This document shows, piece by piece, positions 1 through 41,379 of a stretch of 41,379 nucleotides of DNA. The first letter of the stretch is position 1. Every line of letters begins with the position of its first letter. The stretch is from positions 1 through 41,379 of the IMG/VR virus record IMGVR_UViG_3300031857_000444. The stretch is one strand, 5' to 3'. A program made the translations under genes and the position numbers. The stretch comes from a virus. The notes beneath the pieces are model-generated. The model saw nothing but the letters and a program-made list of their open reading frames with translations. It searched no databases and was not told the DNA's origin.

Positions 1-117
1 ATTTCCACAAGTAGTATATTTGTTTTAGGATTATTCTTCGGCGCACTATTGGGCCGACTTGTAACCTTTAGTATTCTAGCCGCTGGCTGTGTGGTAATGT
101 TAATACTTAGGTACTAA
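1..117 (+). CDS. C-terminal end of a small membrane protein (partial)
   Basis: The first 38 codons of the window are open in frame 1 and end at TAA (115-117). The residues are strongly hydrophobic (for example IFVLGLFFGALLG and LVTFSILAAGCVVMLIL), enough for one or two membrane-spanning helices, and the chain ends LRY. The start lies outside the window. No family could be recognised; it is called only as the tail of a small inner-membrane protein. A promoter follows it, so the next gene need not depend on its transcript. Confidence 0.5.
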   Translation: MSTSSIFVLGLFFGALLGRLVTFSILAAGCVVMLILRY

Positions 118-149
118 TGTTGTATTTTTGCAACGACACCAAAAAATGC

Positions 150-177
150 TTGACAATTTTTACCATCCTGTTATACT
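150..177 (+). promoter_or_regulatory. sigma70-type promoter with extended -10
   Basis: TTGACA at 150-155 and TATACT at 172-177 are separated by 16 bases, and TG precedes the -10 by one base (TGTTATACT), an extended -10. Transcription would begin near 184 and feed the GP88-like gene at 209. The match to the host-type consensus suggests use by unmodified host RNA polymerase, as for T4 early promoters. Confidence 0.75.
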
Positions 178-208
178 ATATTCATAGATTGATAGAAAGA
201 GGTTGAAA

Positions 209-961
209 ATGAAGTTGCTCTCCACTGGTAATCCTAAAGTACTCAAAGGCATGTCACAAGGATATAACACTTATATCTTACATTTGGCACCTGCTAATTT
301 GTCGGGTTATGAAACATGTGCCAAGCGCACCCTTGGTTGCACCGATGCTTGTCTCAACCTCGCTGGTCGTGGTGGCATGTTCAAGCGTGGCGAGAATACC
401 AACGTTATTCAACAAGCCCGTATCCGCAAAACAAAATCCTTTTTTGAGAACCGTGTAGAATTTATGGCTACACTGGTTAAAGATATTGAGTTGGCTATCA
501 AGCAAAGCAAAAAAATGGACTTGGTGCCTGTCTTTCGCTTGAACGGCACGTCCGATTTGGCTTGGGAAAAATACGAAGTTGTTCGCAACGGTCAATTGTT
601 CCGCAACATCTTCACCGCTTTTCCAGAAGTCCAATTCTACGATTACACCAAAATTCTTGGTCGTAAAATTAAAGAGTATTCAAATTATCATTTGACATTT
701 TCAGCCGCAGACGGTAACGATTCCGATGTGTTGAAGGCTATGAATGAAGGTTTGAATGTTGCGGTAGTCTTCGGTATCAAAAAAACATTGCCGATGCCTG
801 TTGATTACCTCAGCCGCCCAGTCTTTAACGGCGATGAATCCGACTTGCGTTTCCTTGACCCCAAGGGTGTGATTGTCGGTCTCTATGCTAAAGGCAAAGC
901 AAAAAAGGATACTACCGGTTTCGTTAAGTATCCTACCATCATGTTGCAAAAAGCCGCATGA
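209..961 (+). CDS. GP88-like phage protein
   Basis: A 250-residue protein. ATG at 209 is chosen over the in-frame TTG at 203 because AGAGG at 198-202 is correctly spaced from it. The N-terminal third carries a conserved block, NLSGYETCAKRTLGCTDAC, followed by a Gly/Arg stretch (LAGRGGMFKRGE). I recognise this as typical of the phage 'gene product 88' family, whose function is unknown. The Cys residues in CAKRTLGCTDAC could bind metal or form a disulphide; this is inference. The middle contains a basic segment around RIRKTKSFFENRVEF. The gene has its own promoter at 150-177, and a second promoter lies right after its stop, so it looks like a stand-alone early transcription unit. The family assignment is from memory of the motif. 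Confidence 0.7.
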   Translation: MKLLSTGNPKVLKGMSQGYNTYILHLAPANLSGYETCAKRTLGCTDACLNLAGRGGMFKRGENTNVIQQARIRKTKSFFENRVEFMATLVKDIELAIKQSKKMDLVPVFRLNGTSDLAWEKYEVVRNGQLFRNIFTAFPEVQFYDYTKILGRKIKEYSNYHLTFSAADGNDSDVLKAMNEGLNVAVVFGIKKTLPMPVDYLSRPVFNGDESDLRFLDPKGVIVGLYAKGKAKKDTTGFVKYPTIMLQKAA

Positions 962-976
962 TTACCAGCCATATGG

Positions 977-1005
977 TTGACATGTGGCAATTTTTATCGT
1001 ATAAT
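977..1005 (+). promoter_or_regulatory. consensus sigma70 promoter
   Basis: TTGACA at 977-982, a spacer of exactly 17 bases, and TATAAT at 1000-1005 form a perfect consensus sigma70 promoter. It lies between the GP88-like gene and the 128-residue gene at 1037. Transcription would start near 1012, leaving a leader of about 25 bases with GGAG at 1025-1028 as ribosome binding site. Confidence 0.88.
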
Positions 1006-1036
1006 GTAGTTTCTTAAATTAAATTGGAGTTTTATT

Positions 1037-1423
1037 ATGGCAAAAGCAAAAATCGTTAAACCAGCTAAAGCAGTTCGTTTGAAAGCATGGGAGCCAATCT
1101 TCCAGTTGCTTATGACTGGCGAAGTGGTTAAAAAAGAAGTGTTTGAAAATTTGTTGGGTGAGCATTTGAAATACAAATTGTCGGCCCACATTCTGGAGAT
1201 TAGACTCCGCAGTGGTGCAACCATTCGTGTTGTTAAAGATGGACGTAAAGTTGAATCGTATCAACTTATGAATCCAACATCCGACGGTGTTGTTAAGTAT
1301 TGGCGTGACCGCGGTATCGTTCTTGATTCCGTGAAAACCCTAAAAGATTTGCAAGCTACGCCTGCAAAAGAAGCCGAAGTTCTTACTGTGACTGAGGTTA
1401 CCGAGCCAAACGTTACGGCTTGA
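1037..1423 (+). CDS. small basic phage protein of unknown function
   Basis: A 128-residue protein. ATG at 1037 follows TTGGAG with good spacing. It starts with a Lys/Ala-rich segment (MAKAKIVKPAKAVRLKAW). It continues with an apparently helical region (FQLLMTGEVVKKEVFENLLGEHLKYKLSAHILEIRLRSGATIRVVKDGRKVESYQL) whose helix-then-strand pattern suggests a small winged-helix-like nucleic-acid-binding fold. That fold is an inference from the pattern of basic and hydrophobic residues, not a recognised family. The C-terminus is Glu/Thr/Val-rich and probably disordered. The gene sits alone between a perfect sigma70 promoter and a strong terminator, so it should be a highly expressed early monocistron. 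Confidence 0.65.
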   Translation: MAKAKIVKPAKAVRLKAWEPIFQLLMTGEVVKKEVFENLLGEHLKYKLSAHILEIRLRSGATIRVVKDGRKVESYQLMNPTSDGVVKYWRDRGIVLDSVKTLKDLQATPAKEAEVLTVTEVTEPNVTA

Positions 1424-1445
1424 GTTAAAAACTATTAAAGTTTAG

Positions 1446-1471
1446 CCTGGGTGCAATGCCCAGGTTTTTTT
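1446..1471 (+). terminator. Rho-independent terminator
   Basis: CCTGGG at 1446-1451 pairs with CCCAGG at 1459-1464 around a 7-base loop and is followed at once by a run of seven T (1465-1471). It closes the transcription unit that starts at the 977-1005 promoter. Confidence 0.88.
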
Positions 1472-1486
1472 CTATGGAGAATCGGA

Positions 1487-1636
1487 ATGTGGAAATTATG
1501 GGCTAAAGCATTAGGTGAAAAAGCTGGAGAAGATGATAAAGAGGCCGATAAAGTTGCTTGCATTCGGACGTTGATTGTGTTATCATACATCATCACTAAT
1601 ATTTTTATTGTTGCTGGCGTAATTCGCCATTGGTAA
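1487..1636 (+). CDS. small membrane protein
   Basis: A 49-residue protein starting at ATG 1487, preceded by TGGAG at 1475-1479. An in-frame upstream ATG at 1451 lies inside the terminator hairpin and is rejected. The sequence begins MWKLWAKALGEKAGEDDKEAD and continues with one hydrophobic helix (roughly residues 27-45: LIVLSYIITNIFIVAGVI), ending RHW. This is an N-terminal charged amphipathic segment plus a single membrane span. Short proteins with this MWKxWAKALGEKA start occur, as far as I recall, in many aquatic T4-like phages without known function. Holin, antiholin or host membrane effector are possibilities only. Confidence 0.65.
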   Translation: MWKLWAKALGEKAGEDDKEADKVACIRTLIVLSYIITNIFIVAGVIRHW

Positions 1637-1640
1637 ATAT

Positions 1641-1889
1641 ATGACTACTTTTTTAACTACGAACACATACACCACTGTACCTATTATTCAGACTAATAAT
1701 ACAGCTGGTCCTACAATCACTTTGCCTGAGCCTATCAGTTATGAATTTCAGGTTGCTGAATGGATTGATGATAATGAAAAAATAATTAAAGTTGCTTTGC
1801 AAGTGAAGAAAAATGTCCATGACCAATATGGAAATATTAAAATTCATGGCTACTGGCAAGAAGTCCCACGAATAAAACTTAAACTATGA
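1641..1889 (+). CDS. hypothetical phage protein
   Basis: An 82-residue protein with ATG at 1641, five bases after the stop of the preceding membrane protein gene. There is no convincing Shine-Dalgarno sequence, so it is probably translated by coupling. The first 35 residues are Thr/Pro-rich and likely unstructured; the rest alternates hydrophobic and charged residues as in a small beta-sheet domain (YEFQVAEWIDDNEKIIKVALQVKK). I do not recognise a family. Its stop overlaps the start of the next gene (ATGA at 1886-1889). Confidence 0.55.
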   Translation: MTTFLTTNTYTTVPIIQTNNTAGPTITLPEPISYEFQVAEWIDDNEKIIKVALQVKKNVHDQYGNIKIHGYWQEVPRIKLKL

Positions 1890-2434
1890 ATATCTTTTAC
1901 CTTGACCATGATGTGAGTAAGTGTGCTGAAATGCACAATGATAAACACACCGTTAAAATGATACTTGAATATGCTCAATTACTTTCTACTGCTCATCGTT
2001 TTCTTGATGGTACTCTCATTGATGGCTACAGTAAAACTGGTCGCAAACAAAAAAGATATGTACTTTCTAGTGACCTTGATTCTATTTTCTATGCTTCTAC
2101 ACATATCAATCATCCTTCAGCAATTTGGGTGAGACAATCACCTGAGAATTATCTTTGGTTGGCTAATATGTTGCTCGCATTATGTGAAGAATATACTTAT
2201 CGTTACGGTAAAACGCATAAGGTAGAACGTGATGGTCTTTGCTTTGTGTTGTTGAAAACTGTTCCCGCAAATATCGGCAACAAAGGTTGGTCTGAGCCAA
2301 CTCCTGCTATGCCTGATGAAGTGAAGATTCCCGGTGATTCTATTGCATCATATCGGAATTACTACATAAACAATAAAGTCCATCTAGCAAATTGGAAAAA
2401 ACGCAGTATCCCTCAGTGGTACTCTACTATATAA
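1886..2434 (+). CDS. conserved phage protein of unknown function
   Basis: A 182-residue protein whose ATG overlaps the stop of the preceding gene (ATGA), indicating coupled translation. The start, MNIFYLDHDVSKCAEMHNDKHTV, continues with KMILEYAQLLSTAHR. This is a pattern I recognise from many phages: an N-terminal FxLDxD segment, then a His/Lys/Asp-rich helix. The middle (HINHPSAIWVRQSPENYLWLANMLLALCEEYTYRYGKTH) is also typical of that family. The clustered His, Asp and Cys residues could form a metal site. The function is not known to me; I do not assign the DNA glycosylase label sometimes attached to such proteins because I cannot see the catalytic residues. Confidence 0.7.
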   Translation: MNIFYLDHDVSKCAEMHNDKHTVKMILEYAQLLSTAHRFLDGTLIDGYSKTGRKQKRYVLSSDLDSIFYASTHINHPSAIWVRQSPENYLWLANMLLALCEEYTYRYGKTHKVERDGLCFVLLKTVPANIGNKGWSEPTPAMPDEVKIPGDSIASYRNYYINNKVHLANWKKRSIPQWYSTI

Positions 2435-2443
2435 GAGTGTAAC

Positions 2444-2743
2444 ATGCCTACATATAACTTCTTGAATATTGATACGGGTGAAGAATTTGAATCGTTTATG
2501 AAAATTTCTGAACGAGAAGAATATCTGAAATCTAATCCAAACATACAATCGGTGATGACTGCACCAGCGATTGTCACGGGCGTGTCTACATCAAAGCAGA
2601 ACCGGGTGCCTGATGGCTTCAAAGAGGTTCTATCAAAAATCTCCGAAGCACATCCTGCTAGTGATTTGGCTGACAAGCACACCAAAAAATCCATTAAACA
2701 AGCCAGAACCGAACAAATTGTGAAAAAGCATATGGGAGGATGA
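2444..2743 (+). CDS. conserved T4-like phage protein, FmdB-like N-terminus without cysteines
   Basis: A 99-residue protein. ATG at 2444 follows AAGAGTG. The first 12 residues, MPTYNFLNIDTG, resemble the start of FmdB-type zinc-ribbon proteins, but there are no cysteines, so a metal-binding ribbon is not supported. The remainder (EREEYLKSNPNIQSVMTAPAIV) and the tail (DLADKHTKKSIKQARTEQIVKKH) look like the small conserved proteins found in aquatic T4-like phages. The C-terminus is basic and helical. Its stop (TGA 2741-2743) overlaps an out-of-frame ATG, and GGGAGG lies just before it; the PhoH-like gene follows after 25 bases. Confidence 0.65.
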   Translation: MPTYNFLNIDTGEEFESFMKISEREEYLKSNPNIQSVMTAPAIVTGVSTSKQNRVPDGFKEVLSKISEAHPASDLADKHTKKSIKQARTEQIVKKHMGG

Positions 2744-2768
2744 TGGCATTAAAACTTAGAGGGTCTTC

Positions 2769-3521
2769 ATGGCAAGAAAAGCAAATACAAAGATTAGACT
2801 TGTTGATGAATCTGATGTGCAAGCGAAACCAACGAATGCATTAAAAATCAGAATAGATGATTTAAAAACTTTTGACCCACTAACAAACAATCAAAAATTA
2901 TTTTTTGATGCATATAAGAGAGGCGATTATTTTGTAGCACTTCACGGCGTAGCAGGAACAGGTAAAACATTTTGTGCATTGTACAAAGCACTAGAAGAAG
3001 TTTTAGATAAGAGTAATCCATTTCATAAAATCATTATTGTCCGTTCAGCGGTACAATCAAGAGAAATGGGTCACTTGCCTGGCGATGTTGCGGAGAAGAT
3101 GGAAATATATCAGCAACCATACCAACAAATTTGCCATACATTGTTCGGTCGCAAAGATGCGTACCAGAGACTTGATGAACAAGGATATGTTGAGTTCATT
3201 TCAACATCATTCATTCGTGGTATGTCATTTGATGATGCGATTATTATTGTTGATGAAATGCAAAATTTGACCTTTGAAGAAATTGATACTGTTATGACCC
3301 GGGTTGGTTATCGCTCAAAAATTATTTGGTGTGGTGACTATCGCCAAACAGACTTGAACAAAAAGAAAAATGATATGACTGGTATTTTGAAATTCTTTGA
3401 TATCGCAATGCACATGAATGCGTTTACGAGAATTGAGTTTACCGCAGATGACATTGTTCGGTCATCACTTGTGAAAGATTACATCCTTGCTAAAATGCAA
3501 CATGAGGATGCAGCCAATTAA
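2769..3521 (+). CDS. phoH: PhoH-like P-loop ATPase
   Basis: A 250-residue protein. Residues 60-67 form a Walker A motif (GVAGTGKT) and residues 158-166 a Walker B motif (IIIVDEMQN). The segment VRSAVQSREMGHLPGD at about 91-106 and WCGDYRQTDL at about 187-196 are typical of the PhoH family, an ATPase with a helicase-like core often linked to RNA or phosphate metabolism. PhoH-like genes are common in aquatic T4-like phages, where their role is not settled. ATG 2769 is preceded by AGAGGG. The nuclease gene follows after three bases, so the two are likely co-translated. Confidence 0.92.
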   Translation: MARKANTKIRLVDESDVQAKPTNALKIRIDDLKTFDPLTNNQKLFFDAYKRGDYFVALHGVAGTGKTFCALYKALEEVLDKSNPFHKIIIVRSAVQSREMGHLPGDVAEKMEIYQQPYQQICHTLFGRKDAYQRLDEQGYVEFISTSFIRGMSFDDAIIIVDEMQNLTFEEIDTVMTRVGYRSKIIWCGDYRQTDLNKKKNDMTGILKFFDIAMHMNAFTRIEFTADDIVRSSLVKDYILAKMQHEDAAN

Positions 3522-3524
3522 ATT

Positions 3525-4184
3525 ATGTTTATCTATTGCCCACCCAAGAAACTTGAAGACTTAAAATCAGAAACACTAGAGAACGGAAGATTTTATGTAA
3601 CACCAGATGGTAAAAGATTGCCATCGGTAACAACCGTATTGGGCGCAATGGGTAAGAAAGCCATCTATGAATGGCGACAGCGTGTTGGTGCAGAGGAAGC
3701 AAATCGCATTTCACGGATTGCTTCTGGTCGTGGTACCCGTATGCATACGCTATGTGAGAAGTATTTGAACAATCAAGACATAGGTAAACCAATGCCTGAT
3801 GCTTTGGAGTTGTTTAGGAAAGTAAAGCCGTACCTAAATAAAATCAACAACATTCATTATCAAGAATGTGCATTGTGGTCAACCAAACTTGGCATGGCTG
3901 GACGTGTAGATTGTATCGCAGAATACGATGGCGTTCTATCCGTCATTGATTTTAAGACATCCAGCAGAGTGAAAACTGCGGAAGATATTCCTGCTTATTT
4001 CGCTCAATGTACCGCTTATGCATTGATGTATGAAGAATTGATTGGTGTGAGAATTGACCAAATAGTTGTTATCATGGCTGTTCAAGAAGATAGTCCAATC
4101 ATCTTTGTGGAACCAATGAGAAAACATATAAATACACTATTAGAATACATTAGTTTTTACCGAAAAAAAACAATTATTACCTGA
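3525..4184 (+). CDS. PD-(D/E)XK exonuclease (RecB/Cas4-like)
   Basis: A 219-residue protein with the motifs of the RecB-like nuclease superfamily. These are RGTRMH at 69-74 followed by CEKY, GMAGRVD at 123-129 (first metal-binding Asp), VIDFKT at 140-145 (Asp and Lys of the core) and QCTAY at 161-165 (the QxxxY helix). Such stand-alone nucleases in T4-like phages probably act in recombination or host-DNA degradation; the exact substrate cannot be read from the sequence. I see no CxnC iron-sulphur cluster of the Cas4 type. The start lies three bases after the PhoH stop with no Shine-Dalgarno of its own. The -35 of the next promoter (4181) overlaps its last codons. Confidence 0.88.
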   Translation: MFIYCPPKKLEDLKSETLENGRFYVTPDGKRLPSVTTVLGAMGKKAIYEWRQRVGAEEANRISRIASGRGTRMHTLCEKYLNNQDIGKPMPDALELFRKVKPYLNKINNIHYQECALWSTKLGMAGRVDCIAEYDGVLSVIDFKTSSRVKTAEDIPAYFAQCTAYALMYEELIGVRIDQIVVIMAVQEDSPIIFVEPMRKHINTLLEYISFYRKKTIIT

Positions 4185-4209
4185 CAACCTAGTTTTGTTG
4201 TGTTATAAT
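4181..4209 (+). promoter_or_regulatory. sigma70 promoter of the tmRNA gene
   Basis: CTGACA at 4181-4186, a 17-base spacer and a perfect TATAAT at 4204-4209 preceded by TG at -1 spacing (TGTTATAAT, extended -10). The predicted start, near 4216, lies immediately upstream of the tmRNA acceptor piece. The same transcript would run through the nested ORF, the tmRNA coding piece and probably the outer-membrane protein gene. Confidence 0.8.
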
Positions 4210-4215
4210 TAGTGT

Positions 4216-4280
4216 TATTGCTGTATGAAGCAAAGAGAAAAGTGTCCTGGACGGGGGTGCGAATCCCCCCACCTCCACCA
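4216..4280 (+). ncRNA. ssrA: permuted tmRNA, acceptor piece (3' half with CCA)
   Basis: This is the 3' half of tmRNA placed upstream of the 5' half. T stem GGGGG 4253-4257 / CCCCC 4265-4269 closes a 7-base loop TGCGAAT. The acceptor strand CACCTCC 4270-4276 is followed by A and an encoded CCA (4277-4280). The acceptor strand pairs with GGGGGTG at 4452-4458 over 7 of 7 positions, with one wobble that falls exactly at the G3-U70 position used for alanine charging. TGTCCT 4243-4248 can pair with AGGGCA 4472-4477 to start helix P2, and GCTGT 4220-4224 with ACAGC 4494-4498. The 5' end is uncertain (predicted transcription start about 4216; processing site unknown). The loop lacks the usual TTC, which is odd. 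An ordinary tRNA is excluded, since no anticodon or D arm lies upstream. Confidence 0.88.
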
Positions 4281-4291
4281 TAAGGATTTAA

Positions 4292-4450
4292 GTGGATAAT
4301 AAACTTAAAGAATTGCAGGAAAACTTAGCTAAAGATTTAGTTAAGTGTGAAGCCCGTGAGGGAATAACATTGACTGAAGAAAATTTAGAAAAGATTTCCG
4401 ATGCTTATTCAAAGGTTTATGATATCATTACTGAGATAAAATCTTTATGA
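4292..4450 (+). CDS. 52-residue protein nested in the tmRNA intervening segment
   Basis: A GTG-started ORF of 52 codons. AAGGA at 4282-4286 is five bases before GTG 4292, a good ribosome binding site. It begins 11 bases after the encoded CCA of the acceptor piece and its TGA ends one base before the first G of the coding piece, so it fills the intervening segment almost exactly. The product (MDNKLKELQENLAKDLVKCE, then a second segment LTEENLEKISDAYSKVYDIITEIKSL) is acidic and should form two helices, possibly a coiled coil. There is one Cys and no membrane segment. No family is recognised. Excision of the tmRNA pieces would separate this message from both sides, so its translation may depend on precursor processing. 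Confidence 0.6.
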   Translation: MDNKLKELQENLAKDLVKCEAREGITLTEENLEKISDAYSKVYDIITEIKSL

Positions 4451-4451
4451 T

Positions 4452-4617
4452 GGGGGTGACCTAGATTCGACAGGGCAAAGAGTAACAGAGTGGACAGCAC
4501 GACAGCGATAGTCGTAAAAACTAAAAAAAAGTAAACGCAAACGACTCACAGTTCGCATTGGCAGCCTAAACGCTGACTAGGGTTTCGGTAGGTTTCCTCG
4601 TAACAGAATAACCTACC
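4452..4617 (+). ncRNA. ssrA: permuted tmRNA, coding piece (5' half with tag ORF)
   Basis: The piece begins GGGGGTGACC and carries the tmRNA signature GATTCGAC (4464-4471) in the D-loop region. ACGAC 4499-4503 pairs with GTCGT 4511-4515, a candidate first stem of pseudoknot PK1, and an A-rich stretch precedes the resume codon GCA at 4537. The tag reads ANDSQFALAA then TAA (4537-4569). Downstream, GGTAGGTT 4587-4594 and AACCTACC 4610-4617 form an 8-pair stem, either a further helix of the RNA or a 3'-end stabilising hairpin. The order acceptor piece, spacer, coding piece is that of circularly permuted tmRNA genes, whose product is two RNAs held together by base pairing. It should rescue stalled ribosomes together with host SmpB. 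The exact 3' end is uncertain. Confidence 0.9.
4537..4569 (+). other. tmRNA proteolysis-tag reading frame
   Basis: GCA AAC GAC TCA CAG TTC GCA TTG GCA GCC TAA encodes ANDSQFALAA. With the alanine brought by the charged RNA the added peptide would be AANDSQFALAA, the same length as the E. coli tag (AANDENYALAA). It keeps the AND start (SspB/ClpA contact region) and the ALAA end recognised by ClpXP. Beta- and gamma-proteobacterial tags have this ANDxxxALAA form, whereas alpha-proteobacterial two-piece tmRNAs encode longer tags ending VAA. Confidence 0.92.
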
Positions 4618-4641
4618 ATCATTTTATTAAGGAGTTTTATT

Positions 4642-5178
4642 TTGAAGAAAATCGCAATCGCAAGTTTAATTGCAATCGCTGGTGCTGTACAAGCAGGTGG
4701 TTTCGTTTCGTATGGTGTTGACCAAGTTACCGACCGTGTAAGCAACCAACAAAGCATCGCACAATATGTTCGTGCTGGTACCTCATTAGGTGGTTTCAAT
4801 CTTGGATTACAAAATCGTAATGCACGTACCAATGACAACCAATCCATGTTCAATAGTTTGGAACTTACTGCAGGTAAGACAGTTTTCGGTATCAACCCAT
4901 TCGTTGGCGTTGGTTTTGATAATGGTGGTGCTGGTGCAAAGCCATATGAATATGGTCTAGTCGGCGCAAACGCTGGAGTTAAAGTTGGTCCTGGTTATGC
5001 CATGGCTGGTGCTAAGACCCGTGTAAATTGGGACAGCGCAAATCCAAAACAATCTGTAGTATTTGTTAGCTACGACATGCCAGTTATCAGCAAAGTATCT
5101 GTTGGTGTTGGTGTTAGCCAAAGCTATCAAGATATTCAAGACCGAGCAGTCGGACTTACAGTCTCTGTAGGATTCTAA
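4642..5178 (+). CDS. secreted outer-membrane beta-barrel protein
   Basis: A 178-residue protein with a clear signal peptide: MKKIAIASLIAIAGAVQA, with a likely cut after AQA-type Ala 18, leaving about 160 residues. The mature part alternates Gly/aromatic and polar residues in strand-like runs, as in small eight-stranded barrels. It ends in VSVGF, with a terminal Phe as needed for insertion by the host BAM machinery. The start is TTG 4642, with AAGGAG at 4629-4634. Small barrels encoded by phages (for example Lom of lambda) are known, and roles such as superinfection exclusion or surface change are possible; none is shown here. The gene directly follows the tmRNA coding piece and probably shares its transcript. 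Confidence 0.8.
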   Translation: MKKIAIASLIAIAGAVQAGGFVSYGVDQVTDRVSNQQSIAQYVRAGTSLGGFNLGLQNRNARTNDNQSMFNSLELTAGKTVFGINPFVGVGFDNGGAGAKPYEYGLVGANAGVKVGPGYAMAGAKTRVNWDSANPKQSVVFVSYDMPVISKVSVGVGVSQSYQDIQDRAVGLTVSVGF

Positions 5179-5188
5179 TATCGGAGTT

Positions 5189-5213
5189 TGTTAGTTCTCA
5201 ATAAAAACTAACA
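5189..5213 (+). terminator. hairpin after the outer-membrane protein gene
   Basis: TGTTAGTT 5189-5196 and AACTAACA 5206-5213 form an 8-pair stem with a 9-base loop, 10 bases after the stop codon. No T run follows, so it may be an attenuator or mRNA 3'-end stabiliser rather than a true terminator. Confidence 0.4.
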
Positions 5214-5237
5214 CACACTAACACACAGGAGAAAACA

Positions 5238-5513
5238 ATGTCAAACATGACACCTTTTGAGATACGCCTTGACCTATTAAAAATGGCACAAGGAATGCTA
5301 TCAGATGATTATTATGGTAAGCGTGAGCAAATCAGCAATGATTGGTCCATGCAATGTGAATCCGCAAAAATCAAAGGCGAAACACCGCCAGCACACCCAG
5401 GCTTCCCGCCTTATCCCTCAGAGACAGAAATTATAGCCAAAGCACAAGTGCTTAATGGTTTCGTTTCTAATGTTTCTATGGAAACTCCAAAAGTTACCAA
5501 GAAATCCAGTTGA
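5238..5513 (+). CDS. conserved T4-like phage protein of unknown function
   Basis: A 91-residue protein with ATG 5238 after CAGGAG. The start (MSNMTPFEIRLDLLKMAQGML) is a helix. The middle has a Pro-rich linker (TPPAHPGFPPYPSETEII), and the C-terminal helix runs AKAQVLNGFVSN. I recognise this arrangement from short conserved proteins of aquatic T4-like phages (helix, Pro-rich linker, 'EIIxKAxxLNxFVS'), where no function is established. It is closed by a hairpin with four T at 5518-5539. Confidence 0.65.
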   Translation: MSNMTPFEIRLDLLKMAQGMLSDDYYGKREQISNDWSMQCESAKIKGETPPAHPGFPPYPSETEIIAKAQVLNGFVSNVSMETPKVTKKSS

Positions 5514-5517
5514 GGGT

Positions 5518-5539
5518 ATGCCAGACACACTGGCATTTT
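5518..5539 (+). terminator. probable Rho-independent terminator
   Basis: ATGCCAG 5518-5524 and CTGGCAT 5530-5536 form a perfect 7-pair stem with a 5-base loop, followed by TTTT. It lies five bases after the stop of the preceding gene. The T run is short, so termination may be partial and allow read-through to the hydrolase gene. Confidence 0.6.
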
Positions 5540-5558
5540 ACACACAGAAAGGAAACAG

Positions 5559-6116
5559 ATGCGAAGTAAACCTATACTTTTGAGTATACTTTTTTCATCT
5601 ATAATTTTGTCATTATCACTTATAAATGTTGACACACAAAACATTCTACCAATGAAGTCAACATTCAATGCACTTACTACAGATGCAAAGAAACAGGTAA
5701 CTTGTCTAGCCGAAAATATTTACTTTGAAGCGGCCCATGAGCCAAACGAAGGAAAGAAAGCGGTAGCATTCGTAACATTCAATAGAGTACAGTCTGGGTA
5801 TGCCGATGATATATGCGGCGTGGTAAAGCAAAAGACTGGTAACACTTGCCAATTTTCCTGGTATTGTGACAGCACATTTACCAGCAGAGTATTGACAATC
5901 AAGCACACTCTATTGTATAATGAGATTTTAGAGTTATCAACAAACTTATTTTTGAATTTTGAAAGAATGACCGATGTAACAAACGGAGCAACTTATTATC
6001 ATGCTGATTATGTAAATCCAGGTTGGACAAAACTAAAAAAGGAGAAACAAATTGGCAGGCATATTTTCTACAAAAGCAAAGGTGACAAAATTGACAGAAA
6101 CAAAGGAATTATCTAA
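5559..6116 (+). CDS. SleB-like cell wall hydrolase with N-terminal membrane anchor
   Basis: A 185-residue protein. Residues 5-24 are a hydrophobic signal or anchor segment (PILLSILFSSIILSLSLI). The following domain has the hallmarks of the Hydrolase_2 (SleB/CwlJ) family: CLAENIYFEAAHEP at about 49-62, with Glu 57 in the catalytic position of that family, then AVAFVTFNRV, DDICGVV and CQFSWYCD. Enzymes of this family cut peptidoglycan glycan strands. With its export signal it is a good candidate for the phage endolysin or a signal-arrest-release lysin. AGAAAGGA precedes ATG 5559. The next gene's possible upstream start overlaps its 3' end. Confidence 0.85.
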   Translation: MRSKPILLSILFSSIILSLSLINVDTQNILPMKSTFNALTTDAKKQVTCLAENIYFEAAHEPNEGKKAVAFVTFNRVQSGYADDICGVVKQKTGNTCQFSWYCDSTFTSRVLTIKHTLLYNEILELSTNLFLNFERMTDVTNGATYYHADYVNPGWTKLKKEKQIGRHIFYKSKGDKIDRNKGII

Positions 6117-6117
6117 A

Positions 6118-6336
6118 ATGAACAAAGACTTGATTACGATATTTGTGTCCATGACTATAGTTCTATGCACTCTTATAGTCTCAATGGGATTTTATAGTAT
6201 AAACGATAGAAACAACATGGCAAAAAACATTGAAGCGGCTATCGCCAAAGGCGTTGATCCAGTTTCTGTTAAGTGTGCATATGAAACAAACATAAATGCA
6301 ATTTGTATAACCTACGCAGCCACGACTAAAAAATAA
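6118..6336 (+). CDS. small membrane protein, candidate holin or lysis accessory
   Basis: A 72-residue protein from ATG 6118: MNKDLITIF, then a hydrophobic helix (residues about 4-26, ITIFVSMTIVLCTLIVSMGF) and a polar C-terminal domain with two Cys (KCAYETNINAICITY). AAGGA at 6103-6107 lies 10 bases upstream. An in-frame TTG at 6052 has a stronger ribosome binding site (AAAGGAG, seven bases away) and would give a 94-residue form with a basic 22-residue extension, inside the end of the hydrolase gene. Which start is used, or both, cannot be decided here. The position directly after a wall hydrolase supports a holin-like or spanin-like role, by inference only. Confidence 0.6.
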   Translation: MNKDLITIFVSMTIVLCTLIVSMGFYSINDRNNMAKNIEAAIAKGVDPVSVKCAYETNINAICITYAATTKK

Positions 6337-7493
6337 TGAGTGAAGTAGATAGAATTTTTAGAGAATTGAGGTCTTTCGCATCTACTATAGGTGAAGCACC
6401 TCCAGTGAGATATCGTAAATCAAAAGGAAAACGGAGAAAACGTAGTTTGAAAGCATGGACTTATGACGCAATGGATATGAATATGAATGAAATGAAAACT
6501 GGTATTAACGATAAATTTTTTGTTGGCGCATCAGATTACGCTGACTGGTTGCACTTGCAATTACTTGATTCGCGGACAGAAAAGAAAATGTCCACTTTCA
6601 ATTCTGATTTGAAGATGCACGGCAATCGTAAAAAGTGGCAAGACTTTATTGATGAAGAATTTGATGGCGACTACATCATTCAATATACAGATTCTTCTGG
6701 ACTTATTGTTACAGAAGGTTTGAATTTCATTCGTTATGATGTGAATTCCAATTCTGTCTCAACGCATACATATGGAGATAAAATTTTTATTGAAAATGTT
6801 GAAGATATTTTTCTAAAGCATTTTGATGAAGTTACCTCATACATTGAATGGGTGTATGGAGCAAATGGCGATAGCGTGAATGTTCCTCTGAATGCCGAGC
6901 GTTTGCCTGTTGATGAAATGTATCCGTTCCTCAAAGAACCATTGACCGACTACTATGACCGTTATCTGGAATCTAATGCAAACATTCTTTTGCTGATTGG
7001 ACCACCAGGCACTGGGAAGACTACTTTCATTCGTGGTCTTCTTGCACACAGTAACTCGTCTGCTATTGTGACATATGATGCCGCAATTCTGGAGAAAGAT
7101 TATCTGTTTGCACGTTTCATTGAAGATGAAACTGGTGTGATGGTGCTTGAAGATTCTGATAACTTCCTGAAAGCACGTAGCGATGGTAATACCATGATGC
7201 ATCGTTTTCTGAACGTTGGTGATGGTCTTGTTACAACAAAAGGTAAGAAGTTGATTTTCTCAACTAACTTGCCAAGCATTCGTGACATTGATCCTGCGTT
7301 GATTCGCCCCGGTCGTTGTTTTGACATTGTTTCTTTTGATACATTGAAACAAAAAGAAGCCGAAGCACTGGCTAAGAAAATCGGTGTTAAGTTGGATGGT
7401 AAGCGTGATAGCTGGACTATCGCAGAAGTGTTCAACAAACAAATTGAACAAAGTACCAACAAAACAGTTGGTAGCAAAATGGGTTTCGTTTAA
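6336..7493 (+). CDS. AAA+ ATPase
   Basis: A 385-residue protein. The C-terminal half is an AAA+ module: Walker A GPPGTGKT at 222-229, Walker B VMVLEDSD at 268-275, sensor 1 FSTN at 308-311 and RPGRC at 324-328 carrying a candidate arginine finger. The N-terminal 200 residues begin with a very basic patch (YRKSKGKRRKRSLKAW) and contain no motif I know. The organisation (unique N-terminus plus Bcs1-like AAA core) resembles AAA ATPases seen in many T4-like phages with unknown substrates. The start overlaps the preceding stop by one base (TAATG). It is followed by a good ribosome binding site for dsbA. Confidence 0.85.
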   Translation: MSEVDRIFRELRSFASTIGEAPPVRYRKSKGKRRKRSLKAWTYDAMDMNMNEMKTGINDKFFVGASDYADWLHLQLLDSRTEKKMSTFNSDLKMHGNRKKWQDFIDEEFDGDYIIQYTDSSGLIVTEGLNFIRYDVNSNSVSTHTYGDKIFIENVEDIFLKHFDEVTSYIEWVYGANGDSVNVPLNAERLPVDEMYPFLKEPLTDYYDRYLESNANILLLIGPPGTGKTTFIRGLLAHSNSSAIVTYDAAILEKDYLFARFIEDETGVMVLEDSDNFLKARSDGNTMMHRFLNVGDGLVTTKGKKLIFSTNLPSIRDIDPALIRPGRCFDIVSFDTLKQKEAEALAKKIGVKLDGKRDSWTIAEVFNKQIEQSTNKTVGSKMGFV

Positions 7494-7503
7494 GGAGTAT
7501 ATT

Positions 7504-7776
7504 ATGGCAGTAAAACAATTTAGTATTAATCAAATCTCTAGTGAGGCTGACCGCAAGAAATTGCTTGATGCTATGAAAGAGTGTTCCAATTCTATGATTC
7601 GCATGGAAGGCGAAAAAGACTTTATCAAGGAAGCAATCAAAGAAATTTGTGATGACTTGAAGTTGCCTAAGAATATTGTGAACCGTCTAGTTAAAGTTTA
7701 CCACAAACAAAACTATGATGAAGAAGTTGCTGTGCATGAACAATTTGAACAGTTGTATGAAACGATTGTAAAATAA
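7504..7776 (+). CDS. dsbA: DsbA-like double-stranded DNA-binding protein
   Basis: A 90-residue protein from ATG 7504 (AAGGAG eight bases upstream). The C-terminal half, NRLVKVYHKQNYDEEV and EQFEQLYETIVK, matches the pattern of T4 DsbA (RLxxLYHK ... EEVxELYDTV), which binds DNA at late promoters. The product length equals T4 DsbA (89). It is followed by gene 33 and gene 59 as in T4, which strongly supports the call. It is unrelated to the thiol oxidoreductase of the same name. Confidence 0.85.
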   Translation: MAVKQFSINQISSEADRKKLLDAMKECSNSMIRMEGEKDFIKEAIKEICDDLKLPKNIVNRLVKVYHKQNYDEEVAVHEQFEQLYETIVK

Positions 7777-7997
7777 TGCCAACAAAAGATGAAATGTACA
7801 AGTTCCAGGAAGAGATTGAAAAACTCGTAGCTGGAACAGACTACAACTACATGGAAGCAATCATTGAGTATTGTAATCAGACTGGTATGGAAATTGAATT
7901 AGCCTCCAGTCTGGTAAACAAAGACTTGAAGGCAAAGATTGAAATTGATGCACAAGAACTCAATATGTTACCAAAAACACGTAGACTTCCTATTTAA
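7776..7997 (+). CDS. 33: late transcription co-activator gp33
   Basis: A 73-residue protein starting at the TAATG overlap with dsbA. The sequence YMEAIIEYCNQTGMEIELAS, then NKDLKAKIEIDAQELNMLPK, fits the gp33 pattern of T4-like phages: a helix with xYCxxxGxxxExxxxLV, then LKxKIExxAxxLNxLPK. T4 gp33 (112 residues) bridges RNA polymerase and the sliding clamp to activate late promoters; this shorter version is typical of aquatic relatives as I recall. Its place between dsbA and 59 is conserved with T4. It implies that late promoters here depend on a clamp and gp55 encoded elsewhere. Confidence 0.8.
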   Translation: MPTKDEMYKFQEEIEKLVAGTDYNYMEAIIEYCNQTGMEIELASSLVNKDLKAKIEIDAQELNMLPKTRRLPI

Positions 7998-8001
7998 TTT
8001 G

Positions 8002-8010
8002 TGATATAAT
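8002..8010 (+). promoter_or_regulatory. extended -10 promoter flush with gene 59
   Basis: TGATATAAT (perfect TATAAT at 8005-8010 with TG one base upstream). No good -35 is seen. The expected transcription start is at or next to 8017, the A of the gene 59 ATG, so a transcript from here would have no leader. Confidence 0.5.
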
Positions 8011-8016
8011 TATAGC

Positions 8017-8604
8017 ATGACTGGTTATGAAGCATTTACTCTCTATCACGTACTAAAACTGCATTTCACCTCGGGCTATGACTTTTTTAAGTACAACGGT
8101 AAAACAAATATCACCATAGAAACATTTGAGAGAAGAAAAGACAAGTACCATTTCTACAAGTTATCCCGCAAGTTTAACAACCGTAGAAATGATTACATGG
8201 ATTTTGTTATCTCAAATTTTCTACACAATGATAATTGTTGGGCAGGCACTTTGCTTGAAGATGGTTCAGATGAAGTTAATATAAAAAGACTTGCAATCAT
8301 TCAAGCATTGAGTTACAATTTTCAAAATGATTGTTCGGTGATTGGTGAGAGTGGAAACATAAACGATTTATTAAAAACTGATGGTGAGTATCCAGAGTTA
8401 TTGACGATGACTTTACAAAAAGTTATTCAGACTGAAACTATATGCATACTTAATTCAATGATGAATTTTCTTCCCATGTGGCAAAGAAAAATCTCAGATG
8501 ACATTCGCTGGCCATTACTGTATCAAAAGTGGACAAAATATTCTCCGTTTTTGAGTTTTGATAAAGCAAAGTTTCGTGAAATAGCATTGAAAGAATTGAA
8601 ATGA
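8017..8604 (+). CDS. 59: gp59 helicase loader
   Basis: A 195-residue protein. The N-terminal region (YEAFTLYHVLKLHFTSGYDFFKYN, then FERRKDKYHFYKLSRKF) closely follows T4 gp59 (SVYKLYLMIKQHMNGKYDVIKYN ... RRDKYFFQKLSEKY). T4 gp59 is 217 residues and loads the gp41 helicase onto gp32-coated forks. Only a TATAAT box and no Shine-Dalgarno lies before ATG 8017, so translation is either leaderless or by read-through from gene 33. The alignment to T4 gp59 supports this start. The gene ends in an ATGA overlap with the phosphatase gene. Confidence 0.9.
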   Translation: MTGYEAFTLYHVLKLHFTSGYDFFKYNGKTNITIETFERRKDKYHFYKLSRKFNNRRNDYMDFVISNFLHNDNCWAGTLLEDGSDEVNIKRLAIIQALSYNFQNDCSVIGESGNINDLLKTDGEYPELLTMTLQKVIQTETICILNSMMNFLPMWQRKISDDIRWPLLYQKWTKYSPFLSFDKAKFREIALKELK

Positions 8605-9101
8605 TTGAAAAGATTTATTTGGATATGGATGGTGTTCTCTGTAACTTTGAGCGCCGATACTTTGAGTTATACAAAGAACTACCAGGTTCAATGCGTGACC
8701 GAAAAGATTTTAATGTTCACTGGCACGACTTTATAGCGACAAAGCAATTTGAAACGCTAGACTGGTATCCTGGTGGTAAAGAATTGGTAATGTTTTGCTT
8801 TGAGGCAAACGTATCAATTGAGTTGTTGACTTCTTCTGGTGGTAACAAATACCATGATGAGGTTGCACGACAAAAACGTGTTTGGTTAGATAACAATGGT
8901 CTTGAAAAACTGAAGGCGAACGTTGTTCCCGGTCGTAAGCACAAGGCTGAGTATGCTACACCAAACACAATTCTTATTGATGATACACAAGATATTATTC
9001 AGTCCTTTAATGCGGCTGGTGGTATTGGTATTCTTCATAAAGAAATTGGTAATACTTTAATGATGCTTGAAAAGCTACTTGAAGTTGAACTAAATACATG
9101 A
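8601..9101 (+). CDS. HAD-family phosphatase, probable 5'(3')-deoxyribonucleotidase
   Basis: A 166-residue protein. Motif I is YLDMDGVLCNF (Asp 8 and Asp 10 are the nucleophile and acid/base of HAD enzymes). Motif II lies in IELLTSSGG, and motif III/IV is KAEYATPNTILIDDTQD. The short size and the cap region between motifs I and II match the NT5C type of deoxynucleotidase, which removes the 5' phosphate from dNMPs. In T4 there is nothing between genes 59 and 32, so this enzyme is an insertion into a conserved cassette, presumably for nucleotide pools during replication. It starts by ATGA overlap with gene 59. The gene 32 promoter overlaps its last codons. Confidence 0.82.
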   Translation: MIEKIYLDMDGVLCNFERRYFELYKELPGSMRDRKDFNVHWHDFIATKQFETLDWYPGGKELVMFCFEANVSIELLTSSGGNKYHDEVARQKRVWLDNNGLEKLKANVVPGRKHKAEYATPNTILIDDTQDIIQSFNAAGGIGILHKEIGNTLMMLEKLLEVELNT

Positions 9102-9107
9102 TACAAT
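9079..9107 (+). promoter_or_regulatory. promoter of gene 32
   Basis: TTGAAG 9079-9084, a 17-base spacer and TACAAT 9102-9107 with TG one base upstream of the -10 (extended). A start near 9114 gives gene 32 a leader of about 48 bases. It lets gene 32 be expressed apart from the upstream cassette, as expected for an abundant protein. Confidence 0.7.
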
Positions 9108-9126
9108 GAATCATGTGGATAATTTT

Positions 9127-9150
9127 ATACAACGCATACAATTTATACAA
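9127..9150 (+). repeat. three ATACAA repeats in the gene 32 leader
   Basis: ATACAA occurs at 9127-9132, 9136-9141 and 9145-9150, a strict 9-base period ending at the AAGGA ribosome binding site. The leader is unstructured and A/T-rich. In T4, gp32 represses its own translation by binding cooperatively to an unstructured leader next to a pseudoknot, so these repeats could be a gp32 translational operator. That role is inference. Confidence 0.55.
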
Positions 9151-9161
9151 AGGAAAATACT

Positions 9162-10040
9162 ATGTCTTTCGCTAATCTAAAACGCAACCGCGACAGCCTT
9201 GATAAACTCACTAAGGCTATTGAGACCACCACACAAACTGCTGAGGCTGGCTCAAAAGATGACACCCGATTCTGGCAACCAACTGTGGATAAATCTGGTA
9301 ACGGCATGGCTGTTATTCGTTTTCTACCAGCACCGTCTATTGATGGTGATGATGGTCTTCCTTGGGTTCGCCGTTTTGACCACGGCTTCCAAGGACCAGG
9401 TGGTTGGTTCATTGATAACTGTTTGACTACAGTTGGTGATAAGTGTCCCGTTTGTGAACATAACTCTACATTGTGGAATTCTGGTGTTGAAGCAAACAAA
9501 GAAATTGTTCGTAAACAAAAGCGCCGCTTGAGTTACGTTGCAAACATCTATGTTATTTCTGACCCAAGCAATCCTGAAAATGAAGGTACTGTTCGCTTAT
9601 ATAAATTCGGAAAGAAAATCTTTGATAAGATTTCCGAAGTGATGAATCCTGAGTTTCCTGATGAAACACCTTTGAACCCATTTGACTTGTGGGAAGGTGC
9701 TAACTTCAAATTGAAGATTCGTAATGTTGAGGGATATCGCAACTATGACAAATCAGAATTTGCTGATAAGTCTGCATTGCTTGATGGTGATGATGATAAA
9801 TTGGAAGCAATTTACACCAAAGAACATTCTTTGAAAGATTTTACGGACAAGAAACATTTCAAACCATATGAACAACTTAAGGCTCGCCTTGATAAGGTTC
9901 TTGGTTTTGAAGGTGACGCTGTTCCTAATATTCGTGCAGAAGATGTTGAATTGCCAACACCAGTCGCAAGGGCAAAAGCACCTGTTGCTGATACTGTAGA
10001 TGATGACTTGGATTACTTCAAGTCTTTAGCTGAACAATAA
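9162..10040 (+). CDS. 32: gp32 single-stranded DNA-binding protein
   Basis: A 292-residue protein (T4 gp32 is 301). The basic N-terminus (NLKRNRDSLDKL) matches the cooperativity domain. The core has the T4-type zinc site with His 74, Cys 87, Cys 95 and Cys 98 (spacing 13, 8, 3; T4 has His 64, Cys 77, 87, 90). The C-terminus is acidic (DTVDDDLDYFKSLAEQ), as needed for contacts with other replication proteins. It binds single-stranded DNA at the fork and works with gp59. AAGGA lies before ATG 9162. The gene has its own promoter and a strong terminator and is therefore a separate unit. Confidence 0.95.
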   Translation: MSFANLKRNRDSLDKLTKAIETTTQTAEAGSKDDTRFWQPTVDKSGNGMAVIRFLPAPSIDGDDGLPWVRRFDHGFQGPGGWFIDNCLTTVGDKCPVCEHNSTLWNSGVEANKEIVRKQKRRLSYVANIYVISDPSNPENEGTVRLYKFGKKIFDKISEVMNPEFPDETPLNPFDLWEGANFKLKIRNVEGYRNYDKSEFADKSALLDGDDDKLEAIYTKEHSLKDFTDKKHFKPYEQLKARLDKVLGFEGDAVPNIRAEDVELPTPVARAKAPVADTVDDDLDYFKSLAEQ

Positions 10041-10071
10041 ACTAAAGCTCCTTCTCTCAGAACTTAGTTTG

Positions 10072-10093
10072 CCCCGCCTAGTGCGGGGTTTTT
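10072..10093 (+). terminator. Rho-independent terminator after gene 32
   Basis: CCCCGC 10072-10077 and GCGGGG 10083-10088 close a 5-base loop, followed by five T (10089-10093). It separates the plus-strand replication cassette from the convergent minus-strand tail genes; the minus strand lacks a T run after the stem, so it works in one direction. Confidence 0.9.
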
Positions 10094-12231
10094 CATGCGT
10101 ATGCGTTTGTAACAAACAATTCAGCGGCATCTTTATTCCAAGATGCCGCCACTACGGTACCACCAGATGATGTGTTTGTTGTATTGTTGTTATTAATTAC
10201 TGTTGATCCACTTGAACCGTTGTTCATTGCTAAGGATCTAACACCATCATTCATTTGTGTAGACAGTGATGCAATTTCAATTCCCTTGGCTCTTTTAATT
10301 GCATTTTCTAAATTTGTACCATAATTTTCAAAGGCTTCAATAGAGTTTCCAGCCGAGCCTGGATCTACCCATTTTTTAAGACCTTCCAATAATGTTGCGT
10401 CTTTATAGTATTTACCATTTTCCCATAACCATCTCTGTGCGGCTTGTCCTTGCGCCATAGTTGGAAATTTTGCAAAAGTTCTGCCATTAACAGTATCACC
10501 AGCTTCTGCTCCAAATTGCTTTTGCCATTCAGGATTCCAAACCATTGCTCCAGGATTATTAAGTCTATTAGGAATAGTTCCAGTTTTATTAACGCCCTCA
10601 GCATTTGCTTGTGCCGTTAAAAATGCTTGTTTTTGTTCTTCGGATAAATTTGAAAATTTGTAACGACTTAAAGCACCAGCATCAATTTTTGTTGGTGTAT
10701 TTTTATTTGCTGGTGACATAGGACTATAACCTCCGCCATACTGACCACCAGGAAGAGATGCTTTTCCTTCTTCAATATATTTGTTAAATTTATTTCCTAT
10801 CTGAGGATTAATCAATTCTTCCCATTCTTTATTTTTTCTTTGTGAGATGCTTTTTAAATTTTGAAGATTATCATACATTTGCAAAATGGATTTTTGATTA
10901 CTACTTAAATTTTGTTCAAATAAACCACCCTTTGCTCTTTGTTCTAAAGCTCCCTGCAATGAGACTGATCGTTCTTTTTCAAAATCTTTTATCTCTTTTT
11001 CTTTTTCTGATATTAATCCTGGAAGTTCATCCCTTGAAGGCTCTCCTGTAGCATATCCAAAAAGCCCTGCGAGTCCTGCGGCACCTAATGAAACTAAAGC
11101 CCCCGCCCCAGTTCTTCCTCCAATTCCAATCGCTAGTCCTCCAGCGATGGCGGCAAATATTTTTCCTTTGTTAGCTTGAAAAAGTTCGTTTATTAAAAAA
11201 CCAAATATTTTTCCTGTATTTGATACGCTGTCCGCAAGAGTTTGATATGCCGCTTTAACATATACTGTGGTAACATCAGTTATTGTAGCGATAGATTTTC
11301 CCAAATTATCAAGAGTTGGACCAAATTTATTTGTTATCCATTTTAATGAATCACTAAATTTCGTTGTTTCAAATACCTCATCTAATTTTTTTGTTATTTG
11401 TTTAAGAAAAGAATCTTCCGAATTTGGATCATATCCTATGATAGAATAAAATTTATTTTTAATTTCATCTCCCAAAGTAGAAAAATCAACATTTTCGGAA
11501 ACTTGTTTAATTAAATACGCAACACCCGCCAGAGCAATCGCGGCTAGAATAAAACCTCCTGGCACTCCACTCATTACAGTGCCAATAACTCCCAAAATTC
11601 CTCCGCCAACTTTTCCAACTACGCCCAATAAGCCACCAATAATACCTCCGACTAATCCAGCTCCACCAGATATTACACTACCAATACCGGAAAAAATTCC
11701 TCCAATACCTGCGCCAATACTTGAAAGTATTCCTCCGCCGCTACTTTCTTGTGTGGTTTTATTAGCATTTGTTGGAGACTTCTTTTTGTCTGATAATAAT
11801 GAATTTCTTTTATCTGCACCCATCCACAAAGCATCTGCACCTCTTGATGATTTACCTGTCATTTTTTTGGTCATGGATGCTATGTTCTGTCTAGTGATGT
11901 TCATATCTCTAGCCATAGAATTCATATTCATGGTATTTTTAGCCACAACTTTTAATAGGCTCTCCTGTCTTTCCATTGATATACCCAGCGCATTTACGGC
12001 TGCACTTTGTTGTGGTGAATCTGAACTTAATTTTGGTGCACCACCTAACGCAGAAAAACCTTTGCCGAATATTTTTTGACCTGTAGCTGATACGATTCCA
12101 CTTCCACCAAACAAAACATTCCTAATATCCATTCTCTCTTTTCTTTGCTTCAAAGCCGCTGAACCAAGAGAACTCAAAATTCCTTTTGATTTCAATTCTT
12201 GTTTGTATATTTGGGAGAATTTAGTTGCCAT
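10093..12231 (-). CDS. tape-measure-like tail protein with lysozyme-like C-terminal region
   Basis: A 712-residue protein. The N-terminus (MATKFSQIYKQELKSKGIL) is basic and helical. Residues 165-241 are a long Gly/Ile/Val-rich hydrophobic stretch (GGGILSSIGAGIGGIF ... FILAAIALAGVAYLI), and a second one lies near 345-385; such stretches are typical of tape measures that enter the host membrane. Towards the C-terminus, RLNNPGAMVW, FAKFPTMAQGQAAQRWLWEN and LLEGLKKWVDPG resemble muramidase-like regions found in other phage tail proteins; the catalytic residue cannot be assigned. Its place after a T4_baseplate-type gene with a frameshift extension fits the chaperone-tape measure order of long-tailed phages. 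It could stand in for T4 gp29 (590 residues). Confidence 0.7.
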   Translation of the reverse strand: MATKFSQIYKQELKSKGILSSLGSAALKQRKERMDIRNVLFGGSGIVSATGQKIFGKGFSALGGAPKLSSDSPQQSAAVNALGISMERQESLLKVVAKNTMNMNSMARDMNITRQNIASMTKKMTGKSSRGADALWMGADKRNSLLSDKKKSPTNANKTTQESSGGGILSSIGAGIGGIFSGIGSVISGGAGLVGGIIGGLLGVVGKVGGGILGVIGTVMSGVPGGFILAAIALAGVAYLIKQVSENVDFSTLGDEIKNKFYSIIGYDPNSEDSFLKQITKKLDEVFETTKFSDSLKWITNKFGPTLDNLGKSIATITDVTTVYVKAAYQTLADSVSNTGKIFGFLINELFQANKGKIFAAIAGGLAIGIGGRTGAGALVSLGAAGLAGLFGYATGEPSRDELPGLISEKEKEIKDFEKERSVSLQGALEQRAKGGLFEQNLSSNQKSILQMYDNLQNLKSISQRKNKEWEELINPQIGNKFNKYIEEGKASLPGGQYGGGYSPMSPANKNTPTKIDAGALSRYKFSNLSEEQKQAFLTAQANAEGVNKTGTIPNRLNNPGAMVWNPEWQKQFGAEAGDTVNGRTFAKFPTMAQGQAAQRWLWENGKYYKDATLLEGLKKWVDPGSAGNSIEAFENYGTNLENAIKRAKGIEIASLSTQMNDGVRSLAMNNGSSGSTVINNNNTTNTSSGGTVVAASWNKDAAELFVTNAYA

Positions 12232-12429
12232 TTATTTTCTTCTTGCTAAATTTTGTTGTTTAATCTTCTCGTTTTCTTCCTCAATGTGACGGAGAAGCAT
12301 AGTAACATATACATTTCTTTCCCACGGCAACATATCATTCAAATCTTGTAAGGAGTATTTGTGATGTTGCATTAGTGCGAAATTAGTTTGGTAATGGTTA
12401 CTTAAAATATCATAACGAAAGGTTACCCG
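12232..12429 (-). CDS. candidate -1 frameshift extension of the gp26-like protein
   Basis: The reading frame is open on the minus strand from the slippery site to TAA at 12234-12232 and encodes 65 residues: RVTFRYDILSNHYQTNF, then MQHHKYSLQDL, MLPWERNVYVTMLLRHIEEE and the tail KIKQQNLARRK. It has protein-like composition and occupies the whole gap between the gp26-like gene and the tape measure. There is no good independent start: the first ATG (12372) has no Shine-Dalgarno and would drop 19 residues. A slip at 12429-12435 would fuse it to residue 244 of the upstream protein, giving 309 residues. Alternatively it is a 46-residue stand-alone protein from ATG 12372. It could correspond functionally to T4 gp51, but I cannot show homology. 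Confidence 0.65.
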   Translation of the reverse strand, partial: RVTFRYDILSNHYQTNFALMQHHKYSLQDLNDMLPWERNVYVTMLLRHIEEENEKIKQQNLARRK

Positions 12430-13160
12430 AAAAAACTTTGGATTCCTTCAAGCATTAATTCTTCTTCATAAGCACATTTCTGACAGGTAAACTTAATTTG
12501 TTTCTTTAATTTTGGAATGTTCTCAAAAAATTCTTGGATTTTTCCAAACTGTTCCCTTGTTAAACTATCAATAAAATCTACCAATTCTTCTTCTGGTGTA
12601 TCTTTAGCATAGTACATTGATTCGTTATCATAAATGAAATCAATAGAACTGATAATTGTTTTTGAAATTAACTCAGTTGATGTTATGTCTTTTATTTTAC
12701 TAATATCTTCAATATTCTTAAAGTTGGGATATTTTAATGCGACACCTAGATTTGATGTTAGTTGAATTTTATTGTTTATATCACCAATTACAGGTTCAAC
12801 TTCTAATGCATTAAAACTCAACTTTACCAAAGCGTTACATTTCTTTTCTTCTTCTCCAGCACCACTAATTGTATTATTACATTTGTATTGTAAGTCAACA
12901 ATTTCACCAACGGATCTGGCTCTCAGATGCATGAAGAAATATTCAAAGTCTAGAATAGGCAAGTCTTCAACATCAATATCTGAAACGCAACAATTATTAA
13001 TAATTTGCTTGATAGCTAACAATATCGCATCTTGGTCTTCTGATTCCGCAGCCATCAAAAGAATCTTTTCTTCTTTAACTAAGAACGGTCTAAACTTTAC
13101 TTTCTTTTTTAACAATGGTAAAGTAATTTCATATAAAGGCACATCAATTTTAGGTAACAT
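12423..13160 (-). CDS. gp26-like T4_baseplate-family protein
   Basis: A 245-residue protein; ATG 13160 is preceded by TTGGAG. The start, MLPKIDVPLYEITLPLLKKKVKFRPFLVKEEKILL, is the pattern I recognise for the T4 bacteriophage base plate family (gp26 type): 'P.Y...LPS.G..V.FRPFLVKEEKxLL'. Two Cys pairs (KC...KKC in the middle and CQKC at 226-229) suggest a zinc site. gp26 is a hub or assembly component in T4 and is considered the counterpart of tail assembly chaperones. The C-terminus reads SFFG, ending one codon after a T TTT TTC slippery site, so a longer fusion product is likely. Confidence 0.82.
   Translation of the reverse strand: MLPKIDVPLYEITLPLLKKKVKFRPFLVKEEKILLMAAESEDQDAILLAIKQIINNCCVSDIDVEDLPILDFEYFFMHLRARSVGEIVDLQYKCNNTISGAGEEEKKCNALVKLSFNALEVEPVIGDINNKIQLTSNLGVALKYPNFKNIEDISKIKDITSTELISKTIISSIDFIYDNESMYYAKDTPEEELVDFIDSLTREQFGKIQEFFENIPKLKKQIKFTCQKCAYEEELMLEGIQSFFG
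12429..12435 (-). other. slippery heptamer T TTT TTC for -1 frameshifting
   Basis: On the minus strand the gp26-like frame reads AGT TTT TTC GGG TAA. The heptamer T TTT TTC fits X XXY YYZ, and a -1 slip gives TTT TTT CGG GTA ACC, exactly the frame of the downstream 65-codon ORF. The zero-frame stop is only one codon further on. A weak stem (TAAC/GTTA) starts a few bases downstream; I see no strong pseudoknot. Confidence 0.65.
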
Positions 13161-13175
13161 ATAATCTCCAAATAA

Positions 13176-13943
13176 TTAAAATATTCTTCTCACAGCGTCA
13201 GCCGTTCCTCTAATTTGTGTTTGTAGGATTTGAGAAACTGGTACTCCAGCAACGGAAGAACCAAGAAGTGCGGCTGCGGCGGCACCAAGGTCATAATCTC
13301 CTTCATAAATTGTTTTGAATTTCTGATATGAAAATCTAACAGTCAATCTATGGAAGCCATCATCTGACCAAGAAAGAGTTTGTGCTCCTATTCCAATAGG
13401 AAAAGCATCAATCAATTCTACTGCGTAAATCTGTTTAATAAAATCATCATACTGAACAATCTTAATATTTGTCATGTATGATGTTTCACGACCTTTGGGA
13501 AATCTAGCATTGTTTGTGTCGTTAGGAACAATTGCTTCCAACCAGCGGTCAAATAATTTTCTTTCATAGAATTCATTTGTACAAACCCATGTCAATGCTA
13601 TTTCATCATATTGTGTCGTATATGGCACCTTGAATCCTGGTCCATATATTGATACATCAGCAGTTTGTAAAGTTTTGCCTGGCAATTCAGCACCCTCACA
13701 TTGAAGGGCTAGATATCTGGAAATAGATGAATTGTATGATTTTGTTTGCTCACCGCCAAGTACTCTTGCGGTAACATCGGAGAAAACAGAATTTGGTAAA
13801 TTAAGAATTTGCTCAAGTAAACCATTCTCAACAAACTTGCTAATATATTGTGGTATCGGTAATATAACTTGGAAACGACTTGGACGAGCCAAACCTTCCT
13901 TAGCTTTTATGTTTGCTAAAAATAATTGGGGTAAAAATGACAT
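13176..13943 (-). CDS. 54: baseplate tail-tube protein (gp54/gp19-like)
   Basis: A 255-residue protein. It starts MSFLPQLFLANIKAKEGLARPSRFQV and has a tail-tube-like body: SRYLALQCEGAELPGKTL, IYGPGFKVPY, FYERKLFDRWLEAIV and, near the end, DGFHRLTVRFSYQKFKTI. Segments of this kind (ELPGxxL ... VPYxxxYxEIxL ... FxxWxxxI ... LSVxFxYQ) are shared by the T4 tube protein gp19 and the baseplate tube initiators gp54 and gp48. Since gp48 is recognised separately at 15017, gp54 is the most likely role: the platform on which the tube polymerises. It begins at the stop of the upstream gene (shared base 13943) and is followed by the gp26-like gene. Confidence 0.7.
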   Translation of the reverse strand: MSFLPQLFLANIKAKEGLARPSRFQVILPIPQYISKFVENGLLEQILNLPNSVFSDVTARVLGGEQTKSYNSSISRYLALQCEGAELPGKTLQTADVSIYGPGFKVPYTTQYDEIALTWVCTNEFYERKLFDRWLEAIVPNDTNNARFPKGRETSYMTNIKIVQYDDFIKQIYAVELIDAFPIGIGAQTLSWSDDGFHRLTVRFSYQKFKTIYEGDYDLGAAAAALLGSSVAGVPVSQILQTQIRGTADAVRRIF

Positions 13944-14521
13944 TAGAATTTTTTCCTAGAATCGGCCCAGACTTTGTGTTTTGTTGCCTTTTCAAATTGT
14001 TCAACCGGTAATAGGGCGGCAATGTCCCATTCATCAGCTGGAATTTCAACAAATCTAGATTGCACATGAGAACCTAGATATCGCTTAATGCAAGGTGTTG
14101 CTTCATACGCCTTTGAGAATGCCGCCAGCATTTGATAATTCAATCTTAGCTTGGTTTGTGCATCAAAGCGATTATCGGTGGCATGTTCGCTCAATTTATC
14201 CAAAAGAATGATACGTTGCTTTGGGTGAATGTAATGTAAATTCAGCCCTAGAAAACCGTCTGGGTATAGTTGTATTGGTAGAACCAATGGGAACTTGTCG
14301 TAATATGGCAACTTATCCTTCGTTTTCGGATCATAATAAAAATAGTACATGTGACCGATAAAATGTGAGGTTGTCTGTCTCTCACGGTCCTGCATTAATT
14401 TTTGAGGCGTTGGTTTTAAATCACCAACTTTGGAACGCAACCAATCACGGGCTTGTCTACTACGAGCCGTATAACCAGTCTTTTGCAACTGCTGATTGAT
14501 TCTGTCCATTAAGTAAGCCAT
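13943..14521 (-). CDS. conserved T4-like morphogenesis protein, possibly gp2-type
   Basis: A 192-residue basic protein. It opens MAYLMDRINQQLQKTGYTARSRQARDWL and contains FIGHMYYFYYDPKTKDKLPYYDKFPLVLPI, YPDGFLGLNLHYIHPKQR and HVQSRFVEIPADEW. I recognise this as a protein conserved in aquatic T4-like phages. The place next to gene 4 suggests the DNA end protector gp2, which is adjacent to gene 4 in T4, but I cannot align it to T4 gp2 from memory. It is not gp53, which lies at 16316. An AATAAATA box sits five bases upstream of its ATG. The last codon shares a base with the next gene. Confidence 0.55.
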   Translation of the reverse strand: MAYLMDRINQQLQKTGYTARSRQARDWLRSKVGDLKPTPQKLMQDRERQTTSHFIGHMYYFYYDPKTKDKLPYYDKFPLVLPIQLYPDGFLGLNLHYIHPKQRIILLDKLSEHATDNRFDAQTKLRLNYQMLAAFSKAYEATPCIKRYLGSHVQSRFVEIPADEWDIAALLPVEQFEKATKHKVWADSRKKF

Positions 14522-14526
14522 AAATG

Positions 14527-14534
14527 TATTTATT
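14527..14534 (-). promoter_or_regulatory. late-promoter-like box AATAAATA
   Basis: On the minus strand AATAAATA (14534 to 14527) resembles the T4 late -10 TATAAATA in seven of eight positions. Only five bases (CATTT) separate it from the ATG at 14521, so a transcript from it would be leaderless or start inside the gene. Confidence 0.4.
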
Positions 14535-14539
14535 ACAGA

Positions 14540-14986
14540 TTAAATGCCTAAATCTTTTTCCGTAACTATTTTGAATTGCCAGCCATGTGCGTGACAGAAT
14601 TCATCGGCTGCTTTCCATTTCATCTGGTTAACAACGTATGTAATGGATTCTTTTATAAACTGCTTTGTCTTACGCTTTTGTGTTGGTTTTTTGGTCTGGG
14701 CTTCTGGTTTGACCTCAACTACATAAGTCATAATGGTATCATCTTTTCGTTTGACTTTGATAATGAAATCTGGAAAATAGCGGTGCATTCTTTGGTCAAC
14801 TGGACTGTAGTATGGAATAGCCAATTCTTCCGATGACCACCAAATGATGTTCGGATTATCGTCAAACCACTTCATACAACGCAATTCCCAAGATGACCTA
14901 TAGATTATGTTATCTGGATTGCCGTTATATTTTTGGGGGTTTTGTGGGGTAAACTTACCTTTGTAAGAATTAGTTCCATAAGACAT
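14540..14986 (-). CDS. 4: head completion protein gp4
   Basis: A 148-residue protein nearly colinear with T4 gp4 (150 residues). Shared blocks are GKFTPQNPQKY (T4 GKFVPQNPSKY), IIYRSSWELRCMKWFDD, SEELAIPYYSPVDQRMHRYFPDFI, VVEVKPEAQT and, at the end, HGWQFKIVTEKDLGI. The E..PY.SP.D..MHRYFPD..V and EIKP arrangement is that of a PD-(D/E)XK-like nuclease fold, and gp4 is thought to act on DNA ends before tail joining. It is the first gene of the minus-strand cluster, divergent from gp48 across 30 bases that carry a late-type promoter for the plus strand. Confidence 0.92.
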   Translation of the reverse strand: MSYGTNSYKGKFTPQNPQKYNGNPDNIIYRSSWELRCMKWFDDNPNIIWWSSEELAIPYYSPVDQRMHRYFPDFIIKVKRKDDTIMTYVVEVKPEAQTKKPTQKRKTKQFIKESITYVVNQMKWKAADEFCHAHGWQFKIVTEKDLGI

Positions 14987-14993
14987 ATAAATA
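14986..14993 (+). promoter_or_regulatory. T4-type late promoter TATAAATA
   Basis: A perfect eight-base match to the T4 late promoter box lies between the divergent genes 4 and 48. Transcription would start near 15000, with AGGATC as ribosome binding site before ATG 15017. It is well placed to drive the whole plus-strand structural block. Confidence 0.75.
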
Positions 14994-14994
14994 T

Positions 14995-15007
14995 GTAGTA
15001 AAACTAC
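14995..15007. repeat. inverted repeat in the divergent intergenic region
   Basis: GTAGT 14995-14999 and ACTAC 15003-15007 form a perfect 5-base inverted repeat around AAA, directly after the late promoter box. It covers the predicted start of the plus-strand message and could be an operator or a 5'-end hairpin. Confidence 0.4.
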
Positions 15008-15016
15008 AGGATCAAC

Positions 15017-16315
15017 ATGGCACTTTTTACCCTATCTGACATAACTTATAAAGCACAAGAAGCTAGAACTGTCGGACCTTTGCCTAGAGAAGCATTTGGT
15101 CAAAATATATTAAGATATCCTATTGATATTGGATCGGTAGATAAAGGACATTATATGGTCATTCATATTAATGTTCAGAATAAAACTGAATATTCATCAA
15201 ATTTGGCTGAGGATTCACGGTCAACAATACAAAGAAATAGGGAAGCGTTAGCTAGCCAAACTGGATATAGAAATATTGGTGGATTAGCTAAAGAAGGAAT
15301 TGGCCTTGGATCAAGAGGAGCAAATAGTGTAGATGAATTCCTTAAGAAAAATTTTGATGTTAATACTGCAAAAATTGCAAGAGATGTTTATGAAAAGGGT
15401 GTGAACACAGTAAATCAAATAACTGGCGGTGTAACACAAGATATATTTACAGCAATAGATTCATCTTTTGAATCTATTGGATCAGATTTAGGATCTTTAG
15501 ATAATTCAACGTTTCTAAGAACTACAAAAAGAACTACAGACAGCATTGCTCTGTATATGCCTAATACATTAAATTTTACACACAGCCAACAATACTCCGA
15601 TTTATCTTTAGGCGGCGAGGCAGCCACAACTTTTGGAGCTATCGCAAAGACGATTCTTGATGATGGTGTTGATGCTGGTCAAAAGGGAAGAAATTTATCT
15701 CCATTTGTTCTTCAGCAATTGACAAAAATTGCAGGATCATTAACTGGATCTCCAAACTCAGCGGCTGCAATTTTTGCAGGAGCAACTGGTTTATCACAAA
15801 ATCCACAACTAGAGTTAATTTATGCAAGACCCGATTTTAGGTCTTTTAGATTTTCTTTTATGTTTTATCCAAGAAGCGAGAAAGAAGCGGAAGAGGTATA
15901 TGAATTAATTCAACGATTAAAATTTCATCAAGCACCAGAAATAAAAAATGGAACTGCCGGATTCTTTTTAGTTCCACCATCAGAGTTTGACATTGAATTT
16001 TATTACAATGGACAAATCAATCCAAATATACCCACAATTTCAACTTGTGTTTTACAATCAATTGATTTAGATTATGCGCCAAATGGATTTCACTCCTTTG
16101 AAACCCCTGGAGATAATTCGCCAAAGATTGGTGGTACTGGTACGCCAGTTGCGATTAGAATGGATTTGTCATTTAAGGAAACAGAAGTTATGACAAAGTT
16201 TAATTTTCAAGAAGGTCGAAGAAGTAAAGCTGAATTTCAAGCCTCGGCCTCGTTGGGTAATTTTAATGAAACAAATTTTGCAGAGCAACAATTTGATGCA
16301 GACAGAGGAATCTAA
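15017..16315 (+). CDS. 48: baseplate tail tube cap gp48
   Basis: A 432-residue protein (T4 gp48 is 364). The C-terminal part has the gp48 pattern: NPQLELIYARPDFRSFRF, FMFYPRSEKEAEEV, IQRLKFHQAPE, FLVPPSEFDIEFYYNG, then LQSIDLDYAPNGFHSFE. gp48 caps the baseplate and starts the tail tube together with gp54. The first 250 residues are less conserved, with Ala/Ser/Gly-rich segments. The start ATG follows AGGATC and a perfect late promoter. The stop abuts the gp53 start (TAAATGG). Confidence 0.88.
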   Translation: MALFTLSDITYKAQEARTVGPLPREAFGQNILRYPIDIGSVDKGHYMVIHINVQNKTEYSSNLAEDSRSTIQRNREALASQTGYRNIGGLAKEGIGLGSRGANSVDEFLKKNFDVNTAKIARDVYEKGVNTVNQITGGVTQDIFTAIDSSFESIGSDLGSLDNSTFLRTTKRTTDSIALYMPNTLNFTHSQQYSDLSLGGEAATTFGAIAKTILDDGVDAGQKGRNLSPFVLQQLTKIAGSLTGSPNSAAAIFAGATGLSQNPQLELIYARPDFRSFRFSFMFYPRSEKEAEEVYELIQRLKFHQAPEIKNGTAGFFLVPPSEFDIEFYYNGQINPNIPTISTCVLQSIDLDYAPNGFHSFETPGDNSPKIGGTGTPVAIRMDLSFKETEVMTKFNFQEGRRSKAEFQASASLGNFNETNFAEQQFDADRGI

Positions 16316-17035
16316 ATGGCAAAATACTTTAGATACTTTCCGAAAACTATCTATACTTTAGATGGTTCAAATTCGCTTGATACAATCACCAATTTAACTG
16401 CCAGTTTTTCGTTTGATGAAAGTCTTTTAGAAAATTCTATTTCATACTATCAGTATACAATACCTGATGGTGAAACTCCAGAAATTGTTGCAAACAAATT
16501 TTATGGTGGACCAGAAAAACACTGGATCATTTTAAAAATGAACAAAATCTTTGATGTTAAGACTGACTGGCCAATTGAGCAAAGAATTTTAAATGAAGTT
16601 ATTAGGTCAAAGTATGCTAATAATTGGATAACAGAAACTTTTGAAATGACCGATGAAGATGGTAATCTCTTTGTTGCAGAAAACGGTGAATCATTAATCT
16701 ACGAAACTGGTAAAGAGCGAGATGGTTTAGAATGGGCTATAGCCAACAATCATTCTTTCTATAAAATTGAGACAAGATTGTTTCCTGTAACGGGAGATAA
16801 GACGATTCAAAAAATTCAGATAACCGAGGAAGACTACAACAGTCTTGTGGAAGAAAGTGCAAACTATACTTTATCGGATGGAAATACACTAACAGTATCA
16901 ATAACAAAAACAAGAATGTCTTTCTACGATTATGAAGTTGAACGGAATGATACCAAGAGAAGAATAAAAATTTTAAAGAATGAGTATGTTCCTGCAGTGG
17001 ATCAAGATTTTGTACGAGTAATTAGCAATGTCTGA
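16316..17035 (+). CDS. 53: baseplate wedge gp53
   Basis: A 239-residue protein (T4 gp53 is 196). YYQYTIPDGETPEIVANKFYGGPEKHWIILKMN matches the gp53 segment in T4 (RPEELANAIYGNPQLYWVLLMCN), a LysM-like fold that joins wedges in the baseplate. WPIEQRILNEVI and SFYDYEVERNDTKRRIKIL, close to the C-terminus, fit the conserved end. It starts directly at the gp48 stop and overlaps the hub gene by eight bases, consistent with coupled production of baseplate parts. Confidence 0.85.
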   Translation: MAKYFRYFPKTIYTLDGSNSLDTITNLTASFSFDESLLENSISYYQYTIPDGETPEIVANKFYGGPEKHWIILKMNKIFDVKTDWPIEQRILNEVIRSKYANNWITETFEMTDEDGNLFVAENGESLIYETGKERDGLEWAIANNHSFYKIETRLFPVTGDKTIQKIQITEEDYNSLVEESANYTLSDGNTLTVSITKTRMSFYDYEVERNDTKRRIKILKNEYVPAVDQDFVRVISNV

Positions 17036-18374
17036 CGAGACAATTTTACAATCAACACAATATACCGTTAAAAAAGATGGTCTATCATTAGCAACCAAAG
17101 CTGGCATTGTTGATTTGACAGGTATGTTTGAGGAATTGAACATCTTTGATAGCATATTCAATCCATGCATGACTGGTACTATTCTCATACGGGATGCAAA
17201 AGGATTATCAAATAAACTATCATTTGATGGATCTGAAATTCTTTTGATTGATATGGGAAAAACAGAAAATCAAGCTACCATTACAAAATCATTTAGAGTT
17301 TATAAACAGAGTTCCAGAAAAGTTGTGAATATAAGTACTGAACTTTATGTACTTCATTTTGTTTCTGATGAATTCATTTTATCACAACAAACAAAAATAT
17401 CAAAGTCATATCAGGACACTTATACAAATGTAGTTATTGATATCTTAAAAAATTATTTGTTAGTAAATACTGATGGTGTATTCTCGGTAGAGGCGTCAAA
17501 AGGAATAAGAACGGTTGTTTTGCCCAACAAAACTCCAATTGAATGTTTAGAATGGTGCTCAAAGAAAGCGGTAAACGAGGATTTATCACCATCATTTTTG
17601 TTCTTTGAGAATAAATTAGGTTATAATTTCCTAACCATTTCAAAAATGTTGGATCAAAGAGCTATACACAATATTAATTATCAGCCAAAAAACTTAGCAT
17701 TGGCAGCTGAAGATACAAATGAAATGATGGGAGCCAGATACATTGAAGTTGTTTCTCAATTTGATTTGAATAAGAATATAAAGCACGGCGTATACGCTGG
17801 CACTTTTATTGGTTTTGATATTACGACAAGAAATATTGCAAAAAGAAATGTAGACTTTGATGATGTGTATGCAACAGGAAGTCACGCAAACGAAACACCA
17901 AACATTGGTATTATCACCAACAAAGCTGGATTTAAAAATACCGAAATGTTCAATTCAAGACGGGTTTTATTCTCAACTGGAATTTTTGGTTCACAAAGCG
18001 ATTACGTAAAAACGAATGATCCAAGTTCTATCAATTCAGATGATGATACATATAACTATGTAATACAGAGGGAATCTGTAATTAGAAATTTAATGAATCA
18101 AAGATTGAAAGTTGTTATGCCCGGAAACTTTGATTTAATTTCTGGAACAAACGTAAACATAACAGTTCCAACAATTGGCGCACAATATTCGGAAAATATT
18201 CAAGATAACATAGATAAAACAAAAAGTGGTAAATACTTGATTGTATCAACTAGACAAATGATTACTTATGATAAGCATGAAACTATCATGGAAGTGGCAA
18301 CGGATTCCAACAATCGTAATAAAGTTTACTTGAGTACTCAGCAACAAAATGACTTGGCAGATTTCTATGGATAA
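17028..18374 (+). CDS. 27: baseplate hub gp27-like
   Basis: A 448-residue protein (T4 gp27 is 391). The start contains MFEELNIFDSIFNPCMTGTILIRDAKGL, a typical gp27 tube-like domain beginning, and later segments TPIECLEWCSKKAVNED and SFLFFENKLGYNFLTIS match the second hub domain. A trimer of gp27 holds the gp5 spike. It overlaps gp53 by eight bases, and its stop overlaps the gp5-like start (ATGGATAA), giving a tightly coupled hub-spike pair. Confidence 0.82.
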   Translation: MSDETILQSTQYTVKKDGLSLATKAGIVDLTGMFEELNIFDSIFNPCMTGTILIRDAKGLSNKLSFDGSEILLIDMGKTENQATITKSFRVYKQSSRKVVNISTELYVLHFVSDEFILSQQTKISKSYQDTYTNVVIDILKNYLLVNTDGVFSVEASKGIRTVVLPNKTPIECLEWCSKKAVNEDLSPSFLFFENKLGYNFLTISKMLDQRAIHNINYQPKNLALAAEDTNEMMGARYIEVVSQFDLNKNIKHGVYAGTFIGFDITTRNIAKRNVDFDDVYATGSHANETPNIGIITNKAGFKNTEMFNSRRVLFSTGIFGSQSDYVKTNDPSSINSDDDTYNYVIQRESVIRNLMNQRLKVVMPGNFDLISGTNVNITVPTIGAQYSENIQDNIDKTKSGKYLIVSTRQMITYDKHETIMEVATDSNNRNKVYLSTQQQNDLADFYG

Positions 18375-19488
18375 TAATTTTGCCGGCAAGAATGGCTTTA
18401 TTTGGTGGACAGGTATAGTTGAGAATCGGAATGATCCTTTAAAACTAGGACGTTTGCGTGTCAGAATTATTGGATGGCATACCGATGATTTGAATGAAGT
18501 TAAATCTGAACATTTACCATGGGCTGATGCCGTTACTCCATTAACACATAGCAACGCATCATTAGACATAAAGGAAGGTGATTGGGTTATTGGTTTCTTT
18601 ACTGATGGAAACAATGCACAAAAGCCAGTTGTCTTTGGACAGTTGAATGGTCTGAATCCAAAAACTGTAAATACTAATCTCGGCTTTTCACCTCAACTTA
18701 CACCAGAACAAAAAGCATTACAGCCAAAGGCTTCCGATTCAATTATCGTTGATAAAGCAGGAGAACCAACCACACCAAGAACAGCAAGAGGTGTAGTGGC
18801 TGGAACTCCAGTTGGTGTAGCAAATGAAAAAAGAGCGCATGTCTGCGACATTAGAGAAGAAATGAAAATGGCAGCCGCTCTAGCCAGACTTAAATTTTCA
18901 CAATTGGTACAAGCAATAAGAGAAGCGGTAAGAGCAATCATAAAAGCATTAGGATTTTCTCCCGATGGCGTTACTGGAAGATTCATTGAAATTGCAAAAC
19001 AACTGTTGAGAGATTTGAAATTTATACAATCCATCATAGAAGAAGTTCGTGACTGGACAAGAGTGATTGTAGATTTTGCAAGAAAAGTTCGTGCTATGAT
19101 TGATTGGCTATTAACTTTACCAAAAAAATTGTTGGCTTTCCTTAAGGATTGTTTGGCCGAATTGTATGCTTCTTTAAAGACGGGAATAGCAGATTTATTT
19201 TCTGTATCAGGCGGTGTTGGTGATAATACAGAATCTGGAATATCGGAAGCAATGGGCGTATTTGGTGAAATTGTAGATACCGCAAAATCAACGGTTCAGG
19301 CTGGTATTGAAGTTGTAGCCGCACCAGCCGCTATTGTATCAGCACTTGCCTCACCAACTTCAGCGGCTGATGTTACTAAAGCTGGTGATTTAATAACATC
19401 ATATATTTCAACTACCGCGGCATCGGACACTTCATCAAATACTGCATCTTCTGTTACAAGTTCTAGAACAAATTTTAAGATGGCATAA
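18367..19488 (+). CDS. 5: gp5-like hub protein: OB domain and helical region, no lysozyme
   Basis: A 373-residue protein from ATG 18367, chosen because it overlaps the hub stop (ATGGATAA); a TTG 18 bases upstream is less likely. Residues about 10-100 form the gp5 OB-fold: FIWWTGIVENRNDPLKLGRL, VRIIGWH, LPWADAVTPLTH, GDWVIGFFTDGNNAQKPVVFGQLNG. In T4 gp5 a lysozyme domain and a beta-helix follow. Here the next 270 residues are long basic or amphipathic helices (LARLKFSQLVQAIREAVRAI, FIEIAKQLLRDLKFIQSIIEE) and an Ala/Ser/Thr-rich tail. No lysozyme motif is seen. The beta-helix is encoded by the following gene, so the spike seems to be built from two products. Confidence 0.82.
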   Translation: MDNNFAGKNGFIWWTGIVENRNDPLKLGRLRVRIIGWHTDDLNEVKSEHLPWADAVTPLTHSNASLDIKEGDWVIGFFTDGNNAQKPVVFGQLNGLNPKTVNTNLGFSPQLTPEQKALQPKASDSIIVDKAGEPTTPRTARGVVAGTPVGVANEKRAHVCDIREEMKMAAALARLKFSQLVQAIREAVRAIIKALGFSPDGVTGRFIEIAKQLLRDLKFIQSIIEEVRDWTRVIVDFARKVRAMIDWLLTLPKKLLAFLKDCLAELYASLKTGIADLFSVSGGVGDNTESGISEAMGVFGEIVDTAKSTVQAGIEVVAAPAAIVSALASPTSAADVTKAGDLITSYISTTAASDTSSNTASSVTSSRTNFKMA

Positions 19489-19490
19489 AC

Positions 19491-20384
19491 ATGGCAGATA
19501 CATTAGCAAATCCTGATGAAATAAACAAACCAGCGGATGATGAATCTTGGACTGAAAGGGAGTCCGACGCTAGTGTTGAAAATCCACCAACTTATCCACA
19601 TAACAAAGTTATGATGACTGAATCTGGTCATCTATTTGAAATGGATGATACACTAGGTCGTGAGCGAATTCGTCTACAACATGGCGGTGCAAAAAATAGC
19701 GGCGTTGGTTCATTCTTTGAAATGCATTCCAACGGCGACATGACCACAAAGATACAACGAGACAACTATGAAATTGTTCTTGGTAAAAATAGAGTATTGA
19801 TTAAAGGCGTGTGTAATGTTACAATAGAGGGTGATTCTATTGTGCATGTTAAGGGAAACAAGTATGAAAGAATTGATGGTGATTTAATCCAAGAAGTTCG
19901 TGGTAATGTTACTCAAAATTATAAAAAGAAAACAAAGATTCTTTCCGATGGTGATATGACCATCGGATGTGGAGATCCGACAACTGGAAGTTTAAAACTT
20001 TCAACTGGCGACCACACATACATCCAAGGCGACTTGGCTGTAGCGGGTTCAATTCAAGCGGATATGATAACAGCAACAACAAAAGTCAATGCTGGTACAC
20101 AAGTCAATGCTGGTCCTCTTGGATTTGTTTCCGAAGCTGGTGGTCTTGCAATTGGCTCACCTGTTGCATTACCATTGCAAGTTCTTGTTCCTGCAGGTTC
20201 TGCTTATATTGGTCAAAGCGTTTATGCTGGTGTTAGCGTAAATGCTCCTTTTATAAATGGATTCTCAGTAAAAGATGCCGCAGGAACTATGATGGCAATT
20301 AGAATGCAACACAATGCACACAATCATATTGGTAATAAAGGATTTCCAACAAGTCCTCCTATTTCGCCAATGACTTTACTTTAA
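19491..20384 (+). CDS. beta-helical spike protein (gp5 C-terminal-like)
   Basis: A 297-residue protein starting two bases after the gp5-like stop. After a charged N-terminus, residues 45-60 (GHLFEMDDTLGRERIRLQH) and the following repeats (VLIKGVCNVTIEGDSIVHVKGNKYERIDGDLIQEVRGNV) show the regular VxVxGxxxxx pattern of triple-stranded beta-helices in T4 gp5 and VgrG-like spikes. The C-terminus has QHNAHNHIG, a His-rich cluster of the kind that binds metal at membrane-piercing tips in other contractile phages, followed by a Pro-rich end. The spike tip role is inferred from order and repeats. Confidence 0.78.
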   Translation: MADTLANPDEINKPADDESWTERESDASVENPPTYPHNKVMMTESGHLFEMDDTLGRERIRLQHGGAKNSGVGSFFEMHSNGDMTTKIQRDNYEIVLGKNRVLIKGVCNVTIEGDSIVHVKGNKYERIDGDLIQEVRGNVTQNYKKKTKILSDGDMTIGCGDPTTGSLKLSTGDHTYIQGDLAVAGSIQADMITATTKVNAGTQVNAGPLGFVSEAGGLAIGSPVALPLQVLVPAGSAYIGQSVYAGVSVNAPFINGFSVKDAAGTMMAIRMQHNAHNHIGNKGFPTSPPISPMTLL

Positions 20385-20398
20385 TTATGGAGATTTGA

Positions 20399-21277
20399 AT
20401 GTCTAGCGTTTTTGGAAGATTAACATATAACTTTGATGATACGAAGTATGGAGATTGTTTTTATTTAAGTACCGAAACTAAGAATTACTTAAACACCTCA
20501 CCTCTTGAAATTAAAACTTGGCAGAAAACTGACATTGCCAATGGAAATATTCAAAATACAAACTACTTCAAGAATCCAGTAATAAACGTAACAAATACGT
20601 TTATACAAACATTAAATACATTCAATGTCGTATTCGCTAATGTGGTGGTTCTTGATAGTTCACCTACATTGAATTCGGAATTCGTTTACGAGACTGTTAC
20701 GAATTTGAGATTAGAGTTGTTGAAATATAGAACACATACCAGTAATGTTTCAGGAGTAAATGATACCACACAAACAGTTACTGGTGATGGAGCTTCAATA
20801 ATTGATTATCCAGATTACAAAAAATCTGTGGCTTTGGGGCAACAACTATTACAATTGGTGAATGTGACGGATGGTGTCCAGAATGCTTCTCCATTATTAG
20901 GCAGTATGACAAGTCTTTTTATTGGTGATGAACTCGCATCAAATTTGAGTATAATTACATCCGATGTGCAAACGTTAAATGCCACCCTACGAGAAGTTGT
21001 TGTTGTTGGAGGCGGAGATCCTCCATCAAATACTTTTTATTATTCTAATATAACTCCAGCTAACGCAAACACCATAATGACACACTTTGAAACTGTGAGT
21101 ACCATGTTGAGAGTGCGGAGAGAACACGACTGGGATTTCTACAGAAATGGCGTTAGTATAGTTAATGATTATTTCAAAGTTGATTCCCTAGGAAGACTAG
21201 GAAACACTCAAAGTTATCTGGTTAATAATTTAATTGGCACGGATCGTTATATCTCAAATACCTTAGCCAATACGTAA
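20399..21277 (+). CDS. structural protein of unknown function between spike and gp25
   Basis: A 292-residue protein; ATG 20399 follows TGGAG. It starts MSSVFGRLTYNFDDTKYGD and contains YPDYKKSVALGQQLLQLVN and a late segment RREHDWDFYRNGVSIVNDY. It is rich in Asn, Thr and Val, with no membrane segment or known motif. The place in the late block between the spike and wedge gp25 suggests a baseplate component. I recall similar proteins in aquatic T4-like phages at this position without known role. The stop codon overlaps an AATAAATA box. Confidence 0.6.
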   Translation: MSSVFGRLTYNFDDTKYGDCFYLSTETKNYLNTSPLEIKTWQKTDIANGNIQNTNYFKNPVINVTNTFIQTLNTFNVVFANVVVLDSSPTLNSEFVYETVTNLRLELLKYRTHTSNVSGVNDTTQTVTGDGASIIDYPDYKKSVALGQQLLQLVNVTDGVQNASPLLGSMTSLFIGDELASNLSIITSDVQTLNATLREVVVVGGGDPPSNTFYYSNITPANANTIMTHFETVSTMLRVRREHDWDFYRNGVSIVNDYFKVDSLGRLGNTQSYLVNNLIGTDRYISNTLANT

Positions 21278-21283
21278 TAAATA
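21276..21283 (+). promoter_or_regulatory. late-promoter-like box before gene 25
   Basis: AATAAATA (seven of eight to the T4 late box) overlaps the stop of the preceding gene and ends four bases before ATG 21288. A start at the usual distance would make the gene 25 message leaderless; GAAG between box and ATG could be a weak ribosome binding site on longer transcripts. Confidence 0.4.
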
Positions 21284-21287
21284 GAAG

Positions 21288-21692
21288 ATGGCCACAGTAG
21301 TAACCGCAACAACAAGAAAATATAAAGACTTGGACTTGTCTTTCACAGCCCATCCTATAAAGAAGGATGTGAATAAGCACGTTGACGAGATGGCGGTAAT
21401 CAATTCGGTTAAGAATTTGATTTCAACTTCTCGGTATGAAAGACCTTTCCAGCCACAGTTGGGATCCGGTGTACGTGCCCTATTATTTGAAAACATGGAT
21501 TCCATAACATCTTCCGCATTGAAGCGTGAAATTGTACAAACTTTAGAAAATTATGAGCCAAGAGTTATCGTGAAAAGCGTAGCAGTATCGCCAGATTATG
21601 AAAACAATTCTTACAGTATTGGTATGACATTTTTGATAGTCAATAGAACAGACCCAATAACAATAAACTTCTTCTTACAACGAGACAGATAA
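21288..21692 (+). CDS. 25: baseplate wedge gp25
   Basis: A 134-residue protein (T4 gp25 is 132). YKDLDLSFTAHPIKKDV, VKNLISTSRYERPFQPQLGSG and the central RALLFENMD are the gp25/GpW-type pattern; gp25 homologues (TssE in type VI secretion) bind the sheath at the baseplate core. It stands just before gene 6, whose wedge it joins in T4. Late-type box upstream; one-base gap to gene 6. Confidence 0.93.
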   Translation: MATVVTATTRKYKDLDLSFTAHPIKKDVNKHVDEMAVINSVKNLISTSRYERPFQPQLGSGVRALLFENMDSITSSALKREIVQTLENYEPRVIVKSVAVSPDYENNSYSIGMTFLIVNRTDPITINFFLQRDR

Positions 21693-21693
21693 G

Positions 21694-23766
21694 ATGGCTG
21701 ACCGTTTAACCGTAACCGAATTAGATTTTGATTCTATCAAAACTAATCTTAGAAATTTTCTAAGACAACAAACTGAATTTCAAGACTATGATTTTGAAGG
21801 TTCTGGACTAAGTGTTCTATTGGACATTCTAGCATACAATACACATTACAATGCATATTACTTAAATATGATTGCCAACGAAGCATTCCTGGATAGTGCT
21901 TCTCTTAGAAACTCAGTTGTTTCACATGCGAAACGAGTTGGATATACACCACGTTCAGCTAGAGCGCCAAGAGCAATTGTTAATGTAACCATAGAAACAC
22001 CAAATGCTACTCCAGGATCATTGACTATTCCTAGAGGTTATGCATTCTCATCTTCACAGTTGGATGGCGTATCATACAAGTTTGTTACAACCGAATCAAC
22101 TACAGTATCAAAAGTTGGAAACAATTTTGTGTTTACAAATGTTCCAATCTATCAAGGTCAACTTGTTTCATATTCGTATACCAACAGTTTTTTCTCTAAT
22201 CCAAAACAACTGTTCACAATACCAGATTCAAACATTGATACAACGACATTAAGAGTTTCCGTAAAGCAATCTGCTTCAAATACGGAAACTGCCATTTACG
22301 ATTTATCAACAAACGCACTTACTGTAGATTCAACATCGGAAGTTTATTACCTACAAGAAGGTAAAAACGGACAATACGAAATTTACTTTGGTGATGACAA
22401 TCTAGGTAAAAAAATACCAGATGGTGGTGTAATTACATTAGACTATTTGATTACCAGTGCAGATGCTTCAAACAAAGCAAACTCATTTGTTTCATCTTCA
22501 ACAATTGGTGGTTACAGTATAATTTCTGTAAATTCAATCTCTGCGGCTGCTGGTGGTGTCACCAGAGAATCCGTAGATTCAATTAAATTTGCGGCACCAC
22601 TGGCTCTACTATCACAAAATCGTGCTGTGACTAAGAATGACTACATCAAGTTAATTCAACAAAACTATCCAGCTTTTGAAGCAGTCAACGTATGGGGTGG
22701 AGAAGAAAATGATCCACCAGTTTATGGTAAAGTATTCATATCAGCAAAACCAAAACTTGGGTTTGAAGTATCTGATACGGAAAAAGACTATGTGAAAAAT
22801 ACCATATTGAAGCCAATCAGTATGTTAACAATTACACCAGAAATTGTGGACATTGATTACAATTATTTAAAAGTGGAAGCAAGCGTCTTCTATGATAAAT
22901 CAAAATTATCATTAAATGATTCTGAATTGAGAACTTCAATAACAACTTTGATTAAAAATTATACATCAACAAATCTGAATAAATTTAATTCTTATTTTAG
23001 ATATTCCGGTCTTGAGACTGCAATTGATAGCTTTGATAGGTCAATTATTTCCAACGAAATAAGTTTGTTTGTTGCGAAGAAATTTAGACCAGACTTGATT
23101 ATCGCAGACAGTTATATTTTGGATTTTGGATTTGAATTGGCTAGAGGAACAACAAACGACAACTTCTATTCAACACCAGACTTTACTGTAACTGATGAAG
23201 ATGGTGTTTCTCGCCAGTGCTTTTTTGAAGAAGTTCCATCATCATTCTCTGGTTTGGAATCTATAACTATAACTAATCCAGGATTTGGATATACATCAAC
23301 ACCAAAAGTTACCATTGTTGGTGACGGAGAAGGTGCGATTGCTGTAGCTGAGATAGTAAATGGTAAATTAAATAAGGTTACAGTTACAAATCCAGGCATT
23401 GGATATACCACAGCAGCCGTTCAAATTACTGGTGGTGGTGGCTCATTAGCTTCTGGACTAGCAGTACTTGAAGGTCGTTATGGCCAAATCAGAATATCCT
23501 ATTTTAAGCCAGATGAAATCAGCAGTCAAAGTACCAAAGTAATTTTGAATAAAAACAAAAACAACGGTGTTACTGGTACTATTGATTATTTGATGGGTAA
23601 AATAACAATCAGTAATTTTAATCCAACCGCAGTCAACAATGATTTCGGCGACATTATGGTTCACATTAAGCCAAAGATTAGCATCATTCAATCAAAATTA
23701 AATAAAATGCTTGTTCTGGATGCAGATGATCCTACCAGCGTTGTTGTTAAGACCACTACAATTTAA
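21694..23766 (+). CDS. 6: baseplate wedge gp6
   Basis: A 690-residue protein (T4 gp6 is 660). The N-terminus, LRNFLRQQTEFQDYDFEGSG, then LLDILAYNTHYNAYYLNMIANEAFL, is characteristic of gp6/BaseplateJ-type wedge proteins, as is RAVTKNDYIKLIQQNYPAFEAVNVWGGE in the middle. gp6 dimers form the inner ring that triggers sheath contraction. Residues about 520-596 contain two copies of a Gly-rich 'NPGxGYT' beta module absent from T4 gp6. The stop and the gp7 start share a base (TAATGG). Confidence 0.9.
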   Translation: MADRLTVTELDFDSIKTNLRNFLRQQTEFQDYDFEGSGLSVLLDILAYNTHYNAYYLNMIANEAFLDSASLRNSVVSHAKRVGYTPRSARAPRAIVNVTIETPNATPGSLTIPRGYAFSSSQLDGVSYKFVTTESTTVSKVGNNFVFTNVPIYQGQLVSYSYTNSFFSNPKQLFTIPDSNIDTTTLRVSVKQSASNTETAIYDLSTNALTVDSTSEVYYLQEGKNGQYEIYFGDDNLGKKIPDGGVITLDYLITSADASNKANSFVSSSTIGGYSIISVNSISAAAGGVTRESVDSIKFAAPLALLSQNRAVTKNDYIKLIQQNYPAFEAVNVWGGEENDPPVYGKVFISAKPKLGFEVSDTEKDYVKNTILKPISMLTITPEIVDIDYNYLKVEASVFYDKSKLSLNDSELRTSITTLIKNYTSTNLNKFNSYFRYSGLETAIDSFDRSIISNEISLFVAKKFRPDLIIADSYILDFGFELARGTTNDNFYSTPDFTVTDEDGVSRQCFFEEVPSSFSGLESITITNPGFGYTSTPKVTIVGDGEGAIAVAEIVNGKLNKVTVTNPGIGYTTAAVQITGGGGSLASGLAVLEGRYGQIRISYFKPDEISSQSTKVILNKNKNNGVTGTIDYLMGKITISNFNPTAVNNDFGDIMVHIKPKISIIQSKLNKMLVLDADDPTSVVVKTTTI

Positions 23767-26552
23767 TGGAAAACGTTCGCACATCAAACCTGGTATCTTC
23801 ACAGTTACCAGATTTCGTAAGAAGTGACTATCCAAAATTTGTCACATTCTTAGAGAAATACTATGAATGGCTGGAAACTACAGATAGCGTTTCCTATGAA
23901 ATTGATGCATTACGCAACGCAAATGATATTGACAATGCGGATGACTATTACATTGAGCAATTAAAGAAAGACTTAACTCCTTATTTTCCACAAGATGTTG
24001 TTGCCGACAAGAGACTTTTCTTAAAGTTAGTCACACAGTTCTATAGATCCAGTGGAACACAAGAATCTGTCAAGTTTCTTTTCAGAGCATTATACAATGA
24101 AAATATTGATATCTACTATCCAAAAGAAGACATTCTAAAAGCATCGGATGGTAAGTGGGTATTGCCTCTAGCACTTAGAATTGATACCAATGACAATAAC
24201 ATTTTCAACATTGCAAAAACACTAATCACTGGTCAAACATCAAAGGCCACCGCTCTTGTTGAGAAAGTAATCCAATCAGTTGACCGCCAGCTTGGTATTA
24301 CATACACAGAAATTTATGTATCAAATGTACAAAGATTGTTTACGACAGGCGAACAAGTATCAGCAACATACATTGATGAAGATACTGGACTAAATGTTAC
24401 TGTTACGGGTCGTTTGATTGGTGCTCTATCTGAAATAAAAATTAATCCATTAAATAGAGGTCTTTTTTATAATGCATATGATACTGAAACTGGATATGAT
24501 GGTGATCCAGTTAGTATTGTTGGTGGCTTGAACCCTGTAGCAAATACTCCAGTTGGTGCTGTTGCATATGTTGGCGCAGTAACAAAAGGCGGTATTACGG
24601 ATATTATTGTAGAGAGAGGTGGATTTGGATTTAGAGATCCGGCAATTAACGCAAACACTTCAATCATTGATTTCAAAGGTGGATTTGATGATGTGACTTT
24701 TGGCACAGAAGCTAAAGCGTCTATCAATTTATTGGATACTACAGTATCAAGACTAATCAATGTATCTAACATGTCTGTTGCAACACTCAATGGACTACAC
24801 GCAAATATTTCTACCATAGAATCAAATACAATTAATAGTGTATCAACATTTTCTCCATTTTCCGTATTTCCAATTTCTTTTGTTATGGTTGATGGTTCAG
24901 GTGGTGGATATCGCCAAAAGCCATCCGTAGAAACTTATAGTTTTTATAATGAAGAATATGATGATATCTTAGTGTGTACAGCACGTACCATCGTAAAAGG
25001 AACTTCATTAATAAATGATACAACACAAGACTTAACAGTTTCTTTTGAGCCTGGTGATTATGTTAGATTGTTTATCAATAACAAATTTGAAGCAGTTCGT
25101 GAAGTTGCTTATGTTGATACCAACAATTTATATTTTAATGAATCATTTAAGAATGACATAACGAATGTATCAGTCTACAAAATTTTAAGAAATGATTTGT
25201 ACAGAATCGGTTCACTTGGAAGAATAACTGTCAACAGTGGTGGTACTGGATATGCTAATGGCGACATTTTAATTTTTACTGGTGGTTCAGGATATGGCGC
25301 AAATGCATATGTAAATGTTTCATCTGGAGTAATTACTTCGGTAACAATGAACAATCATTCATCAAATGCATATGTTATTGGCGGAGAAGGATATACAAGA
25401 GATTCATTGCCAAGTATTACTGTGCAATCAGCATCAGGTACAAGTGCCAACTTAACTGTTGCACAAATAACTGGTGACGGTGAACAATACGGATTGACAA
25501 CATCAAGAATTGGCGCAATTTCTTCATTGAGAGTTATAAGTTATGGATATGATTATGTTGAAGCTCCAACGGTCTCTTTAAGAAATGCAGACTTAGTATT
25601 AGCGAATGTTACAGCTGGTCAACTATTCGTTTCAAATACATCTGTGTATCAAGGTGTGTCAAACACAACTTCAACATTTAGTGCAAGAGTTGATTCGTAT
25701 GATCCAGACACCGCCGCTTTGAGAATTTTTAATTATCGTGGTGTTTTTGATGCCACTAAAACTATTAAGTCTGATGATGGAGTAGTTTCTGGAAATGTTG
25801 TATCTTACATTTTCTATGGTGATGGTAACGCTAAAGCTACAGCTAACTTTGAGAATGGACTGATTCGTTATCCCGGAATTTATCTGAATACTGATGGACA
25901 AATTAGTGCTGATAAGAAATTACAAGATGGTGAGAAATATCACAACTTCTCATACATCATCAAGTCACAAACAGACTACGCAAGATTTAAGAAGCCATTG
26001 AATGACATTGTTCATCCAGTCGGCACAAAAACATTCATTACCAAGATTGACGATAACGAAGAAATGTTGACTCAGGTTAACACTTCATCTTTTATAACAA
26101 TCACATCTCTTGCGGACACTTATAACATTGCCAATGGTTCTAATAAAATTATCACCACAAATACGAGCGCAAATCTTCAAGCTACAGTCAATGTTGGTGA
26201 TGTGATTACACTTGCAAATGTCCATAGAAGATTGCAAAATACAGTCAATGTGGTTTCTGGTTCAAATATCTTGTTTGGCGCAGCCAATAGCGTCAATTTC
26301 ATAAACGATTTGCAAGATGGAGATACCATCTACTTGTCAACCGGCAATACAGTATCAATTAAAGAAGTTACAAATTCTTCTTTTGCTATACTGGATACTA
26401 TAATTAATGTAACATCAACTTCAGCGACTGTTAATTTGGTTTATACGGCTACAGTTAGAGCGAATTCTAGAAATGCAAATACTATTTTTGCAAGTAGCAT
26501 ATTTACATCAAACGGCAGCAATTTGAGCGCAACCATTCAAAAAGTTAGATAA
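23766..26552 (+). CDS. 7: baseplate wedge gp7-like
   Basis: A 928-residue protein (T4 gp7 is 1032). The start, QLPDFVRSDYPKFVTFLEKYYEWLE, and FLKLVTQFYRSSGTQESVKFLFRAL are the conserved N-terminal pattern of gp7 in aquatic T4-like phages. The rest has several Gly-rich beta repeats (GGTGYANGDILIFTGG, GGEGYTRDSLPSITV) and near the end FKKPLNDIVHPVGTKTF, a conserved closing segment. gp7 runs along the wedge and binds gp10 and gp8. It starts by one-base overlap with gene 6. A box GATAAATA overlaps its stop. Confidence 0.82.
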   Translation: MENVRTSNLVSSQLPDFVRSDYPKFVTFLEKYYEWLETTDSVSYEIDALRNANDIDNADDYYIEQLKKDLTPYFPQDVVADKRLFLKLVTQFYRSSGTQESVKFLFRALYNENIDIYYPKEDILKASDGKWVLPLALRIDTNDNNIFNIAKTLITGQTSKATALVEKVIQSVDRQLGITYTEIYVSNVQRLFTTGEQVSATYIDEDTGLNVTVTGRLIGALSEIKINPLNRGLFYNAYDTETGYDGDPVSIVGGLNPVANTPVGAVAYVGAVTKGGITDIIVERGGFGFRDPAINANTSIIDFKGGFDDVTFGTEAKASINLLDTTVSRLINVSNMSVATLNGLHANISTIESNTINSVSTFSPFSVFPISFVMVDGSGGGYRQKPSVETYSFYNEEYDDILVCTARTIVKGTSLINDTTQDLTVSFEPGDYVRLFINNKFEAVREVAYVDTNNLYFNESFKNDITNVSVYKILRNDLYRIGSLGRITVNSGGTGYANGDILIFTGGSGYGANAYVNVSSGVITSVTMNNHSSNAYVIGGEGYTRDSLPSITVQSASGTSANLTVAQITGDGEQYGLTTSRIGAISSLRVISYGYDYVEAPTVSLRNADLVLANVTAGQLFVSNTSVYQGVSNTTSTFSARVDSYDPDTAALRIFNYRGVFDATKTIKSDDGVVSGNVVSYIFYGDGNAKATANFENGLIRYPGIYLNTDGQISADKKLQDGEKYHNFSYIIKSQTDYARFKKPLNDIVHPVGTKTFITKIDDNEEMLTQVNTSSFITITSLADTYNIANGSNKIITTNTSANLQATVNVGDVITLANVHRRLQNTVNVVSGSNILFGAANSVNFINDLQDGDTIYLSTGNTVSIKEVTNSSFAILDTIINVTSTSATVNLVYTATVRANSRNANTIFASSIFTSNGSNLSATIQKVR

Positions 26553-26555
26553 ATA
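26548..26555 (+). promoter_or_regulatory. late-promoter-like box before gene 8
   Basis: GATAAATA matches seven of eight positions of TATAAATA, overlaps the gp7 stop and ends five bases before ATG 26561. There is no Shine-Dalgarno sequence in the gap, so gene 8 would be read from a leaderless message or by coupling. Confidence 0.4.
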
Positions 26556-26560
26556 AAAAC

Positions 26561-27889
26561 ATGTCAGCACTCTTAACTAAAAACTTCAAAATATTGATGG
26601 CACAGCAAGTTTATAACTTGTTGGACTTGGGCTCCAACTCATACTTGCCAGCTGAAAGAAAGTCATATTTGTATGCGTTTTTTGGTAGACACTTGCCATG
26701 GAATGCTGGAACAGAAGTTGCTGGCACTCCATCAGAATCGGATAATGATATAAATGATTACTATAAACGCGGTGTCTTAGCTAAACAACTATCGTTTGAA
26801 AATGCATCTCTTGTTGTTCCAAGAAATAATTGGACTTCAAATACAATATACAATACGTATGAAGCAAATACAAATTTCTATGTGTTAAACACAAAAGACC
26901 AGGTCTTTAAGTGTCTTTCAAATGTATCAACAGGAACAGCATCCACTGTAGAACCGGAGTTGACACTTTCCACAACATCTTTGGAAGAACCATATGTGGA
27001 AACTGCCGATGATTACAAGTGGAAATATATGTACACACTAACATCTTTACAAAAACAAAAGTTTTTGACTGATGATTGGATGCCAGTTTCTACCAATAAA
27101 TTTGTCCGAGGTGCCGCTGAAGCAGGTTCAATTGATATCGTTACAGTCACAAATTCTGGTAATAATTATACAGATGGCACTGTACAGAGTATTATTACGA
27201 TTGACGGCGACGGAACTGGTGCAGTATTGAAAGCGAACGTTTCTGGTGGACAAGTAAAAAATATAATCATACAGAATCGCGGTAATTATTACACTTATGC
27301 AAACTTAACTTTTACTGATGTTACTGGCGGAGTTGGCTCACTTGCATCCGCAACAGTCTCAATTGCTCCACACGATGGTCATGGATATGATCCAACTTAT
27401 GAATTAGGTGGATCCACTATTATGTTTAACGTAGAGTTTGCACAAGATGAAAGCGGTGTATTACCGGTTGACAATGATTTTCGTGAGGTTGTATTGTTAA
27501 GAAATCCATATAGATATGATACAACAATATTAGCCACAGCACAAACATATTCTTTATACACTCTTGTTAAAGTTTCACCTGGTGTTGGCGACTTCAACAA
27601 TGATGAAGTTGTATATCAGGGAACAACATACGCCGACGCAACGTTTACGGCTGATGTTATTTCTTTTAGTGAAACGCCCAACTTATTATACCTAAACAAT
27701 GTTCGTGGAACATTACAAACAAATCAAGCGATTAGAGGCTTACAAACAGGCGCTATTCGTATTGTAAATACAGTTACAAATCCTACTCTTGATTTGTACT
27801 CTGGAAAGATATTATACATATCAGATAAATTGCCAATTACAAGAGACCCTGCCCAAACCGAACGAATTCGTTTCATATTGAGTTTCTAA
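26561..27889 (+). CDS. 8: baseplate wedge gp8
   Basis: A 442-residue protein (T4 gp8 is 334). KNFKILMAQQVYNLLDL, LYAFFGRHLPWNAG and NDYYKRGVLAKQLSFENASLVVPRNNW are typical of the gp8 family. ADDYKWKYMYTLTSLQKQKFL follows the pattern 'YxWKYLYxxxxxxxxxFLTxxWMPV'. gp8 is a dimeric wedge protein at the gp7-gp10 joint. The extra length is a Gly-rich beta module at about 187-273 (NSGNNYTDGTVQSI ... GGVGSLASATVSIAP) also seen in the neighbouring wedge proteins. Followed by GAGGAATAAATG at the next gene. Confidence 0.86.
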   Translation: MSALLTKNFKILMAQQVYNLLDLGSNSYLPAERKSYLYAFFGRHLPWNAGTEVAGTPSESDNDINDYYKRGVLAKQLSFENASLVVPRNNWTSNTIYNTYEANTNFYVLNTKDQVFKCLSNVSTGTASTVEPELTLSTTSLEEPYVETADDYKWKYMYTLTSLQKQKFLTDDWMPVSTNKFVRGAAEAGSIDIVTVTNSGNNYTDGTVQSIITIDGDGTGAVLKANVSGGQVKNIIIQNRGNYYTYANLTFTDVTGGVGSLASATVSIAPHDGHGYDPTYELGGSTIMFNVEFAQDESGVLPVDNDFREVVLLRNPYRYDTTILATAQTYSLYTLVKVSPGVGDFNNDEVVYQGTTYADATFTADVISFSETPNLLYLNNVRGTLQTNQAIRGLQTGAIRIVNTVTNPTLDLYSGKILYISDKLPITRDPAQTERIRFILSF

Positions 27890-27900
27890 ACGAGGAATAA

Positions 27901-30900
27901 ATGACTGCTACTTTTAACTACGATCCATACTATGACGATTTTGATGAAGATAAAAACTTCATGCGTGTCTTGTTTCGTCCAGGTTATTCGGTTCAAGCCC
28001 GTGAATTAACGCAATTACAAACCATACTAGCCAATCAAATTGAGAAATTTGGTAACCACATTTTTAAGAGTGGTAGTCCAATTGTTGGTGGTAAAGTTTC
28101 TTTAGATAACAAAGCTAATTATGTGGTGCTGGCTGCTCAATATAATAACTTAGATGTTGATGCTACACAATTTCTAAACAAGACTGTCGTTTCATATAAC
28201 TCAACCAAAATAATTAGAGCAAAAGTTATTGCAATTGACACATCAACTGCAAATCCAATTTTAATTTTGAAATATCTAAGCGGCGAAAGATTTGCGGAGT
28301 CGGATGAAATTCGTGTTTATGGGCAAGAAATTTATGCACAATTGAGATCCACTGCGGCTGTTGGTGGTTCTTTCATAGCTAAACTTCAAGAAGGTATTTA
28401 CTACTTCAAAGGACAATTTGTAAAAGTAGTTCCTCAATACCTCGTTCTTGAAATTTTCTATCGTGTAGGATATAACACAACCACAATCAATTTAAATCCA
28501 TCATACAAAATTGGTATTGAATTTACTGAAACTATTGTTGATGAAATTGATGATACATCACTATTGGATCCAGCACAGGGTGCCTTTAACTACCAAGCAC
28601 CAGGAGCCGAGCGTTTTGCAATTCAAACTTCTCTATCAAAGAGAACATTAGATTCTGCTGATATTTCAACATTCTTTGAAATTGTTCGTCTTGTTAATGG
28701 TGTAAAAACAAAAGAGATTGATTATCCAATCTATAGTGAAATTGAAAAAACATTAGCCCGCCGTACACATGATGAATCTGGAAACTATACGGTGGATCCA
28801 TTTGTCATTTCTCTTGAAGAAGGCGATAGTGCTAATGGTAAATTCAACGTTATTTTAGATCCGGGCAAAGCCTACGTGAGTGGTTATGAATTTGAAACTA
28901 TTGCTCCAACAATTATTGAAGTTGACAGAGCAAGAGAAGTTTCAAATGTTTCAAGTTTTGATTTACCAACAAACTATGAAAGTAGTTTAGTTCTTGCAAA
29001 TGTTCGTGGTACGCTTGATATTACAACATTCCCATCTTTGGACATTCATTCTGTTCCACATACAAACATTAGTCTATCAACAGGTCCAGCGTACAATTCT
29101 ACCAAAATTGGTACAATTTATGCAAATATGATTCGCTACAATGATGCATCCAATACGGAGATTGGTACCACGCATACATTTACTGTAAACACATTTGGCG
29201 CTAATACTGTTCCAATTACAGGAACATTAGCCGCAACTGGATCATCTGCTACTACAATTGCAATTCCTGCCGCATTCAATAATGCTTTGCCATTGAATGC
29301 TTATGCAAACATGTATTTTCAAATTACAAATGGAACTGGTGCCACATTATCTCCAATTTTAATTACAAGTTCAAATGCGGCTACATTTAATTTAGCATCA
29401 TCATTGACTTTTGTTCCAGGATCAAATACATTCACAATTCAATCTGAGATTAAAAATACTGAGTCACTTGTTGCTAATGGTGGTTTGTTTATAGCATTTG
29501 CGGGTAATATTGACACAGACTCAAAAAATCCAACTACAGGATTTGTTTCTATTAGTGAACCAGTTAGAACCAGTTTAGTTTTTGAAACGCCATATGAAGC
29601 AATCAAAGCTAATACAATTAGCAATATGGATTTTCAGGTAAGAAAGAAATATACAGGAACAACATCTGGTGGTAAATTTACCGTGACTGCTTCAGGCACA
29701 GATACTTTCCCATTTTTACCCGCATCAGGAACAGTTTCAGATTCATTGATTCTGAATAATATAATTTGTTTTGTCCGGTCAGATAGTGCAAGTAATACTC
29801 AATATGGTATTGCTCCTAATACAGCAATTAGCTTATCAAATAATAACTTTACAATTACCACAGTTTCAACATCATCATTTGAAGTTGATTTGAAAACTTT
29901 AACTGATGTTATCAAAGTTGATTTGCTTGTAACTACAAAAATCAATAATGCTGAGGTTGGAGCAACTGGTGTTACTAAGCGTAAACAATTAGTACCAATT
30001 ACTGGTGGAACAGATTTACATTCTCTGATTCCATATGAAATGGATACTGGCGGAACTGAAGGAACTACTGTTCTTTATTCCGCAAATACAACCGGAGAAG
30101 TAACATATTTTTCGGGTGGTGCAGTATTCAAGAGTATCGGCGCAACCAACTTTGATAACGGCACAGTATTAACAGATTTAAGAACGCCAGGCAAAGCGGT
30201 TAGTTTGCAAGTCCCGGATGTGTATGAACTCATTGGTATCTATGATTCTAGAAATACTGGAGCAAATGTCACATCGGCTATGTTGACAACCGTATCTAAT
30301 GATATTACATCTCACTATGAATTTGACAATGGTCAACGCAAGACACATTACGACCATGCAACGATTACATTAAAACGTGGATATTCTGCACCTGTTGGAA
30401 AAGTATTTGTGCAGTATAGATATTTTAAAAACTTGTCTGTATTTGCAGGATTATTTGATGTGGATTCATATGCACAAGGCTCAAATATTTCTTACTCAGA
30501 TATTTCCAAGTTTGATAATAAAGAAGATAAAAAACTTATTCCTCTAAGAGGCGCATTTGACTTTAGGCCATATAAAGATGTGGGCGGAACATCGTTGTCT
30601 GGAGCATTGAATCCAGAACCTCTAGAAAATATTACAATGAATTATGATTATTTCTTGCCAAGAATTGACCAAGTTGTAGTTAAATCTTCTAGAGAAATTG
30701 GAGTATTAAGAGGTCAATCTGCGGTTGTTCCAGTACCGCCTCCAGTAGATACAAAAGATATGTTGATTTATACTCTGTATATTCCAGCATATACTGAGAG
30801 TGTAAAAGATATCCGTGCAGATTTTAAAAATCACCGTAGATATACGATGAGCGACATTCAAGCGTTTGAGGATAGAATTCGTGGACTTGAGTATTATGTT

Positions 30901-33900
30901 GCATTAACAACATTAGAGAAAGATGCAGCCTCAACAAAGATTCTGGATAACAATGGACTTGAGCGTTCAAAGTATGGTATTCTTGTTGATAACTTTACAT
31001 CAAAAGATTCGCAAGCTACTTTTTCAGATGTGGATTTAGATAATAGAAACTTGATTGATGCAGGAAGATTGTATCCAGCTTCTCTAATGAGAACTGTTGA
31101 ACTGGAGCTTAATACTTCATTGAGCGCCGGCGCAACAAAAGTTGTTGGTGCTGGTACCAAAAAAGCATTGATGCTTTCATATACTACTTCTGAATTTGCA
31201 AAACAACCTTATGCAACAAAATCAATGGCAGTTGCCGATGCAACTTTTGCCAACTTCAAAGGTAAAACAAAATTATTCCCAGAATTTACTGGAGATGTTG
31301 ATACCGATTCTACAGCAAGAGTTACATTAAATTCTGTTCAAGGTATTGATAATGCCTTCAATTTTATCAATAGTACACTTAAGTATGTTGCTGATAATAA
31401 TAAACAATGGGCCGATGATAAAGATAGTCCTTTCGCACAAATTGCCGATAATAAATGGTATAAAACTTTAAAAGAAACTGATTATACTAAACAATCAACC
31501 GTGCATTTGGGCGGTCGCACTTTTGGTGTCGTTGCGGCCGTTAATGACAACACATATTTGACCAAGGGCGCGGAACTAAATCAGAAACAAATTACTACTT
31601 CAACTTCACAGGTAGATGTAGGAACTTTTGTTACAGACTTAGCTATTCAACCATACATGAAGTCAAAGCAAATTCTTTTTGCTACCGATGGAATGAGGCC
31701 TTCAACAGTCATGTATTCTTTCTTTGATAATACTGATGTTAACAAATACATTGTAGTACCAAACAAAGTTACATTGAGTGCTAATACAACTTTGATTTCT
31801 GGAGAATCTGTTCTTATAGCAAATACTGTTGGTGATTTGGCTGCTAACTTGGCAAGTTTATTGGCTGGCGGTACATCTTATTCTGCGGCGTTTGTTGTAG
31901 TAAGTGAGCCTGGTTCAGCTAATGTTTCTATTATTAACGAAACTGGTAAACCACTTTCTAGTAAATATGTCTACGCTTTAGATAGTGGAAATACATACAC
32001 AATTTCTTCCGTAACTGACCATCGTTCTGGTGTAACAAGAGGAATTACTGCTACAACAATTACTCTTGCGTCCGATGCGCCATCATATAACATAGTTGGA
32101 AATACAATTACACTTATTCACTCAACATCTTCATTTGAAGGAGTTGGTGCACAATTTGCAGTAACCGCATATGATACTAGCACAAAAGTTGCTACAGTAA
32201 GTGGAGCAACTACGTATGTTGGTGGAACATATGTTTATAGTTTTGGCACAAATATGTCTAACAAACTTGGACAAGTTGGTGGTGCATTCTATATGCCAAA
32301 AGCAACATTCCGTTCTGGCGAAAGAAACTTCCGCGTTACCGAATCTTTTAATAACACATATGATGCAGATTCAATTTCATTCTCCGACAAAACATACAAT
32401 GCGACTGGACTAACAGTAAGCAAAACAACACTCGTTGATACTGTATTGAATGTTGATGTTGAAAGAAAAATTGTTGGTATACAAACTTCCGATAGACTAG
32501 TCGGTTCAGTAGCCGCTGGACAAGAATTATTATCAACATATCAAGTAGGAGGAACTGATCCTCTTGCCCAAACATTCTTTGTTGATCCTGTTGTGTATCC
32601 ACAAGGTTTGTACTTAAGTAGTGTTGATTTATTCTTCAAAGCTAAAGATGATGGCAATTTGCCAGTGACGCTACAAATTCGTCCCACTGTAAATGGATTT
32701 CCATCTTCAGATTACTGGTATCCAGAATCCGTTGTCACCAAGTATCCTTCTCAAATCAACGTTTCAGAAACTCCGAGTGTTACTGATTCAACCACATCTA
32801 CTAATTTTGAATTTAGTTTCCCAGTATATTTAAAACCTGGTCAATATGCGTTAATTGTTTTAGCTGATACTCAGGAATATATTGTTTGGGAAGCTGAAAA
32901 GGGTGGAACAACTACCAATAATGAATATGTGGATAAACAACCATATATGGGAACTTTGTATAAATCACAAAATACCGCAGAATGGACTCCGTTTATTAAT
33001 GAAGACTTGATGTTTAAATTAAATCGTTGTGTTTTCGCAACGAATAGTACTGCGACATATTTCTTGAGAAATCAAGCATTATCAACTAGCACAAACTATG
33101 ACAAATTAAGATTGATTACGAAACCAATTATACCAGATGCAAAAGTTACATCTTTGACACATAGCATCGCAACAACTACAATTTCGGGAACAAAAGAAAC
33201 TTCATATAGAACATTGTCTTCAGGACAAACATATAGCTTCTCTAGTGATGATTTGTATCAAGTTGGATATCGCAGAAAGAAAATGTTTAATGCGAATGAT
33301 TTTACATTGAAATTGGAAATGACTACAACAAGTGATGCAGTTTCACCAATATTTTCAATGGAAGCCGCTTCTGTAAATATATGGGAAAATTATATTGATA
33401 ATGCAGAAATCAATTCCGAAGATTTTACAATTACTGCAACGGGCAGAGGATATAGCAACGCAAACGTAATTACAATTACAAGTTCATCTGGCACTGGAGC
33501 AAACGCTAATGTGCGGGTTGATGGTAATGGTAATGTTATTGGAATTTACGTAACATCATCAGGATCTGGATACCTAGATAATTTTACTATTTCATATCCA
33601 GATACTGGCAATTCATCTACAGTTACATCTAACGCAACTATTGAATTGAATAGTGAATATGATTCTTCTGGTGGTCCTTGTCTTGCTCGTTATATCACTA
33701 AGCCAGTTAAATTGGCTGATGGATATGACGCTGGTGATTTGCGAGTATTCCTTGGTGCGAACAAACCAGGGTCTTCAGAAGTTTCCGTATTCTATAAGAT
33801 ATTGTCGGATAGTGATGCAACACGATTTAAAGACAGACCTTATGAAAAAATGGTTTGTATTAATCCAACGGTGACAGCATCGCCAGATCCAGATACTTTC

Positions 33901-34077
33901 CGTGAATATGAATATCGCCCATCTGCTATAACAAATGCAGTCACTTATACTGGAACAAATGGTGTAACATACGATTCATTTAAGACTTTTGCTATCAAGA
34001 TTGTCCTAACTTCAAGCGATCCAGCAATTGTTCCAAGCGTTAAAGACTTGCGTATTATCGCAACTCCAGCCGAGTAA
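27901..34077 (+). CDS. giant baseplate/fibre-connector protein (DUF4815-like)
   Basis: A 2058-residue protein with GAGG before ATG 27901. The N-terminus, FNYDPYYDDFDEDKNFMRVLFRPGYSVQARELTQLQTILANQI, is the start of the DUF4815 family found in aquatic T4-like phages after gene 8, where T4 has genes 9 and 10. The long middle is Thr/Ser/Asn-rich beta-structure. A helical segment lies at about residues 975-1045 (SVKDIRADFKNHRRYTMSDI, AFEDRIRGLEYYVALTTLEKD). Residues about 1550-1610 contain QTFFVDPVVYPQGLYLSSVDLFFKAKDD, a conserved jelly-roll-like segment. A Gly-rich 'SGSGYLDN' module lies near 1840-1915. By place and size it probably joins fibres to the wedges; this is inference. Confidence 0.75.
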   Translation: MTATFNYDPYYDDFDEDKNFMRVLFRPGYSVQARELTQLQTILANQIEKFGNHIFKSGSPIVGGKVSLDNKANYVVLAAQYNNLDVDATQFLNKTVVSYNSTKIIRAKVIAIDTSTANPILILKYLSGERFAESDEIRVYGQEIYAQLRSTAAVGGSFIAKLQEGIYYFKGQFVKVVPQYLVLEIFYRVGYNTTTINLNPSYKIGIEFTETIVDEIDDTSLLDPAQGAFNYQAPGAERFAIQTSLSKRTLDSADISTFFEIVRLVNGVKTKEIDYPIYSEIEKTLARRTHDESGNYTVDPFVISLEEGDSANGKFNVILDPGKAYVSGYEFETIAPTIIEVDRAREVSNVSSFDLPTNYESSLVLANVRGTLDITTFPSLDIHSVPHTNISLSTGPAYNSTKIGTIYANMIRYNDASNTEIGTTHTFTVNTFGANTVPITGTLAATGSSATTIAIPAAFNNALPLNAYANMYFQITNGTGATLSPILITSSNAATFNLASSLTFVPGSNTFTIQSEIKNTESLVANGGLFIAFAGNIDTDSKNPTTGFVSISEPVRTSLVFETPYEAIKANTISNMDFQVRKKYTGTTSGGKFTVTASGTDTFPFLPASGTVSDSLILNNIICFVRSDSASNTQYGIAPNTAISLSNNNFTITTVSTSSFEVDLKTLTDVIKVDLLVTTKINNAEVGATGVTKRKQLVPITGGTDLHSLIPYEMDTGGTEGTTVLYSANTTGEVTYFSGGAVFKSIGATNFDNGTVLTDLRTPGKAVSLQVPDVYELIGIYDSRNTGANVTSAMLTTVSNDITSHYEFDNGQRKTHYDHATITLKRGYSAPVGKVFVQYRYFKNLSVFAGLFDVDSYAQGSNISYSDISKFDNKEDKKLIPLRGAFDFRPYKDVGGTSLSGALNPEPLENITMNYDYFLPRIDQVVVKSSREIGVLRGQSAVVPVPPPVDTKDMLIYTLYIPAYTESVKDIRADFKNHRRYTMSDIQAFEDRIRGLEYYVALTTLEKDAASTKILDNNGLERSKYGILVDNFTSKDSQATFSDVDLDNRNLIDAGRLYPASLMRTVELELNTSLSAGATKVVGAGTKKALMLSYTTSEFAKQPYATKSMAVADATFANFKGKTKLFPEFTGDVDTDSTARVTLNSVQGIDNAFNFINSTLKYVADNNKQWADDKDSPFAQIADNKWYKTLKETDYTKQSTVHLGGRTFGVVAAVNDNTYLTKGAELNQKQITTSTSQVDVGTFVTDLAIQPYMKSKQILFATDGMRPSTVMYSFFDNTDVNKYIVVPNKVTLSANTTLISGESVLIANTVGDLAANLASLLAGGTSYSAAFVVVSEPGSANVSIINETGKPLSSKYVYALDSGNTYTISSVTDHRSGVTRGITATTITLASDAPSYNIVGNTITLIHSTSSFEGVGAQFAVTAYDTSTKVATVSGATTYVGGTYVYSFGTNMSNKLGQVGGAFYMPKATFRSGERNFRVTESFNNTYDADSISFSDKTYNATGLTVSKTTLVDTVLNVDVERKIVGIQTSDRLVGSVAAGQELLSTYQVGGTDPLAQTFFVDPVVYPQGLYLSSVDLFFKAKDDGNLPVTLQIRPTVNGFPSSDYWYPESVVTKYPSQINVSETPSVTDSTTSTNFEFSFPVYLKPGQYALIVLADTQEYIVWEAEKGGTTTNNEYVDKQPYMGTLYKSQNTAEWTPFINEDLMFKLNRCVFATNSTATYFLRNQALSTSTNYDKLRLITKPIIPDAKVTSLTHSIATTTISGTKETSYRTLSSGQTYSFSSDDLYQVGYRRKKMFNANDFTLKLEMTTTSDAVSPIFSMEAASVNIWENYIDNAEINSEDFTITATGRGYSNANVITITSSSGTGANANVRVDGNGNVIGIYVTSSGSGYLDNFTISYPDTGNSSTVTSNATIELNSEYDSSGGPCLARYITKPVKLADGYDAGDLRVFLGANKPGSSEVSVFYKILSDSDATRFKDRPYEKMVCINPTVTASPDPDTFREYEYRPSAITNAVTYTGTNGVTYDSFKTFAIKIVLTSSDPAIVPSVKDLRIIATPAE

Positions 34078-34079
34078 TC

Positions 34080-34313
34080 ATGTTTGTGAAAGTTGAAGGT
34101 ACCAATTTCATTAAAGATACTGGCACAAGCGCCCTGTTGATGACGGGGCGTAACGCTTTGATTGAAAATGAAGCAAGAAAAAAACTTGCTGATAGGATGA
34201 ATGGTAAAAATACTGAGATAAATAACTTGAAGAATCAGGTAGAAGAATTATCTTCGGATATGAAGGAAATCAAGTCCCTACTAAACGCATTGCTGAAACA
34301 GAGTAAAGAATAA
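34080..34313 (+). CDS. small coiled-coil structural protein
   Basis: A 77-residue protein starting two bases after the giant gene. The first half has FVKVEGTNFIKDTGTSALLMTGRNALIENEA. The second half (LADRMNGKNTEINNLKNQVEELSSDMKEIKSLLNALLKQ) has a regular heptad pattern for a coiled coil. I recall similar short proteins at this place in aquatic T4-like phages; a trimeric adaptor for the fibres is possible. Its stop shares a base with the next ATG. Confidence 0.65.
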   Translation: MFVKVEGTNFIKDTGTSALLMTGRNALIENEARKKLADRMNGKNTEINNLKNQVEELSSDMKEIKSLLNALLKQSKE

Positions 34314-37300
34314 TGGCACTCAATAATATTACAAGAACAAATACGATTGATGAATGGCGCATCCAGACCAATTTGGCAGCGAATGCACTTAATCAAATTG
34401 AGACCGGTAATTACAATAAAACCAGCGGAACATTTACCATTTCGTCAACTGGTGTATTGTCTATTACTTCACCAGGCACTTCACTATCAGTTGTAAACGG
34501 CGCTCTGTTTCAGAGTAATATTGCTGTTGGTAAAGATATTGTTTTAGGCTCCGAAGTTTCGGGTACAGGTAATCTTTCTATCGGTAATACTGTTTTCATT
34601 TATGGAGGTGGTGGTTCTGGTGTTGGCGAATCTCACACGGGTCTTTATGTTGCTAATAACATAATTGGTAACGGTAGTCTTGTTATTAAAAATAAGATTG
34701 TAACAAACAATATAACAGCAAACTCAAACGTAGTAGTTGTTGGTACAGCAAACGCAGGATTTCTAGGAGTAGTCAATAGTGGTTATGTAGGAACAACTTT
34801 AACTGTCGTTGGAAATACTGCTGTTGGTAACTTGACAACTGCTAATTCGGTTGTTGCTGATAATGGTAGATTCGCAAGTAATGTAACAGCATCACATTTC
34901 GTATCTATTGCTGGTTCTATTGTTGCTGATTCCGCTAGAATTACTGCGAATGCGACTGTCGCCCATGTGGAGGCTTCTGGATCCATTGTTGCAGACAACG
35001 CCAGAATTACTGCGAATATTACGGCTGCTCATTTAACCGCTAACGGTGGTGGTTCTGTTGTTGCTGATACAGCCAGATTTAATGCTAATACTTCTGTTGG
35101 TGAAGAACTAACAACAATTACTGTCAACGCAACAAACGCTAGATTCACCGCAAACGCAAACGCCGCTCATTTTACAGCAAATAATGGTGGTTCTGTTGTT
35201 GCTGATACAGCCAGATTTAATGCTAATACTTCTGTTGGTGAAGAACTAACAACGATTACAGTTAATGCCACAAACTCAAGAGTTTCTGGAAATGCAAATG
35301 CAGCCCATTTTACTACAACTTCAGGTTCAGTTGTTGCAGATAGTCTAAGAATAACAAGTGCAACGGCCTCTGCTAATATCAGTGGTAATGTTATTGCTGG
35401 AAACGTAAACACTCAAGGTATGGTGTATGCTGGTTCTCTAGTATCTGGTAAGACAGATGTGGGCGCATTAACGGTAACATCTTTAAGCACGGGTGGAGAG
35501 GCAACTGTTGGTGATTTAAATGTAACTGGTGATTTTGTATTATCTGGTAGCATTGTTTATGATGCTGACGTATTAACAATTAGCACTGCTTCACCAATAA
35601 CAACCACTGGTGAAGCATACTTTGGTGTATTCAGAGGAAATGACAAGGGCGGTGTTTCTGGTGGCTCTGGTGGCGCATCAGCAAATGCTAATGCATATAT
35701 TCGCTGGAGTTCATCCGCTAATAACTGGCAAATTCGTGATGTATTCAATTCAGATGCTACTTCAACATATTCTAAAATACTTACCGCAAATCTAATTACT
35801 ACAAGTACTGCATCGGTAAGTAATGCAGACTTTGCATCTTCATGGTTAATGAAAAACTATGTTGACAATGCAAATACAAATCTAAAGAGTTATGTAGACA
35901 CAAGTGCTATTCAAACAGCGGCTGCAAATGCTGGATTACTTGGTATCAATCTAAGCGCAAACATTGGTGCGGCTAGAATTGCTGATACAGCAAATTCTGG
36001 TTTAGGTGATATCATTGTAATGGGTCGTGCTAATGGTGCATTTGGCGTTGCTAATCTAGCATCAAATACATTTAATGGAACAAGTGGCTCAGCGGCACCA
36101 AGTAATGGTGTAATTTCATTTACAAGTACAAATGGTGTAACGCTAGTTGGTGGCGCAAATACAATTACGGTTAATACACCACAAGATGTAAGAACAACTG
36201 CAAGTCCAACATTTAGCGCATTGACATTAACCAACGCCCTTCCAGTTTCACAAGGAGGCACTGGCGCAACATCTCCGGGTGGTGCTTTAACAAATCTATT
36301 ACCAGCCGGCGGTACATCAGGTTACGTTTTAGCAACAAGCGGTTCAGGAACTTATTATTGGGCTGCAGGCGGTACTGGCGGTGGAGGTAGTGCAACTCCC
36401 GGTACAACGATTACATCAACCAGAACAACACCAACAGTTAATGCATCACAAAGAATATTTGCAACACCCATCTATCAAACTGGTACTGGTCAACTAAGAG
36501 TTTTCATTAACGGAGTTAGACAGTTTGCTTCCGAGTATACTGAAGGCGCAAATAACTTGACGGGCGTGGCATCAGTATCATCAAATGGTTATTTCTCAAC
36601 TTCATCCGCATCTTCAACCCTTGTCGTTAATGCGCCTCTAGCAATTACAGGAACACTAACAGGAACTGCAACAATTACAGGTTATGTTCCAGGCAAAATT
36701 TATTATATTAAAACAATTAATGTTAACTATTTCTCATTATCAGAAACTGTTGGCGGTGCGGCAATCACAACAACATCAGGCACAACAACTGGTCTTTCAT
36801 TTACGACAGGTCACAATGTAACATTAACAACAGGTACAAGTTCTGGCGATGCAATTTTACTTGAAGTTGATGCGTATACGGTAAATCCATATTATGCAAA
36901 TAACATAGCGTATACAGTAACTGGTGCAATTGATTCATCGGCAAATACTATTCAGTTGGCTATTGATAGTTTGGAATCAAGAAAGATTACAACAACGGCG
37001 GCCGAAGCAAACACAGGTTTAGGATTAATTATTGTTGGTTCAAGAGCCAATTCAGCGTTTGCTCAAGCTAATCTAGCATACGGTCAAGCAAATAATTCTT
37101 TCGGCTCATTTGGTCAAGCCAATCTAGCATTTGCTAAAGCCAATTCAGCCAGTGGTATAGCAGCCTCAGCATTTGGTCAAGCCAACTTAGCTTTTACTAC
37201 AGCCAATTCAGCTAGTGGTGTTGCCGCATCTGCATTTGGTCAAGCCAATATAGCTTTTGCTACAGCCAATACTGCCAATAGTACATTGAATGCTAGTAAT

Positions 37301-38035
37301 TTAACATCGGGTACTATACCAGCAGGAAGATTTCCCGCATTTACTGGCGATATAACAACTGTCGCAGGAGGTGTAGCGTCAACTCTAGCAACTGTAAATT
37401 CAACTACAGGTTCTATGGGTAGTGCCACTCATGTATCCAGATTTACTGTAAATGGAAAAGGATTAATCACATCGGCTAATAGCGTTGCAATTGCAATTTC
37501 TTCAAGTGCTGTTTCAGGATTAGCATCATCAGCAACAACTGATACAACTAATGCATCAAATATTAGTTCCGGCACATTAAATTCTGATAGATTGGCATAC
37601 ACATTCAATCAGGGTGTTGGAACAGGCTCCGCGACTAGATTCGCATCAGTGGCTGTTGGCTTACCGGCAACAACTGTTGGCTGGAGTATGGGCACAGGCG
37701 AAATTCGTGCGACTGGTGATATCACAGCTGGTTACTCAGATGATAAGCTAAAAACAAGATTGGGTAATATTGAAAATGCTCTTGATAAAGTTTCTGCTAT
37801 TTCTGGATTCTTCTATGAACCAAATAAAACGGCACAAGATTTGGGATATGAAGTAAAAAGGGAAGTTGGTGTATCCGCACAAGAAGTTCAAGCAATTCTT
37901 CCTGAAGTTGTTGTTCCCGCACCGGTAGATAATCAATATCTGACTGTGCATTATGAGAAACTTATTCCTCTATTGATTGAAGCTATTAAAGAATTGAGAG
38001 TAGAAGTTGAAGAAATAAAAGGACAAATTAAATGA
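34313..38035 (+). CDS. tail fibre protein with C-terminal S74 chaperone domain
   Basis: A 1240-residue protein. The N-terminal 25 residues (NNITRTNTIDEWRIQTNLAANALNQIE) are a typical fibre attachment start of this phage group. The body consists of repeats: VVADTARFNANTSVGEELT twice (68 identical bases, 138 apart), PVSQGGTGATSPGGAL, and three FGQANLAF..ANSASG repeats. The last 99 residues are a peptidase S74 intramolecular chaperone: SDDKLK, with Ser 1142 and Lys 1147 as the likely dyad, then ISGFFYEPN, VGVSAQEVQAILPEVV, YLTVHYEKLIPLLIEAIKEL and a C-terminal coiled coil. Such domains trimerise fibres and cut themselves off, leaving about 1141 residues. It starts and ends by one- and four-base overlaps with neighbours. 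Confidence 0.86.
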   Translation: MALNNITRTNTIDEWRIQTNLAANALNQIETGNYNKTSGTFTISSTGVLSITSPGTSLSVVNGALFQSNIAVGKDIVLGSEVSGTGNLSIGNTVFIYGGGGSGVGESHTGLYVANNIIGNGSLVIKNKIVTNNITANSNVVVVGTANAGFLGVVNSGYVGTTLTVVGNTAVGNLTTANSVVADNGRFASNVTASHFVSIAGSIVADSARITANATVAHVEASGSIVADNARITANITAAHLTANGGGSVVADTARFNANTSVGEELTTITVNATNARFTANANAAHFTANNGGSVVADTARFNANTSVGEELTTITVNATNSRVSGNANAAHFTTTSGSVVADSLRITSATASANISGNVIAGNVNTQGMVYAGSLVSGKTDVGALTVTSLSTGGEATVGDLNVTGDFVLSGSIVYDADVLTISTASPITTTGEAYFGVFRGNDKGGVSGGSGGASANANAYIRWSSSANNWQIRDVFNSDATSTYSKILTANLITTSTASVSNADFASSWLMKNYVDNANTNLKSYVDTSAIQTAAANAGLLGINLSANIGAARIADTANSGLGDIIVMGRANGAFGVANLASNTFNGTSGSAAPSNGVISFTSTNGVTLVGGANTITVNTPQDVRTTASPTFSALTLTNALPVSQGGTGATSPGGALTNLLPAGGTSGYVLATSGSGTYYWAAGGTGGGGSATPGTTITSTRTTPTVNASQRIFATPIYQTGTGQLRVFINGVRQFASEYTEGANNLTGVASVSSNGYFSTSSASSTLVVNAPLAITGTLTGTATITGYVPGKIYYIKTINVNYFSLSETVGGAAITTTSGTTTGLSFTTGHNVTLTTGTSSGDAILLEVDAYTVNPYYANNIAYTVTGAIDSSANTIQLAIDSLESRKITTTAAEANTGLGLIIVGSRANSAFAQANLAYGQANNSFGSFGQANLAFAKANSASGIAASAFGQANLAFTTANSASGVAASAFGQANIAFATANTANSTLNASNLTSGTIPAGRFPAFTGDITTVAGGVASTLATVNSTTGSMGSATHVSRFTVNGKGLITSANSVAIAISSSAVSGLASSATTDTTNASNISSGTLNSDRLAYTFNQGVGTGSATRFASVAVGLPATTVGWSMGTGEIRATGDITAGYSDDKLKTRLGNIENALDKVSAISGFFYEPNKTAQDLGYEVKREVGVSAQEVQAILPEVVVPAPVDNQYLTVHYEKLIPLLIEAIKELRVEVEEIKGQIK
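35048..35253 (+). repeat. 68-base direct repeat within the fibre gene
   Basis: Bases 35048-35115 and 35186-35253 are identical over 68 positions (138-base, 46-codon period). Both encode GGSVVADTARFNANTSVGEELTT-type segments. Exact identity at DNA level, despite free third positions, indicates a recent duplication or gene conversion. Confidence 0.85.
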
Positions 38036-38504
38036 CAACAAAAGTCACAGGCTCAGTTTTAGCGGATACCGCAGTAACTGCAGGAAATTATGGTGGAGCA
38101 ACAACACTCCAAACCGTTAGTGTTGATGCACAGGGTAGAATTACATATGCCGCAAACTTAACTTCTGGTGTTATTACTGCTGGAACAATTGGACAAGCCG
38201 CAGATATTATTGTACCAACAATTCGGTACAACGCATTAGGTCAAATTGTAGCCGCAACAAACAATACAATTCGTATAGCCAATACCGTAGTTACTGGTGT
38301 TGTTCAATTAGCGGATTCTGTTTCTAATACAAGTACTACCGCAGCCGCTACAGCAAGCGCAGTAAAAGCCGCTTATGATGCCGCAGGAACAAATGCGGCA
38401 TCAGCATTAACATCCGCACAAGCAAATACTGGCTCTGGATTAATTATTGTTGGTTCAAGAGCCAATTCAGCGTTTGCTCAAGCTAATCTAGCATACGGTC
38501 AAGC
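37022..38504 (+). repeat. 68-base repeat shared by two adjacent fibre genes
   Basis: Bases 37022-37089 (in the S74 fibre) and 38437-38504 (in the next fibre gene) are identical, 1415 bases apart. They encode the start of the QAN repeat region (GLIIVGSRANSAFAQANLAY...). The pair could recombine and delete or exchange the S74 domain and the fibre ends between them. Confidence 0.85.
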
Positions 38505-39072
38505 CAATACATCTTATGGTTCTTTTGATAAAGCCAATTCAGCTAGTGGTGTTGCCGCTTCCGCATTCGGTCAAGCTAACTTAGCATTTAATACGGCTAA
38601 TTCAGCAAGTGGTGTTGCGGCTTCTTCATTCGGTCAAGCGAATCTAGCCTTCTCTACCGCAAATAGTGCATTTAATGCATCTAATCTATCATCTGGTACT
38701 TTGCCTTCCGCTAGATTATCGGGTTCATATACTGGAATAACTGCTGTTGGTGGAATAAACACTTCCCAAACAGGATCAGCTCCAATTTATGGTGTTAGGG
38801 CATGGGGAGCCTTTACTGCTTTAGGTGCTACTTTAGGTGCAGGAAATTTATCGTGTAGTCGCACAGGAGCAGGAGTTTATGTAATGACTTTTACAACTCC
38901 TATGCCTAATGCAAATTATGCGGTGTCTGCAATGGTTGATGGTACACCGGGAAATTTGCTTGGCATTGGTATATATACGACTGTAGCAAAAACTACTAGT
39001 GGATTTAGTCTTTGGGCAGTCACTGGTTCAACGGCATATGATTTGCCATTTAATGTAATTGTTGTTGGTTAA
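38032..39072 (+). CDS. second tail fibre / tip protein with QAN repeats
   Basis: A 346-residue protein, ATGA-coupled to the S74 fibre gene. The first 110 residues have fibre-type beta repeats (GNYGGATTLQTVSVDAQGRITYA, VQLADSVSNTSTTAAATASAVKAAYDAA, the latter seen in many phage tail fibres). A helical QAN repeat region follows (FGQANLAF..ANSASGVAAS, about 21-residue period), nearly the same as in the upstream gene. The last 100 residues (GTLPSARLSGSYTGITAVG ... APIYGVRAWGAFTALGATLGAG ... VMTFTTPMPNANYAVSAMV) look like the C-terminal tip domain known from many fibres ('RAWGxFxxxG ... YxFTFxxPMPxxNYxV'), likely receptor-facing. Confidence 0.78.
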   Translation: MTTKVTGSVLADTAVTAGNYGGATTLQTVSVDAQGRITYAANLTSGVITAGTIGQAADIIVPTIRYNALGQIVAATNNTIRIANTVVTGVVQLADSVSNTSTTAAATASAVKAAYDAAGTNAASALTSAQANTGSGLIIVGSRANSAFAQANLAYGQANTSYGSFDKANSASGVAASAFGQANLAFNTANSASGVAASSFGQANLAFSTANSAFNASNLSSGTLPSARLSGSYTGITAVGGINTSQTGSAPIYGVRAWGAFTALGATLGAGNLSCSRTGAGVYVMTFTTPMPNANYAVSAMVDGTPGNLLGIGIYTTVAKTTSGFSLWAVTGSTAYDLPFNVIVVG

Positions 39073-39082
39073 AAGGTAAAAG

Positions 39083-39415
39083 ATGGCCGCATTTTCAGAA
39101 ATCGTTATAGAGCAAGGCGCAACATTCAACACTACAATTAATGTTGAAGATACGGCTGGAGCCGCAATTAATCTTTACGGTTATACTGCAAACTCCATGA
39201 TGCGTAAATCATACTATTCATCAAGTGCAACAACAATTACTTCCACAGTAACCGGCACAGCAAATGGTGAAGTAACTCTTTCCGTTTCTGCGACTAATAC
39301 TGCAAGTTTGACACCAGGAAGATATGTGTATGATGTTATTATTACATCTCCAACATCCGTGGTAACAAGAGTTGTTGAAGGAATTGTGACGGTTCTACCT
39401 TCAGTTACGAGGTAA
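39083..39415 (+). CDS. small beta-sandwich fibre-associated protein
   Basis: A 110-residue protein; ATG 39083 after AAAGG. FSEIVIEQGATFNTTINVEDTAGAAINLYGYTANSMMRK and LTPGRYVYDVIITSPTSVVTRVVEGIVTVLPSVTR follow the pattern of small Ig-like tail proteins (similar in outline to BppU N-termini: 'GxDFxxxIxxxDxxGxPxxLxGxT ... GxYxYDVxxxxxxGxxxRxxxGxxxVxPxVT'). I recognise such proteins beside fibre genes in aquatic T4-like phages. It is probably a structural adaptor. Two bases separate it from the next gene. Confidence 0.65.
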   Translation: MAAFSEIVIEQGATFNTTINVEDTAGAAINLYGYTANSMMRKSYYSSSATTITSTVTGTANGEVTLSVSATNTASLTPGRYVYDVIITSPTSVVTRVVEGIVTVLPSVTR

Positions 39416-39417
39416 TT

Positions 39418-39672
39418 ATGGTTACAGCTAGAATCAATACTCCAGGAGTGATTGGTAAAGTTGCTGTTCGGCCAAATCAAAGAACAACAATTGCAGATCC
39501 AAAATTTACACCTAAGCCAAATGTCGGTTTAGTTGAATTATTTGATACTGCTATTGACCAAGCAGAAGAAGGCGACATTATTACATATGTCTCCAGTACA
39601 GGAAAATTTGAAAATCAGCAACTTGGAAATGTAAGTGTTCAAGTTCCTAGAATAAACGGTGGGTTTTTTTAA
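39418..39672 (+). CDS. hypothetical fibre-cluster protein
   Basis: An 84-residue protein starting two bases after the preceding stop. The first half is basic and Pro/Thr-rich (GKVAVRPNQRTTIADPKFTPKP). The second half (VGLVELFDTAIDQAEEGDIITYVSSTGKFENQQLG) matches a motif commonly seen in fibre proteins of this group ('DGDxLxYxSxTGKFE'), which suggests a fibre-linked or detached fibre segment. It ends GGFF just before a T-rich stretch and a late-type promoter. Confidence 0.6.
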   Translation: MVTARINTPGVIGKVAVRPNQRTTIADPKFTPKPNVGLVELFDTAIDQAEEGDIITYVSSTGKFENQQLGNVSVQVPRINGGFF

Positions 39673-39683
39673 CTTACCAAATT

Positions 39684-39691
39684 CATAAATA
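39684..39691 (+). promoter_or_regulatory. late-type promoter before the last fibre gene
   Basis: CATAAATA matches TATAAATA in seven of eight positions. It lies 35 bases before ATG 39727, leaving room for a leader with AAGGAA as ribosome binding site, so this box has conventional spacing, unlike those before genes 25 and 8. Confidence 0.6.
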
Positions 39692-39726
39692 GAATAATAA
39701 GAAGATTCCACAACTAAGGAACAGTA

Positions 39727-41379
39727 ATGGCAAATACAGTAATTCAACTAAAATATTCCAGCATAACCAATAAGCCTCCTACACTTAATGTAGCCGAACC
39801 AGCTTATTCTAATGTATCCAGTACCCTTTGGATTGATGATGGAACCGGTGTTGTAGCCATTGGTGGTAAAGCATACACCGATAAAATTGATGCCGCAGCC
39901 TCAGCCGCGACTGCTAACGTTCTTGTTAAGAGAGATACCACAGGTAATGCATCTTTCAATTACATTACAGCTAACATTGTCGGTAGTATTTTTGGTAATG
40001 CTACAAGTGCAGATAAGTGGTTTACTCCCAGAAATCTTGGTGTTGATGGTGACGCAACAGGTATTATTTCTGTTGATGGTACAGCAAACGCTAATATTCC
40101 ATTAGTTCTTTCTAATTCTGGTGTGGCAGCCGGTAATTACGGTTCCGTAACACAAATTCCTACTTTTGCTGTAGATTCAAAAGGTCGTATCACATCAGCA
40201 TCCAATGTATCAATTTCCACAACATTAAATATTGCTGGCGATTCAGGAACAGATGCTGTAGCACTTGCTACAGATACCATCACTTTTAAAGGTGGTGATG
40301 GTATTACTTCTGGTGTTGTAGCGGGAAATACAACAGTTATTCTTGATGTTGACACCACAGTTCTTCGTTCAAACACAGCCATTCTAAATCAGACAATTGA
40401 TGGCAACATCACCATTACTGGTAACTTGATTGTTACTGGTAATACAACTACAGTTGATGTTACTACATTGAGTGTTGAAGACTCATTGATTGCTCTTGCT
40501 AGAAATAATATTACCGATGCAGTTGATATTGGTTTCTATGGTCACTACAATGATACTGCTAACAGACATGCTGGTATTATGCGTCATGCAGGTGATAAGC
40601 AATTCTACGTTTTTGATAATTATGACCAAGAGCCTACAGCAAACACAATTAATCCAGCAGATGCAAGTTTCCGTCTAGCAACATTAAATACCAATTTAAC
40701 GGCTAATATTGCAAATGCTACAGTAGCTACAATTGGCACTCTAACATTAACAAATGATTTGACTGTACCTAATGGTGGTACAGGCGCCAGCTCATTTACG
40801 ATTGGTAGCATTCTAGTTGGCGATGGAACAGACTCACTAAAAGTTCTGGCTAACACAGGTACAGCAGGAACTTATGGTTCAGCATCTAATACATTAATTG
40901 TTACTACAGATACATATGGTCGTGTATCAGCTATTACAAATAGCGCAATTCAAATTGATGCATCAAACATCGTATCCGGTAAACTAGCAATTGCAAGAGG
41001 CGGCACAAACAACGATACATATACAACTGGTGCCGCAGTATTCTATGATGGTACTGCAATCAAGACATTAGCAAATACTGGCACAGCAGGAACTTATGGT
41101 TCAGCATCTTATGTTCCAGTTGTTACAACTGATGACTTTGGTCGTGTTTCTGGTGTAAGCAATACAGCTATCAACATTGATACAAGCGCAGTTGTTTCTG
41201 GCACATTAGGTATTGCAAGAGGCGGCACAGGAGCTTCTTCGTTTACTGTTAAGGGTGTTATCATATCTGATGCATCTTCAACAACTGGAGCATTAGCTTC
41301 ATTGACTTCACCAACCGAAGGTCATCTATTACAAATTAACTCTTCTGGAGCACCAACTTTTGCACACCTAAATGGTGGA
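39727..41379 (+). CDS. tail fibre protein, 3' end beyond the window (partial)
   Basis: The frame is open for 551 codons from ATG 39727 (AAGGAA eight bases upstream) to the window end. It starts MANTVIQLKYSSITNKPPTLNVAEPAYSNVSSTLWIDDGTG, the typical N-terminus of fibres in aquatic T4-like phages ('IQLKxSxxTxxPPxLxxGExAYS'). It then has Gly/Thr-rich beta repeats (GNYGSVTQIPTFAVDSKGRIT, TAGTYGSASNTLIVTTDTYGRVSAI), ITGNLIVTGNTTTVDVTTLSVEDSLIALA (a shaft segment common in phage fibres) and PNGGTGASSF and RGGTGASSF repeats. It is probably a long-tail-fibre-type subunit, with the receptor-binding end missing from the window. Confidence 0.82.
   Translation, partial: MANTVIQLKYSSITNKPPTLNVAEPAYSNVSSTLWIDDGTGVVAIGGKAYTDKIDAAASAATANVLVKRDTTGNASFNYITANIVGSIFGNATSADKWFTPRNLGVDGDATGIISVDGTANANIPLVLSNSGVAAGNYGSVTQIPTFAVDSKGRITSASNVSISTTLNIAGDSGTDAVALATDTITFKGGDGITSGVVAGNTTVILDVDTTVLRSNTAILNQTIDGNITITGNLIVTGNTTTVDVTTLSVEDSLIALARNNITDAVDIGFYGHYNDTANRHAGIMRHAGDKQFYVFDNYDQEPTANTINPADASFRLATLNTNLTANIANATVATIGTLTLTNDLTVPNGGTGASSFTIGSILVGDGTDSLKVLANTGTAGTYGSASNTLIVTTDTYGRVSAITNSAIQIDASNIVSGKLAIARGGTNNDTYTTGAAVFYDGTAIKTLANTGTAGTYGSASYVPVVTTDDFGRVSGVSNTAINIDTSAVVSGTLGIARGGTGASSFTVKGVIISDASSTTGALASLTSPTEGHLLQINSSGAPTFAHLNGG

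Follow-up and report, generated by a model that had tools for sequence, protein, structure and literature searches.

The usual description of a permuted tmRNA gene is that of an RNA gene whose spacer is discarded. We ask what the spacer of a permuted tmRNA encoded by a freshwater T4-like phage holds, and how a protein gene nested in it could share one transcript with the tmRNA. The window, i.e., the whole stretch of DNA analyzed, covers positions 1–41,379 of a virus record in IMG/VR (IMGVR_UViG_3300031857_000444), and all tmRNA and spacer features described below lie on its + strand.

ARAGORN and Infernal identify positions 4219–4617 as a full-length, circularly permuted, two-piece tmRNA of the betaproteobacterial type. 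ARAGORN called a permuted tmRNA at 4188–4660 with the tag ANDSQFALAA, and Infernal aligned both pieces over their full length with the Rfam models RF04321 (tmRNA_permuted; 120.3 bits, E = 4e-23, positions 4219–4569) and RF01850 (beta_tmRNA; 107.9 bits, E = 5e-32, positions 4168–4621). The agreement of ARAGORN with the two covariance models, the check that the first-pass annotation had proposed, bears out its claim of a phage-encoded circularly permuted tmRNA, and the T arm, acceptor strands, ACCA, GGGGGTG, and tag that it listed were all found in their places. The acceptor (3′) piece (4219–4280; delimited by ARAGORN and Infernal) comprises TGCTG (4219–4223), which pairs with CAGCA (4495–4499) and links the two pieces, the T arm GGGGG-TGCGAAT-CCCCC (4253–4269), the acceptor strand CACCTCC (4270–4276), and the encoded ACCA (4277–4280). 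The coding (5′) piece (4452–4617, from G1 to the terminal hairpin, the exact 3′ end being approximate) starts with the acceptor strand GGGGGTG (4452–4458), followed by the signature GATTCGAC (4464–4471), the tag frame ANDSQFALAA-stop (4537–4569; called by ARAGORN, resume codon GCA), and the terminal hairpin GGTAGGTT/AACCTACC (4588–4595/4610–4617). RNase P is expected to cut at 4451/4452, giving G1 of the coding piece. The acceptor strands pair at 7 of 7 positions with the wobble at G3-U70, as reported previously and re-verified here, and lead into the encoded CCA. The tag is a plausible degradation tag, with a resume codon and a (hydrophobic)-Ala-Ala end. A sigma-70-type promoter with an extended −10 element, CTGACA-17-TATAAT (4181–4209; 11/12 matches), is predicted upstream of the tmRNA precursor by a loose scan that found one site where 1.9 are expected by chance; the 5′ flank of the RF01850 alignment also takes in the TATAAT at this place.

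To place the locus in a wider context, permuted tmRNAs were gathered from related viral contigs using exact patterns and neighboring proteins, with loci accepted at 4 or more of 5 T-arm pairs and 7/7 acceptor pairing. The resulting set comprises 112 unique spacers of 40–600 nt, and G3-U70 is present in 112/112 of them. Relatives with 96 distinct spacer ends display 8 compensated acceptor types, including GGGGGTG/CACCTCC, GGGCCTG/CAGGTCC, GGGGATG/CATCTCC, GGGGCTG/CAGCTCC, and GGGCCAG/CTGGTCC; given this compensation, the permuted tmRNA in the window is far beyond chance. In the window (4253–4269) and in most relatives, the T loop is UGCGAAU in place of UUCGANU, and because the usual U55 is a G, pseudouridine 55 is impossible. 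The smpB gene was not found in the ten phage records tested, several of which are probably incomplete, and the phage tmRNA therefore presumably relies on host SmpB.

The intervening segment (4281–4451; 171 nt), which is expected to be removed from the mature tmRNA, is a slot for a protein gene, overlooked in the first-pass annotation. The nested gene, p52, encodes 52 aa (VDNKLKELQENLAKDLVKCEAREGITLTEENLEKISDAYSKVYDIITEIKSL) at 4292–4450, from a GTG start codon at 4292 to a TGA stop codon at 4448–4450. Its Shine-Dalgarno (SD) sequence AAGGA (4282–4286) begins 2 nt past the encoded CCA and is spaced 5 nt from the GTG, and the TGA ends 1 nt before the coding piece. The p52 protein yielded no Pfam hit above the cut-off and no PHROG match; its AlphaFold model consists of two helices (mean pLDDT 72, modest confidence).

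Across the wider viral set, an ORF, counted if SD-led or located behind a late-promoter-like box, occupies 62 of the 112 unique spacers, the remaining 50 being non-coding; the tmRNA therefore does not need a nested gene. The coding fraction depends on the pattern used to find the loci: the unique slots recovered were 5 coding and 10 non-coding with a 5′-piece pattern, which is neutral to slot content, and 33 coding and 28 non-coding with a T-arm pattern. The pattern TCCACCAWAAGG..ATG proved too loose, favored coding slots (17 versus 0 non-coding), and was excluded from the frequencies. BLAST clustering divides the 62 slot ORFs into about 29 unrelated protein families, including p52, a 122-aa GNAT-like protein, a CxxCxxCC protein (PF03692), and single-helix membrane peptides, among others; a second GNAT protein (PF13508) is found in the slot of locus L323. 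The low-confidence model of the 122-aa protein has acetyltransferases as its best PDB matches (E > 0.02), so that its GNAT-like fold is a lead. Exactly half of the slot ORFs (31/62) stop at position −1, that is, 1 nt before G1 with the TGA of a TGAT leader. Shuffling of spacer interiors predicts 2.6 comparable ORFs versus the 38 strictest (first-set) coding spacers, and short single-copy ORFs (17–30 aa) are individually weak, with comparable ORFs arising in 6%–59% of shuffles. Multi-member nested families are under purifying selection, with dN/dS of 0.05–0.25 in nearly all comparisons (GNAT-like, mostly 0.11–0.23; Cys-cluster, 0.06; TM36, 0.08–0.14; p59, 0.25).

The tmRNA halves and the slot contents assort separately. 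The halves of locus L057 are 99% and 91% identical to those of the window, yet enclose an unrelated 71-nt non-coding spacer, and one and the same GNAT-like gene is hosted by tmRNAs that differ in their T arms and 5′ pieces (L389, L390). As judged from these comparisons, slot contents swap between near-identical tmRNA halves, and the conserved flanking halves would permit such a swap by ordinary homologous recombination. Three apparent long slots (L306, 1891 nt; L339, 1664 nt; L367, 1348 nt) were discarded because they result from cross-pairing with a tRNA-like 3′ end located upstream, and each of these loci also holds a proper slot. The possibility that non-coding slots are tRNA-like was rejected, a T-arm-like hairpin being present only in L321 against 0.2 expected, and Rfam returned only tmRNA across the 16 tmRNA loci scanned for known RNA families in non-coding slots. 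A nested 59-aa protein, weakly similar to DUF1482/phrog_1092, is found in the slots of L021 and L339. In five slots of 342–491 nt (L276, L310, L323, L355, and L370), the T4-type late-promoter-like element NATAAATA precedes the ATG by 3–6 nt; the encoded proteins all start with M(R/Q)I(N/K)(E/D).., their bodies being otherwise unrelated, and are possibly products of leaderless late genes with a common N-terminal signal. Expression of these five ORFs may therefore be independent of the precursor. One two-ORF slot is common to L286 and L307, on very long viral contigs (286 and 364 kb), and the slot may therefore reach beyond ordinary T4-size phages.

The ends of the spacer serve more than one role. 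In the window, the 5′ strand TAAGGATTT (4281–4289), which contains the SD sequence, and the 3′ strand AAATCTTTA (4439–4447), which also encodes the end of the ORF, K-S-L, form a helix denoted P0, followed by the TGAT leader (4448–4451), which contains the nested stop codon, faces the ACCA of the acceptor piece, and is kept in 82/96 relatives. The predicted fold of the window is one long helix in which a single A-U pair and a C-A mismatch link the acceptor stem to P0; positions 4281–4286 pair with 4447–4442 at a probability of 0.99–1.0 and positions 4287–4289 more weakly (0.41–0.86). The predicted probability that the SD sequence is unpaired is 0.002, rising to 0.50 once the 3′ strand of P0 is shuffled. 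An 11-bp P0 closes nearly every phage spacer. With the register fixed such that base i after the CCA faces base i + 4 counted back from G1, the 96 distinct end pairs average 10.04 paired positions out of 11, versus 7.35 ± 0.13 with permuted partners, and A-U, U-A, G-C, C-G, and G-U exchanges occur at most P0 positions. When a single spacer represents each coding family, the values are 10.10 versus 8.59 ± 0.16, a level reached in 0 of 2000 permutations. The 4-base SD core is fully paired inside P0 in 27 of 28 coding families. The last codons of the reading frame form the 3′ strand of P0, which is why slot proteins from unrelated families have similar C termini (for example, KSL, VSL, and KVSL); nested p52 ends in KSL, and most free p52 copies end in ..KE.

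Synonymous-codon shuffles lower the fold stability of nested-ORF RNA: the mean z is −2.35 across 16 ORFs with 30 aa or more, compared with −0.54 across 45 segments from the window's other genes (Mann-Whitney p = 2e-6, which overstates independence because the 16 ORFs include relatives, namely, several p52 and GNAT-like copies). For non-nested p52 copies, the corresponding z ranges from −1.7 to +0.1. We read this as selection of synonymous codons for a compact spacer, so that the tmRNA halves would meet.

The tmRNA of the window resembles betaproteobacterial permuted tmRNA (RF01850; RF04321) in the order of the pieces, G3-U70, T arm, tag, resume site, and promoter position, whereas its 171-nt coding spacer sets it apart from the short spacers of bacteria. 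Strong RF04321 matches in 299 Pseudomonadota genomes span 193–332 nt, which implies spacer lengths of about 10–150 nt. Bacterial acceptors differ from the phage search pattern, and their spacers were delimited using ARAGORN coordinates; 13 of the 20 loci examined closely had delimitable spacers, of 5–90 nt, and the spacer of the longest match (L420) measures about 130 nt. No SD-led protein gene was seen by inspection in these bacterial spacers, L420 and a few others being inspected outside the systematic test. In the order to which the betaproteobacterial genome G282 belongs, the permuted form was found in only 4 of 120 genomes, with spacers of 25–43 nt. Bacterial spacers mostly close with a P0-like helix, mostly at an offset of 3 or 4, and P0 itself is therefore not claimed to be new.

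Taken together, sequence comparison supports the tmRNA, covariation of P0, purifying selection on nested ORFs, selection of synonymous codons for structure, and exchange of slot contents. We consider it probable that the locus is a functional-looking permuted tmRNA whose spacer is an exchangeable slot with a nested gene sharing P0, on which processing and competition would operate as follows. Transcription from the sigma-70-type promoter would yield one precursor with the acceptor piece, intervening segment, and coding piece, in which the acceptor stem runs on into the 11-bp P0 made by both spacer ends. RNase P would generate the 5′ end at 4452, and host enzymes would process the 3′ end at the encoded CCA. 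The message for p52 would be either this precursor or the released spacer. Ribosomes loading at 4282–4292 would cover the CCA end and those stopping at 4448–4450 would cover the RNase P site; because P0 hides the SD sequence and such ribosomes would block processing at both places, tmRNA maturation likely competes with nested-gene translation on one precursor, with P0 favoring maturation. After cleavage, a spacer with its stop codon at −1 would retain a usable stop codon at its very end, whereas spacers whose ORF enters the coding piece would turn into non-stop messages. Such run-through ORFs are present in 17 spacers (15 clear; L274 and L369 doubtful), in addition to that of phage Melnitz described below. 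The tmRNA, together with host SmpB, would rescue ribosomes and tag proteins during infection.

A realistic alternative, to which we assign a somewhat better than one-in-three chance, is that the slot is a tolerated parking place, with P0 only joining the acceptor strands and translation and maturation being uncoupled. The P0 helix is also present in non-coding phage spacers (mean 10.01/11 pairs) and recurs in bacterial ones, and given its presence in bacterial non-coding spacers, P0 may serve folding or processing only, with masking of the SD sequence as a by-product. The five slots with their own late-promoter-like element point the same way, and the unrelatedness of the cargo suggests that it has no common function. 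Set against this are the SD 4-mer within P0 in nearly all coding families, the stop codon at exactly −1 in half of the slot ORFs, and the selection on synonymous codons for structure, although SD and stop placement as well as codon selection would equally result from a folding constraint alone. A bolder version of our own reading, which we regard as possible but less likely than not, would give the spacer two dedicated roles, as a slot for cargo and as a riboregulator: P0 would render maturation and translation mutually exclusive, and in run-through spacers, cleavage by RNase P would create a non-stop mRNA that is a substrate of the very tmRNA released, closing an autoregulatory loop.

The distribution of p52 bears on two further explanations. 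A protein search identified p52 relatives at 33 loci in IMG/VR. In most of the closest loci, p52 is nested in the equivalent spacer, in L017 it lies directly upstream of the tmRNA, and in L033 and L035 it is free-standing behind the late-promoter-like TATAAATA. In L015, and also in L016, decayed tmRNA halves flank p52, which indicates that decay happens and lends some color to the idea that a gene inserted between the halves has turned the tmRNA of the window into a pseudogene. We nevertheless judge this highly improbable: the window tmRNA is full length with two Rfam models, acceptor covariation, universal G3-U70, an intact tag, and P0 all speak against it, and the same features accompany coding and non-coding spacers. 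In L015 (at about 1500–1850) and L016, p52 is followed by the apparent start of a fresh tmRNA 3′ piece, and these loci look like a duplicated tmRNA locus with one copy decaying. That the spacer ORF is a chance open frame in an ordinary non-coding spacer, as its shortness (52 aa), GTG start, and A+T-rich region might suggest, is the least credible explanation of all and can be set aside given the 33 related loci, conservation of the protein inside and outside the slot, dN/dS of 0.05–0.14 between nested copies where measurable, a chance of about 0.01 for a p52-like ORF in interior shuffles, and a canonical SD sequence at 5-nt spacing.

The preferred reading, a permuted tmRNA with an exchangeable protein-gene slot, has partial counterparts among known systems. 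One is the ssrA gene of Methylophilales phage Melnitz, likewise a permuted gene of a T4-like myophage located after genes for PhoH and a PDDEXK nuclease, which also has a P0 helix (TAAACACTT/AAGTGTTTA). It has been described as alpha-type with a glutamine riboswitch and without an annotated spacer ORF (PMC9004378). We find in its spacer an unannotated SD-led ORF of 54 codons (L419, 1597–1761; Melnitz 46096–46260) that extends 42 nt into the coding piece; this run-through ORF would be a second arrangement of the nested-gene idea. Some tmRNA genes contain group I introns, some of which carry homing endonuclease genes (PMC11915505), and likewise hold a protein gene inside a removable part of a tmRNA gene; there, however, a self-splicing intron encoding a homing endonuclease interrupts the T loop of a standard-form gene, whereas the phage slot is the spacer of a permuted gene, with tRNA-type processing probable and unrelated phage proteins as cargo. 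No group I intron was detected in the window tmRNA, where the T arm is contiguous (4253–4269) and Rfam scans returned no intron family. The permuted tmRNA of GCA-2688965 has an intact tRNA-Ala in its intervening sequence, reported as unique among 97,179 tmRNAs (PMC11915505); there an RNA gene, and here a protein gene, lies within the intervening sequence. In the parts of that 2025 survey consulted, protein genes are mentioned only in group I introns and none in the intervening sequence (PMC11915505), and within our partial coverage of the literature, we found no report of protein genes in a permuted tmRNA spacer.

The window also encodes PhoH (2769–3521), followed by a PDDEXK/exonuclease gene (3525–4184), and an endolysin (5559–6116), and its T4-like baseplate wedge protein gp6 is closest to those of Melnitz, HTVC008M, and Mosig (about 42% identity). 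In both the window and Melnitz, the tmRNA sits downstream of the PhoH and PDDEXK/exonuclease genes, with two small hypothetical genes intervening in Melnitz; given this shared neighborhood, the tmRNA may be old in the phage lineage rather than recently acquired. The first-pass annotation regarded a permuted tmRNA as unusual in a T4-like phage, a view that is outdated: two-piece ssrA was reported in Melnitz in 2022, when two-piece forms made up 53 of 133 distinct phage tmRNA structures (PMC9004378), and our searches add three isolates (HTVC008M, Mosig, and BUCT-ZZ01) as well as well over 100 contigs from related viruses, so that its occurrence in T4-like phages is already established. As for the suggestion that the gene was taken from a host with two-piece tmRNA, the match to beta_tmRNA, the best in Rfam, fits, and no donor was identified; a search for the source host through the T-loop signature UGCGAAU led to bacteria from unrelated phyla. 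Neither the window tmRNA (blastn) nor p52 and the GNAT-like protein (tblastn) had a match in 50,697 phage records, and the comparison therefore rests on IMG/VR contigs. Directly downstream of the tmRNA, an ORF at 4642–5178 with a TTG start and the SD sequence AAGGAG encodes a product with a signal-peptide-like N terminus and without a PHROG match, resembling a small outer-membrane protein.

What is new, as far as comparative sequence analysis can tell, is that protein genes are housed in the spacer of a permuted tmRNA, with their control elements shared with the tmRNA processing helix. Many phages appear to have put the spacer to use; the protein families so housed number about 29 and are unrelated to one another. 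A single RNA segment would combine the roles of processing helix, ribosome-binding site, final codons of the ORF, stop codon, and RNase P leader. Annotation misses the slot proteins because it assigns the region to tmRNA, and the slot thus reveals very small predicted phage proteins, many of them with one membrane helix. The locus would offer a natural system for dual coding of RNA fold and protein, for competition between ribosomes and RNA processing, and for gene exchange at a fixed micro-locus, and the related arrangement in a cultured phage, Melnitz on OM43, makes the nested-gene idea directly testable.
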